Assembly: GCA_016928165.1 (NCBI GenBank)
Contig: JAFGLH010000060.1
Location: 1-49,595 of the forward strand
Origin: Pirellulales bacterium
Lineage (GTDB): Bacteria; Planctomycetota; Planctomycetia; Pirellulales; Thermoguttaceae
Direction of reading: 5' to 3'
DNA length: 49,595 nucleotides
Below the pieces are notes generated by a model. The model saw nothing but the letters and a program-made list of their open reading frames with translations. It searched no databases and was not told where the DNA came from. The translations under genes were made by a program, and so were the position numbers. Numbering within the stretch: the first letter of the stretch is position 1; each line of letters starts with the position of its first letter. Below, one piece after another: positions 1 through 49,595 of the stretch.

Positions 1-962
1 ATACGCAGCGTTTCGGCTTCGTCCTTCTTCACCGTGACCGACTCGCCGACGGCAAGCAGTATCGTGCCGCCCTCACCCCCGGCCCCTTTCCCGCTCGCGG
101 GAGAGGGGAGGTTGGTTGCTTGCACCTTCACTGAACCCTGGAACACATGCGACGTGGTGTCGCCGTTCTCGGCCACCTCGACGCCGAACTCGGTGCCCAG
201 GTCGGTGACGACGGCGGTGGGAGTGCGAACTGAGAAAAGGGGAGAGGAAAGAGAGGAGAGTAGAGAGGGTTCCGCGCTTTGAGTTTTGAGCTTTGAGTTT
301 TGAGTTCTGACATTAGCCGTCAGCTTGCCCCGCTCTAAAAATCCGCCGGCGGAGGATTCGAGTTTGTACGTGCAAGGGCCTTCGAGAATCACCCGCGCCC
401 CGGATTGGTAAGTTATTTCCATCAGGCCGGAGGACAAAGCATATTTGCGTCCCAGCGGAACCGACGCGCCGACGATCGTCTGCGTGTCGGCGTCGGCCCA
501 ATGGCAATCCTTCATGCCGGTGATTCGGCCGACGAAGACTAATTCCGGTTGATCCGAAGGACCTGAGGTCGTTGACCCCAGGCTACCGGCAACAACACCC
601 AGATCGCGATGATGCGATATTTTGTAAGCCCAGGCCCCCAGCAGCATCAAGCACACAATCACCGAGGCGGCCATGTAGGAAAAGACCGGCCCGCCGATGA
701 ACGGATGGGGAAGGGGGAAGGGGGAAGGGGAGAGCAAGTCGAAGGAAGGATATGAAAGCGGCGACGGCGTGTTAAGCCGTTTTCCCGAGATCAAGCCCAG
801 TCCCGCGTGGACTTCGAGGTAAGACAAATACTCCCGCCGCGCCGACGGGTCCGACTGCAACAGAACGTCGAGCCGCGCGGCGTCGGCGACGGAGATCGTG
901 CCGTCGCAGAGGTCGTCCAAGAGGGAATACAAATCCTCGCATTTTTTATTCGCGGGAGTCAT
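1..962 (-). CDS. FecR-domain membrane protein, partial (C-terminus outside window)
   Basis: About 320 residues are visible and the frame is open to the window edge. The N-terminus has a short helical region (LLDDLCDGTISVADAARLD) typical of planctomycete proteins paired with ECF sigma factors. One membrane segment follows at about residues 90-110 (VFSYMAASVIVCLMLLGAWA), then a FecR-like beta domain containing TAVVTDLGTEFGVEV. The start ATG (962-960) overlaps the stop of the sigma gene (961-959) as ATGA, so the two are probably translationally coupled and this protein may act as the regulator of that sigma factor. Three low-complexity stretches are encoded by repeat DNA: residues about 76-86 (GGGGAAG tract), 218-241 (AACTCAAA and GAGAGG tracts) and 285-298 (hairpin repeat). 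Many relatives carry a LamG domain further on, which cannot be seen here. Confidence 0.75.
   Translation of the reverse strand, partial: MTPANKKCEDLYSLLDDLCDGTISVADAARLDVLLQSDPSARREYLSYLEVHAGLGLISGKRLNTPSPLSYPSFDLLSPSPFPLPHPFIGGPVFSYMAASVIVCLMLLGAWAYKISHHRDLGVVAGSLGSTTSGPSDQPELVFVGRITGMKDCHWADADTQTIVGASVPLGRKYALSSGLMEITYQSGARVILEGPCTYKLESSAGGFLERGKLTANVRTQNSKLKTQSAEPSLLSSLSSPLFSVRTPTAVVTDLGTEFGVEVAENGDTTSHVFQGSVKVQATNLPSPASGKGAGGEGGTILLAVGESVTVKKDEAETLR
70..110. repeat. CCCTC/GAGGG hairpin repeat inside FecR-like gene
   Basis: The segment reads CCCTCACCCCCGGCCCC, then TTTCCCGCTCGCGGGAGAGG. The core CCCGCTCGCGGG can form a hairpin. The same unit recurs at 8352-8521, 10781-10820, 12715-12759, 24357-24525 and 47742-47913. 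Here it is in frame and encodes the Gly/Pro/Ser-rich stretch LPSPASGKGAGGEGG. Confidence 0.75.
240..310. repeat. Simple-sequence tracts (GAGAGG and TTTTGAGC types) inside FecR-like gene
   Basis: Positions 240-270 are a purine tract of GAGAGG/GAAAG type. Positions 279-308 are near-tandem copies of TTTTGAG/CTTTGAG. Both are read through in frame and give the low-complexity segments SLLSSLSSP and QNSKLKTQS. A similar GGGGAAG tract lies at 708-733 in the same gene. Confidence 0.65.
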
Positions 963-1486
963 GCGTCCTCCTCCCTGGCGACCACCGCGTCGATGCAGCG
1001 TTTCAGTTCGCGGCGGATGCGGCAGATCGAATGGCGGACCGAGCTGGACGAGCGGCCCAGCGACTCGGCTATCTTTTCCCACGACAGCCCGCGGAAATAA
1101 TGGTCGCTGACCAGCGACAAATCATCCACGCCGAGTTTCTCCATGCATTCCGGCAAGGCGGCGTTGCGCCGATCCAAGAGCGACTCGTATTCCACCGCCT
1201 CGGCCGAGAGCATCTCCAAGGTGGCCTTGCTCAGCCCGGGCGATTGCCGCTTCCGCGACGAGCGATATTTCAACGCCTCCAGGTAGGCGATTCGCGTAGA
1301 CCAGGAGTGGAAGTTGGAGCCGGGCAGGAATTGATCGCACTTCCGCAACATCACCAGGTTGGTGTTTTGCAGGACGTCTTCGGCCCCGACCCGATCGGCC
1401 ACTAAGAGGACGATGTAGCGGTAGAGCCGCAGTTGGCTTTTCGTGAACAGGTCGAGGAATTCGCTGCTGGGCGTTCGGTTTTGCAC
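959..1486 (-). CDS. ECF-type RNA polymerase sigma factor
   Basis: A sigma-70 family protein of 175 residues, resembling the Rhodopirellula/Verrucomicrobium sigma family often found beside FecR proteins. Region 2 covers roughly residues 10-75 (FLDLFTKSQLRLYRYI, AEDVLQNTNLVML). Region 4 is at the C-terminus, with a helix-turn-helix around LSWEKIAESLGRSSSSVRHS. I chose the GTG at 1486 because AAGGGA sits 7 bases upstream and the protein then begins QNRTPSSEF, a normal start for this family. The frame stays open upstream to 1669, but that extension looks unrelated. The gene overlaps the FecR gene by 4 bases and is its probable partner; the target promoters are unknown. Confidence 0.85.
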   Translation of the reverse strand: MQNRTPSSEFLDLFTKSQLRLYRYIVLLVADRVGAEDVLQNTNLVMLRKCDQFLPGSNFHSWSTRIAYLEALKYRSSRKRQSPGLSKATLEMLSAEAVEYESLLDRRNAALPECMEKLGVDDLSLVSDHYFRGLSWEKIAESLGRSSSSVRHSICRIRRELKRCIDAVVAREEDA

Positions 1487-1930
1487 GAATGCATCCCTTG
1501 CCCCACTCGGGCGGCATAAAACAAGACGATTCGGAGAAGCACGCTTCCTTTCTACATAGTAACCCGGCGAGATTTCGAAATGCGAATTTGAAAAAACAGC
1601 GCCTGCCGAGAAATGTCGGAATGGTAAGCCGGGTCGATGGCCGGCGTGAAACCACCGCCGGGTTTTCAACCGGCCCTGCGACTACCGCCGATTGCCGCCG
1701 CCCGAATAGATTTCCATAACTCCTTGTGCGGCATACACTTGTGTCGCCCCGCGAGGAAATGAAATATCTGCTATTTACCCGAAAGCCCTTAACGGGCAAA
1801 ATATCGCCTCCCTGGAGACCCGGGGGACCGATTCTGATCGAATGGAAGGATCCAGTCGGAAGGGAGCGAAAGACGGCGTGCGACGCCGTCTTTCCCGACA
1901 TAAACCGACGCAACAGCAAGGAGTGCTGAC
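1487..1930. other. Intergenic region between sigma factor and ompH
   Basis: Divergent region of 444 bases that should hold promoters for both sides. I see no convincing coding sequence, no strong sigma-70 promoter and none of the repeat families found elsewhere. AAGGAG just before 1931 is the ribosome binding site of ompH. Confidence 0.4.
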
Positions 1931-2602
1931 GTGAAGAAATCGCTATCTTGGGCCGCGCTGGCCGTTTTCCTCTCGCTGAGCGCTTACGGCCCTCCGGCGG
2001 CCGCGCAAGCACAGCGTCCGGGGCAGATGCCGCCCGCGGCCGGACCCAGACTGGCCCTGATCGACGTCACCAAAATCTTCAAGAACCACGCCCGCTTCAA
2101 GGGAATGATGGAAGACATGAAGAAAGACGTTCAACAGGCCGAGAACTGGGTAAAGAACGAACGCCTCGCCATTGGCAAACTCGTCGAGGAATTACAGACC
2201 TATGATAAGGGAGCGCGCGAGTATCAAGCCTTGGAAAAGGACCTCGCCAAGCGGCAGGCCGACCTGGAAATTCAAATCCGCATGCAGCGGAAAGAGTTTC
2301 TCCAGCGGGAGGCGAAGATCTATTACAACGTCTATCAGGAAATCTGGCAAGCGACCGACTATTTCGCCCGACAGCACAAGATCGACATGGTCTTTCGTTT
2401 CAACGGCGACGAGGTCGATTCGTCCAATCCGGACGAAATATTGAAGCACATCAACAAGCAAGTGATCTGGTACGACGTCGGATTGGACATCACTCCGTAT
2501 ATTTTGGAAGAGTTGAACCGGACGGCGATCAATCCGTCAGCCGCCGATCGGCGCGGAAACGCGGCGCCGCCGACCGTCCCTTTCAATCCCACTCCCCGGT
2601 AG
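1931..2602 (+). CDS. OmpH/Skp-family periplasmic chaperone
   Basis: A 223-residue protein with a signal peptide (about residues 1-26, cleavage near AAAQA). The OmpH domain begins with LALIDVTKIFKNHARFKGMM and has a long central coiled coil, about residues 65-130, rich in Lys, Glu and Gln. The family delivers unfolded outer-membrane proteins to the BAM complex in the periplasm. The start is GTG, with AAGGAG eight bases upstream. It is the first gene of a co-directional run with lpxC and lpxA, which matches the skp/lpx clustering known in Proteobacteria; bamA lies about 10 kb away on the other strand. The Pro/Asn-rich tail after about residue 195 is outside the usual Skp fold. Confidence 0.85.
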   Translation: MKKSLSWAALAVFLSLSAYGPPAAAQAQRPGQMPPAAGPRLALIDVTKIFKNHARFKGMMEDMKKDVQQAENWVKNERLAIGKLVEELQTYDKGAREYQALEKDLAKRQADLEIQIRMQRKEFLQREAKIYYNVYQEIWQATDYFARQHKIDMVFRFNGDEVDSSNPDEILKHINKQVIWYDVGLDITPYILEELNRTAINPSAADRRGNAAPPTVPFNPTPR

Positions 2603-2704
2603 AGAGCAGCAAACATTGATGGGCTGGCCACGGACGGCCGGCGCGGAGAGTTCGGAAAGCGGTTTCTTTTCCACTATAAGTCAAGGAAGACCTGCGGCCG
2701 AGGG

Positions 2705-3577
2705 ATGAACACGCAAGGAAATCAGCGGACGATCGCCGCGCCAGCCGCCGTCGAAGGGGTCGGCTATTGGAGCGACCGCGAGGTGCGGGTCGAGTTTCGA
2801 CCCGCGGCGGCCGACACGGGAATCGTATTTGTCAGACGCGATCTACCAGGTTGCCCGCGGATCCCCGCTCTGATCGGCAACCGCGTGGAAACGCCGCGCC
2901 GCACGTCGCTCCGATCGGGCGACGCCTCGGTGGAGATGATCGAGCACGTCATGGCGGCCTTGGCCGGGCTGGGAATCGACAATTGCGAGTTGTGGGTGGA
3001 CCGGCCGGAGATGCCCGGCTGCGACGGCTCTTGTCTGCCGTTCGTCGAGGCAATCCAAGAGGTCGGCATCGCATCGCAAAACGCCCCGTGCCGACAACTG
3101 GCCGTCGAGCGCGTGATTCGCGTGGGCGACCGGTCCAGTTGGATCGAGGCCCGCCCCAGCCGTTCGGGCAAGTGCGTCCTTCAATACGAATTGGATTACG
3201 GGGCGGGGAATCCGATCGGACGCCAATTCTTGGAAATCTCTCTCTCGCCGCGACACTTCCATCTCAACTTGGCTCCCAGCCGGACCTTCCTGCTGGAAGC
3301 GGAGGCGGCCGAGATAAAGGCCCGCGGAATGGGCCAAAAGGCCACCTGCAAGGACCTGCTGGTCTTCGGGGCCAAGGGGCCAATCGACAACCAACTCCGT
3401 TTTCCCGACGAGTGCGCCCGACACAAAATGGTCGATATGGTCGGAGACCTGGCCCTGGCCGGCCGCCGGCTGTCGGGCCGATTTTCCGCCTATCGAAGCG
3501 GACATCGGCTCAACGGCGAACTGGTCCGCGCCATCGTCGCCGAAGACGAAAAGAACAAACGAAAATTGTGCGCTTGA
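2705..3577 (+). CDS. lpxC: UDP-3-O-acyl-N-acetylglucosamine deacetylase LpxC
   Basis: A 290-residue cytoplasmic zinc enzyme that catalyses the committed step of lipid A synthesis. Zinc ligands can be read as H81 (in EHVMAALAGLGIDN), H240 and D244 (in ARHKMVDMVGDLAL). Glu80 is the expected general base, and H267 in YRSGHRLNGEL matches the family's other catalytic histidine. The substrate motif SRTFLLEAEAAEI is present. The length is close to the usual 300. It lies 102 bases after ompH and 44 before lpxA. The enzyme argues that this organism makes a lipid A-like molecule and so has a true outer membrane. Confidence 0.95.
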   Translation: MNTQGNQRTIAAPAAVEGVGYWSDREVRVEFRPAAADTGIVFVRRDLPGCPRIPALIGNRVETPRRTSLRSGDASVEMIEHVMAALAGLGIDNCELWVDRPEMPGCDGSCLPFVEAIQEVGIASQNAPCRQLAVERVIRVGDRSSWIEARPSRSGKCVLQYELDYGAGNPIGRQFLEISLSPRHFHLNLAPSRTFLLEAEAAEIKARGMGQKATCKDLLVFGAKGPIDNQLRFPDECARHKMVDMVGDLALAGRRLSGRFSAYRSGHRLNGELVRAIVAEDEKNKRKLCA

Positions 3578-3621
3578 AACACGGACACATGATACTATTT
3601 AATCCTCAAGGAGCCGCGGAG

Positions 3622-4428
3622 ATGGCCCACTACTTCGCCGAGAATAGTTCGATCGATCCCCGAGCGATCATCGAAGAGGACGTCGAGATCGGACAATACT
3701 GCGTCATCGGTCCCAAGGTTCGCATCGGCCGCGGCACGAAGCTGGAAAACAACGTCACGCTGATGGGCAGCGTCTCCATCGGAAAAAACAACCACGTCTA
3801 TCCCAACGTCGTCATCGGCGGAGAGCCGCAGGATGTGAGCTACAACGGCTCCGACACCAAGGTGGTCATCGGCGACAACAACATCATCCGCGAGTGCGTG
3901 ACGATCAATCGGGCCTCGGAAAAAGAGGACGGCGTTACCCGCATCGGCGACGACAACTTCCTCATGGCGTGCAGCCATGTGGCGCACGACTGCCAACTGG
4001 GCAACCACATCGTGCTGGCCAACGGCACGCTGCTGGCCGGACACGTTCACGTTCACGACTTCGCCTCGCTCTCCGGCGCCGTGGCCGTGCACCACTTCGC
4101 CACCATCGGCAGCTACAGCTTCATCGCCGGCCTCAGCGCGGTCAGGCACGACGTGCCTCCCTACATGTTGGCCGAAGGCTATCCGGCGCGGCCGCGGTGC
4201 ATCAACGCCGTGGGACTGAAACGAAACGATTTCTCGCCGCAGGTCATCCATGCCCTGGCCGAGGCCCACCGCCTGCTCTATCGCTCCAAGGTCGGACTGG
4301 AAAACGCCTGGGAAATCCTCCGCGCCAACGGACAACTCGTTCCGCAAGTGAACCACCTCTTGGCCTTCGTCCAAGGCCAACACGAGGGCATCCACGGACG
4401 CGGACGAGAGCGGCGAAAAGCGGCGTGA
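3622..4428 (+). CDS. lpxA: UDP-N-acetylglucosamine acyltransferase LpxA
   Basis: A 268-residue left-handed beta-helix acyltransferase with many hexapeptide repeats (for example IDPRAIIEEDVEIGQYCVIG). The catalytic histidine is in the SHVAHDCQLGN block, H122, equivalent to E. coli H125. The C-terminal helical region LKRNDFSPQVIHALAEAHR is typical. I chose the ATG at 3622 because AAGGAG lies 8 bases upstream; an ATG at 3590 in the same frame would add MILFNPQGAAE. It transfers a hydroxyacyl chain from ACP to the sugar nucleotide, the first lipid A step. It is followed after 37 bases by an oxidoreductase. Confidence 0.95.
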   Translation: MAHYFAENSSIDPRAIIEEDVEIGQYCVIGPKVRIGRGTKLENNVTLMGSVSIGKNNHVYPNVVIGGEPQDVSYNGSDTKVVIGDNNIIRECVTINRASEKEDGVTRIGDDNFLMACSHVAHDCQLGNHIVLANGTLLAGHVHVHDFASLSGAVAVHHFATIGSYSFIAGLSAVRHDVPPYMLAEGYPARPRCINAVGLKRNDFSPQVIHALAEAHRLLYRSKVGLENAWEILRANGQLVPQVNHLLAFVQGQHEGIHGRGRERRKAA

Positions 4429-4465
4429 TGAAAAGCCGAACGCTGACCGCTGAAAGCCGAAAACT

Positions 4466-5578
4466 ATGAATAAACTCCGCATGGCAGTCGTCGGGGCCGG
4501 GCGCTTGGGTTCCTTCCACGCCCAAAAACTCGCCGCCCGAAAAGACGTCGATTTACTGGCCGTCGCCGACCCCGCGTCCGAAAACCGCAACCGCGTCGCC
4601 GAAGCGTGCGGCGTCGAGGGGCTTCCCGACTATTACACTCTGCTGGATAAAATCGACGCGGCCGTGATCGCCGCCCCAACCAGCCTGCATTATTCCATCG
4701 CCCGGGAATTCCTCGAAGCCGGCATACACCTGCTGGTCGAAAAACCGCTCTGCGCCACCCGCGCCGAGGCCGACGAACTGGTCTCCATCGCCGCCCGAAA
4801 TAAAGTTGTCTTGCAGGCGGGCCACGTCGAGCGGTTCAACCCCGCCTTCCGCGCCGCCCGCGAGGAAATCGCCGAGCCGAAGTTCATCGAGGCCGTCCGC
4901 GCCAGCGCGTACCCCTTCCGTTCGACCGAGGTGGGCGTGGTCCTCGACGTGATGATCCACGACATCGACCTAGTGCTGTCGATGGTCCGCGGACCGCTGC
5001 GCAAGGTGGACGCCCTGGGCTTCTCCGTCCTCGGCGGCCACGAGGACGTGGCCAACGCACGACTGGAGTTCGAGTGCGGCTGCGTGGCCTCGCTTTCCGC
5101 CTCGCGGGTAAGCGACGGACAGACGCGCCGCATGCAGGTCTGGTCGGCCGCCGGTTTCGCGGCGATCGACTTCGCCGCCAGGGGCGTGAAGTTCGTTCGC
5201 CCCAGCGAGACGCTCCGACGCCGACGCTTCGACGCGGACCGGCTTACGCCCAAGCAGGTCGAACACTATCGGGCGCGCTTTGCCGAGGAGCACCTTCCCA
5301 GTGAAATAAAATCGTTCGACGCCTCCGACGCCTTGGCCTTGGAACAGGACGATTTCGTCTCCTCGGTCCGCGACGGCCGGCGTCCGATCGTCGACGGCGA
5401 GGCGGGACGAGACGCCTTGACCGTGGCCGGTCAAATCCTCGCCCGCATCGACGCACACTGTTGGAACGGCGTTTACTCCGGTCCCGTCGGCCCGCTGGCC
5501 AAAACCCGCGAACACATTCTTGCCGTCCCTCATTTCGCGGCGATCGGATCCCAGCCCATCCACAGCAAGGCCGGTTAG
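4466..5578 (+). CDS. Gfo/Idh/MocA-family NAD(P)-dependent oxidoreductase
   Basis: A 370-residue two-domain oxidoreductase. The N-terminal Rossmann fold has GAGRLG (residues 10-15), and the EKP motif at residues 92-94 is followed by the alpha/beta substrate domain (VMIHDIDLVLSMV). The likely substrate is a sugar or sugar nucleotide. It is the last gene after lpxC-lpxA. In Leptospira and Acidithiobacillus a protein of this family, GnnA, works with the aminotransferase GnnB beside lpxA to make a 3-amino sugar for lipid A. That role is possible here but unproven, as no aminotransferase is adjacent. The start has no Shine-Dalgarno sequence; the leader 4430-4465 is a repetitive GCTGA/AAAGCCGAA sequence. 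The stop overlaps the convergent HAD stop. Confidence 0.85.
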   Translation: MNKLRMAVVGAGRLGSFHAQKLAARKDVDLLAVADPASENRNRVAEACGVEGLPDYYTLLDKIDAAVIAAPTSLHYSIAREFLEAGIHLLVEKPLCATRAEADELVSIAARNKVVLQAGHVERFNPAFRAAREEIAEPKFIEAVRASAYPFRSTEVGVVLDVMIHDIDLVLSMVRGPLRKVDALGFSVLGGHEDVANARLEFECGCVASLSASRVSDGQTRRMQVWSAAGFAAIDFAARGVKFVRPSETLRRRRFDADRLTPKQVEHYRARFAEEHLPSEIKSFDASDALALEQDDFVSSVRDGRRPIVDGEAGRDALTVAGQILARIDAHCWNGVYSGPVGPLAKTREHILAVPHFAAIGSQPIHSKAG

Positions 5579-6249
5579 TGCCCGGCAAGGCCCAACAACA
5601 AATAAAGCCTCGGATCGGCGAGATTATCGACCACCATCGAGGCCGCGCTGAAATCTTGCGAGCGGCTGTGCTGGCCGGGCACGGCCGCGACCCGCGCGCC
5701 GGCGGCCGCCGCGGCGCGACAGCCGTTCTCGCTGTCCTCCAACACGATCATCTCCCCTGGAGAAACCGCGAAACGCCGGGCGGCGGTCAGATAGATCTCG
5801 GGATGCGGTTTGCCGTCGACGACGTCCTCGGCGGCGAGAATGAAGCGGAACCGCCCGGCCAGCGCGAACGGATTCAGACAAGCGTCGACCAATTCCCTGC
5901 TGCTGCTGGTGCCAATCGCCTTCGGCACGTCGGCCCGCTCTAGGGCGTCGAGCAACTCCATCAGTCCCGGCATGGGCCGCAATCGCCCGCCGAGAATTTG
6001 CAAAAATAGGCGGTTCGACTCGGCGGCCAGCGCCTGCCACTCGTCGGCCAGACGGCAGTGGCGGATCATCGCCTCGAAGGCCGGCTGGGGTCGCAATCCC
6101 ATCATCAGATTTTTCAGTTCGGGCGTAAACTCGTGCCCGCGACGACGCAGCAGCTTCGAGCCGACTTCGTCGTACACGTCCTCGGTGTTGAACATCAAGC
6201 CGTCCATGTCGAACACGGCGGCGCGGGGACGGTTCTCGGGTGTCTTCAT
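5575..6249 (-). CDS. HAD-superfamily phosphatase / beta-phosphoglucomutase-like
   Basis: A 224-residue haloacid dehalogenase-like hydrolase. Motif I is AAVFDMDGLMFN, with nucleophile D14 and acid D16; motif II is the GTSSSRE region; motif III and IV are in DGKPHPEIY and MIVLEDSENG. The helical cap between motif I and II (about residues 20-85) places it in subfamily I, with the beta-phosphoglucomutase, GPP and YniC-like phosphatases. The true substrate, probably a sugar phosphate, cannot be read from sequence. Its start ATG (6249-6247) overlaps the upstream membrane-protein stop as ATGA, so the two are likely coupled. Confidence 0.85.
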   Translation of the reverse strand: MKTPENRPRAAVFDMDGLMFNTEDVYDEVGSKLLRRRGHEFTPELKNLMMGLRPQPAFEAMIRHCRLADEWQALAAESNRLFLQILGGRLRPMPGLMELLDALERADVPKAIGTSSSRELVDACLNPFALAGRFRFILAAEDVVDGKPHPEIYLTAARRFAVSPGEMIVLEDSENGCRAAAAAGARVAAVPGQHSRSQDFSAASMVVDNLADPRLYLLLGLAGH

Positions 6250-7973
6250 CTCAATCGATATATTATATAGGTGCGGTTGAAATAGACGACCGGCAGGTCG
6301 AGCGGCGGGGTGGTGCGATCGGTGATTGCGTAATCGGCGGCGTATTTTTCACCAAGTCGCCGGAGATGGTCCTCGCCCGCTTCGGCCAGCGGCTCGTGCC
6401 AGCGTTGGCTCCGCAAAGGTAATCCGGTGCCGTAAATATCCATCACCCGCCGCCACCACTCGACGACGTCGCCGGCGGCCTGGGGCACGTCCTTCCAGGA
6501 GACCGCGTCGCTGCGCCCGGCGTACCAGCGGAAGGTGCGCGTGAGCCGGGGCGTGAGAAACACGGCCTCCGGCGGAATTTCGCCCGAGCCGGCTATCCAC
6601 TCGCAGGCGGCCCGCCAGTCGTCGAAATCTCTTCTCCGGCCGATCGGGTCTTTGTTGCCGGGCAGCTTGTGCGTTCGCGGCGCGTCGGGCGCGATCCGCT
6701 CGACGGCCCGGTCGCCGAGGTGAAACGCGGCCACCACGATGGCCAGCGCCAGCCCAACTCGCGATACGTAGCACGGCCGCCCTCGGCTGCGTTGTTGATT
6801 TTGATTGTCGCCTTCATCATTCACGGCCGAGGGCGGCTGTGCCGCACTCAGCCCTGCAATTATCGACGCGCTTTCAATCACCACGCCCAGCGGCAGGGCC
6901 GCGTCGACCAGCCGGAACCAATAGAACCTCAGCAGTCCGGCCGCCAGGCCCTCGTCGAAGAGAACCAGCACGTGGATCGCCGCGCCGATCATGGCGATCG
7001 CGACCGCCCCGGCGACGAACCCGCGCAGCACGTCCAGCGGACCGCGATAATCGTCGGATAAATTGATTCTCTTCCGCCAGATGCCCAGAAGGAGCCAAAA
7101 ACACAGCAGCAGGTCCATGCGGAGGATATACTCCGTATACATGCCGGAAAGGACCAGATGGTGCGGCAGACGTTCAAAGACGTAGATCAGATGCGCCGCG
7201 CGGGCCGTTTCCCGGTCAATGCCCCAGTCGAGCATCAACGAAGGTATCACCCCCGGCAGCGAGATGAGCAGACCGCCGACGATCCCCGGCCAAAGCGAGC
7301 GCAGCGTCGGGACCATAAAGCCGCGGCCGTCGGTCGCATCTAACGATTGTTGGGGTGGCAGTTCCGATTGTTGGGGTGGCAGTTGAACTGCCACCCCAAC
7401 ACCGGCGTTGACCCTTATTCTCAGCCATGCGAATCCGGCGGCCAGGGCCGACCAGCCGCCGACCAACGGATGGAAGGCCGCCGCCGCGCCGAGCAGCAAC
7501 AGCCCCCGATTCCAGCGGTTGCGGAGCATCTCGGCCAGCGAGAAAAATACCAGCGCGTAAGCAAACGGCTTAGCCTCGACGCCCCCGACGACCCATTCGC
7601 CGGCCATGTTGAACCGCTCCCTCAGACAAACGAACAAGGCGGCCGTCAGCACCGCCGTCCACGCCCGCGGCACGGCGGCGAAGCTCAATCGTCTCCACCC
7701 CCATGCCAGCAGGAGCCAGCAAATCGCCCTGCCCGCATAGGCCAACGCGGTCGGCGTCAGCCAAAGCGAAAGCCAGCCGAAGGTGAAATAAAAGACCTGG
7801 TGGGCATCGGCCGTTTCCAGAAAGAAATCGCCCGCGTGCCAATCCGGGTTCCAATAATGTATCGCCTTGCCAAGGTAGTAGGCTTCGTTGTTGTCGGGCA
7901 GCGGCCACCCTCCCTGAACGGCAAAGACCGCGAAAATCAGGGCGATCTCGATGATCGATTGCCGGCGAGACAT
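6246..7973 (-). CDS. Polytopic membrane protein, DUF6798-like
   Basis: A 575-residue protein with many hydrophobic segments between about residues 5 and 440 and a soluble C-terminal part of about 130 residues (DFDDWRAACEWIAGSGE, then RTFRWYAGRSDAVSWKDVPQ). The sequence resembles the planctomycete DUF6798 family from memory; no function is established. Its shape, with an N-terminal polar loop PDNNEAYYLGKAIHYWNPDW and multiple helices, is like GT-C-type membrane glycosyltransferases, but this is only an analogy. Two in-frame repeat insertions are visible: residues about 192-208 (VAVQLPPQQSELPPQQ) and about 377-401 (AQPPSAVNDEGDNQNQQRSR). Both break otherwise hydrophobic regions and probably form loops. 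It lies 6 bases after the small membrane protein. Confidence 0.7.
   Translation of the reverse strand: MSRRQSIIEIALIFAVFAVQGGWPLPDNNEAYYLGKAIHYWNPDWHAGDFFLETADAHQVFYFTFGWLSLWLTPTALAYAGRAICWLLLAWGWRRLSFAAVPRAWTAVLTAALFVCLRERFNMAGEWVVGGVEAKPFAYALVFFSLAEMLRNRWNRGLLLLGAAAAFHPLVGGWSALAAGFAWLRIRVNAGVGVAVQLPPQQSELPPQQSLDATDGRGFMVPTLRSLWPGIVGGLLISLPGVIPSLMLDWGIDRETARAAHLIYVFERLPHHLVLSGMYTEYILRMDLLLCFWLLLGIWRKRINLSDDYRGPLDVLRGFVAGAVAIAMIGAAIHVLVLFDEGLAAGLLRFYWFRLVDAALPLGVVIESASIIAGLSAAQPPSAVNDEGDNQNQQRSRGRPCYVSRVGLALAIVVAAFHLGDRAVERIAPDAPRTHKLPGNKDPIGRRRDFDDWRAACEWIAGSGEIPPEAVFLTPRLTRTFRWYAGRSDAVSWKDVPQAAGDVVEWWRRVMDIYGTGLPLRSQRWHEPLAEAGEDHLRRLGEKYAADYAITDRTTPPLDLPVVYFNRTYIIYRLR
6771..6845. repeat. 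GGCCGCCCTCGGCTG inverted repeat inside the DUF6798-like gene
   Basis: The left arm GCACGGCCGCCCTCGGCTG (6771-6789) pairs with the right arm CGGCCGAGGGCGGCTGTGC (6824-6842), separated by an AT-rich loop. A related copy lies in dnaA near 46404-46470. It is read through in frame. Confidence 0.7.
7350..7400. repeat. TTGGGGTGGCAGTT palindrome (family A) inside DUF6798-like gene
   Basis: One half-unit at 7350-7363 is followed by a complete palindrome at 7371-7400: TTGGGGTGGCAGTTG followed by AACTGCCACCCCAAC. This is the only coding copy of seven loci in the window; it adds the Gln/Pro-rich segment of the membrane protein. Confidence 0.85.
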
Positions 7974-7979
7974 GGGCTT

Positions 7980-8318
7980 TTAGGGGAGAGAGGAGAGGGA
8001 AGAGGGAAGAAGGATTTTCAGCCAGCATACGACTGCCGTCACCTCTGCAACGATTGCCGCAATAAGATACGGCCATGCAATGTGAACAACCGGATGTATG
8101 CTGGAAAGCCCCCAATCGGTAAAAAACAGCGCCATCAAGATCAGAACAGTTGCAGCGCCGCAAAAACCGGCAATCTTGAATTGTCCGACCATTCCGAATC
8201 CAACACACATAACCGCGTTGATCCCTGACGCAACCAACAACGCCACCGGCCACGGGAATACAATGAACAGCACGGCGAAGACAAAAAAAACAAAAAATGA
8301 AATTATCAACTTTAACAT
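7980..8318 (-). CDS. Small membrane protein, unknown
   Basis: A 112-residue protein with about four hydrophobic segments (LKLIISFFVFFVFAVLFIVF, WPVALLVASGINAVMCVGF, ATVLILMALFF, YLIAAIVAEVTAVVCW). I chose the ATG at 8318 because the open frame upstream of it only translates the hairpin repeat at 8352-8521. No recognisable family. The C-terminal residues LPSSLSSLP are encoded by a GAGAGG purine tract (7982-8013) that also supplies the stop codon. It ends 6 bases before the DUF6798-like gene, so it probably belongs to that operon. Confidence 0.6.
   Translation of the reverse strand: MLKLIISFFVFFVFAVLFIVFPWPVALLVASGINAVMCVGFGMVGQFKIAGFCGAATVLILMALFFTDWGLSSIHPVVHIAWPYLIAAIVAEVTAVVCWLKILLPSSLSSLP
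7982..8013. repeat. GAGAGG/GGAAGA purine tract at a 3' end
   Basis: A pure purine run of GGGAGAGAGGAGAGGGAAG type overlapping the end of the small membrane protein. Similar tracts lie at 240-270, 708-733, 8531-8575 and 11111-11143. Confidence 0.6.
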
Positions 8319-8351
8319 ATTACCGATTCGTGTTGCCGATTCGTGTCTTAA

Positions 8352-8521
8352 AACTGGACTTATGCAAATTTGTCCCCTCTCCCTTTGGGCGAGGGGTCGG
8401 GGGTGAGGGCATGGGGGAATCGCGCAAACAAGTTGAGGCGTTTCAGGGCCGCAAGCCCTCACCCTAGCCCTCTCCCGGAGGGAGAGGGGACTTTCATTTT
8501 TGAATTTGCACAAGTCCAGTT
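8352..8521. repeat. MITE-like inverted-repeat element, copy 1
   Basis: About 170 bases bounded by AACTGGACTT (8352) and its complement AAGTCCAGTT (8521). Just inside are TGCAAATT and AATTTGCA, then the family-B arms CCCCTCTCCCTTTGGGCGAG and CCCTCTCCCGGAGGGAGAGG in opposite orientation. The middle contains GGGGGAATCGCGCAAACAAG and GCAAGCCCTCACCC. Copy 2 at 47742-47913 shares both arms and the middle. No open frame for a transposase is present, which fits a non-autonomous element. Confidence 0.75.
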
Positions 8522-8530
8522 AAAACCAAT

Positions 8531-8575
8531 AATTTCTCTCCCCTTTCCCTTCTCCCCTCTCATCTCTCGCCTCTC
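8531..8575. repeat. TCTCCCC/CTCTC tract at the xylB 3' end
   Basis: A pyrimidine-rich run (purine tract on the coding strand of xylB) of CTCCCCTTTCCCTTCTCCCC type. The xylB stop codon TGA lies at its edge. Confidence 0.55.
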
Positions 8576-10100
8576 ATAGCGCGGCAATGCTCTTGAAATC
8601 GTCTTTCAACGAGCGGTATAGCTGTTGATACACGGGAAACGCGCGGTCGTAATAGCTCTTTGTCTTTCGATTGACCGACGTCCGATCGACTTCGCGGATG
8701 ACTGCCCGGCAGGCTTCCTCGACGTTCGTAAACGCTCCGGCGCCGACGGCGGCCAACAGCGCCGCGCCGTATGCCGAGCCTTCCTCGGTACTGATTGCGG
8801 CCACTTTGCGGCCGAATACGTCGGCCTGGATTTGCCGCCAGAGCGGGCTGCGCGAGCCGCCGCCGGTGGCGCGAATCCGCCGGACCGGCACGTCCAACTG
8901 CTCGAATATCGCCAGGCTGTCGCGAAGCGAATAGGCGACCCCCTCCATGATCGCCCGGACCATGTGGCCGCGAGTGTGCGCCGAGGTCAGCCCGACGAAG
9001 CAGCCGCGGGCGTCGGGGTCGGCGTGCGGGGTCCGCTCGCCGGAGAGATAGGGGAGGAAAAACAATCCCTCGGCGCCGACGGGCGTGGCGGCGGCCTCTT
9101 CGGTCAACAGGTCGTAAACGTCGCGGTTGGCGCGTTTTGCCGCAAGAACATCCGCCCGGCACAGCGCGTTGCGGAACCATTGCAGCGAGCCGCCGGCCGA
9201 AAGCGTAACGCCCATCATGTGCCAGCGTCCGCGGACGGCGTGGCAGAAGGTGTGGACTCGGCCCAGCGGGTCGATCTTCACCTCGTCGCTGTGTACGAAC
9301 ATCACGCCCGAGGTGCCGATCGAGGCGGAGAGTATTCCTTGGGCGACGATCCCCCCGCCGACGGCCCCGGCGGCGCAGTCGCCCGCCCCGCCGACCACCA
9401 GGCAATCGGTCGTCAACCCGAGTAGCTTGGCCGCCTGGGGCGTGAGCCGGCCGGTGACGTCCTCCGATTCGTAACACGCGGCCAGCAGGTCGGCGTCGAG
9501 TTCCAGCGCCGCCAGCAGCTTTTTCGACCATCGCCGCAGGGCAACGTCCAACAGCAACGTGCCGCTGGCGTCGCTCACGTCCGTGGCATACTCGCCGGTC
9601 AGGCGGCGGCGGATCTCGTCCTTCGGCAGCAGCACCTTCCGCAGCGCGTCGAAATGCCGCGGCTCGCGGTTTCGCAGCCAGAGGATTTTCGGGGCCGTGA
9701 ATCCGGTCAGGGCCGGATTGGCGACCATTTTGATCAGCTTCGCCCGGCCGCCGGCGCGGCGCTCGATCTCGGCGCACTCGGCGGCGGTCCGCTGGTCGTT
9801 CCAGAGTATCGCCGGGCGAATGACCTTGTCGTTGCGGTCGAGAAAGACCGAGCCGTGCATCTGGCCGGACAGACCGATCGAGCGGACATCGGCCGGTTTG
9901 AGTCCCGCCCCGGCTACGGTTTTTCGCGCGGAGCGGACCGCGGCCCGCCACCAATCGTCCGGGTCCTGCTCGCTCCACAGCGGCCTTGGAAAGCGGCAAG
10001 GGTATGTTTCGGTGGCGGACGCGAGAACTTTTCCCCTTTCGTCGACCGCCAAGGTCTTCGTGCCGGATGTGCCGACGTCGATGCCAAGGAACGCGCTCAT
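8574..10100 (-). CDS. xylB: Xylulokinase
   Basis: A 508-residue FGGY-family carbohydrate kinase that phosphorylates D-xylulose with ATP. The N-terminal actin-like ATPase motif is FLGIDVGTSGTKTLAVDERG. The substrate-binding blocks GLSGQMHGSVFLD and LWNDQRT are characteristic of xylulokinases. The catalytic Asp is in GGAGDCAAGAVGGGI, and the C-terminal FGGY half has RIRATGGGSRSPLWRQIQAD. The length is close to the usual 480-510. It starts at the ATG 10100 with only a weak GTGAG upstream. It is transcribed divergently from a solute-binding lipoprotein across 139 bases, suggesting pentose use and a shared control region. No xylose isomerase or permease is in the window. Confidence 0.9.
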   Translation of the reverse strand: MSAFLGIDVGTSGTKTLAVDERGKVLASATETYPCRFPRPLWSEQDPDDWWRAAVRSARKTVAGAGLKPADVRSIGLSGQMHGSVFLDRNDKVIRPAILWNDQRTAAECAEIERRAGGRAKLIKMVANPALTGFTAPKILWLRNREPRHFDALRKVLLPKDEIRRRLTGEYATDVSDASGTLLLDVALRRWSKKLLAALELDADLLAACYESEDVTGRLTPQAAKLLGLTTDCLVVGGAGDCAAGAVGGGIVAQGILSASIGTSGVMFVHSDEVKIDPLGRVHTFCHAVRGRWHMMGVTLSAGGSLQWFRNALCRADVLAAKRANRDVYDLLTEEAAATPVGAEGLFFLPYLSGERTPHADPDARGCFVGLTSAHTRGHMVRAIMEGVAYSLRDSLAIFEQLDVPVRRIRATGGGSRSPLWRQIQADVFGRKVAAISTEEGSAYGAALLAAVGAGAFTNVEEACRAVIREVDRTSVNRKTKSYYDRAFPVYQQLYRSLKDDFKSIAAL

Positions 10101-10187
10101 GGCAAGCTCACATTATTATTGGATGAATTGTCGATATTTCCATAACCGAATTGTAACCGGGCCGGCCGCGATCGGGCAACGGGTCCA

Positions 10188-10215
10188 TTGACCGAACAAC
10201 GCAATTTGGTCTAAT
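10188..10215 (+). promoter_or_regulatory. Putative sigma-70 promoter of the solute-binding protein
   Basis: TTGACC (10188-10193) and TCTAAT (10210-10215) are separated by 16 bases, 24 bases before the ATG at 10240. Each box has one mismatch to consensus. Confidence 0.45.
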
Positions 10216-10239
10216 GCGTGGAAGTAAAGTGAGCACGCC

Positions 10240-11724
10240 ATGAAATCAAAATTTACACTCGCCTCTTTGGTTTCTTTGCTTCTTCTGCTGGCCGGCTGTC
10301 CTCGGTCGGCCACCAAACCAAAGACGGAACCCGAAAGGCTGCCGCTGGCGGGCGCGACGCTGCGCCTGGCCGTGGCCGACGACCCGGCGCTGGCCGCCGC
10401 GGTCGTTCGGGCGCGCGGCGAATGGACCGCGCAGACCGGCTCGGAGCTGGAGGTCGTGGAAATCGCGGTCGAGGAACTGGAACGGGCCGGAGCGCCGCCG
10501 GCCGACGCCGCGATCTGCCCCGCGCACGCGCTGGGCATCCTGGCCGAACGGGAGTTGATCGAACTGGTCCCGGAAAACGTTGCCGCCGGCGCGCAGTGGG
10601 GCGATCTGTTCGACTTGCCCAAACTCCGCGAGGCCGCCTGGGGCGACAGGGTCGTGGCCGTGCCGTTCGGCTCGCCGGTCTTCTGCTGCTACTATCGCGC
10701 GGAACTATTAGAGAAACTCGGCCGCCGTCCGCCGCAAACCTGGGATGAATATCAAGAGTTGGCCGAGTCGCTGGCAACGATTTCCCCTCTCCCTTTGGGA
10801 GAGGGGCCGGGGGTGAGGGTGCGTTGGTGCGGAACAATCGAACCGCTCGCCCCCGGCTGGGCCGGCCTGACCCTCCTGGCCCGAGCCGCGCCCTACGTAA
10901 AACATCCCGACTACTACTCGGCGCTCTTCGACATGGATACTATGGAACCGCTGATCGCCGGCAAGCCGATGGTCAAGGCCCTGGAAGAACTGGTGGCGGC
11001 CGCCAAGCTGGGGCCTGCCGATCCGCTCCAATACGATCCTCAAAAAGTCCGCGCGGCCTTTTGGCGGGGCGAGTGCGGCATGGCGATCACCTGGCCCACC
11101 GCCGCCGATGAAAAAGGAGAAAGGAGAGAGGAGAGAGGAGAGTTGGTAGGGCCGGCCGCATCGGCGGCGGGTGGTTCTCTCCGCGTCGGGTTCGCCGAGC
11201 TTCCCGGCGCGACGGAAGTATTCAATTTCTCCAGAAATGAGTGGACCAATCGCTACAGCGAAGAAGAGCGCCGCGTGCCGCTGCTGACCGTCTCCGGCCG
11301 CTTGGGCGTCGTGATCAAAGGCTCGGCCCACCGCGAGGCCGCCTTCCAGTTGCTGCTGTGGCTCTCCGACGGGCGGATGAGTCCGCAGATTAGCGCCCGA
11401 TCTCCGGCTACAACCATGTTTTGCCGCTCGAACCTCGACGCGCCTAACCAGTGGGTCGAGGCGGCGACGCCCCCGGCCGCCGCCGTGCAATACGGCGAGG
11501 CCGCGCTGGCCGCCTTCAGCCGCGAGCAATGGCTCTATGCCCCGCGGATCCCCGGCCGGGCGGAATATCTCGCCGCCTTGGACGATGCCGTCGCGGCGGT
11601 CGTCCGCGGCGAGAAATCGCCAAAAGAGTCCCTCGACCACGCCGCCGACCGATGGCGCGAGATCACCAATCGCCTCGGCCTCGAAAAACAAAAAGCCGCC
11701 TACCGCAACAGCGTGGGTTTGTGA
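10240..11724 (+). CDS. Extracellular solute-binding lipoprotein (ABC sugar type)
   Basis: A 494-residue periplasmic binding protein. The lipoprotein signal is MKSKFTLASLVSLLLLLAGC, with lipobox LAGC and the acylated Cys at position 20. The mature part starts with LRLAVADDPALAAAVV and has the architecture of ABC-transporter sugar-binding proteins (VVAVPFGSPVFCCYYRAELL, QTWDEYQELAESL). Neither permease nor ATPase genes are near. Two in-frame repeat insertions are seen: residues about 181-194 (SPLPLGEGPGVRVR) from the hairpin repeat, and about 291-301 (KGERREERGEL) from a GAGAGG purine tract. Whether they disturb binding is unknown. It is divergent from xylB, so a sugar ligand is likely but not shown. 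Confidence 0.75.
   Translation: MKSKFTLASLVSLLLLLAGCPRSATKPKTEPERLPLAGATLRLAVADDPALAAAVVRARGEWTAQTGSELEVVEIAVEELERAGAPPADAAICPAHALGILAERELIELVPENVAAGAQWGDLFDLPKLREAAWGDRVVAVPFGSPVFCCYYRAELLEKLGRRPPQTWDEYQELAESLATISPLPLGEGPGVRVRWCGTIEPLAPGWAGLTLLARAAPYVKHPDYYSALFDMDTMEPLIAGKPMVKALEELVAAAKLGPADPLQYDPQKVRAAFWRGECGMAITWPTAADEKGERREERGELVGPAASAAGGSLRVGFAELPGATEVFNFSRNEWTNRYSEEERRVPLLTVSGRLGVVIKGSAHREAAFQLLLWLSDGRMSPQISARSPATTMFCRSNLDAPNQWVEAATPPAAAVQYGEAALAAFSREQWLYAPRIPGRAEYLAALDDAVAAVVRGEKSPKESLDHAADRWREITNRLGLEKQKAAYRNSVGL
10781..10820. repeat. Family-B hairpin repeat inside the solute-binding protein gene
   Basis: TTTCCCCTCTCCCTTTGGGA followed by GAGGGGCCGGGGGTGAGGGT. The stem CCCCTCTCCC/GGGAGAGGGG is perfect. 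It is read in frame. Confidence 0.85.
11111..11143. repeat. GGAGAGA purine tract inside the solute-binding protein gene
   Basis: Purine run of AAAGGAGAGAGGAGAGAGG type, read in frame as a charged Arg/Glu/Lys stretch. Confidence 0.65.
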
Positions 11725-11789
11725 TTGAAGTGTTCGTTTAGCCCGGAGCCATCGGCGACGGGGATGTTGCGAGCGACAAATTATCCTGG

Positions 11790-11819
11790 TTGGGGTGGCA
11801 GTTGAACTGCCGCCCCAAC
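11790..11819. repeat. Family-A palindrome
   Basis: TTGGGGTGGCAGTTG joined to AACTGCCGCCCCAAC, one mismatch from a perfect palindrome. It lies in the 382-base gap 11725-12106, which otherwise holds the family-C element and a simple leader before apt; no gene is seen there. Confidence 0.85.
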
Positions 11820-11997
11820 ATAATCGAACGCCGCCGCGGCCCAATTCTTGACCTGGACAAACGACGCGGCGAAGCGCATCATGGTAGGCGTGAATGATTG
11901 TGCGGCGATTTTCCACGGGAAAACAACACGGGGGATTAATCTGGAAATTTCCAATCTTGATGACCAACACGCAGATCACCCCGGCGACCGCAGAACA

Positions 11998-12074
11998 GTA
12001 GGGTGCGTGCCGGCACGCACCATGCGGCGGCAACAAGCACAAAGCTATTGGTGCGTGCCAGCACGCACCCTACC
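11998..12074. repeat. Family-C long inverted repeat
   Basis: The left arm GTAGGGTGCGTGCC (from 11998) continues with GGCACGCACC. The right arm GGTGCGTGCCAGCACGCACC runs on to CTACC at 12074. Each arm is itself palindromic and the two arms pair with each other around a loop of about 28 bases. A second copy is at 19061-19139. Confidence 0.85.
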
Positions 12075-12106
12075 CACTGACCACCTACTACCCACTAACC
12101 ACTAAA

Positions 12107-12619
12107 ATGAACCTGGCCGACTACATCCGCACGGTGCCCGACTTTCCCAAGCCGGGCATATTGTTCCGCGACATCACCACGCTGCTGGCCGAGCCGGCCG
12201 TCTTTCGTCAGGCGGTAATTGAAATGGCCGAGCCGTTCAAGAATGAAAAGATCGACGTGGTGGCGGCGGCCGAGGCGCGGGGATTCATCTTCGCCGCGCC
12301 GGTGGCGCTGGGGTTGAACGCCGCATTGGCGCCGATCCGCAAGCCGGGCAAGCTGCCCTACAAGACCAAATCGCTCACCTACGAACTGGAATACGGCAGC
12401 GACACGCTGGAGATCCACGCCGACGCGATCCCGCCCGGGGCCAGGGTGCTGGTGGTGGACGACCTGCTGGCGACCGGCGGGACGATCGAGGCCTGTTGCC
12501 GGCTGGTCGAGCAGGTCGGCGGCGCGGTGGTCGGCTGCGCTTTTCTGATCGAGTTGACCGAACTGGGCGGCGCGAAAAAAATCGAACGATACAAGACTGT
12601 CAGCCTGGTGAAGTTTTAG
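12107..12619 (+). CDS. apt: Adenine phosphoribosyltransferase
   Basis: A 170-residue purine salvage enzyme converting adenine and PRPP to AMP. The PRPP-binding motif VLVVDDLLATGGT is at residues 114-126. The typical N-terminus DFPKPGILFRDITTLL and the block AAEARGFIFAAPVALGL are present, as is the flexible loop near RKPGKLPYKT. The length matches the family. There is no Shine-Dalgarno sequence: the ATG follows a repetitive leader (12077-12106) built from ACC/CACTA units. A family-A palindrome lies 35 bases after the stop and could act as a 3' hairpin. Confidence 0.95.
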   Translation: MNLADYIRTVPDFPKPGILFRDITTLLAEPAVFRQAVIEMAEPFKNEKIDVVAAAEARGFIFAAPVALGLNAALAPIRKPGKLPYKTKSLTYELEYGSDTLEIHADAIPPGARVLVVDDLLATGGTIEACCRLVEQVGGAVVGCAFLIELTELGGAKKIERYKTVSLVKF

Positions 12620-12654
12620 TATAAAGCCGCGACCGCTGGTCGCGCAGTAAAGAA

Positions 12655-12683
12655 TGGGGTGGCAGTTCAACTGCCACCCCAAC
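12655..12683. repeat. Family-A palindrome downstream of apt
   Basis: TGGGGTGGCAGTTC joined to AACTGCCACCCCAAC. Located between the convergent apt and bamA genes. Confidence 0.85.
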
Positions 12684-12714
12684 AATAGATTTCGACACCA
12701 GACAAATTTCCAAC

Positions 12715-12759
12715 CGCCCTCACCCCCGCCCCTTTTCCCGCTTGCTGGTAAAGGAAGAG
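12715..12759. repeat. Family-B repeat, degenerate, beside bamA 3' end
   Basis: CCGCCCTCACCCCCGCCCCT followed by TTTCCCGCTTGCTGGTAAAG. It matches the coding copy at 70-110 in order and spacing but the hairpin arms have drifted. It ends just before the bamA stop. Confidence 0.65.
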
Positions 12760-12765
12760 TGTTTA

Positions 12766-15700
12766 TCATCGTCCGAAGCCGACGAAGAAGCTGAAGACCT
12801 CGAAGCGGTCGCCCGGCTGCCAGGAAACGGGGAAGGCGAAGTCCAAGGCGATCGGCGCCGGACCCATCGCCGGCACGGCGATCCGCAGGCCGAAGCCGGG
12901 GGCCACGCGATAGTTGTCGGCCCAGTCGCAAATGGTCGGCTGCACCGCGCCGGTGTCGCAGAAGACCACCCCGCGGATCATGTCGTCGGCCGTGATGGGA
13001 AACATGTATTCGGCCGAGGCGAGCAGTTGGAACTTTCCGCCGACGAACACGTCCTGGCCGGCGTAGGCGCTGTAGACGTGGGGCGCGACCCCGCGGAACT
13101 CGAAGCCGCGGAGGCTGGAGAATCCGCCGGCGTAGAAGTTCTCGTAGATCGGCGTGTCTTCGCCGCTGTAACCGGCCCGGGCGGCCAGACTCAACACATG
13201 CCGACTGCCGCCGTCGATGTGCTCGTGAAGCATGAAATACTTGCGCAGGTCGATCTCAGCCCGAGGATAAACGTACGAGCCGATCACCTGCTCGAAAGAC
13301 ATCTCGATAAGGTGTCCCTGGGTGGGCAGAAAGGCGCTGTCGCGTTTATCGTGGGCGATGGCCGCCTGAAAACCGTGCATCGACAGGTCGCGGCCGAGGA
13401 CCTCCGCGAATTGCGGCAGCGTCGGATCGATCACGTCGGTGATGTTGATTTTCGCCCCGCGGTAGGCGACGCTGCCGGAAAGGTCGGGGGCAAACTGGTA
13501 GCCCAAGGCGACCCGGCCGCCGATCCGCTGCTCGTACCATTCGCGATAGCTGCGGTTGTAGTAGTAGCCGCTCAGGCCGAGGTTGATCTGGCTATAGAAC
13601 AGATAGGGTTCCTGGAAGTTGATCATGTACCGTTGCAACTCGGTGCCGGGCATGGCCTCGATGCGGAACCGCTGCCCCTTGCCGCGAAAGGCCGTGGCGT
13701 TGCGGATGTCCTCCCAGCCGCGGGGAAAGCGGGTCCAGTCGAAGTTCTGCTCGTCGATGACGATCTGGCCTACCAGGCCGGCGTCCGAGTTGATGCCCAC
13801 GCCGAACATCATCCGGCCGGTCATCGCCTCGTGGGCGAGGACCTCGAAATCGAGCGTTCGCAGCGTGTCGCCCCCCTCGGGCGGCCCGCCGATGAACGGC
13901 GAGCTTTCGTCGAAGATCGGCCCCGGCACGGTCGCTCCCTCCGGCGTCTCGACAGGGCGGGTGGCGCCCTCGCGCGGCCAGCGCTGGCTGACGTATTCCG
14001 GTTGGCGTTCGGTAGCGGGCGTGGATTGGGTTGCGCTTTGCGGCATGGTAGCCGGATTGACCCGGCCAGCATCGGGCGTGTACTGCGTGTGGATCACGCC
14101 GTCGAGCGATCGTCGCCGGCCATTGCGATGCGAAAGGACGTCGGTAAACTCGGCGGCGGCGAGCAATACTTCATCCCTCGGTTTCTCAACGGCGGACGGA
14201 CCGGCCACCCCCGTCCGCTTGGCCCCCGCGACGCAATCGCGGGGCGTTTCTTCTACTCTTCCCTCGCCACTCTGATCTACCCCCTTTGCCTTCAACGGTC
14301 CGCAATCCAGGGTAATGTCCACCGACCGTTCGCTCGGAGGGCGTGGTCCTCGCCCGCGATCGTCGCCCGCCGCCGGCCGCTGCGGCCGCTCGGCGACTCG
14401 TTCTTCGCTCTCTTCGCCGGGGGGATGGAAAACGATCTTTGGCGGCTGTCCCTGAGCGGGATTGGTCTCGAACAGCCCGCTCCGCTGCAAGCGGACCTCG
14501 CTGGCGCGGATTTCGCGGATGTCGATGATTTCGCCGGGATTGAACGAGAGCCGCGAGCGGATGGTGGCCAGTTGCGTGTGCGGATATTCGCCCTCGATGC
14601 GGATGTTGATTTTGCCCACCCGATACGGCTCGCCCTCCTTGATGTTGTAGACCAGGTCGAGCTTGCCCGGCTCTTCGAGCAACCGGGGATCGGCCTTTAC
14701 GTCGGCGAACACGTAACCCACGCTGCCGTACTTGTCGCGGAGCGAGCCGATGTCGGCGGTCATTTTGTCGCGGTTGAAGAACTCGCCGCCGCGGAGCTTC
14801 AATTCGGCCATCAACTCCTCGCTGGAGTATTTTTCGTTTCCGATCACGGAAACGTTGCGAATTTCATATCGCGGCCCCTCGTCGATGACAAAAGTGATCG
14901 TGACCCAGTTTTTCTCATCGTTGTAGCTCAATTCGCGGCTGATCCGCGCGGCGAAAAATCCCAGCCCGCGGTAGTAGTCCGTCAGGCGGTTGACGTCCTC
15001 TTCCAGTTCCTTGCGGTCGAGTTCGCCCTTGAACAGATAGAGAAACGGCGGCTTGGACTTGATCTTGCTCTTCAAACGGTCGTCGCCGGCGACCTCGTTG
15101 CCGACGAATTTCACCCCTCCGACCTTTTGCTTTATTCCTTCGTTGATAACGAAGATCGCCCTGCGGTCGTCCGGCTTGTCGCCTTCGATAATCGTTGCCC
15201 GCGCGCCGCTGTAGCCGCGTTCGCGATAGAGTTCCTCGATTTTTCGCCGGGCCTCCTCGACGGCGAAGGCGTCCATCGGGTCGCCGGCCTTGAGGTTCGT
15301 CTCTTTCTGAAGCGTTTTTTTGCGGATTTCCTTGCAGCCGATGAATTTCACTTCCTGCAACAAGGGCCGTTCCACGACGTCGAAGATCACCGCCCAGCCG
15401 CCCATGACCCGCTTCCGATTCGGCTTGATGTCGACGAACAGGCCCGTTCGATCCAATCGGCGGACGTCCTCGACGACCAGTTCCCCGTCGTAAGGTCTTC
15501 CGGCGCGGGTTTTGATGTGCGGGAGAATCTTTTCCAGCGGCACGGACTTGTTGCCGGCGATTCGCACGTCGACGACCATCTCCGACTCGGCGTCGGCCGG
15601 CCGCTCCTCCGATTGATCGACGGCTGCGGCCCCGGTCGGCGCTTGCCCGGGCGGCTCGGGCAGCGTCTGAGCGACGGCCGTCGAGACCCATCCGAGGACG

Positions 15701-15780
15701 AACATCGCCACAGCCGCCGACGGCAATCGCCCGAAGCGGCAAGCAATGCAAAGGTGCTTGAGTTTATGCAAATCGGCCAT
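12766..15780 (-). CDS. bamA: Outer-membrane assembly factor BamA
   Basis: About 1004 residues, longer than the usual 750-820. It has a signal peptide (cleavage near STAVAQ), then POTRA domains from about residue 65 to 450 (for example VRIAGNKSVPLEKILPHIKT, VKFVGNEVAGDDRL). A Pro/Arg/Glu-rich linker of about 200 residues follows. The C-terminal Omp85 barrel includes VGINSDAGLVGQIVIDEQNF and GGFSSLRGFEFRGVAPHVY, where the RGF motif is the conserved VRGF/Y of loop 6. The chain ends FSFFVGFGR rather than in a terminal aromatic. It folds and inserts outer-membrane proteins. I chose ATG 15780 because GGAAAGGG lies just upstream; ATG 15798 is also possible. The linker is unlike the neighbouring domains and may be disordered. 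Confidence 0.92.
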   Translation of the reverse strand: MADLHKLKHLCIACRFGRLPSAAVAMFVLGWVSTAVAQTLPEPPGQAPTGAAAVDQSEERPADAESEMVVDVRIAGNKSVPLEKILPHIKTRAGRPYDGELVVEDVRRLDRTGLFVDIKPNRKRVMGGWAVIFDVVERPLLQEVKFIGCKEIRKKTLQKETNLKAGDPMDAFAVEEARRKIEELYRERGYSGARATIIEGDKPDDRRAIFVINEGIKQKVGGVKFVGNEVAGDDRLKSKIKSKPPFLYLFKGELDRKELEEDVNRLTDYYRGLGFFAARISRELSYNDEKNWVTITFVIDEGPRYEIRNVSVIGNEKYSSEELMAELKLRGGEFFNRDKMTADIGSLRDKYGSVGYVFADVKADPRLLEEPGKLDLVYNIKEGEPYRVGKINIRIEGEYPHTQLATIRSRLSFNPGEIIDIREIRASEVRLQRSGLFETNPAQGQPPKIVFHPPGEESEERVAERPQRPAAGDDRGRGPRPPSERSVDITLDCGPLKAKGVDQSGEGRVEETPRDCVAGAKRTGVAGPSAVEKPRDEVLLAAAEFTDVLSHRNGRRRSLDGVIHTQYTPDAGRVNPATMPQSATQSTPATERQPEYVSQRWPREGATRPVETPEGATVPGPIFDESSPFIGGPPEGGDTLRTLDFEVLAHEAMTGRMMFGVGINSDAGLVGQIVIDEQNFDWTRFPRGWEDIRNATAFRGKGQRFRIEAMPGTELQRYMINFQEPYLFYSQINLGLSGYYYNRSYREWYEQRIGGRVALGYQFAPDLSGSVAYRGAKINITDVIDPTLPQFAEVLGRDLSMHGFQAAIAHDKRDSAFLPTQGHLIEMSFEQVIGSYVYPRAEIDLRKYFMLHEHIDGGSRHVLSLAARAGYSGEDTPIYENFYAGGFSSLRGFEFRGVAPHVYSAYAGQDVFVGGKFQLLASAEYMFPITADDMIRGVVFCDTGAVQPTICDWADNYRVAPGFGLRIAVPAMGPAPIALDFAFPVSWQPGDRFEVFSFFVGFGR

Positions 15781-15983
15781 CCTTGGCCCTTTCCGCATGA
15801 TTGTTTATGGCTCCGCTCCGAGTGTGACGGCTCGGCGAGTGAATATCGCTCCGATTGTCTCCGTTACGCCCTACATGGCGCAGGGGTTCTCCCAGCCTGG
15901 TGAAAAGACCGCGTAGAAATACCCAAAACGGCTGGTTGAAACAAGGGGAGTTGCCGTCGATTTTGCGAGTATGGGGAAAATTA

Positions 15984-16008
15984 GTAGGTCGGGTATCCCG
16001 AACCCGAC
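15984..16008. repeat. Family-D-like GTAGGTCGGG stem
   Basis: GTAGGTCGGGTATCCCGA followed by ACCCGAC. The 7-base arms GTCGGGT and ACCCGAC pair. GTACCCGACCTAC at 45215-45227 is the same unit in the other orientation. Confidence 0.5.
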
Positions 16009-16032
16009 AAAATGCTTGAGTCATTTTCCCGC

Positions 16033-16083
16033 GTCAGTTACGGGGCGTCTACCCTTACGGGGTAGCCGATATCCGGAACTGAC
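16033..16083. other. Hairpin structure upstream of the HU gene
   Basis: The outer arms GTCAGTT (16033-16039) and AACTGAC (16077-16083) pair, followed by CGG/CCG. An inner stem CTACCC/GGGTAG (16049-16054, 16060-16065) closes a TTACG loop. No T-run follows, so it is not a clear terminator. Confidence 0.4.
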
Positions 16084-16326
16084 CTCCCGAACTGTATGGA
16101 TTATTACGACTGGCTGGAGTTTGACGGTTGCACGGACCGATACTAGGATTCAGCCCTCGCGACGGGTCGATTGGCGTCGTTGCGCCGTCGGGGAGCGGAG
16201 ATGTTAGCGTAACATCTTTTCGCATAAGCATTTAGCATTTTTTATCGCGATAATTCGCTGGGCGAGTTTGGTAGGGCCATGAGGTTGTATTTGCCCGCCG
16301 GAAGCGTCGAGTTAGGATGATTGACC

Positions 16327-16355
16327 TTGACACTACTCTTTGCGGCACCTACACT
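16327..16355 (+). promoter_or_regulatory. Putative sigma-70 promoter of the HU gene
   Basis: A perfect TTGACA (16327-16332), 17 bases of spacer and TACACT (16350-16355). It lies 85 bases before the GTG at 16441, giving a leader of about 78 bases. Confidence 0.5.
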
Positions 16356-16440
16356 TGGAGCAGAAAAGCAGTTCGGAAACCAGCGGCGTCCAGCGTCGCG
16401 GCAACCTGCGGCGACACTTCTTCGAGAGGAGAACTGAGTC

Positions 16441-16839
16441 GTGACCAAAAAAGAGATCGTTCGGACCATTTCCGAAGAGATTGGACTGACCCAGTTGCAG
16501 ACGAAGGAGATCGTGCAGAAGACCTTCGACGCGATCGTCGAGACCCTTGTGGCGGAGCGGCGTATCGAGCTTCGCAATTTCGGCGTCTTCGAGGTCAAGC
16601 GCCGGGCCCCCCGCAAGGCCCGAAACCCCCGTACCGGCGACAAAGTGTACGTGCCCGAAAAGTATGTTGTCACGTTCAAACCGGGCAAGGAGATGGAAGA
16701 GCGGGTGAAGGAATTGGAACGTCAAGCGGCGGCCGCTGCCAAGGCCGCGCGGGTGAAGACGGCGGCTAAGGACGCCGCGGAGCATCCCGCGCCGCAAACG
16801 CTTGGTCCGCCGACCACTTACCGCCCCGACTCCCAATAA
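16441..16839 (+). CDS. HU/IHF-family DNA-binding protein
   Basis: A 132-residue nucleoid protein. Residues 1-90 form the complete HU fold: [20 protein letters not shown], then [20 protein letters not shown], with the DNA-binding arm [20 protein letters not shown]. The remaining 40 residues are a Lys/Ala-rich then Pro-rich tail ([20 protein letters not shown]) not found in standard 90-residue HU. Such tails occur in some actinobacterial and planctomycete HU proteins and add DNA binding. The start is GTG with GAGGAG upstream. It precedes a small lipoprotein and pyrD by 31 bases. Confidence 0.9.
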
Positions 16840-16870
16840 GATTGGTCGTCTTTTCACGGAGGAGTTTTCG

Positions 16871-17089
16871 ATGCGCAACCTGCTACTGGTCTTGGCGTGC
16901 GGACTGCTGCTGGGCACTACCGCCGGGTGTATGATCCCGGCATATTCGGCCGATCCGGCCCAACGCACTCAACAATTATTGTACACGTCCGAAGGACTGC
17001 GCCAGGTACTCGACGAGTGGGAACGGATATGGTTCCTCGACCAGCCGGACCATACGTCGCCATATCGGACGCACGGCGGTATAATCTAG
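16871..17089 (+). CDS. Small conserved lipoprotein, unknown
   Basis: A 72-residue protein with a lipoprotein-type signal MRNLLLVLACGLLLGTTAGC, in which TAGC is a slightly unusual lipobox. A short acidic mature part contains TQQLLYTSEGLRQVLDEWER and ends IWFLDQPDHTSPYRTHGGII. The ATG at 16871 has a strong GGAGGAG seven bases upstream. From memory this C-terminus recurs in planctomycetes, but no function is known. It is 3 bases from pyrD, so it is probably cotranscribed with it. It is most likely anchored in a membrane facing the periplasm. Confidence 0.7.
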   Translation: MRNLLLVLACGLLLGTTAGCMIPAYSADPAQRTQQLLYTSEGLRQVLDEWERIWFLDQPDHTSPYRTHGGII

Positions 17090-17092
17090 TCG

Positions 17093-18034
17093 ATGCCCGA
17101 TAATCAAACCGGCGTCCGTCTCGAAACGCAACTCGGCCGACTGCGCCTGACCAACCCGATCGTCGCGGCCTCGGGCACGTTCGGCTATGCGCGAGAGATG
17201 GCCGGCCTGGTCGATCTCGCCCGGCTGGGCGGGATCGTGCCGAAGACGATCACCCTCCTGCCGCGCGAGGGAAATCCGCCCCCGCGGACGGTCGAAACCG
17301 CCGCCGGATTGCTCAACTCGATCGGTCTGGACAACGACGGCGTGGAAACTTTCGTCGCCCGGCAGTTGCCCTATCTGGCCTCGCTCGGGCCGGCGGTGAT
17401 TGTCAGCATCGCCGGCAAGAACGCCGACGAGTTCGTCCGACTGGCCGAGCGGTTGCAGCAGGCCGAGGGGATCGACTCGCTGGAGTTGAACGTCTCCTGT
17501 CCGAACGTCAGCGGCGGCACGGACTTCGGCGCCGACGCCGCGCTCTGCGAGCGGGTTGTCGCCTCGGTCCGTCGCGCCTGCTCGTATCCGATCCTGGCCA
17601 AACTGACGCCCAACGTGACCAGCGTGGTCGATATCGCCCGCGCGGCGGAGGCGGCCGGGGCGGACGCGATCACCTTGATAAACACCTGTCTGGGCATGGC
17701 CGTCGATTGGCGGCGGCGAAGGCCCGTGCTGGGAAACGTGCTCGGCGGACTGAGCGGACCAGCCATCAAACCGATCGCGCTGCGGATCGTGTATCAAGCG
17801 GCTCGGGCGGTGAATGTCCCCTTGGTCGGCGTCGGCGGCATCGCCTCGATCGACGACGCGATGGAGTTTTTCCTCGCCGGCGCCGCCGCGGTCCAGGTAG
17901 GCACGGCCAGTTTTTACGACCCCACGGCGACGATGCGGATACTCGACGCCCTGCCCGACGCGCTGGCCAAACTGGGCGCCGGCTCGCTCGCCGAGGTGGT
18001 GGGAACATTGGAGGGATTAGGGATTAGGGATTAG
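17093..18034 (+). CDS. pyrD: Dihydroorotate dehydrogenase, class 1B type
   Basis: A 313-residue flavoprotein that oxidises dihydroorotate in pyrimidine synthesis. The catalytic cysteine C136 is in [13 protein letters not shown]; a cysteine rather than serine base marks the soluble class 1. The FMN-binding segments [36 protein letters not shown] and [20 protein letters not shown] are intact. The class 1B partner PyrK is not in the window. The C-terminal GLGIRD and the TAG stop are encoded by a GGGATTA heptamer tract (18013-18040), so the original C-terminus may have been altered. Confidence 0.92.
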
Positions 18035-18048
18035 GGATTAGAGATTGG
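18013..18048. repeat. GGGATTA heptamer tandem repeat at the pyrD 3' end
   Basis: Four GGGATTA units in a row, then GAGATTGG. It contains the pyrD stop codon. A similar GGAGATTAGCGGCTGGAGATT pair occurs near 24331-24356. Confidence 0.8.
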
Positions 18049-18099
18049 TCGCTTGCGGTTTCGCAACTGATTACTGAAAACCGACTACTGAAAACTTCC

Positions 18100-19065
18100 A
18101 TGCGAGTCCTCTCCGGCATACAACCGACCGGCCGCTTCCACTGGGGCAACTACTTCGGCGCCATCCGACAGTACATCGAACTGCAAAGCGAGCCGGAAGG
18201 GGCCTACTATTTCATCGCCAACCTGCACGCCCTGACCACGGTCCGCGACCGGGCCGTCTTGGCCCAAAACACCTTCGACGCCGCGGTGGACCTGCTGGCG
18301 CTGGGGTTGGACCCGGATCGGGCCACGCTCTTCGTCCAAGCGGACGTACCCGAGGTATCCGAGCTTTGCTGGCTGCTGATGACCGGCGCGCCGATGGGCC
18401 TATTGGAACGCTGCCACGCCTACAAGGACAAAATCGCCAAGGGGCTGCCGGCTGGGGCGGGCCTGTTCGCCTATCCCGTGCTGATGGCGGCCGACATCCT
18501 CGCCTTCGACTCCGATTGGGTCCCGGTCGGCGAGGACCAGGTGCAGCACATCGAGGTCTGCCGCGACCTGGCCGCCGGGTTCAATCATCTGTTCGGCGAA
18601 ACGTTCGTGATGCCGAAAGCGAAGCTATTGGACGCCTCCGCCCGCGTGCCGGGCACGGACGGCGAGAAAATGTCAAAGAGCTACGGCAACACGCTGGAGG
18701 TGTTCGAGGAGCCGAAGGCGCTGCGGAAGAAAATCATGCGAATCGTGACCGACTCGCGGCCCATGGAACGGCCGAAGGAGCCGGAGACGGACCACCTGTT
18801 CCAACTCGTCTCGCTGTTCGCCGATCAACGGCGGCGCGAAGAGACGGCCGCCATGTATCGCCGCGGCGGGTTCGGCTACGGCGAGGTCAAAAAGGCGTTG
18901 GCCGATCTGGCGGTCGATTATTTCGCCCCGGCGCGGGAACGCCGCCGCGAGTTGGAGTCGCGCCCGGATCGGGTCCGCGAAGTCCTCGGCGACGGCGCGG
19001 CGAGGGCGCGAAAAAAGGCCGCCGAGGTGCTCCTCCGCGCCCAACGGGCCTGCGGAATCAGGTAG
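18100..19065 (+). CDS. trpS: Tryptophanyl-tRNA synthetase
   Basis: A 321-residue class I aminoacyl-tRNA synthetase charging tRNA-Trp. The HIGH-type motif is HWGN at residues 14-17, the signature [19 protein letters not shown] is complete, and KMSKS is at residues 190-194. The length is typical of bacterial TrpRS (about 330). There is no Shine-Dalgarno sequence; the leader 18060-18099 consists of near-repeats of ACTGAAAAC. The stop codon lies inside the family-C inverted repeat (GGTAGGGCGCG). It follows pyrD by 65 bases. Confidence 0.95.
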
Positions 19066-19139
19066 GGCGCGTGCTGGCGCGCACCGATCATTTCATCCGG
19101 TGCTACCAGATGATGGTGCGTGCCAGCACGCGCCCTACC
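19061..19139. repeat. Family-C long inverted repeat at the trpS stop
   Basis: The left arm GGTAGGGCGCGTGCTGGC (from 19061) and right arm GGTGCGTGCCAGCACGCGCC, ending CTACC at 19139, pair over about 24 bases around a 29-base loop. The trpS stop TAG is at 19063-19065. The hairpin could stabilise or end the trpS transcript. Confidence 0.85.
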
Positions 19140-19171
19140 ATGCTATCGTGATGGTTGACGTTACGCCTTAT

Positions 19172-19558
19172 TCACCAGAACCGTGGTATCGAATACTTGT
19201 CAAAAATACAGTCCGCGCTCAGCATCGACATTTTTTCCGCCAAGCATTGCGCCGCCAGAATGCGGTCGAATGGATCACGATGGTGAAACGGCAAACGGAT
19301 TGCCTCGGCAAAGTGGCTGATGCGAAGAGACAACAGAGAGAATCCGTTGGTTTCCAACTGCGCGGGGATTAAAACATCAAACGGTTGTTGCAATTCCAAT
19401 CTACCGAGGCTGATTTTTATCGCCATTTCCCATAGGCTTGCAACGCTTATCCATTTGGCGTTCTCTTGTTCCTCGATCTTGCTTCTGGCAGAAACGCTGA
19501 GTTTGCGATTCCCTTCAATGAACCAGAGGAAGGCATGTGTGTCGAGGAGCAGGTTCAT
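19172..19558 (-). CDS. PIN-domain toxin (VapC-like)
   Basis: A 128-residue PIN-domain ribonuclease. The acidic metal-binding residues can be read as D6 (LLLDTHAFLWF), E44 (ASLWEMAIK), D95 or D98 (HHRDPFDRILAAQ) and D116. The block RDPFDRILAAQCLAEKMSML is typical of type II toxins that cut tRNA or rRNA. The start ATG overlaps the Phd antitoxin stop by 4 bases. It is complete and should be active unless bound by the antitoxin. Confidence 0.88.
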   Translation of the reverse strand: MNLLLDTHAFLWFIEGNRKLSVSARSKIEEQENAKWISVASLWEMAIKISLGRLELQQPFDVLIPAQLETNGFSLLSLRISHFAEAIRLPFHHRDPFDRILAAQCLAEKMSMLSADCIFDKYSIPRFW

Positions 19559-19782
19559 TCCATATATTCCCGAAAATCCTCGACCGGAGCGTCGAAATCA
19601 TCCGAGCACTTAATCAGTCCCTTGGCGCTGCCGAAAGTGGGTTGCGGAATGGAGCGACCGACGGGAACCAACTCGGCAATGGGAACCTCATTCCTTGTGA
19701 TTAGAACGTGCTCGCCCTGTTCGACCACGTCAATCAGTTGCGGAAACGAATGTTGCGCCTGTTCAAAGGCCACGGTCGTCAT
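19555..19782 (-). CDS. Phd/YefM-family antitoxin
   Basis: A 75-residue antitoxin. The N-terminal DNA-binding part FEQAQHSFPQLIDVVEQGE and the strand HVLITRNEVPIAELVPVG are standard for Phd/YefM. The C-terminal tail (SDDFDAPVEDFREYME) is acidic and should wrap the toxin. It overlaps the PIN gene by 4 bases, as usual for these pairs, and probably represses its own promoter. Confidence 0.88.
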   Translation of the reverse strand: MTTVAFEQAQHSFPQLIDVVEQGEHVLITRNEVPIAELVPVGRSIPQPTFGSAKGLIKCSDDFDAPVEDFREYME

Positions 19783-19859
19783 ACTAATACTCTTTTATAG
19801 ATGCCCGCCACTTCGCCTTTAGTGTAGCTGGAACTCCCGTAATAAGCAAGCAACGAGGA

Positions 19860-20054
19860 TCACCGTTCGGGACTCCGTCGGGGGGCGGTTCGCGCTTTCG
19901 GCTCGGCGCCGCCCGGCGCGGCAAGTTTCTGAGCGCTACGACGAGCGATCAGCGCTTCGAGGCCCATGCGGACCAAGGTCGTTTTTTCGCCCACTCCCGT
20001 CAAACGGGAAGCCTTTTTAAGCATATCGTCGTCGATGTTCAGTGTGGTTCTCAT
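19860..20054 (-). CDS. VapB-family antitoxin, apparently without its toxin
   Basis: A 64-residue protein starting MRTTLNIDDDMLKKASRLTG, a ribbon-helix-helix antitoxin of the VapB type. The block KTTLVRMGLEALIARRSAQK and the tail LAAPGGAEPKARTAPRR match VapB proteins that normally precede a VapC gene. No VapC of its own follows; the next gene after 77 bases is the Phd antitoxin. Open frame upstream of 20054 does not look coding. It may be an orphan left after loss of its toxin, or may add a second layer of control over the PIN operon. Confidence 0.75.
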   Translation of the reverse strand: MRTTLNIDDDMLKKASRLTGVGEKTTLVRMGLEALIARRSAQKLAAPGGAEPKARTAPRRSPER

Positions 20055-20061
20055 GCATACA

Positions 20062-20074
20062 ATGATGACATCAT
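20062..20074. promoter_or_regulatory. Perfect 13-base palindrome, likely VapB operator
   Basis: ATGATGACATCAT, with 6-base arms around one base, lies 7 bases upstream of the vapB start. VapB-type ribbon-helix-helix proteins usually bind such sites at their own promoter. Confidence 0.5.
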
Positions 20075-20139
20075 GATATGCCCCCGTCAAGGCCGAAAAC
20101 ATGGGGCGCGGCCGCCGGTCGCGGCTTTTATGAGGGCGC

Positions 20140-20174
20140 AAACAAAGGGGGGCGACGGATCGACCGCCGCCCCC
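20140..20174 (-). terminator. Rho-independent terminator of the DUF1559 gene
   Basis: Read on the minus strand, GGGGGCGGCGG and CCGTCGCCCCC form an 11-base stem with one mismatch and a 5-base loop, followed by TTTGTTTG. It lies about 54 bases after the DUF1559 stop at 20228. Confidence 0.65.
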
Positions 20175-20227
20175 GATATCGCGTCGGACGCGCCATGCCA
20201 AGGCATGAACGGCGTCCAGGCCGATTG

Positions 20228-21328
20228 TTATTTTTCATCTTGCGGGATGCCGTCGGCCATGCTGCCCAAAAGGACAAACGTGGTCGCGTCCATCGAGTCG
20301 GTCATGAACGTCACCGAGCCGTCGGCGAAACCGAAGTTCGCCCCGCCGGAGTGCTCGCTGCCCGGCGAACCGTAGAACTTGTTGTTCATCAGCTTGCCGC
20401 CCTCTGAAACTCCTTGGCCGGTGCTTTGATCGATCATGGCGCCGGTGGTGAACAGCGTGGCGGGACCGCCGACGGACCAACCGTCCTTGAAGTAGGGCGA
20501 TACGTCCGTTACCCGCTGAAGCTCGCCAGTCATGATCGTGTTCGAGGTGCCGTCTCGGACGGAGGCAAAGGTGGTGCTCTTGTTGACTTCGCCGAAGATG
20601 CCCCAACGCTTGGCGTCGGAGTCGTTACCGGAACCGTTCAAAATTGCAGCCGCACCGATCAACAAAGGAGGTGGATTGTAATAGCTGTTTGCCGAACACT
20701 GGTAGGGGTAATTTTCAGACGAGAAGGCCGCATGCCGGCCGGCGCACCCGCCGTAGTCGGTCCCGCCGCCTTTGACCCAACTCTCGTAATACTGCACTTG
20801 ATGGGTGTTGATGGTGTCGATGCCCGCGCGCAGCGTGTCGCGTCGGGTTGGGCAATAGAAGCCCTCCACGTCCACCGTCGACATCACGGGAGCGGCCGCG
20901 ACGCCGCAGTTGCCGGCCGGACTCCAGCAGCCGAGGACCGTGCCGGTATATTTTCCTTTCGCCCAGTCCTTGGCGACGTTGTCGCCTTCTATGTAAGGCA
21001 TGATCCGCAACAGGAAGCTCGTTCCGTGACACCCCGAGTCTCCAGGCGTGGGCGTGGTGGCGTCCGTCCAAGGATCCCAAATCCCGCTACCCCTATTATT
21101 AGCCTCGCTGCAGATCGTTCCCGGCGGGAAGACCTTTTGGGCCTGGGTATAGTTGTGCACGGCCAGACCAATCTGCTTGAGATTGTTCCGGCACTGGATT
21201 CTGCGGGCCGCCTCGCGGGCCGCTTGCACCGCCGGCAGCAGCAGTGCGATTAGGATGCCGATGATGGTGATGACTACGAGCAACTCCACCAACGTAAACG
21301 CCGTCCGTTCGCCTCGTTTGGAAAACAT
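20228..21328 (-). CDS. DUF1559 pseudopilin-like protein
   Basis: A 366-residue member of a family greatly expanded in planctomycetes. The N-terminus has a prepilin-type methylation segment, [20 protein letters not shown], with Ala instead of the usual Gly before the Phe. It continues with [20 protein letters not shown]. The C-terminal H-x9-DG motif is [12 protein letters not shown]. Proteins of this family probably form extracellular or periplasmic pseudopilus or matrix structures; individual roles are unknown. AGGAGA lies 8 bases before the ATG. The gene has its own promoter candidate and terminator and so may be a single transcription unit. Confidence 0.88.
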
Positions 21329-21353
21329 TGTATCTCTCCTACAGTTCCAAACA

Positions 21354-21381
21354 ATGATAAAAATAAGATGACAATCGCCAA
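21354..21381 (-). promoter_or_regulatory. Putative promoter of the DUF1559 gene
   Basis: On the minus strand TTGGCG (21381-21376), 16 bases, then TATCAT (21359-21354), about 25 bases before the start. The -35 box overlaps an inverted repeat CGCCAACCGCTGGCG (21376-21390). Confidence 0.35.
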
Positions 21382-21566
21382 CCGCTGGCGACCATTACAT
21401 CTATTATTATCTACATTATTGTGGAAAACACAAGAGGCCGAATGGTTATTATTTTTGTCCGGCGGCCCACGTATTCGCCGTACAGAGGACACTCATTGGC
21501 GGGGGTATTGGCGGTAAACACCCCGAAAAGCCTTCTCAAATCGATGTTTCCCGTCTAGCATAGGCC

Positions 21567-21597
21567 GTTGGGGTAGCAGTTGAACTGTCACCCCAAC
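21567..21597. repeat. Family-A palindrome upstream of acpS
   Basis: GTTGGGGTAGCAGTTG joined to AACTGTCACCCCAAC. Two compensating changes keep most of the stem. Confidence 0.8.
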
Positions 21598-21626
21598 ATA
21601 ACTAGCCCCCGACCCTAACCCCTATC

Positions 21627-22025
21627 ATGCCAGAAATAATCGGCGTCGGCACCGACATCACCGAATGTCTTCGCATCGCTCGGATGATTGAGCGACACGG
21701 CGAATTGTTCATCGAACGGGTCTACACGGACGAGGAGATCAAGTATTGCGGGGCGCGCAAGCAGGCAACCCAGCATTACGCCGGCCGCTGGGCCGCCAAG
21801 GAGGCGGTCCTCAAGGCGTTGGGAACCGGCTGGCGCAGGGGCATATCCTGGCGCGACATCGAGGTCCGCAACGAACCGGGCGGGCGGCCGGTGGTGGCGG
21901 TCCGCGGCGGGGTGAAGGACCTGGTCGAGCAACTCGGCGCGGCCGAAATCCACGTCACCATCTCCCACTGCCGCACGCACGCCACGGCCACCGCGATCGT
22001 CGTGGGGACGAAACGGGAGAAGTAG
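21627..22025 (+). CDS. acpS: Holo-acyl-carrier-protein synthase
   Basis: A 132-residue phosphopantetheinyl transferase that activates acyl carrier protein from coenzyme A. Metal-binding D10 (IGVGTDITE) and E59 (GRWAAKEAVLKAL) are present, and the C-terminal EIHVTISHCRTHATATAIV strand completes the fold. The length matches AcpS (about 125). No Shine-Dalgarno sequence precedes the ATG; the leader 21601-21626 is C-rich, with near-repeats of CCCCGACCCTAACCCC. The stop is inside a family-D palindrome shared with the convergent histidine kinase. Confidence 0.92.
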   Translation: MPEIIGVGTDITECLRIARMIERHGELFIERVYTDEEIKYCGARKQATQHYAGRWAAKEAVLKALGTGWRRGISWRDIEVRNEPGGRPVVAVRGGVKDLVEQLGAAEIHVTISHCRTHATATAIVVGTKREK

Positions 22026-22088
22026 GTCAGGTACTCCGCACCTGACAACTGAACGCTTGGTGTCAGGCACGGGGCGCCTGACCTACTA
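22022..22088. repeat. Family-D inverted repeat between acpS and histidine kinase
   Basis: GTAGGTCAGGTACTCCGCAC continues to CTGACA, and TGTCAGGCACGGGGCGCCTG continues to ACCTACTAC. The outer arms pair over the whole element. It contains the stop codons of both convergent genes (22023-22025 and 22063-22065). Confidence 0.8.
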
Positions 22089-24177
22089 CTACTTTTTCTA
22101 CGTCTTGCTCCACGAGCCGGGCGACGGCATTGAGCAACCTGGCCCTGTCGATCGGCTTCGAGACGTAATCGCTGCACCCGGCCTCGATGCACTTGGCCCG
22201 ATCGCCGGCCATGGCGTGCGCGGTCAGGGCAACGATCGGGCGATCGAACCCTTCGGCGCGCAACAGCCGCGTGGTTTCGTAGCCGTCGAGCACGGGCATT
22301 TGCATGTCCATTAGGATCAAGTCGAAGGGGCGTCCCCCGCGCTGGGCTTCGTGGACCATCTCCAAGGCCACCCGGCCGTTCTCGGCCAGCAGGACTTTGG
22401 CGCCCGCTTTTTCGAGAATAAAGGCGATCAGCCGTTGGTTGTCCACTCCGTCCTCGACCAGCAGCAGACGACAATCGAGCTTGAGGGCGGAGGCCCCTTC
22501 GGGGAGCGATTTCGGCCGCGCGGCTTCGACGGCCCGTTCGTCGGCGTCGATCATCTCCGCGTCATTCACGGGACCGGCGGCGATGGTAAGCGAAAAAGTG
22601 CTTCCCCGGCCCGGGCTGCCGCTGACGGCAATGTCTCCGCCGAGCAATTTGGCGAGTCGCTTGCTGATGGCCAGTCCGAGTCCCGTGCCGCCGAACCTTT
22701 TGTTTGTCGAGGAGTCGCCCTGCACGAACGGCCGGAAGAGCGAGGCGATCTGGTCCTCGGAGACGCCGATCCCGGTGTCCGATACGTCGAACCGCAGGCG
22801 GGGTCGGCCGGCGGCGTCGCTTTCCCGACGGACGCACAACCGCACGCCGCCCCGATCGGTGAACTTGATGGCGTTTCCCAGCAAGTTGAGTAGTATTTGC
22901 CGGAGGCGGAGCGGATCGGAGCGGATGAGCGCGGGAATGGGGCCGTCGAAGTCCACGTCGAACGCAAGCCCTTTTTCCATCGCCCCGCCGCGCATCGAGG
23001 AAGCGATTTCCTTTACTACGGCTGCGGGGGAAAACTCGATCGGCTCGATCGTCAACTTCCCCGCCTCGATTTTCGTCAGGTCGAGAATGTCGTTGATCAG
23101 ATTCAAGAGGTATTCGCCGTTGCGTTTGATGGTCGTTGCGGCCTCGAGGTTTTCCGGCTCGCGGAGGTTTCCCAGCAGGATTTCGGCGAAGCCGAGGATG
23201 GAAGTCATCGGCGAGCGGATTTCGTGGCTCATGTTGGCCAGGAACTCGCTTTTCGCCCTGGTGGCCGATTTCGCGGCGACGTACAGGTCCTTCAACGATC
23301 GGTTGGCTTCCTCCAAGGCGGCGGAATAGTCTTTCAGCATTTTCTCGGCCATCCTCCTGGCGGTGACGTCGCGGTCGCAGCCCTGATATCCCACGAAACG
23401 GCCGTTCGAGTCGAACAGCGGCACGCCGGTCGTTTCCACAATCACGCGGTCGCCGTTTTTGTGCAACAGGATGTTTTCAAAATCGATCAACGGCTCGTGC
23501 GCGGCGGCGATTTTGCCGAACGCCTTCCCCACGCGCAGAGCCTCTTCCGGCGGCATCAAATCGAAAACAGTGCGGCCGACGATCTCCTCCGGTTCGTAGC
23601 CGAGCAGCTTTTTCACTTTCGGGCCGGCGTAGGTGTACACGGCTTCGGCATCCACTTCCCACACCCATTCGCTGGTCGTTTCGACCAGCCGGCGATAGCG
23701 GTCCTCGCTTCGTTGCAGCGATTCCTCCGCCCGCTTGTACTCGCCGACGTCGCGGGTGACGCCCAGAATTCCGACCGGTTTTCCGCGGTCGTCGCGTATG
23801 AAGGCGGTCCTGATTTCAGCCTTTACGACATGCCCTTTCTTGTGATGGAACTCGACTTCTACGGTGTGCGAGCGATCGAAGACAGAAGGATCTTTCCGGC
23901 CCGCGGCCAACAGATCGGCCAATTTGTTCCACACCAACTCCGCCGAAGCGGAAGTCATCGACTCGGAAAGCGGTCTTGCGGCGGCCTCGGCCGGCGTGAA
24001 ACCCAACACCTCCTCCACGACCGGACTGATGTACGTGAAGTTCAGGTCCAAGTCGGCCGACCAGATGACGTCCTTGCTCCCCTCGACCAACAGTCGATAG
24101 CTAAGTTCGCTCGGAAGCGGCCCGACGCCGTCTCCGGCCCGCACGCAATCCGGCTGTTCGAAACGGCGGCCGCCCAT
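22063..24177 (-). CDS. Hybrid sensor histidine kinase (PAS-PAS-HisKA-HATPase-REC)
   Basis: A 704-residue protein with no clear membrane segment, so probably cytoplasmic. Two PAS/PAC domains lie at about residues 25-155 and 160-280. The HisKA phosphoacceptor is H318 in ANMSHEIRSPMTSILGF. The ATPase domain has N, G1 and G2 boxes (NLLGNAIKFTDRGG, DVSDTGIGVS, GGTGLGLAISKRLAK). A C-terminal receiver domain has D624 in LILMDMQMPVLDGYE. The receiver has no output domain, so a phosphotransfer partner elsewhere is likely; the signal is unknown. The final residues VVVGQAPRA and the stop are encoded by the family-D repeat. Confidence 0.92.
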   Translation of the reverse strand: MGGRRFEQPDCVRAGDGVGPLPSELSYRLLVEGSKDVIWSADLDLNFTYISPVVEEVLGFTPAEAAARPLSESMTSASAELVWNKLADLLAAGRKDPSVFDRSHTVEVEFHHKKGHVVKAEIRTAFIRDDRGKPVGILGVTRDVGEYKRAEESLQRSEDRYRRLVETTSEWVWEVDAEAVYTYAGPKVKKLLGYEPEEIVGRTVFDLMPPEEALRVGKAFGKIAAAHEPLIDFENILLHKNGDRVIVETTGVPLFDSNGRFVGYQGCDRDVTARRMAEKMLKDYSAALEEANRSLKDLYVAAKSATRAKSEFLANMSHEIRSPMTSILGFAEILLGNLREPENLEAATTIKRNGEYLLNLINDILDLTKIEAGKLTIEPIEFSPAAVVKEIASSMRGGAMEKGLAFDVDFDGPIPALIRSDPLRLRQILLNLLGNAIKFTDRGGVRLCVRRESDAAGRPRLRFDVSDTGIGVSEDQIASLFRPFVQGDSSTNKRFGGTGLGLAISKRLAKLLGGDIAVSGSPGRGSTFSLTIAAGPVNDAEMIDADERAVEAARPKSLPEGASALKLDCRLLLVEDGVDNQRLIAFILEKAGAKVLLAENGRVALEMVHEAQRGGRPFDLILMDMQMPVLDGYETTRLLRAEGFDRPIVALTAHAMAGDRAKCIEAGCSDYVSKPIDRARLLNAVARLVEQDVEKVVVGQAPRA

Positions 24178-24545
24178 GAATGTCCCCGGAAAAATGCCAT
24201 TTGCCGCGCGGAAAACTCCGTAACGTTCATCAGTAGAATTTTAGGTTACTAACAGAGGGGGGTGGAAAATCGTCAAACGCCGGTTTTTACCACCATATCG
24301 CGGGGTGGGGAGGGCATGTTTTCGCCGTGCGGCTGGAGATTAGCGGCTGGAGATTAGAACGTGTTATGAAAATCTCCCCTCTTCCTCTGGGAGATGGGCC
24401 GGGGGTGATGGCTGCTTGGATTACATCGTCAACTTCCGATGTTTTTCAGCCGATCGGCCTTCGCCCCAATCCTCTCCCAAAGGGAGAGGAGACTAATTTT
24501 TTAATTTCAAAACACGTTCTTGGATAAACGCAGCCGGCGCCGGAG
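24178..24545. other. Intergenic region between topA and histidine kinase
   Basis: 368 bases with no gene seen. It consists mostly of a GGAGATTAG doublet (24331-24356) and a MITE-like element (24357-24525). Confidence 0.5.
24357..24525. repeat. MITE-like inverted-repeat element, variant copy
   Basis: Bounded by AGAACGTGTTATGAAAAT and ATTTCAAAACACGTTCT, imperfect terminal inverted repeats. Inside are the family-B arms CCCCTCTTCCTCTGGGAGAT and CCTCTCCCAAAGGGAGAGGA. The arms match copies at 8352 and 47742 but the ends and the middle differ. Confidence 0.65.
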
Positions 24546-27179
24546 CTACTTTTTCTTTTTTTTCGCCGCGGCCTTCTCGCGGGGCTTTTTCTTCTTTGCC
24601 TCGGCGCGCTGCTGCAATAATTGGTTCGCGAACTGGAAGGTTACTTCCTCGATCTCCGTGCCGCGGGGCAGCGAGGCGTTCGTCTCGCCGTCGGTGACGT
24701 AAGGCCCATATCGACCTTGCATCAAGCGGATCGGTTGGCCGGTGACGGGCGAGGCGTCGAACTGTTTGAGCGGTTCCTTGCGGACCGCCGCGCCGCGCCG
24801 CGCTTTCGGCTGCGCCAACAGGCGCAACGCCTCGTCCAACGACACGTCCAAGGGGGAAAGATTCTCCGGCAGGCTGCGGGTTTCGTCGCCGCAGGTGACG
24901 TACGGGCCGAAACGTCCGTTGCGCGCGACCACCGGCTGGCCCGATTCGGGATGTTCGCCCAAGGTTCGCGGCAAGCCGAGCAACTTCAAGGCGGTTTCCA
25001 GGTCGATCCGCTCGGGGTCCATGCCTTTGAGCAGCGAGGCGTTTTGCGGTTTTTCGCCGTCGTCGCCCGATCCGCGCTGAACGTACGGGCCGAAGCGGCC
25101 GACTTTGATGAACACCGGCTTGTGCGTTTCGGGGCAGATGCCCAACGGTTCGTCGCCCGCCGTAGCCTTGTCGAGCAATTCGAGGGCCGCCTCGATGGTA
25201 AGTTCGTCGGGCGGCAATTTGTCGGGCAGGCTGGCGCGGCGGTCGCCCTGCTCGAGGAACGGGCCGTAGCGGCCGACGCGGACGAATATCTCCCCGGCCG
25301 CGGCGCCCTGGCCTTTCGGTTTGCCCAGCGACAGGCGGCAAACGTCGCGGGCGTCGATCTCGTCCTGCTTGTCTTGGAGCAGTTGTTTCAAGCCCGAGTG
25401 CTCGTTGCCGAAGTAAAAATGCCTCAGGTATTCCAAATGGTTTAGCTCGCCGCGGCTGATGGCATCCAATTCGTCTTCCATTTCGGCGGTGAATTGGTAA
25501 TCGACCAGTTCGGGCAAATGGGCCTCGAGCAGTTGCGCGACGGCGAAGGCCGTCCACGTCGGCACCAGCATGTTGCCGCGCTTGATTTTGAAGACGTACT
25601 GTCGGGCGAGGATCGTCTCGATGATCGAGGCGTAGGTGCTAGGCCGGCCGATGCCCATCTCCTCCAGCGCGCGGGTGAGGGCAGCCTCGCTGTATCGGTT
25701 GGGCGGCTGCGTGGCGTGGCCCTTCGGCTCCAGCGAGCGGCAGTCGAGCGATTCCCCCAGGGCAACTTTGGGCAGCACCTGCTCGCGGTCGGCCAAGTCG
25801 GAGACGGGATCGTCCGAGCCTTCGACGTACGCCCGCAGGTAGCCGGGAAACTCGATCGTCTTTCCGACGGCCTGGAAGACGGCTTCCTCGGCCTCGACGT
25901 CGATCGTCATTCGCCGGCCCCGCGCGTCGCTCATCTGGCTGGCGATCGTCCGCTTCCAAATCAGGTCGTAGAGCTTGAATTCGTCGGGGCCGAGCCGTCC
26001 GCGCAGGGCGTCGGGCAAGTCGAACGGGTGCCCGGCCGGCCGGATCGCCTCGTGCGCCTCCTGGGCGTTTTTCACCTTGGTCCGATAGATCCGCGGACTG
26101 GCCGGCAAATACTCCTTGCCGTATTGCGATGCAACCAGTTCTCGGGCCGCATTGACCGCCACCGATGCCAAACTGGTCGAGTCGGTGCGCATGTAGGTGA
26201 TGTGCCCGGTCTCGTAGAGGCTTTGGGCCACCTGCATCGTGCGCCGGGCGGTGAAGCCGTATTTGCGGTTCGCCTCTTGCTGCAACGTGCTGGTGGTAAA
26301 CGGCGGATACGGCCGGGTGACGTATGGCTTGTCCTCGATCTTGCCGACGCGCCAATCGGCCCCGCGAAGCCGCTCGCACAGGTCGGCTGCCTCGCCCTCG
26401 TCGAGAAAGAGCAAGTCGTGGTCTTTGAGTTTTCCCGTGGCGGGATCGAAATCCCTGCTGGCGGGCACGCGCCGCCCGGCGAGCGAGACGAACGTGGCGG
26501 GAAAACTCTTGCCGGCGGCGTTGGCAAACGTGGCCGAGAGGTCCCAATAAGCGGCCGAGACGAAGGCCATCCGTTGCCGCTCGCGCTCGACGATCATCCT
26601 CACGGCGACGCTCTGCACCCGGCCCGCCGACAGCCGCGGACGCACCTTCCGCCACAACAGCGGCGAGACGTCGTAGCCGTAGAGCCGATCGACGATCCGG
26701 CGGACCTCTTGGGCGCGGACAAGGTTTTCGTCGATCGAGCGTGGATTTTCCAGCGCCTCGCGGATCGCTTCCTCGGTGATCTCGTGGAACACCAGCCGGC
26801 GGACCGGCACCTTCGGATCAAGCACCTCGCAAAGGTGCCAACTGATCGCCTCGCCCTCGCGGTCTTCGTCGGTCGCCAGATAGAGTTCCTTGGCGTTCTT
26901 GAGCAACCCCTTCAGCTTGCGGACCTGTTGCCCTTTGTTTTTCGGGACCACATAGACCGGCTCGAAGTCGTGCTCGACATCCACGCCGAGATAGGCCCAG
27001 TCCTTATTCTTGTACTTGGCGGGGATTTCCTTGGCCCCCTGCGGCAGATCGCGGATGTGGCCGATGCTGGCCTCGATCGCGTATCCCCGGCCGAGAAACT
27101 TGCCGATCGTTCGCGCTTTGGCCGGAGATTCGACAATTACCAACGATTTTCCGCCGCCGCCGGCTTTCTTCTTGGCCAT
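24546..27179 (-). CDS. topA: DNA topoisomerase I
   Basis: A type IA topoisomerase of about 877 residues that relaxes negative supercoils. The Toprim domain begins at SLVIVESPAKARTIGKFLG and includes YLATDEDREGEAISWHL. The catalytic tyrosine is Y329 in TGHITYMRTDSTS. After about residue 610 there are four repeats of the GRYGPF/GRFGPYV...SLP type instead of Cys4 zinc ribbons, as in actinobacterial enzymes, then a Lys-rich tail (KKKKPREKAAAKKKKK). I chose ATG 27179 (MAKKKAGGG), since it begins with the usual basic start; 27200 is an alternative that adds seven residues. No clear ribosome binding site is seen. It is divergent from the anchored SurA/PpiD-like gene. Confidence 0.95.
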   Translation of the reverse strand: MAKKKAGGGGKSLVIVESPAKARTIGKFLGRGYAIEASIGHIRDLPQGAKEIPAKYKNKDWAYLGVDVEHDFEPVYVVPKNKGQQVRKLKGLLKNAKELYLATDEDREGEAISWHLCEVLDPKVPVRRLVFHEITEEAIREALENPRSIDENLVRAQEVRRIVDRLYGYDVSPLLWRKVRPRLSAGRVQSVAVRMIVERERQRMAFVSAAYWDLSATFANAAGKSFPATFVSLAGRRVPASRDFDPATGKLKDHDLLFLDEGEAADLCERLRGADWRVGKIEDKPYVTRPYPPFTTSTLQQEANRKYGFTARRTMQVAQSLYETGHITYMRTDSTSLASVAVNAARELVASQYGKEYLPASPRIYRTKVKNAQEAHEAIRPAGHPFDLPDALRGRLGPDEFKLYDLIWKRTIASQMSDARGRRMTIDVEAEEAVFQAVGKTIEFPGYLRAYVEGSDDPVSDLADREQVLPKVALGESLDCRSLEPKGHATQPPNRYSEAALTRALEEMGIGRPSTYASIIETILARQYVFKIKRGNMLVPTWTAFAVAQLLEAHLPELVDYQFTAEMEDELDAISRGELNHLEYLRHFYFGNEHSGLKQLLQDKQDEIDARDVCRLSLGKPKGQGAAAGEIFVRVGRYGPFLEQGDRRASLPDKLPPDELTIEAALELLDKATAGDEPLGICPETHKPVFIKVGRFGPYVQRGSGDDGEKPQNASLLKGMDPERIDLETALKLLGLPRTLGEHPESGQPVVARNGRFGPYVTCGDETRSLPENLSPLDVSLDEALRLLAQPKARRGAAVRKEPLKQFDASPVTGQPIRLMQGRYGPYVTDGETNASLPRGTEIEEVTFQFANQLLQQRAEAKKKKPREKAAAKKKKK

Positions 27180-27253
27180 GATAATTTTGGAAATCTGCAA
27201 AGAGTTTGAGTGCTATTCTGGTATCTCTCTTATCATTCCATATCGAATTGGCA

Positions 27254-27281
27254 TTGCATTTGAGCACAACCGATTTAGAAT
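27254..27281 (+). promoter_or_regulatory. Putative promoter of the SurA/PpiD-like gene
   Basis: TTGCAT (27254-27259), 16 bases and TAGAAT (27276-27281), 82 bases before the ATG at 27364. Confidence 0.35.
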
Positions 27282-27363
27282 TGCGACACCATTACTCCCA
27301 GGATGGTTGGCTTGTCAAGTCGGGATAGACCGGCCCACCCCCTCCGCAGAAGGATAACATGCG

Positions 27364-29670
27364 ATGGCCAGTCCGTTTAAGGTCTTTCGAAAAAACCAGA
27401 AACTGTGGATCGTCGGCCTGATCATGGTGGCGATGTTCGGTTTCGTATTTCTTCCCACGATACTCGATACAATGGGGGGGAGAACAACAACCAATCCGGT
27501 GGCATTTACGTCGAGATACGGCGATCTGACCGAATATGAACTGCAAAATCTTCAGGAGCGACAACGCAGAATACTGGGCATTCTCATCGACTTGTATCGA
27601 CCGCTCGGTTATAGCGAAGAAAACGTCGAGGGGATATTCGGCGGCTCCACGCCCGAGGAAGTGGCCGCGTCTTGGTTGCTGGCTCATCGCGCCCGGGAAA
27701 TGGGCATGGTCGTCGGCGACGATATGATTAAGGAGTTTCTCAACCAGTTCGCGGCCGCCGGAATTGACGTTCAATCGCTAAAGATGTTGATAAGACGCTC
27801 GCTCCGTTCGGAGCGGACGTTCATGGAATTGATGCGCGAAGTGCTGCTGGTGCGACTGTATAAGAATTATTTCGAGTGCAGCCTGGACGCCGTCACGCCC
27901 GCACAGCGCTGGGATTACCTCTGCCGCGTGAAGCAGCAGGCGGAGATCGAGGCCGCGCCGATCTACGCGGCCGATTTCCTCGGTCGGATCGAAGAGGAGC
28001 CGACGGAAGAAGAATTGCGGAAGTTTTTCGATGAGCACAAGGACAAATTGCCGCTGCCTTATTCCGCCGAGCCGGGCTTCAAGAGGCCGCAACTGGTGGA
28101 GCTGGAATACTTCAAGGCCGAGATCGACAAGTTCGACTCGCCGGAAGCGATCTCCGACGAGGAAGTGTTGAAGTGGTATCTCGCGAACAAGGAAAAATAC
28201 GACCGGGAGCATCAACCGCCCGCCGTCGAGACGCCGAAGGCTGCCGTCGAGACGCCGAAGGCTGCCGCCGATGAGGAAAAAACTCCCCCGGAGAAACAAA
28301 TCCCCACAAGCGAAAAAGAAGGCCCGGCCGGAGCGGACGGCGGCGAAGCGAAGCCTCCGACGGAGCAAAATAAAACGCCCCAGCCAACTTCTCCGGAGAC
28401 CGAGCCTAAAGCACAACCTAAAGCACAACCTAAAGCACAACCTAAAGCACAACCTAAAGCACAAGAGGAGAAAGTCCCGCCGAAGAGCACATCCTCGGCA
28501 GGCCGCTCGCCTTTTGTTTTCGCGTCCTTTCAGCAGCCGGACGACGTGAAAGAAGCAAAGCCGAAAACACCCGAAAAACCGGCCCCGGCTGTCCCCGAGG
28601 AAAAACCGAAGACCGAGGCCGAAAAACCCGCAGCGGCCGAGAAAAAACCGCCGGCGACAGACAAAGGGGCGGCCAAAACGGATTCTCCCCAAACGGCCGA
28701 CAAATCGGAAAACGGTCCCTCCGACGAAGTGAGAAAAACAATTCGTCGCGAGATTGCCGAGGAAAAAATCGGCGTCCTCTTCAAACGGCTGAGCGACGAG
28801 ATGGACCGCTATCGGGCCAAGCGGAACGAATATGAATACGGCTCGGCGGCGAAGAGAGAAGGCCGCACTCCGCCCGAGCCGCTCGATTTCGACAAGTTGG
28901 CGAAAGAGCACGGACTGACCGCCGGCGGGACCGGCCCGATCGCCGACTGGGACGCCGCCGAATCGGAGATCGGATCAGCCTTGCTCAAGAACAAGCTCGA
29001 ACGAGTGTGGCGGCACGCCTTCGGAGCAATGGCGAAGTTGCGTCCGGAGGAAGCCGAGACTCTCGGCGGAGACACCAAATATCTGTTCTGGAAAACGCGA
29101 GACACGAGGGAGGAGGTTCCCAAGTTTAAAGACGAAGGCGTCCGCGAGGAAGTGCTCCGCGCTTGGAAGATGGACCGCGCCTGGAAGCTGGCCGAGAAGG
29201 AAGCGGAAAAGCTGGCGGCCGAGGCGCGGCAGACCGGAAAACCGCTGGCCGTGACGTTCGCCGAAAGAAAACTTCGGGTCATCCAGCCGCCGCCGTTCAC
29301 TTGGATAACGCTGGGCAGCACGGGGACCGGACCGGCCATGCTAAGCGACGTCGAGGGGATCGACTACGCCGGCGAGGATTTTATGCGGACCGTGTTTCGA
29401 CTCCAGCCGGGCGAGATCGGCACGGCGATGAACGCACCGAAAACCGCCGCTTACGTAATCCGCCTGATCGAGTTCGAGCAGCCCTATAAAGCCCTCTGGG
29501 CGATGTTCAAGGCCGACGATTTCCGCAAATACGCACCCGCGGCCCAATTCGACCGTCAACAAACATACCTCGATTGGATCGAATCGATAAAAACCGAAGC
29601 CGAATTCAAGTGGACCGACGCGCATCTGAAGCTGATGCGGGAGGCAGAAGACGCCCGACAGGGGGGGTGA
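27364..29670 (+). CDS. Membrane-anchored SurA/PpiD-like periplasmic protein
   Basis: A 768-residue protein with one N-terminal membrane helix (LWIVGLIMVAMFGFVFLPTI). The following part resembles the SurA/PpiD N-terminal chaperone domain (YELQNLQERQRRILGILI, ASWLLAHRAREMGMVVGDD). A long Pro/Lys/Glu/Ala-rich segment, about residues 280-455, contains two exact repeats: VETPKAA twice and PKAQ five times. The C-terminal half is mixed and may hold a diverged peptidyl-prolyl isomerase region, but I cannot see a canonical parvulin signature. A role in folding exported proteins is the likeliest guess. The start has AGGA 9 bases upstream. It is followed by the FlgI-like gene in the same direction. Confidence 0.7.
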   Translation: MASPFKVFRKNQKLWIVGLIMVAMFGFVFLPTILDTMGGRTTTNPVAFTSRYGDLTEYELQNLQERQRRILGILIDLYRPLGYSEENVEGIFGGSTPEEVAASWLLAHRAREMGMVVGDDMIKEFLNQFAAAGIDVQSLKMLIRRSLRSERTFMELMREVLLVRLYKNYFECSLDAVTPAQRWDYLCRVKQQAEIEAAPIYAADFLGRIEEEPTEEELRKFFDEHKDKLPLPYSAEPGFKRPQLVELEYFKAEIDKFDSPEAISDEEVLKWYLANKEKYDREHQPPAVETPKAAVETPKAAADEEKTPPEKQIPTSEKEGPAGADGGEAKPPTEQNKTPQPTSPETEPKAQPKAQPKAQPKAQPKAQEEKVPPKSTSSAGRSPFVFASFQQPDDVKEAKPKTPEKPAPAVPEEKPKTEAEKPAAAEKKPPATDKGAAKTDSPQTADKSENGPSDEVRKTIRREIAEEKIGVLFKRLSDEMDRYRAKRNEYEYGSAAKREGRTPPEPLDFDKLAKEHGLTAGGTGPIADWDAAESEIGSALLKNKLERVWRHAFGAMAKLRPEEAETLGGDTKYLFWKTRDTREEVPKFKDEGVREEVLRAWKMDRAWKLAEKEAEKLAAEARQTGKPLAVTFAERKLRVIQPPPFTWITLGSTGTGPAMLSDVEGIDYAGEDFMRTVFRLQPGEIGTAMNAPKTAAYVIRLIEFEQPYKALWAMFKADDFRKYAPAAQFDRQQTYLDWIESIKTEAEFKWTDAHLKLMREAEDARQGG
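28222..28263 (+). repeat. 21-base tandem repeat (x2) in coding sequence
   Basis: GCCGTCGAGACGCCGAAGGC plus T, repeated exactly; encodes two AVETPKA units of the linker in the SurA/PpiD-like protein. Confidence 0.85.
28405..28464 (+). repeat. 12-base tandem repeat (x5) in coding sequence
   Basis: CCTAAAGCACAA five times without change, encoding PKAQ five times. Identity at the DNA level indicates recent expansion and possible length variation. Confidence 0.9.
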
Positions 29671-29699
29671 ACGTTGCCTCTTTCATTCACTTGTCCAAC

Positions 29700-29740
29700 G
29701 CGCAAGCGGGTTTAATTCGTTGTGTGTTCCCCGCTTGCGC
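29700..29740. terminator. Strong hairpin after the SurA/PpiD-like gene
   Basis: GCGCAAGCGGG (29700-29710) pairs perfectly with CCCGCTTGCGC (29730-29740). It lies 30 bases after the stop. The T-run of a classic terminator is absent, so it may instead protect the 3' end. Confidence 0.5.
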
Positions 29741-29777
29741 TTCGAGCTAACAACGTCAAAAGACCTCCCATTGTCCC

Positions 29778-29806
29778 TTGACCTCCCCGGAACTTATTAC
29801 TATCCT
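29778..29806 (+). promoter_or_regulatory. Putative promoter of the FlgI-like gene
   Basis: TTGACC (29778-29783), 17 bases and TATCCT (29801-29806), 92 bases before the start. Confidence 0.4.
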
Positions 29807-29898
29807 TCGCGGCCGCCAAATCTCGTCCGGCGGCTGATTATCGCGGGCAATACTCCCTTTTCTCATCCGGCGCTCCACGCACAACGCGCGAGGAAAAC

Positions 29899-31662
29899 AT
29901 GAAACGGTGTACGGCAATATGCTTGAGTCTATTGGCGATAGCCTTCGGCGGTTGCAACGGGCTGGATTTGCGCCCCCCAAGCCCGGAGGAACCGCTCGCG
30001 GTCGAACAGGAACGGCACAGGAAGCTGGTCGGCGACCTGGCCGTTCCCACCGGCATGGAGCCGATCCGCGTCGAGGACGTCGCTTTGGTGACCAAACTGC
30101 AAGGCACCGGCAGCGATCCCAGTCCCTCGCCGCAACGCGCCGCGCTGTTGGACGAGATGAAGAAACGGGGCGTCGAAAACCCGAACCGCGTTCTCGCCTC
30201 GGGGAACGTGTCGTTGGTCATGGTCGTCGGCTGGCTGCGGGCGGGCATCCAAGAAGGAGACCGTTTCGACGTCGAGGTCCGCACCCTCACGCACAGCGAA
30301 ACGACAAGTTTGCGCGGCGGCTATCTGCTGGAGACCCGGTTGAAGGAAATGGCCGTTTTGGGCAATCAGATTCGCAACGGCCACGTGCAGGGCCTGGCCG
30401 AAGGGCCCGTGCTGGTCGATCCCGCCGCAGGGCCGGACGATAAAATCCTCCTCTGCCGCGGTCGCGTGCTCGGCGGCGGCGTCTCTCTGATATCGCGCTC
30501 CATCGGGCTGGTGCTCACGCCCGGAAACATCAGCGTGCGAAACAGCTCGCAAGCGGCCAACGCCGTCAACAAACGATTTCACACGTACGAGAACGGCTTG
30601 AAGACGGGCATGGCGAATGCGAAAACGAACGAATATATCGAACTGAAAATCCACCCGCGATACAAGGACAACATCCCCCGCTACGTCCGCGTCGTCCGCG
30701 CCGTGCCGATTCGGGAAACCGCATCCCAGCGGATGCAGCGGATCGCCGGACTCAAGGATTCGTTGTTGAACGATCCGGCAGCGGCCGCGGAGTCCGCGAT
30801 ACGGCTCGAGGCGATCGGCGCCGAGGGCGAAGACGCCTTATTGGAAGGGATTCGCTCGAAGAACCCCGAGACGCGGTTCTACGCGGCCGAGGCGCTGGCC
30901 TATCTCGATCGTCGCGAGGCCGCCGAGCCGTTGTCGGAAATCGCCCGCAGCCAACCGGCCTTCCGCGTCTTCGCCCTCACCGCGCTAAGCGCGATGACCG
31001 ATTACATCGCCTACGACAAACTCTGCGAGCTGCTCTCCGAACCGAGCGCCGAAACCCGCTACGGGGCCTTCCGCGCGCTGTGGTCGATGGACAAAGAGAA
31101 GCCGTTGGTCAAGGGAGAGTTGATGGGAGATCAATTCTACTACCACGTGTTGGACGTTGACGGGCCGCCGATGATCCACGTCACGCGCAACCGACTGCCG
31201 GAAATCGTCGTATTCGGTTCCCAACAGCAACTGCTGACGCCCCTGTCGTTCAGCGCCGGCAACGAAATCATGATCACCAGCAAAGGGAAAAATGAAATCT
31301 CCATAAGCAAATTTTCCGTTCAGGAAGCGGACCAGAAAAGGATCGTCTCGACCCGCGTCGACGAAGTGATCCGCGCGGTGGTCGAACTGGGCGGAACCTA
31401 TCCGGACGTCGTCCAGGCCTTGCAAGAGGCAAAAAAATGCGGTGCCCTGAAATCGCGGTTCGAGGTCGACGCCTTGCCCGAGGCCGGAAGGTCTTTCGAC
31501 CGCGAGATTGCGGCGAAAGAAGGGCCGGGCGGGGACTTGAACCACCATAACGAGGGTGTCGAGGCTGGCGACTCAGACAAGAAAAAATCACCCAACAACA
31601 ATGATTCCGAGGAAAAATCTAACACCAAGAAGGGCTTCTTTGCTAAAATGTTGGGTAAATAA
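29899..31662 (+). CDS. FlgI-like lipoprotein with HEAT-like repeats
   Basis: A 587-residue protein with a probable lipoprotein signal (SLLAIAFGGC; Cys at about 18). Residues about 45-280 read like the flagellar P-ring protein FlgI: VEDVALVTKLQGTGSDPSP, NVSLVMVVGWLRAGIQEGD, TTSLRGGYLLETRLKEM and LAEGPVLVDP. Residues about 290-390 form HEAT-like helical repeats (ETRFYAAEALAYLDRREAAE). A beta-rich region and a charged Asn/Lys tail follow. FlgI normally forms a ring in the peptidoglycan layer around the flagellar rod, but no flagellar gene is in this window and the fusion with HEAT repeats is not a standard FlgI. An envelope ring or scaffold role is inference. smc follows after 115 bases. Confidence 0.7.
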   Translation: MKRCTAICLSLLAIAFGGCNGLDLRPPSPEEPLAVEQERHRKLVGDLAVPTGMEPIRVEDVALVTKLQGTGSDPSPSPQRAALLDEMKKRGVENPNRVLASGNVSLVMVVGWLRAGIQEGDRFDVEVRTLTHSETTSLRGGYLLETRLKEMAVLGNQIRNGHVQGLAEGPVLVDPAAGPDDKILLCRGRVLGGGVSLISRSIGLVLTPGNISVRNSSQAANAVNKRFHTYENGLKTGMANAKTNEYIELKIHPRYKDNIPRYVRVVRAVPIRETASQRMQRIAGLKDSLLNDPAAAAESAIRLEAIGAEGEDALLEGIRSKNPETRFYAAEALAYLDRREAAEPLSEIARSQPAFRVFALTALSAMTDYIAYDKLCELLSEPSAETRYGAFRALWSMDKEKPLVKGELMGDQFYYHVLDVDGPPMIHVTRNRLPEIVVFGSQQQLLTPLSFSAGNEIMITSKGKNEISISKFSVQEADQKRIVSTRVDEVIRAVVELGGTYPDVVQALQEAKKCGALKSRFEVDALPEAGRSFDREIAAKEGPGGDLNHHNEGVEAGDSDKKKSPNNNDSEEKSNTKKGFFAKMLGK

Positions 31663-31777
31663 AATGTGTTTTTAGGGCGCCGCGCAACCGTCCACGGATC
31701 GGGGACCGGCCCATTTTTTCGCCCTTTCAAGCGCGAAAAATGCGCCTGTCCCCTTTACCGCATCAACCACCGCCGCC

Positions 31778-35410
<3,633 letters not shown>

Positions 35411-35460
35411 ATCCTCCGCGGATCAGGCTGTGCTCGACAATGTTTTCTATCAAACGGCGC

Positions 35461-35483
35461 GTGTCAGGCACAGCCTGACCTAC
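35461..35483. repeat. Family-D palindrome at the ppk1 stop
   Basis: GTGTCAGGCACAGCCTGACC then TAC. The stem GGTCAGGC/GCCTGAC is nearly perfect. On the minus strand the ppk1 stop TAG is inside it. It separates the convergent smc and ppk1 genes. Confidence 0.75.
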
Positions 35484-37588
35484 GAGGGTCTCGTCAGAGG
35501 GCGGAACTGCGGGGCGGCGCGGGCCGCTTCGCTCGCCGCCGCGATCGCCTCGCGATAGAACTTTTCCTGGACGCGGACCGCTTTTCCCTTGCGGACGATT
35601 CTCTCGTACGTCCCGTCGCTCAACAGCCGCCACGACTTGACGTTGTCGGCAAAATAGGTCCTCAGCGCGTCGATCAGCCGCCGCCGGTGGTCCGGCTCGC
35701 TTATCGGAAAGAGCAGCTCCAACCGCTTGCTCAAGTTCCGTTTCATCCAATCGGCGCTGCTCAAATACACCTCCTCGTGGCCGCCGTTGCGAAAGTAGAA
35801 GATGCGAGCGTGCTCCAGATAGCGATCGACGATCGAACGGACTTCGATGTTTTCCGAGACGCCGGCCAATCCCGGACGCAGGCAGCAGATGCCGCGGACG
35901 TTCAGCATCACTTTCACCCCGGCCTGACTCGCCCGGTAGAGCGCATGGCATATTTCCGGGTCTTCAAGCGAGTTGACCTTGGCCATGATCAGTCCCGGCC
36001 GATCGTCCGAGGACGCCTGGATTTCCCGCTCGATGAGGTCGAGGAATTTTTGCCTTAGTCCGACGGGGGCCACGGCGAGTTTCGACCAACCCACGGCCTC
36101 GGAACAGCCGGTCAACAGGTTGAACAGCGATGCCGCGTCGCCGGCGATCTCCCGGTCGCAGGTCATCAGGCCGATGTCGGAATACTGCCGCGCGGTGCGG
36201 TCGTTGTAGTTGCCGGTGGCCAGATGGACATAACGGACCATGCGCCGCCCTTGCCGGCGGACGATCAACAGCGCCTTGGCGTGTGTCTTGAAGCCGGCCA
36301 CGCCGTAGATTACGTGCGCGCCGGCGTCCTCCAATCGCCGCGCCCAGTTGACGTTCCGCCATTCGTCGAAGCGGGCCTTCAACTCGACCAGCACGGTGAC
36401 CTCTTTGCCGTTGCCCGCCGCCCGCGTCAAAGCCCGGACAATCGGCGAATCGCCGCTGGTGCGGTAGAGCGTCTGCTTGATGGCCAGCGCGTCCGGGTCC
36501 TCGGCGGCCTGCTCGACGAGCTTCACAACCGGATCGAAACTCTCGTAAGGATGAAACAGCAACACGTCGCGGTCCTGGACGGCTTCCCAAAGATCGTCGG
36601 CGCCGATCAGATCGCGGGGCACTTGCGGGGGCCAATCGTCGATCTTCAACTTGTCGAAGCCCGGCCGTTGGGCCAACTCCATCAGCGCCGCCGCCTCCTG
36701 GGGGCCGTCGATCTCATAGACTTGCCCGTCGCGCAGTTCGAGCCAATCGGCCAGCCGCTGCTTCAGCTTCGCGCCCGCGCCGGCCGAGACGGTCAACCGC
36801 ACCGCGTCGCGGCGGCGGCGCGAGAGGACCACCTCCTCCATCGCGTGGAGCAGGTCGTTGATCTCCTCGTCGTCTTGCAGCACGACGTCGGCGTCGCGGG
36901 CGACGCGGAAGGCGGCCGTATCCAACACCTCGACGCCGGGGAACAGCGACCACAGATTGTCGGCGATCACGTCGTCCACACGCGCCAAATGGGTCTCCGA
37001 CTCCGAGGGAAAGGCGATCCAGCGGTCCAGTTGGCTGGGCACCGGGACCACGACCACGCGCTGGGCCAGTTCGCCGTTATCGCTCGAAAGCAGCGCAGCC
37101 ACGTGCAATTGCAGGTTGGGCAACAACGGCCGCGGCGACAATTCCTCGATCGCCAGCGGCGTGAGCACGGGTTGGATCTCGCGCGCGAAGTACAATCGCG
37201 CGTATTTGCGGTGCTCCTCGGTCCACTGGTCACGGTCCCAAACCCGCAAGCCCTCTTTCGCCAATCCGGCGAACACGTTGCGGACGCCCTCGGCCGCTCG
37301 GGCAACCATTTCGTGCGCGCGGAGGTCGATCGCTTTGAGCTGCTCGGCGGGCGTCATGCCGGCGGCGTCCCGCTTCCGCTCTTTGGCCGCCCGCCGCTGC
37401 GTCAGCCAGGCCACGCGGACGAGAAAGAACTCGTCGAGATTCGAGTTGAAGATGGCCAGGAACTTCAATCGCTCCAGCAGCGGCAGCTTCGCGTCGAAAC
37501 CTTCTTCCAGCACCCGCCGGTTGAACTCCAGCCAACTCAACTCTCGGTTGATTAACAGTTCCGGTGATTTCAACGGGTCTTTGGACAT
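35480..37588 (-). CDS. ppk1: Polyphosphate kinase 1
   Basis: A 702-residue enzyme that reversibly makes polyphosphate from ATP. The phosphorylated histidine is H436 in GFKTHAKALLIV, matching E. coli H435, and the second histidine lies in RYVHLATGNYNDRTA. The N-terminal LINRELSWLEFNRRVLEEGF and NLDEFFLVRVAWL blocks are diagnostic. The ATG at 37588 gives the normal family start; the frame is open upstream to 37639. The last residues and stop come from the family-D repeat. It is the last gene of the CHAD-ppx-membrane protein-ppk1 run, 53 bases after the small membrane protein. Confidence 0.95.
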   Translation of the reverse strand: MSKDPLKSPELLINRELSWLEFNRRVLEEGFDAKLPLLERLKFLAIFNSNLDEFFLVRVAWLTQRRAAKERKRDAAGMTPAEQLKAIDLRAHEMVARAAEGVRNVFAGLAKEGLRVWDRDQWTEEHRKYARLYFAREIQPVLTPLAIEELSPRPLLPNLQLHVAALLSSDNGELAQRVVVVPVPSQLDRWIAFPSESETHLARVDDVIADNLWSLFPGVEVLDTAAFRVARDADVVLQDDEEINDLLHAMEEVVLSRRRRDAVRLTVSAGAGAKLKQRLADWLELRDGQVYEIDGPQEAAALMELAQRPGFDKLKIDDWPPQVPRDLIGADDLWEAVQDRDVLLFHPYESFDPVVKLVEQAAEDPDALAIKQTLYRTSGDSPIVRALTRAAGNGKEVTVLVELKARFDEWRNVNWARRLEDAGAHVIYGVAGFKTHAKALLIVRRQGRRMVRYVHLATGNYNDRTARQYSDIGLMTCDREIAGDAASLFNLLTGCSEAVGWSKLAVAPVGLRQKFLDLIEREIQASSDDRPGLIMAKVNSLEDPEICHALYRASQAGVKVMLNVRGICCLRPGLAGVSENIEVRSIVDRYLEHARIFYFRNGGHEEVYLSSADWMKRNLSKRLELLFPISEPDHRRRLIDALRTYFADNVKSWRLLSDGTYERIVRKGKAVRVQEKFYREAIAAASEAARAAPQFRPLTRPS

Positions 37589-37641
37589 GTATTTGTATTT
37601 AGTTTTACCCAGCCGATTTGCACAGCGGCGAAAGCCCAACG

Positions 37642-38049
37642 CTATAACTCCGGGGAATTAGTCTTTTCAGCCTTTTGCCAACAATCCGGCCAAGGAGCGG
37701 TCTGATGCTTTAATGCTCCAAGTGGATAGAATTCCGATTCCTCGCGAGTCATCATTCCGGTCGCCATGAAAAAAAGCATGAACAGTCTGATGGCCAGAAA
37801 GTACAGCCCCCAGACCGCAAGGAAGAAAACGATAAATATAAAACCGAAAAAACACCATGCGTTGTTGAATGTAATGACCAAACCGTAGTATTCAGCTAGT
37901 GGAAACGCCAGAAAACATACTCCTGCCGCCCCAAGAAATATGGGGATGCCGCTTAAGAACGTCACGCAATCCACCATCCTTAATCGCAAAGGGACGTAAT
38001 ATCCCGGCTTCGATCCCGGCCGCGAGAGAGTGAAACTGTAGTGGTACAT
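37642..38049 (-). CDS. Small membrane protein in the polyphosphate operon
   Basis: A 135-residue protein with three or four hydrophobic segments (VTFLSGIPIFLGAAGVCFLA, NAWCFFGFIFIVFFLAVWGL, YFLAIRLFMLFFMATGM). The N-terminus is cytoplasm-like and basic. No family recognised. It sits 25 bases after ppx and 53 bases before ppk1, all on the minus strand, so it may be cotranscribed. A link to polyphosphate or phosphate handling is only by position. Its base composition is lower in GC than its neighbours, by eye. Confidence 0.6.
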   Translation of the reverse strand: MYHYSFTLSRPGSKPGYYVPLRLRMVDCVTFLSGIPIFLGAAGVCFLAFPLAEYYGLVITFNNAWCFFGFIFIVFFLAVWGLYFLAIRLFMLFFMATGMMTREESEFYPLGALKHQTAPWPDCWQKAEKTNSPEL

Positions 38050-38074
38050 TGTCGGTAATAGGTATCGTTTTCCG

Positions 38075-39643
38075 CTACGCCTCCTCCAACCGGATTTTCA
38101 CGCCGTAGATGTCTTCCAACATGCCGCCCTTGCTTTCCACCGAGCGCTGCTCCAGCAAGAGATCGGACCCGCCGGGCATGGAAATAATCAGCTCGTCGTC
38201 CTGCCGCTGGAAGTGGATTTCGGTCTGGCGACGGTTGCGGCCGCGGACCACCGCGTCGGCCACCCGGAGCAAGGCGGCCAACTTGCTCACGATCATCCGC
38301 GACTCGCGGTTCAGCGAGGCGTACGACTGGTGCGAGGCGCGGGGGACGCTGCGGCGATGGTAGCGGGCGATCTGGGCGACCAGGTTGATTTCGTGCCGGG
38401 TCAGCCCGAATATCTCCGAATTGGCGATCAGATATTCGCTGTGTTTGTGGTGTGCCCGGCTGCTGACGTAGCTGCCCACTTCGTGCAAAATCGCCGCCAC
38501 GCGGAGCAGTAGGCGGTACCGCGGGGCAAGTCCGTGGTCGGCCTGAAAGAGGTCGAACAGCCGCACGGCCGCGTCCGCCACGCCCTCGGCGTGGGCCGAG
38601 TCGGCGTGGTACTTCTCCGCTATCGCCGCGGCCGAGTGGATCACGCCGGCCGGCAACGTCTCGTCTTCCTTGCCGGTTACTTCGCGGGCCAACTCGAGCA
38701 GCAGGCCGTCGCGCATCGAGACGTGAGAGACGATCATCTGGTCGGCCTTCGTCCTCTTCAGCAAGACCTGGTAGACCAGCAATGCGGGATTAAGGGTTTC
38801 CGCCTCGGCGAAGGGGATTCCGTATCGCTTGGACAATTCCTCGGCGGTGTGTTTTTCGCACTTGGCCACGAGTTTGTCGAAGGCCGCCGCGTCGATGACG
38901 GCCAACTCCTCGGCTTCGGGCGCGGGGCGTCCGATTTCGCGGGCGGCGAAGCGGGCGTCGCCCCCGACGGCCACGAAGGAATCGATCTCGGCCAGCGGCA
39001 CCACGCTCTCCAATACCGCGAGGGTGTTGGAGACGTGCTGCCGCAGCAAGTCGGCCGAGCGGCGCGGCGACTCCTCACTGGTCGAAAGCGTCTCCTGCAA
39101 GCGGATCGAGCCGAGCCGCAGGCTTTGCGAGGCGGCGATTTCGCCGCATTCCAATACGGTCAGCAGCGTGCCGCCGCCGCCCACGTCGGCGATCAAGGTC
39201 TGCCGTTGATTGACGCCCAGCGAATCACCCACCGCCTGGCGGACAGCGGAGACGGTCAGGCGGCTCTCTTCCGAGGGATCGATCACCTCGACGTTCAAGC
39301 GGGTGGCCATGAAGACGCGGTCCAGAAACGTCTCGCCGTTGGATGCCTCGCGGACGGCCGTGGTGGCCACGGCGCGAACTTTTTCGACCTTGTAGAGATC
39401 AAGCACGTGGCGGAAGTTCCGCAGCACGTCGATCGCCGCCCTCATGCTCTGTCCGCCAAGCCGGCCGCGACGGAAAGTGTCTTGACCGAGCCGGACCGCC
39501 CGTTGAAGCCGCTCAAGCAACTCGATCCGGCCGTCGGCAAAAACCTCCGCGACCACCATCCTCAAGGCGTTCGCCCCCACGTCGATGGCAGCGACAATCT
39601 TGATCGGTTCGGCGTCGTCGGACTGGTCGGAAAGAGGCTCCAT
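38075..39643 (-). CDS. ppx: Ppx/GppA-family phosphatase with HD domain
   Basis: A 522-residue exopolyphosphatase or pppGpp phosphatase. The actin-like N-terminal domain begins VAAIDVGANALRMVVAEVF; the second ATPase-like block is TLIADVGGGGTLLTVLECG. The C-terminal part is an HD-type helical domain (VAAILHEVGSYVSSRAHH, then INLVAQIARYHRR), found in the long Ppx members. It cannot be decided from sequence whether polyphosphate or pppGpp is the substrate, but its place beside ppk1 and a CHAD protein favours polyphosphate. It follows the CHAD gene by 31 bases. Confidence 0.9.
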   Translation of the reverse strand: MEPLSDQSDDAEPIKIVAAIDVGANALRMVVAEVFADGRIELLERLQRAVRLGQDTFRRGRLGGQSMRAAIDVLRNFRHVLDLYKVEKVRAVATTAVREASNGETFLDRVFMATRLNVEVIDPSEESRLTVSAVRQAVGDSLGVNQRQTLIADVGGGGTLLTVLECGEIAASQSLRLGSIRLQETLSTSEESPRRSADLLRQHVSNTLAVLESVVPLAEIDSFVAVGGDARFAAREIGRPAPEAEELAVIDAAAFDKLVAKCEKHTAEELSKRYGIPFAEAETLNPALLVYQVLLKRTKADQMIVSHVSMRDGLLLELAREVTGKEDETLPAGVIHSAAAIAEKYHADSAHAEGVADAAVRLFDLFQADHGLAPRYRLLLRVAAILHEVGSYVSSRAHHKHSEYLIANSEIFGLTRHEINLVAQIARYHRRSVPRASHQSYASLNRESRMIVSKLAALLRVADAVVRGRNRRQTEIHFQRQDDELIISMPGGSDLLLEQRSVESKGGMLEDIYGVKIRLEEA

Positions 39644-39674
39644 GACGTTTATTGTTGCGATCGGTCCGCGACGG

Positions 39675-40628
39675 TCAAGAGACGCCGTCCTCGGCCGCGG
39701 ACGGTTGAGGGCCTTTTATGATCGCCTTCAATTCTTCCCAGAACCGCCGATCGTTCAATTTGGCCCAAAATTCCACCAATTCTCCAAACGCCTGGCGTCG
39801 CCTGCTCCGCCGGTCCTCCTGCAAATACTCGATTCCCGGTTGCAAGCGATGGAACCGGCCGGAACGCGCGAAGCTCGCCGCGAAACGGTCGAGGTCCTCC
39901 GACCAGACGTCGCAATCATGGACGTCGCCCAAGAGGGTTTGCATCTTCTTGATCGACTTTACTGTCCCCTCTAGCCGTCCGGCGTACAACGGCCGAGATA
40001 TTTCCAAGCTGTAGCGGAGCCGCTTCAAGGCGATCCGCATGGCATGATGTCCCCGACGGTCGTATCGATCGTCGAGGCATTGCTGAAGATCGAGCAGTCT
40101 TTCCATGCGGTGGAGGACGTGCCGGGAGCTTTGGGCCACGGCCTCCGCGGAAGCGCAAGCGGATGGCGCCCCTTTTGGGGACCGCCGTAGAATTCTTTTC
40201 GTCTCTCGCCGCATGCTCTTCAATACGCGCTTGGCCCGCAGGCGGTCGATCGCCCTTGCGATTTTCGGTTGCAACCTCTGCCGGTCGAGTTCCCATCGTG
40301 CCAAGATGGCGGCGATCCCCGCCACGCACTGCCGCGAATCGATCTTCGCCAGGACGTCGCAAAGGTACTCGATCTGCACGTCTCGATCGCGGGCCTTGCT
40401 CAGCGAATCGGTCGTCCGTCTGATTTCCTTTCGCCAGGTTTTCACCAGCTTGGGACGGAAACAGTCGGCGAACATCTTCAGCGCCGCGCGGAGCCGTCGC
40501 GTGGCCACGCGCGCGCGGTGTACGCACTCGTCGTCCTCGGCGGCGAGGACGCCGTCGAGTTGCCCGGCGAGTTGTTTCGCCTGACGGCGCAGGTACTTTG
40601 CGGCGAGTAGTCGGTAGTCTTGATTCAT
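39675..40628 (-). CDS. CHAD-domain protein
   Basis: A 317-residue all-helical CHAD protein. The two conserved histidine/arginine helices are visible: DECVHRARVATRRLRAALKM near the N-terminus and GHHAMRIALKRLRYSLEI in the middle. CHAD domains bind polyphosphate and localise to polyphosphate granules; the basic residues on these helices line the binding pocket. I chose ATG 40628; a TTG at 40640 would add four residues. It is the first gene of the operon with ppx, a small membrane protein and ppk1. This is a strong functional fit. Confidence 0.9.
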   Translation of the reverse strand: MNQDYRLLAAKYLRRQAKQLAGQLDGVLAAEDDECVHRARVATRRLRAALKMFADCFRPKLVKTWRKEIRRTTDSLSKARDRDVQIEYLCDVLAKIDSRQCVAGIAAILARWELDRQRLQPKIARAIDRLRAKRVLKSMRRETKRILRRSPKGAPSACASAEAVAQSSRHVLHRMERLLDLQQCLDDRYDRRGHHAMRIALKRLRYSLEISRPLYAGRLEGTVKSIKKMQTLLGDVHDCDVWSEDLDRFAASFARSGRFHRLQPGIEYLQEDRRSRRRQAFGELVEFWAKLNDRRFWEELKAIIKGPQPSAAEDGVS

Positions 40629-41015
40629 TGCCCTTATCAATATACCAGCCAGGGGAACGCTATTCTATGCAATCCGCCCGGTTTCTCTTTGTTCTCTGTT
40701 ATTATGGTTGGCAAAGCGAAATATCATGCCGCACAAGGGGGGGGCTGGCATGAATTATTCCCTCTCTGCCGCATCCAATGGATGTTAATCGTAGGGGTAC
40801 TGTCGAAATTAACCCCTTTCCGTTAGGATGCGGCATCAGACGAGTAAAGATTGCGCTAGGGAAAAGGGTGGTGTCGCTTGAGATAGGCAGATAATGGTAT
40901 AACATTGCGATTGTTCAACCTGGAAGATACCCGCCTTGCCCCGCGATATAATGCATGTCGCAGAAAACGTAATGCGTGTGATAGACCCGTCTTCTTCAAA
41001 TCAGGGAGATAACGC
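40629..41015. other. Intergenic region with hairpin, upstream of the 88-residue gene
   Basis: 387 bases, no gene seen. It holds a nested inverted repeat (40767-40835) and a perfect TATAAT (40947-40952) without a good -35 box, 64 bases before the start at 41016. Confidence 0.45.
40767..40835. other. Nested inverted repeat, possible structured RNA or operator
   Basis: The outer arms TGCCGCATCC (40767-40776) and GGATGCGGCA (40826-40835) are perfect 10-base complements. Inside, GTTAAT and ATTAAC pair, as do AGGGGT and ACCCCT in part. The centre is ACTGTCGAA. Confidence 0.45.
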
Positions 41016-41282
41016 ATGACAAAGGAAGAAATTCTGGCGCAGGTGGCGGCAAAAAAACTTTCCGTCGATAAGGCCGCCAAGATGCTCGCCGAACTGGAGA
41101 CTTCCAAGCGCGGTCAGCTCTATTGCAAGGTCAGCCAAAAGGGGGCGATGAGCCTCTACGGACTCCAACGGATGCCGGTTACGCTCTACGTCGAGCAATG
41201 GGAGCGGTTGCTGGCTTTCGCCGACGAACTGAAGGCGTTTATGAAGGAACACGACGCGGAGTTGAAGCGGAAGCAGCGATAG
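41016..41282 (+). CDS. Small conserved protein, unknown (88 residues)
   Basis: A soluble, highly charged protein. The N-terminus (EEILAQVAAKKLSVDKAAKM) looks like the short helical SHOCT-type motif found at protein ends. The second half GQLYCKVSQKGAMSLYGLQR then MPVTLYVEQWERLLAFADEL recalls small proteins of planctomycetes and Verrucomicrobia with the pattern LYCKVS...VYGL...PVTLY. GGGAGA lies 6 bases before the ATG. It is convergent with msrA, 9 bases apart. Function unknown. Confidence 0.7.
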   Translation: MTKEEILAQVAAKKLSVDKAAKMLAELETSKRGQLYCKVSQKGAMSLYGLQRMPVTLYVEQWERLLAFADELKAFMKEHDAELKRKQR

Positions 41283-41291
41283 CGTTCCGAC

Positions 41292-41765
41292 TCACGTCGC
41301 GCGGCAGCCCGCCGCGCCGTGCTTCTCGTAATAGCGTTGGTGATATTCCTCGGCCCGATAAAAAGTCGAGGCGGGGAGGATTTCCGTTGCGATCGGCCGG
41401 TTGTGCTTGCCGCTTCGCTGGAGGGCTTCCTTGGAGGCCAAGGCCGCGACGCGCTGCCGTGGAGTGTGGTGGAAAATGATCGAGCGGTACTGAGTGCCCA
41501 CGTCGGGGCCTTGCCGGTTCAACTGCGTCGGATCGTGGCAATTCCAAAAGGTTTCCAGCAGCTTTTCATACGCCACAACCGCCGGATCATATTCGACCAG
41601 CACCATTTCGGCATGTCCGGTCTCTCCCGTGCAAACCTCCTCGTATGAAGGGTATTCCGACTTTCCGCCCGAGTATCCGACCGCGGTCGAGGTCACGCCT
41701 TCAAGGTTTCGGAAAGCGGCCTCGACTCCCCAAAAGCATCCGGCGGCGAAGGACGCTTTCTCCAT
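41292..41765 (-). CDS. msrA: Peptide-methionine (S)-S-oxide reductase MsrA
   Basis: A 157-residue repair enzyme for oxidised methionine. The catalytic C10 is in the GCFWG motif ([13 protein letters not shown]). The blocks [40 protein letters not shown] and YRSIIFHH are standard, and a C-terminal cysteine (AAGCRAT) could serve as the recycling residue. The protein lacks a signal peptide, so it is cytoplasmic. A family-A palindrome lies 22 bases upstream of its start. Confidence 0.95.
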
Positions 41766-41787
41766 GATGTTCTGCTCGGCTCCGGTT

Positions 41788-41818
41788 GTTGGGGTGGTAG
41801 TAAAACTGCCACTCCAAC
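41788..41818. repeat. Family-A palindrome upstream of msrA
   Basis: GTTGGGGTGGTAGTAAAACT then GCCACTCCAAC; partly degenerate. Confidence 0.75.
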
Positions 41819-41869
41819 TAGTTGTTTAACCGCCGTCCCAACCACCGATGATGCGTCGGCTTTCTCCAA

Positions 41870-42313
41870 TTAACGCCAGTTGACGAACCAATAGGCGTAA
41901 TCGTCGAGCAGTTGGCAGTTCGGGCTGTTTTCGGCAACGCCGATCTCGACCAGCGGGGCCTCGAAGGCCTCTCCGTTGTTTTCGGCCGTGCAGAACAAAC
42001 CGTGAGCGACGTGGTTTCGACCGGGAGAGTATTCGATCAAACCGGCGACCTTGATGTAATGAACCGGCTGCCGCATCTTACCCCCGTTCTGGCAATACAG
42101 GGCGTCGAAAGGAATCGTCAAGCGTTCAATCAGATAATCGTGGTAAGTCGCAAGCGTATTTTCCGTCACGGTCGGAATGGGCGCCTTGTCGGGCATGCCA
42201 AACACCATCCGTATTCGGTCTTCTTGACTCGGCGCGTCGAAATGGAATGGACGAGACGCCGAAGGCTTGCCGTCCGCCCGAGCGTGCGGACGAGACTCGC
42301 TGGTTTCCGGCAT
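41870..42313 (-). CDS. Hypothetical protein (147 residues)
   Basis: A soluble protein without signal peptide. The conserved-looking core is ATYHDYLIERLTIPFDALYC, followed by a beta-rich part (HYIKVAGLIEYSPG, LFCTAENNGEAFEAPLVEIG) and an acidic aromatic C-terminus (LLDDYAYWFVNWR). The pattern of helix, IPFDA and a small beta-barrel resembles small calcium-binding proteins of the CcbP type, but this is a weak recollection. GGAGG precedes the ATG by four bases. The N-terminal 35 residues are polar and probably disordered. Confidence 0.6.
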   Translation of the reverse strand: MPETSESRPHARADGKPSASRPFHFDAPSQEDRIRMVFGMPDKAPIPTVTENTLATYHDYLIERLTIPFDALYCQNGGKMRQPVHYIKVAGLIEYSPGRNHVAHGLFCTAENNGEAFEAPLVEIGVAENSPNCQLLDDYAYWFVNWR

Positions 42314-42469
42314 GAGGCCTCCAGTACTGTAATAAAAAGGATTACATATATGCTATTTTGGGCATCGGTTTGGAAAAAATCAAGGCATGCGACGAGGCTG
42401 CCCCCCCGACCTGGTGACTGATGTATTGTAATGCCCCCCCTTTTTTAGCGGCGGGGGCAAGACGTCGAT

Positions 42470-43150
42470 CTATTTCGCCGCCTCCGCCGCCTTAGCTTTT
42501 TCCTTTTGATATCGGCCACGTTTGCCGCCGTTTTTTTGCAGTTCCCTGTAATGCTTGGCAATCGCCGCGAACACGTCGCAGGGGGCCACCCCGCGGCTTT
42601 CGGCCAACTGTCGGACGGTCCGGGAGCCGTCGGCGACTTGATACCCCTCTTGCCGAAGCGCCTCAATTACCTTTTCCACCGGCAATCCGATGGTCTTTGC
42701 CAGGCGGGTCAGCCGAAACTCCTCCGCGTGCGGCGCCGGCGCTCGCGGAGAGGTCCACTCCCAGTAAGATTGGATGTCCGTGTTGAATTCCATGATCGAT
42801 CTGAACGGGGGAACGACTAGCGCCGCCCCCAATACGGTCCCGGCGGCCAGCAACGCAGCGGCGGCAAGCTCCGTTTTCAGGTTGAGCGCCCAACGGGATT
42901 TACCCTTGACGTATTCCCAAAACGGCTTCCAGTTGAAATACAAGTGGAAACCGGAAGCGACGATGACCAAAATAGAGGCGTTCACGTGGACCGACTCCCA
43001 ACGCTCTTTATCCAATCCGAGCATGGTCCAATCCGTCCAATGCGCCACTCGCCCTTTCGGACTCGAGAAGAGGACGGCGCCCGAGACGAGCAGAACGCAA
43101 AATCCGAAAAACAACAAAAGAGAAGTAAAACCTCGCTTGTGAAACTTCAT
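42470..43150 (-). CDS. DUF4405-type membrane protein
   Basis: A 226-residue protein. The first 125 residues contain three hydrophobic helices (GFTSLLLFFGFCVLLVSGAV, VHVNASILVIVASGFHLYFN, ELAAAALLAAGTVLGAAL) and match the DUF4405 pattern HVNASILVIVASGFHLYFNW, with histidines that may bind haem. The C-terminal 90 residues are soluble, with two helix-turn-helix-like stretches (LAKTIGLPVEKVIEALRQEG, VRQLAESRGVAPCDVF) and a basic Lys/Ala tail. ATG 43150 has AAGGGGAAA upstream. It follows the DUF1559 gene by 28 bases. The soluble part resembles one in membrane redox proteins with NapC/DUF4405 partners, but no partner is here. Confidence 0.7.
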   Translation of the reverse strand: MKFHKRGFTSLLLFFGFCVLLVSGAVLFSSPKGRVAHWTDWTMLGLDKERWESVHVNASILVIVASGFHLYFNWKPFWEYVKGKSRWALNLKTELAAAALLAAGTVLGAALVVPPFRSIMEFNTDIQSYWEWTSPRAPAPHAEEFRLTRLAKTIGLPVEKVIEALRQEGYQVADGSRTVRQLAESRGVAPCDVFAAIAKHYRELQKNGGKRGRYQKEKAKAAEAAK

Positions 43151-43178
43151 GCTTTCCCCTTGTGCACTCAATGGTTCG

Positions 43179-44282
43179 CTATTCGCGGCCGGTCATTTCG
43201 CCGCCGCCTCGGGTGCTCAAAGCCCGCCACACTTCCATCTCAATGGTCTCGTCGATGAAACGCGTGCTTCCGTCGGCGAAGACGACGTTCACCCCGCCCG
43301 GATGACGGCTCCGCGCGGCGAAGAAGCCGGTGCCCTTGGCGTGCAAGTCGGGCACGGGCGTGTTCGGCGGCATGTAGGCCGAGAAGGTGGTAATCGGCTC
43401 CCGACCCCATATCCAGGCGCCGCCGCGCATGCCCCGCCAGTAGTTTGCCCCGGCCACGACGCTCGCCAGGTCCGGATTTTCCAATCCGGATAGGCCGGGA
43501 CCGTTGGCGTTCCAGGAAAATTGTCCGCACATGCTGGCCATCTGCCGGTCCGTTTCGGCCGGCTGGGGGCCGTAAGAGTCGTAATCGCAACCGCGGACAG
43601 ATTCGGACATCATGATCGTGCAATTCGTGCCGTCGCTCAAATCCCTGAACTCGACGGCCGAGTCGCTCCAAAACATGCCGTCGCTAGGGTAGCGGAGGTC
43701 GTAGTTGAAGCCCGTCCCCGAACCGCCGCAGGAGACGTAATTTGTCCCGCCGGAAAGATAATCGCCTCCGGAAAAGTTCATAACGCTGGCGAAACGGGCC
43801 GGACCCGCGTCGCTGGGACAAAGAAACATCGAGATCGACGATTGCGCGGCGACGACTTGTGCTGGATGGACGCTGGAGCCGCCGCCGCCGCCGGACATCA
43901 ACGGCTTATCGAAATCGATCAGATCGTTCAGCGACCGCTGCTCCACGTAGGGTAATATCCTCGCGAGGATCGAGAAACTCGTCGGCGGCGCGGCCCCCAG
44001 GCCGGGAAAAGCGCCCAGCGCGTTGACGTGGTTGTGCAGCGCCAGCCCGAGTTGCTTGAGATTGTTGGAGCACTGCACTCGTCGGGCGGCCTCGCGGGCC
44101 GCCTGGACCGCCGGCAACAACAGGGCAATGAGAATGCCGATGATCGTGATTACCACTAGCAATTCCACGAGCGTGAAACCATGTAGGGGCGGGGATTCGG
44201 GGTTTCGGGAATTCGGGAATTCGAGAAACGCCCCGCGACCGCGCTCGCGGGAGATACCGTTACACGATTTTGTTATGCACAT
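43179..44282 (-). CDS. DUF1559 pseudopilin-like protein
   Basis: A 367-residue protein, second DUF1559 in the window. The prepilin-type segment is [20 protein letters not shown] with the usual Gly before Phe, but it is preceded by an unusually long 35-residue leader that includes [10 protein letters not shown], encoded by a GGGAATTC near-repeat. The H-x9-DG motif is [12 protein letters not shown] near the C-terminus. I kept the ATG at 44282 because AGGAG lies 7 bases upstream. It is probably cotranscribed with the DUF4405 gene. The sequence is unlike the first copy apart from the shared N-terminal and C-terminal motifs. Confidence 0.88.
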
Positions 44283-44398
44283 CGCTGGTCTCCTGGTTAA
44301 TCGGACATGGTCGGTGGATAGGCCATATTTGACACACGCATATTCGTATTCAGCGACGTCAGGCCAGGCCCAACCTATGATTCGCTCGAATTACGCAT

Positions 44399-44438
44399 AA
44401 AAATCGCCGGGGCGACGGTCCGGTCCGCCGCCCCGACG
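44399..44438 (-). terminator. Rho-independent terminator of the PEP-CTERM gene
   Basis: On the minus strand CGTCGGGGCG and CGCCCCGGCG pair around a 14-base loop that itself can fold, followed by five T. It begins 10 bases after the stop at 44448. Confidence 0.75.
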
Positions 44439-44447
44439 ACGCTTTCT

Positions 44448-45095
44448 TTATTTCCGTTTCCTTACGGCATAGGCCAACAGCCCGATCAGTCCGGCGGCCG
44501 ACAGCAACACGGCGGTCGCCGGTTCCGGCACGGCCGTGCCGCCGAATGCGTCGAAAAACATGCCGGTGTCCTTACCGTTTGTTTCGCGCGCGACCTTGAC
44601 GTAATGCACGCTTCCCTCGAACAGGCCGTCGAAATCGAACGACTCGCCCTGTAAGTAACCGGATTCGCCGCCGCCGAATGATCCGACGTTCACATAGTCG
44701 GAGCCATCGGTACTGGCGGAGAGCATGCCTTCGGCGTCTGGCCCGCAGTAAAACCAAACGGTCAAATCGCCGCCCTCGACATCGGCCAACCCGGCGTCGA
44801 AATAGACGACGAGATACTCGCTCGGGGCATTTGCGCGCCAACCGGCCACGTAGTCCGGATCGCCTTCGTCCCAGGCATATCCGTTGTCGTTCGCGTCGGC
44901 GTCCGGCGGCCCGACTACCCAAGCCTCGTATGCGGCGTCTTCGCTCATTTTTGTGCCGCCGAAGTTTTGAATACTGGCGGAATAGGCGTACGCGTCATCC
45001 GCCCAATTCACGCCGTCGATCACCGCCGCCTCAGCGAGCGGCGTCAGGACGATCAAAAACGCAACGGCGACAAGCGATATATAAAATGACTTCAT
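44448..45095 (-). CDS. PEP-CTERM sorting-domain protein
   Basis: A 215-residue exported protein. It has a signal peptide (SFYISLVAVAFLIVLTPLAE), an acidic beta-rich middle (YLVVYFDAGLADVEGGDLTV, VHYVKVARETNG) and a C-terminal sorting signal: VPEPAT followed by a hydrophobic helix and VRKRK. Such proteins are processed by an exosortase and usually end up in the extracellular matrix or at the cell surface. No exosortase gene is in the window. AAGGAA lies 9 bases before the ATG, and a strong terminator follows, so it is probably monocistronic. Confidence 0.88.
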   Translation of the reverse strand: MKSFYISLVAVAFLIVLTPLAEAAVIDGVNWADDAYAYSASIQNFGGTKMSEDAAYEAWVVGPPDADANDNGYAWDEGDPDYVAGWRANAPSEYLVVYFDAGLADVEGGDLTVWFYCGPDAEGMLSASTDGSDYVNVGSFGGGESGYLQGESFDFDGLFEGSVHYVKVARETNGKDTGMFFDAFGGTAVPEPATAVLLSAAGLIGLLAYAVRKRK

Positions 45096-45206
45096 GATGA
45101 TATTCCTTGGTTAAATGACGTTGATCTAATGCTATTCGATCGGGACAGAAGGCATGAATAGCCCAGATGCCTCGCATACCCGACGCCTGCGGCAAATTGA
45201 ACGCCA

Positions 45207-45228
45207 GGTACGTAGTACCCGACCTACG
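45207..45228. repeat. GTAGTACCCGACCTAC element
   Basis: GGTACGTAGTACCCGACCTAC, a small palindromic start followed by the same unit seen at 15984-16008 in the opposite orientation. It lies in the gap 45096-45292, where no gene is seen. Confidence 0.4.
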
Positions 45229-45292
45229 ACAATCCGCGAGACCGCGCGAAATCCGCAGCCGGCGCAGATTGCCGTTTCTTCGCGCAAGATAA

Positions 45293-45685
45293 TTAGACCA
45301 ACGGCGGCGCCCTGGCCTGGAAAGAGAGGGCATCGGCGGCAGGCGCTTCGAGAAGCACCGTAGCCGGAAGGTCGTAAACCAGAGGCGTGACTAGAATAAT
45401 CTGGAAGGAATCGCCAGCAGTGACCTTGTGCCCCACGACCGAGCAGATCGCGCACTGGTCTTCATCGTAGAGGGGTATGCCCGCGCCTTCGGAATCCGCC
45501 AGCCGCTTGCCGTCGGGCGGCGGCTGATCGGCCGGCAATCGGAAGCCGAGCAGGAAGTTTTTTTCGCCGGCCGGCGTGCCGTGACCGCAGCCGGGGATGT
45601 AGTGCAACCCCTCGCCGAATGTCGATATGACCGCCATCGTGACGATCAAATACCAAGCAATATGTCCGCGATAGGCGTGAAACAT
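45293..45685 (-). CDS. Hypothetical exported or membrane-anchored protein
   Basis: About 130 residues. One hydrophobic N-terminal segment (IAWYLIVTMAVISTFGEGLH) is followed by YIPGCGHG and a CxxC pair (QCAICSVVGHKV), then a C-terminal tail ending in ARAPPLV. The layout of N-terminal helix, CxxC and a final RAPP-type tail recalls DUF2946-like small proteins of planctomycetes and Proteobacteria. The start is uncertain: ATG 45685 is used here, GTG 45718 is possible, and neither has a clear ribosome binding site. Function unknown. Confidence 0.55.
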   Translation of the reverse strand: MFHAYRGHIAWYLIVTMAVISTFGEGLHYIPGCGHGTPAGEKNFLLGFRLPADQPPPDGKRLADSEGAGIPLYDEDQCAICSVVGHKVTAGDSFQIILVTPLVYDLPATVLLEAPAADALSFQARAPPLV

Positions 45686-45994
45686 AATGGGGTAGGCATC
45701 ATCGGGAGGAACGCCCACGGACGGCCGATACCACTCGTCCGAGGATAATAATTATGATAGCAGCGTTCCGGGTCGTCTGTCAATCAGTTTGCCGGAACGG
45801 CGGAAACGCCTTTCGTTCAAGGGGTTTGGCTTTTCGGGGGACGGGTTGTTCCGACAGGTTTTCCACGGCCCCGAAAAAAATTAGGTGAAAAATATTGACC
45901 AGCGCAACCGCACAATACCCGCAATAATCGTTGAATTTTTCAGTGCTTGTTTGATCGGCGGAAAAAAACCGGCGGCGGCGCTTCGCGCCCCCGT

Positions 45995-46022
45995 TTGACA
46001 GCCCTGCTAGCACAAGTAGAAT
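45995..46022 (+). promoter_or_regulatory. Putative dnaA promoter
   Basis: A perfect TTGACA (45995-46000), 16 bases and TAGAAT (46017-46022). With the GTG at 46075 as start, the leader is about 45 bases. One DnaA-box-like TTTTCCACG is at about 45859; no cluster of boxes was seen. Confidence 0.55.
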
Positions 46023-46074
46023 CAGGTCTCCTTTGAATACAACTGAGGCCATTCGTGCCAAGGAAGCACCTGTA

Positions 46075-47544
46075 GTGACCAAGGACGATAGGGAGATCGT
46101 GTCGGCTTTGCGAACTTCGCTGACCGGCAAGGTCGGGCAAGATCGATTCGACTTGTGGTTCGGCGCGGCGACGCGGCTGGACTTTGACGGCCGCACGCTG
46201 CGGATCGGCGCGCCCAACCCGTTTTTCTTGGAGTGGATCCGCGCGAACTTCCGCCGTCCGATCGAGCATACGTGCCGCGAATTGCTCGGCAAGTGTCCGG
46301 CGTTGGAATTTCATCTCGTCGACGGCGGCGAGGCCCAATCATCCCCGGCTGGGGAAAACGAATCCCGGCCGCCGGAAAATATGGCCCGGCCGCCGGAAAA
46401 TGTGGCCCAGCCGTCCTCGGCTGTGAGTCCTTCGGCCGCGCCAACACGCGGCCGAGAGGGGCGTTGCCGCGCGGACGCAAATCAACCGAACCGCCGCGAC
46501 GAATCGCGGCATCGATTCGCCAGCCTGGACGCCTTCGTCGTCGGCGAGACCAACCGGCTGGCCGTCGCTTCGGCGCGGATGGTCGTCAACCGTCCGGGGC
46601 GGTTGACGCCGCTGTTGTTCCACGGCCCGACCAGCGTGGGCAAGACCCATTTGCTGGAAGGCATCTGGTCGGCGGTGCGGAAGTCGCACGATCGGTCCTC
46701 GGTCCTCTATCTTACCGCCGAGCAGTTCACCAGCTACTTTCTCGATGCCCTTCGCGGCAGCGGGCTGCCCAGCTTCCGCCGCAAGTACCGGGGCGTCGGC
46801 TTATTGATCCTCGACGATCTTCAATTTTTCGTCGGCAAGCGTGCCACGCAGGTCGAATTGCTGCACACGATCGACGGCTTCTTGCGCGAGGGGCGTCAGT
46901 TGGTTTTCGCGGCCGACCGCTCTCCCGCCGAGTTGGCCGAACTAGGCCCCGAGCTGACCACCCGGCTTTCCAGCGGGCTGGTCTGCCGGATCGATCCGCC
47001 CGACTACGCAACCCGGCTGGGGATCGTCGCCCAAATGGCCCGGCGGATGAAGATCGACGTGCCGGGAGAGGTCCAACAGTACGTCGCCGCGCGGCTGACC
47101 AGCCACGCCCGCGAGCTTTCCGGCGCCCTATGCCGCTTGCAGGCGACCGCCGAGGCCATCGACCGGCCGATCTCGATGGAAATGGCCCCGGAGGCGCTAA
47201 CCGATCTGGTCCGCAACAGCACCCGCGCGGTGCGTTTGCCCGACATCGAAAAGGCCGTCTGCGAGGTGTTTGGGCTTGACGCGTCGAGTCTCCAATCGGG
47301 GAGCAAAGGCAAGCGCATCAGCCATCCGCGAATGTTGGCGATGTGGCTTGCCCGCAAACATACCCGCGCCGCCTTGAGCGAGATAGGCCACTATTTCGGC
47401 CGCCGCAGCCACAGCACGGTGGTCTCGGCGCAGAAGCGAGTGGACGCATGGATGGCGTCCGGCGCGCCGTTGGATTTGGCCGAGCGCCGCTGGCCGGTCG
47501 ACGACGCCATCCGTCAGGTCGAGAGCCGCCTGGCGGCCGGATGA
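46075..47544 (+). CDS. dnaA: Chromosomal replication initiator DnaA
   Basis: About 489 residues. Domain I starts TKDDREIVSALRTSL and includes VGQDRFDLWFG. The linker (about residues 86-142) is low complexity and built partly from repeat DNA, including two 21-base units. The AAA+ domain has Walker A GPTSVGKT at 184-191, Walker B LLILDDLQFF and FAADRSPAEL. The C-terminal DNA-binding domain IV contains IGHYFGRRSHSTVVSAQKRV. I chose GTG 46075 since AAGGAAG lies 8 bases upstream and the promoter leaves only 10 bases before the in-frame TTG at 46033. dnaN is not next to it. It binds origin boxes to start replication. Confidence 0.92.
   Translation: MTKDDREIVSALRTSLTGKVGQDRFDLWFGAATRLDFDGRTLRIGAPNPFFLEWIRANFRRPIEHTCRELLGKCPALEFHLVDGGEAQSSPAGENESRPPENMARPPENVAQPSSAVSPSAAPTRGREGRCRADANQPNRRDESRHRFASLDAFVVGETNRLAVASARMVVNRPGRLTPLLFHGPTSVGKTHLLEGIWSAVRKSHDRSSVLYLTAEQFTSYFLDALRGSGLPSFRRKYRGVGLLILDDLQFFVGKRATQVELLHTIDGFLREGRQLVFAADRSPAELAELGPELTTRLSSGLVCRIDPPDYATRLGIVAQMARRMKIDVPGEVQQYVAARLTSHARELSGALCRLQATAEAIDRPISMEMAPEALTDLVRNSTRAVRLPDIEKAVCEVFGLDASSLQSGSKGKRISHPRMLAMWLARKHTRAALSEIGHYFGRRSHSTVVSAQKRVDAWMASGAPLDLAERRWPVDDAIRQVESRLAAG
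46364..46405 (+). repeat. 21-base tandem repeat (x2) in the dnaA linker
   Basis: CCCGGCCGCCGGAAAATATG G and the same unit with GTGG. It encodes RPPENMA and RPPENVA. Confidence 0.8.
46404..46470. repeat. GGCCGCCCTCGGCTG-type element in dnaA linker
   Basis: CCCAGCCGTCCTCGGCTGTG (about 46406-46425) and CGCGGCCGAGAGGGGCG further on pair in part and resemble the arms at 6771-6845. The copy is read in frame. Confidence 0.5.
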
Positions 47545-47548
47545 TAAT

Positions 47549-47619
47549 GTTGGGGTGGCAGTTAGAGTTATGTTGGGGTGGCAGTTTAACTGCCATCACA
47601 ACCGCTGTGTCACCCCAAC
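47549..47619. repeat. Family-A repeat cluster after dnaA
   Basis: Three half-sites: GTTGGGGTGGCAGTT at 47549, a full GTTGGGGTGGCAGTTTAACT then GCCATCACAAC at 47572-47602, and GTCACCCCAAC at the right end. Confidence 0.8.
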
Positions 47620-47687
47620 GAATTGCTGTTGGTCAACAAAACTTCAAATTTCCATTTTAATCCCCCCGCTCCCCCTCTTTAGAATGT

Positions 47688-47734
47688 GAGTTCGGGATAA
47701 GCAAAGTGAGGATTTAGTTTCTTATCCGGAACTC
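47688..47734. other. Inverted repeat next to MITE-like copy 2
   Basis: GAGTTCGGGATAAG (47688-47701) and CTTATCCGGAACTC (47721-47734) pair at 13 of 14 positions around a 19-base loop. It ends 7 bases before the element at 47742. Confidence 0.6.
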
Positions 47735-47741
47735 AGGATAT

Positions 47742-47913
47742 AACTGGCTTTTTGCAAATTTGTCCCCTCTCTCTTTAGGAGAGGGGTCGGGGATGAGGGC
47801 GTGGGGGAATCGCGCAAACAAGTCAAGCAAGGCGTTTTAAGGTTGCAAGCCCTCACCCCAACCATCTTCCAAATGGAGAGGGAACTTTCGTTTTCGAGTT
47901 TGCAAAAGTTTCT
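47742..47913. repeat. MITE-like inverted-repeat element, copy 2
   Basis: Starts AACTGGCTTTTTGCAAATTT and ends TTTGCAAAAGTTTCTTG. It carries CCCCTCTCTCTTTAGGAGAG and the reverse-oriented arm near 47850-47880, with the same middle as copy 1 (GGGGGAATCGCGCAAACAAG). It is more degenerate than copy 1. Confidence 0.7.
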
Positions 47914-47918
47914 TGTGC

Positions 47919-48911
47919 CTACATTTCCCCGGCCACCACCGCGTAGGCCGAGACCTCGTGCTTCGTCTCGGACCGGTCGGTCTCGATGCGGATCGTGTCG
48001 GCCACCTTGCCCGGCCGTTGGCCGGCGCGGAACGTCACTGGGATCAGGTGCAGCTTTTTCGGCTCGGCGGCGGACGACGTGTCGAATTGGAAGGATTCGT
48101 CGCCGCATGAGACGTTGAGGACGCGAAAGGGCGTTTTGCCCGTGACGACAAGTTGCTTCGTGGTCGTCTGCCCCGGCTGGACCACGCCAATGAAAAGCAA
48201 GCTTGGGCTGACCGTGACGCCGGGCAAGATTCGCCCTTCGACCAAGACGGGGATCTCCTTGCCTTGTTGGTCGTTGGTGAGCAACAGCAGCCGATCGTTG
48301 AGATACCCGGCCGGGGCGTCTTCGTCCAGGTGTACTTTTACTTCGTAAGCGACCTGTCCATGATAGCGGCCCTTCTCCACCACTTGCGCGGAAATATGCG
48401 GATTGGAACTCTTTACGCCCACGATCCGCCAACTGTCGTCGCCGACGTGTTTGACCGAGAGGTCCCAATTCACCTCCCTGCCCTGGTCGATCGACCCTAG
48501 TTCCACGCTCCCCGGCGTGACCGAGACGTCGCCGCGAATGAATCCGCGGACGTGCAGTTGCACCTCGGCGGGGAAGGGCCGGTCGATCACCACGGTGATC
48601 GTCGCACCGCGGCGGCCGAGAAACGAGTCGGTGTTGAATTGGGCGACGATCGCTCCTCGCTCGTATGTCTTCAAGGAGGGATTTTCCACCCGCACGCCCG
48701 TGCAACTGCAACTCGTATAAACGTTTGCAACGTGGAGGTCTTCGAGATAGATATTCTCGAAGACGAACTTGTATTCGGCCTTCGCCCCTTGGGCCACGGC
48801 GCCGAAGTCGTGTTCGGTCGTCTTGAATAACTTCCTCGCCCACTCCTGGCCGAAGCAATTAGAACATGCAAGCAGAATAACGATCCCCGCCAGGCCGATC
48901 TTGCGCGACAT
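47919..48911 (-). CDS. DUF1573 exported protein
   Basis: A 330-residue protein with a signal peptide (IGLAGIVILLACSNCFGQ). The DUF1573 domain is at about residues 30-130: EHDFGAVAQGAKAEYKFVFE and TSCSCTGVRVENPSLK. The Cys pair CSC may bind a metal or form a disulfide. Two further Ig-like beta domains follow (GSVELGSIDQGREVNWDLSV, PSLLFIGVVQPGQTTTKQLV). The family is abundant in planctomycetes and Bacteroidetes and has no established role. It probably acts in the periplasm. A well-formed promoter lies upstream and the gene is probably monocistronic. Confidence 0.88.
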   Translation of the reverse strand: MSRKIGLAGIVILLACSNCFGQEWARKLFKTTEHDFGAVAQGAKAEYKFVFENIYLEDLHVANVYTSCSCTGVRVENPSLKTYERGAIVAQFNTDSFLGRRGATITVVIDRPFPAEVQLHVRGFIRGDVSVTPGSVELGSIDQGREVNWDLSVKHVGDDSWRIVGVKSSNPHISAQVVEKGRYHGQVAYEVKVHLDEDAPAGYLNDRLLLLTNDQQGKEIPVLVEGRILPGVTVSPSLLFIGVVQPGQTTTKQLVVTGKTPFRVLNVSCGDESFQFDTSSAAEPKKLHLIPVTFRAGQRPGKVADTIRIETDRSETKHEVSAYAVVAGEM

Positions 48912-48956
48912 TGCTGCTGGCTCCCTAAATCCAAATTGCGTATCAAGTTTCGCAAA

Positions 48957-48985
48957 AATCTAGGTTTTTCGGCCCGCTGTGTCAA
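48957..48985 (-). promoter_or_regulatory. Putative sigma-70 promoter of the DUF1573 gene
   Basis: On the minus strand TTGACA (48985-48980), 17 bases, then TAGATT (48962-48957), about 46 bases before the ATG at 48911. Confidence 0.55.
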
Positions 48986-49023
48986 CTTCGGTATTTAGAG
49001 CATTTTTTCCTGACAGTGTAAGC

Positions 49024-49054
49024 GTTGGGGTGACAGTTCAACGGCCACCCCAAC
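49024..49054. repeat. Family-A palindrome
   Basis: GTTGGGGTGACAGTTC then AACGGCCACCCCAAC. It lies in the divergent gap 48912-49278, where no gene is seen. Confidence 0.8.
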
Positions 49055-49179
49055 ATTGCCTCCATTTTTCGGTAATCGAGTCGTATGCCACTGCAATAGA
49101 GGCGGGCGAAAAAGCCACGCTCGGGAGGGGTGCCCGATCCGTCGCACCATTTTTTCGACAAACCACGCCCGCGGCCGCA

Positions 49180-49209
49180 TTGCCAAAACGCCGATCTGTT
49201 CGTTAATAT
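49180..49209 (+). promoter_or_regulatory. Putative ffh promoter
   Basis: TTGCCA (49180-49185), 18 bases and TAATAT (49204-49209), about 70 bases before ffh. Confidence 0.3.
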
Positions 49210-49227
49210 ATGGGATTACAGTTTTAA

Positions 49228-49253
49228 TGCCCCCTTCTCAAAGGGAGGGGGCA
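49228..49253 (+). promoter_or_regulatory. Hairpin in the ffh leader, possible attenuator
   Basis: TGCCCCCTTCTC then AAAGGGAGGGGGCA form a stem of about 10 bases. CTTTTTG follows nine bases later. It is related to family-B arms by sequence, so it could be another repeat copy rather than a regulator. Confidence 0.35.
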
Positions 49254-49278
49254 AGCGGCCTTTTTGTGCGCGGAAACC

Positions 49279-49595
49279 ATGTTCGAGTCGCTCCAAGAAA
49301 ACCTCGGTTCGGCCCTCAAGACGCTGCGGGGACGCGGCAGGCTCACCGAGTCGAACATGCGCGACGGGTTGCGGCTCGTGCAACGCGCGCTGCTCGAGGC
49401 CGACGTCAGCCTGCCGGTCGTCAAGGACTTCATGGAACGGGTGGGCGAGCAGGCCGTCGGCGAACGAGTGCTCAAGTCGCTCGATCCGACCCAGCATTTG
49501 ATCGGCATCGTCGGCCGCGAACTGGTTGAACTAATGGGGCCGGTCGACCATTCGTTGCATCTCCGCGGCGACGTCTCGGTGTTGATGCTCTGCGG
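49279..49595 (+). CDS. ffh: Signal recognition particle protein Ffh, partial
   Basis: The first 105 residues are present and the gene runs off the right edge. The N-domain begins MFESLQENLGSALKTLRGRG and continues RDGLRLVQRALLEADVSLPV, standard for Ffh/SRP54, and VSVLMLCG leads into the G1 loop just at the window end. The complete protein would be a GTPase that binds signal peptides and SRP RNA and targets membrane proteins. GGAAA lies four bases before the ATG. A leader hairpin is upstream. Confidence 0.92.
   Translation, partial: MFESLQENLGSALKTLRGRGRLTESNMRDGLRLVQRALLEADVSLPVVKDFMERVGEQAVGERVLKSLDPTQHLIGIVGRELVELMGPVDHSLHLRGDVSVLMLC

Follow-up and report, generated by a model that had tools for sequence, protein, structure and literature searches.

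A lipoprotein with a FlgI fold and inserted HEAT repeats is encoded beside smc and retained in planctomycetes without flagella

Our results indicate the presence, in a Pirellulales bacterium, of a lipoprotein in which HEAT repeats are inserted inside a complete FlgI fold. The gene lies in the window, that is, the whole stretch of 49,595 nucleotides that was analysed, and its product is referred to here as HEAT-FlgI. By sequence and structure it is a FlgI-fold protein; by clade, genomic context and co-occurrence it is not a P-ring protein. Given its FlgI-like build, its retention without flagella and the position of its gene before smc, HEAT-FlgI probably serves as a scaffold of the envelope, with a task outside the flagellum. 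We favour, with moderate confidence, a lipid-anchored periplasmic scaffold of FlgI type, possibly a ring, with a HEAT collar that binds an envelope partner. The features of the locus are collected in Table 1.

Table 1. Features of the HEAT-FlgI locus, in positions of the window.
Feature	Position	Strand	Basis
Promoter-like site upstream of the HEAT-FlgI gene	29778..29806	+	Consensus scan only
HEAT-FlgI lipoprotein gene, 587 aa	29899..31662	+	ORF; Pfam FlgI 5.1e-20, HEAT_2 8.4e-10; class-wide orthologues
Lipoprotein signal peptide, ending at Cys19	29899..29955	+	Sequence; conservation of Cys19
FlgI IRU-like domain (aa ~43-176), boundaries approximate	30025..30426	+	Pfam; P-ring fold match
FlgI OR-like domain and first IRL element (aa ~177-274), approximate	30427..30720	+	Alignment; VIA-align; canonical-FlgI HMM; limits from PMC8298488
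Inserted HEAT-repeat block (aa ~275-402), ~8-9 predicted helices	30721..31104	+	HEAT_2; model; alphaRep/HEAT matches
Remaining FlgI IRL-like domain (aa ~425-525)	31171..31473	+	Second FlgI match; HMM aa 470-523; model
Charged C-terminal tail (aa ~526-587)	31474..31659	+	Low confidence, unconserved
smc (chromosome condensin ATPase)	31778..35410	+	SMC_N PF02463 3.3e-69 and hinge; 115 bp downstream

The protein begins with MKRCTAICLSLLAIAFGGC, a lipoprotein-type signal whose Cys19 is invariant in 52 Pirellulales orthologues and conserved in at least 90% across 23 class-wide orthologues, so that both the signal peptide and the lipobox Cys of a bacterial lipoprotein are present. Lipobox-like signals also occur in most Phycisphaerae orthologues; those of Gemmataceae have signal peptides without the lipobox Cys. 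The Pfam FlgI profile PF02119 matches with E 5.1e-20 and 72.1 bits (family cut-off 25.3), its best stretch, aa 46-278, covering profile positions 4-232. For true FlgI, NCBIfam has subfamily and equivalog models with cut-offs of 300 and 557, and the protein stays below both, at 68.1 and 33.8. HEAT_2 (PF13646) matches aa 312-394 with E 8.4e-10 and 39.3 bits (cut-off 27.7), over a region modelled as a helical-repeat fold. In the class-wide alignment, the HEAT block has a mean identity of 0.65, with 35 columns at 90% or more, and is thus no less conserved than the FlgI parts (0.57-0.63), which suggests that it forms a conserved binding surface. The tail has a mean identity of 0.30-0.37 and a pLDDT below 60 from about residue 541. 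The original prediction of a lipoprotein with FlgI-type blocks, HEAT-like repeats and a charged tail is borne out, including the FlgI profile match on which it depended, and the tail is real, though unconserved and predicted to be disordered.

When the window's own genome was searched for FlgI in six frames, only two places matched, 30034-30732 (profile 4-232) and 31219-31467 (profile 266-343, E 3e-4), both within the same HEAT-FlgI gene and the second located 3′ of the HEAT block. An HMM made from canonical FlgI likewise gives two stretches, aa 35-277 and aa 470-523. In G167, a family relative, the second FlgI match starts at profile position 233, and the insertion accordingly falls at about profile 232/233. 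Since FlgI matches flank the HEAT block on both sides, the repeats are inserted and the FlgI fold is complete; an arrangement with HEAT repeats appended to half a FlgI is ruled out by the two halves. The N-terminal half had been described beforehand as FlgI-type and fused to HEAT repeats. The N-terminal match stands, but it is incomplete, as a second FlgI stretch follows the HEAT block, and the architecture is an insertion instead of a fusion. In FlgI, the domains span residues 12-159 (IRU), 160-230 (OR) and 231-346 (IRL) (PMC8298488), and the HEAT block thus enters a loop immediately beyond the OR/IRL border, close to where IRL begins. MAFFT aligned the beginning of the canonical IRL strand with residues of the HEAT block; the HMM matches and the model were relied on in its place. 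In the model, the region of aa ~425-525 contains two helices and strands.

The AlphaFold2 model of the monomer, built with the 52 Pirellulales orthologues, has a mean pLDDT of 88.9 and a pTM of 0.83, with low confidence confined to the signal and linker, the tail, and one short loop at about residue 155. P-ring proteins are its best structural matches, in keeping with the likeness first proposed: Foldseek ranks four of them first among the PDB entries (8z5n, 7cbl, 7bgl and 7nvg; E 8e-13 to 1e-11), and the top ones are P-ring chains from Salmonella and from an LPHT ring. VIA-align superposes aa 42-274 on P-ring structures with Z 15.9-17.8, and its next matches are alphaRep/HEAT proteins (Z ~8, aa ~270-400). 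All three domains of the FlgI fold are accounted for by the fold match over aa 42-274, the Foldseek alignment of ~490 columns and the profile match at 266-343.

HEAT-FlgI was found in 118 of the 119 Planctomycetia genomes sampled. A profile search of 392 genomes of the phylum gave long matches outside this class in families f7, f51, f60, f67, f73, f78, f89 and others, which we infer to be mainly Phycisphaerae. Family f46, probably Brocadiia, has canonical FlgI hits and gave partial matches only, which canonical FlgI explains. Of 427 relatives in a scan of genome contigs, the best 80 were all planctomycete records, the survey being one of planctomycetes. In a tree of the FlgI core of 47 HEAT-FlgI and 36 canonical FlgI sequences (35 planctomycete and that of E. 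coli), HEAT-FlgI does not group with canonical FlgI; it forms one clade apart, with support of 100/100, inside which Phycisphaerae and Planctomycetia groups split. This separate clade and its class-level split fit one ancient duplication followed by vertical inheritance, and HEAT-FlgI is an ancient FlgI paralogue family, ancestral to both classes. No account of the family was found in the open-access literature on FlgI or the P-ring in planctomycetes.

The distribution of HEAT-FlgI does not follow that of flagella. Among the 119 Planctomycetia genomes, 103 have FlhA-family matches and 64 have FlgH. HEAT-FlgI is present in 15 of the 16 FlhA-negative genomes, and wherever FlgI is detected in these it is the sole FlgI-family hit. 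Of 34 genomes tested for flagellin and the rod/hook domain PF00460, 26 have neither, the incomplete genome of the window being set aside: 15 FlhA-negative Planctomycetia, six genomes of f73 and f89, and five Gemmataceae-like ones (f5). G418 was not counted as flagella-free; it lacks FlhA, yet has rod and flagellin hits. HEAT-FlgI is kept in 25 of these 26 genomes, the sole exception being G456 (94% complete), where no copy was found, and FlgA, the P-ring chaperone, is present in none of the 26. In the window's own genome (88.5% complete), no rod protein, flagellin, FlgH or canonical FlgI was found. HEAT-FlgI is thus not tied to rod, FlgH and FlgA, nor does it strictly co-occur with a complete flagellar set. 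Species without flagella do keep it, and this retention, together with the strong FlgI match, supports the non-flagellar envelope scaffold that had been suggested at the outset. The flagellated family relatives G167, G357 and G424 have a separate canonical FlgI as well, encoded near FlgH and FlgA, and their HEAT-FlgI gene lies far from it or on another contig.

It is known that Lys63 and Lys95 of FlgI are important for assembly on the rod (PMC8298488). Of 35 canonical FlgI sequences from planctomycetes, 31 have K/R at position 95, versus Thr in 34 of 47 HEAT-FlgI; at position 63, where the alignment is less certain, K/R occurs in 29 of 35 versus about 10 of 47. The loss of most of these rod-contact lysines agrees with a protein that has ceased to hold on to a rod. 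It appears very unlikely that HEAT-FlgI strengthens the planctomycete flagellum as an additional protein of the P-ring or the basal disk. Such a role would agree with the FlgI fold and with the flagella of many Planctomycetia that carry HEAT-FlgI, and some FlhA-positive genomes do have HEAT-FlgI without canonical FlgI or FlgH. However, the gene persists in genomes that lack rod proteins and flagellin, its rod contacts are largely lost, and the loci that were read show smc beside it and no flagellar genes. Moreover, the FlhA-positive, FlgI-negative Gemmataceae that were tested have neither rod domain nor flagellin, so that their FlhA-like protein need not be flagellar. An accessory part in the flagellum is therefore largely rejected.

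Several FlhA-like sequences were noted along the way. The FlhA match of the window's genome (G000:C85:9753-11588) is in two pieces with profile positions 404-451 missing, and a similar split occurs in G454. The five f5 genomes (G409, G455, G395, G377 and G401) have strong FHIPEP/FlhA matches without rod domain, flagellin or FlgA, and FlgH is listed for none of them; the protein is possibly a non-flagellar type III export gate. In G121, G205, G327, G333, G339, G381, G421, G436, G442 and G448, a full FlhA is accompanied by a truncated FlhA-like paralogue, of 505-533 aa, whose match to FHIPEP is confined to the C-terminal half (profile about 309-656).

The most constant trait of the neighbourhood is smc. 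In every one of the 99 loci in which the start of smc is readable, it follows HEAT-FlgI on the same strand, and 96 of these loci have a gap of -1 to 291 bp. Among 50 dispersed loci of both classes it is the next gene on the same strand in 43, and in 19 of 20 outside Planctomycetia. Other neighbour families occur in at most 8 of the 50 loci each; families seen at 39-42 and at 27 loci are, by strand and offset, antisense frames of smc and of the HEAT-FlgI gene. The adjacency is missing from Gemmataceae-like loci and a few of Lacipirellulaceae. Between HEAT-FlgI and smc in the window, a consensus scan of the + strand gave no site resembling a terminator.

The gene 5′ of HEAT-FlgI varies by lineage. 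In the window it encodes a protein of 768 aa (27364-29670) that weakly resembles PpiD/SurA and has a long Pro/Lys/Glu-rich linker with PKAQ repeats; its match to NCBIfam PRK10788 (E 9e-5) is well below the cut-off of the model. In five other Pirellulales loci (L143, L067, L070, L084 and L088), the upstream genes resemble, by eye, yidD, rnpA and a DnaJ-type co-chaperone. The gene had been placed between a SurA/PpiD-like protein and smc, with no flagellar genes nearby. Both neighbours are indeed there in the window and no flagellar gene was recognised among the flanking genes examined, but only smc is conserved: among the loci read, the SurA-like gene accompanies HEAT-FlgI in the window only, and a conserved SurA/PpiD partner was rejected.

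The conserved linkage to smc suggests that HEAT-FlgI is co-expressed with chromosome organisation or with the FtsZ-less cell cycle, although a shared neighbourhood is not in itself proof of a functional link. SMC is cytoplasmic and HEAT-FlgI is exported, so that regulation or other proteins would have to mediate any such link. FtsZ is absent from all planctomycete classes (PMC8882080; PMC10632474), which makes a division role worth testing without thereby demonstrating it. A role in division or chromosome segregation, in which HEAT-FlgI would be expressed together with smc and form a periplasmic ring or scaffold where the cell divides or buds, is rather improbable. It could draw on the smc adjacency across two classes, flagella-free lineages included, on the lack of a terminator-like site before smc, and on the absence of many other divisome proteins from planctomycetes (PMC10632474; PMC8882080). 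Nevertheless, all this support comes from the neighbourhood, Gemmataceae keep the gene away from smc, and the two proteins reside on opposite sides of the inner membrane. In addition, f46, which would also be FtsZ-less, shows only partial matches of canonical type. The main text of an essential-gene study of P. limnophila (PMC10632474) does not mention FlgI, flagella or SMC. A more specific version, in which a duplicated P-ring protein with a HEAT collar became a rod-free periplasmic ring of an FtsZ-less division or chromosome-segregation cycle in ancestral planctomycetes, is more doubtful still; if true, it would explain the conserved pairing with smc.

Taken together, we propose that a P-ring gene was duplicated in an ancestor shared by Planctomycetia and Phycisphaerae and gave rise to HEAT-FlgI, which would have kept IRU, OR and IRL and acquired a HEAT solenoid in the loop near the OR/IRL border. 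The lipid anchor would hold the protein in the periplasm, most likely at the outer membrane, where it would work without rod, FlgH or the FlgA chaperone. Its FlgI core might self-pack into a P-ring-like ring or arc, perhaps touching peptidoglycan through the OR domain, and the conserved HEAT collar would dock an envelope partner. Oligomerisation, including a 26-fold ring around the rod like that of FlgI, is beyond the reach of a monomer prediction. The assembly of FlgI normally needs FlgA and the rod; since both are missing from flagella-free genomes, a P-ring-like ring may not form at all. The Gemmataceae orthologues, with neither lipobox Cys nor smc adjacency, count against the scaffold that we favour, and so does the lack of a copy in the flagella-free G456.

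Without a ring, the FlgI fold could serve as a module of a tether between outer membrane and peptidoglycan, with the lipid in the outer membrane, OR bound to peptidoglycan and the HEAT block recruiting an enzyme or transporter. We consider this possible, though unlikely. It would suit the conserved lipobox, the many hosts without rod or FlgA template, and the resemblance of FlgI-OR to peptidoglycan-binding OmpA-type domains (PMC8298488); on the other hand, all three FlgI domains are kept and conserved, and the inner-ring IRU and IRL would be superfluous in a tether. It is extremely unlikely that HEAT-FlgI builds the ring of the crateriform pits, the exit sites of planctomycete pili. These structures are single rings that survive boiling in SDS (PMC5287468), flagellar LP rings are chemically stable as well (PMC8298488), and HEAT-FlgI is near-universal in Planctomycetia. 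The described Phycisphaeraceae, however, have no crateriform structures (PMC8882080), which disfavours this role, as the family is present in Phycisphaerae-type genomes.

If the non-flagellar scaffold is correct, HEAT-FlgI would clearly exemplify a flagellar bushing protein that left the flagellum, with a complete FlgI fold in flagella-free lineages. Near-universal and paired with smc in two classes, in FtsZ-less hosts with an unusual envelope, it offers a concrete single-gene entry point to the biology of the planctomycete envelope or division. It also carries a warning for annotation, as automatic 'FlgI' labels in planctomycetes are no proof of flagella.

Among known systems, MotY, FlgT and the accessory proteins of the LPHT ring form extra periplasmic rings around the LP ring in Vibrio-type motors; these depend on flagella, whereas HEAT-FlgI does not. 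FlgI-OR resembles the N3 domains of secretins (GspD, InvG, PilQ), a similarity that is probably convergent (PMC8298488). Unlike secretins, HEAT-FlgI has no secretin domain. With HEAT_2/alphaRep proteins (PF13646) it shares a solenoid of helix pairs, but its HEAT block is natural, exported and embedded in a FlgI fold, and the Z of about 8 speaks for a common arrangement only, not for a common function. The closest relative is the P-ring protein FlgI itself (PF02119; 7CBL, 7BGL, 8Z5N), which has the same three-domain fold, in ~230 N-terminal residues and the C-terminal IRL, and is likewise exported by a signal peptide. In contrast to FlgI, HEAT-FlgI carries a block of ~130 aa of HEAT repeats near the OR/IRL border and, in most members, a lipoprotein signal; it has lost most rod-contact lysines, and it is encoded outside flagellar loci, in linkage with smc, in genomes that may have no rod, FlgH or FlgA.
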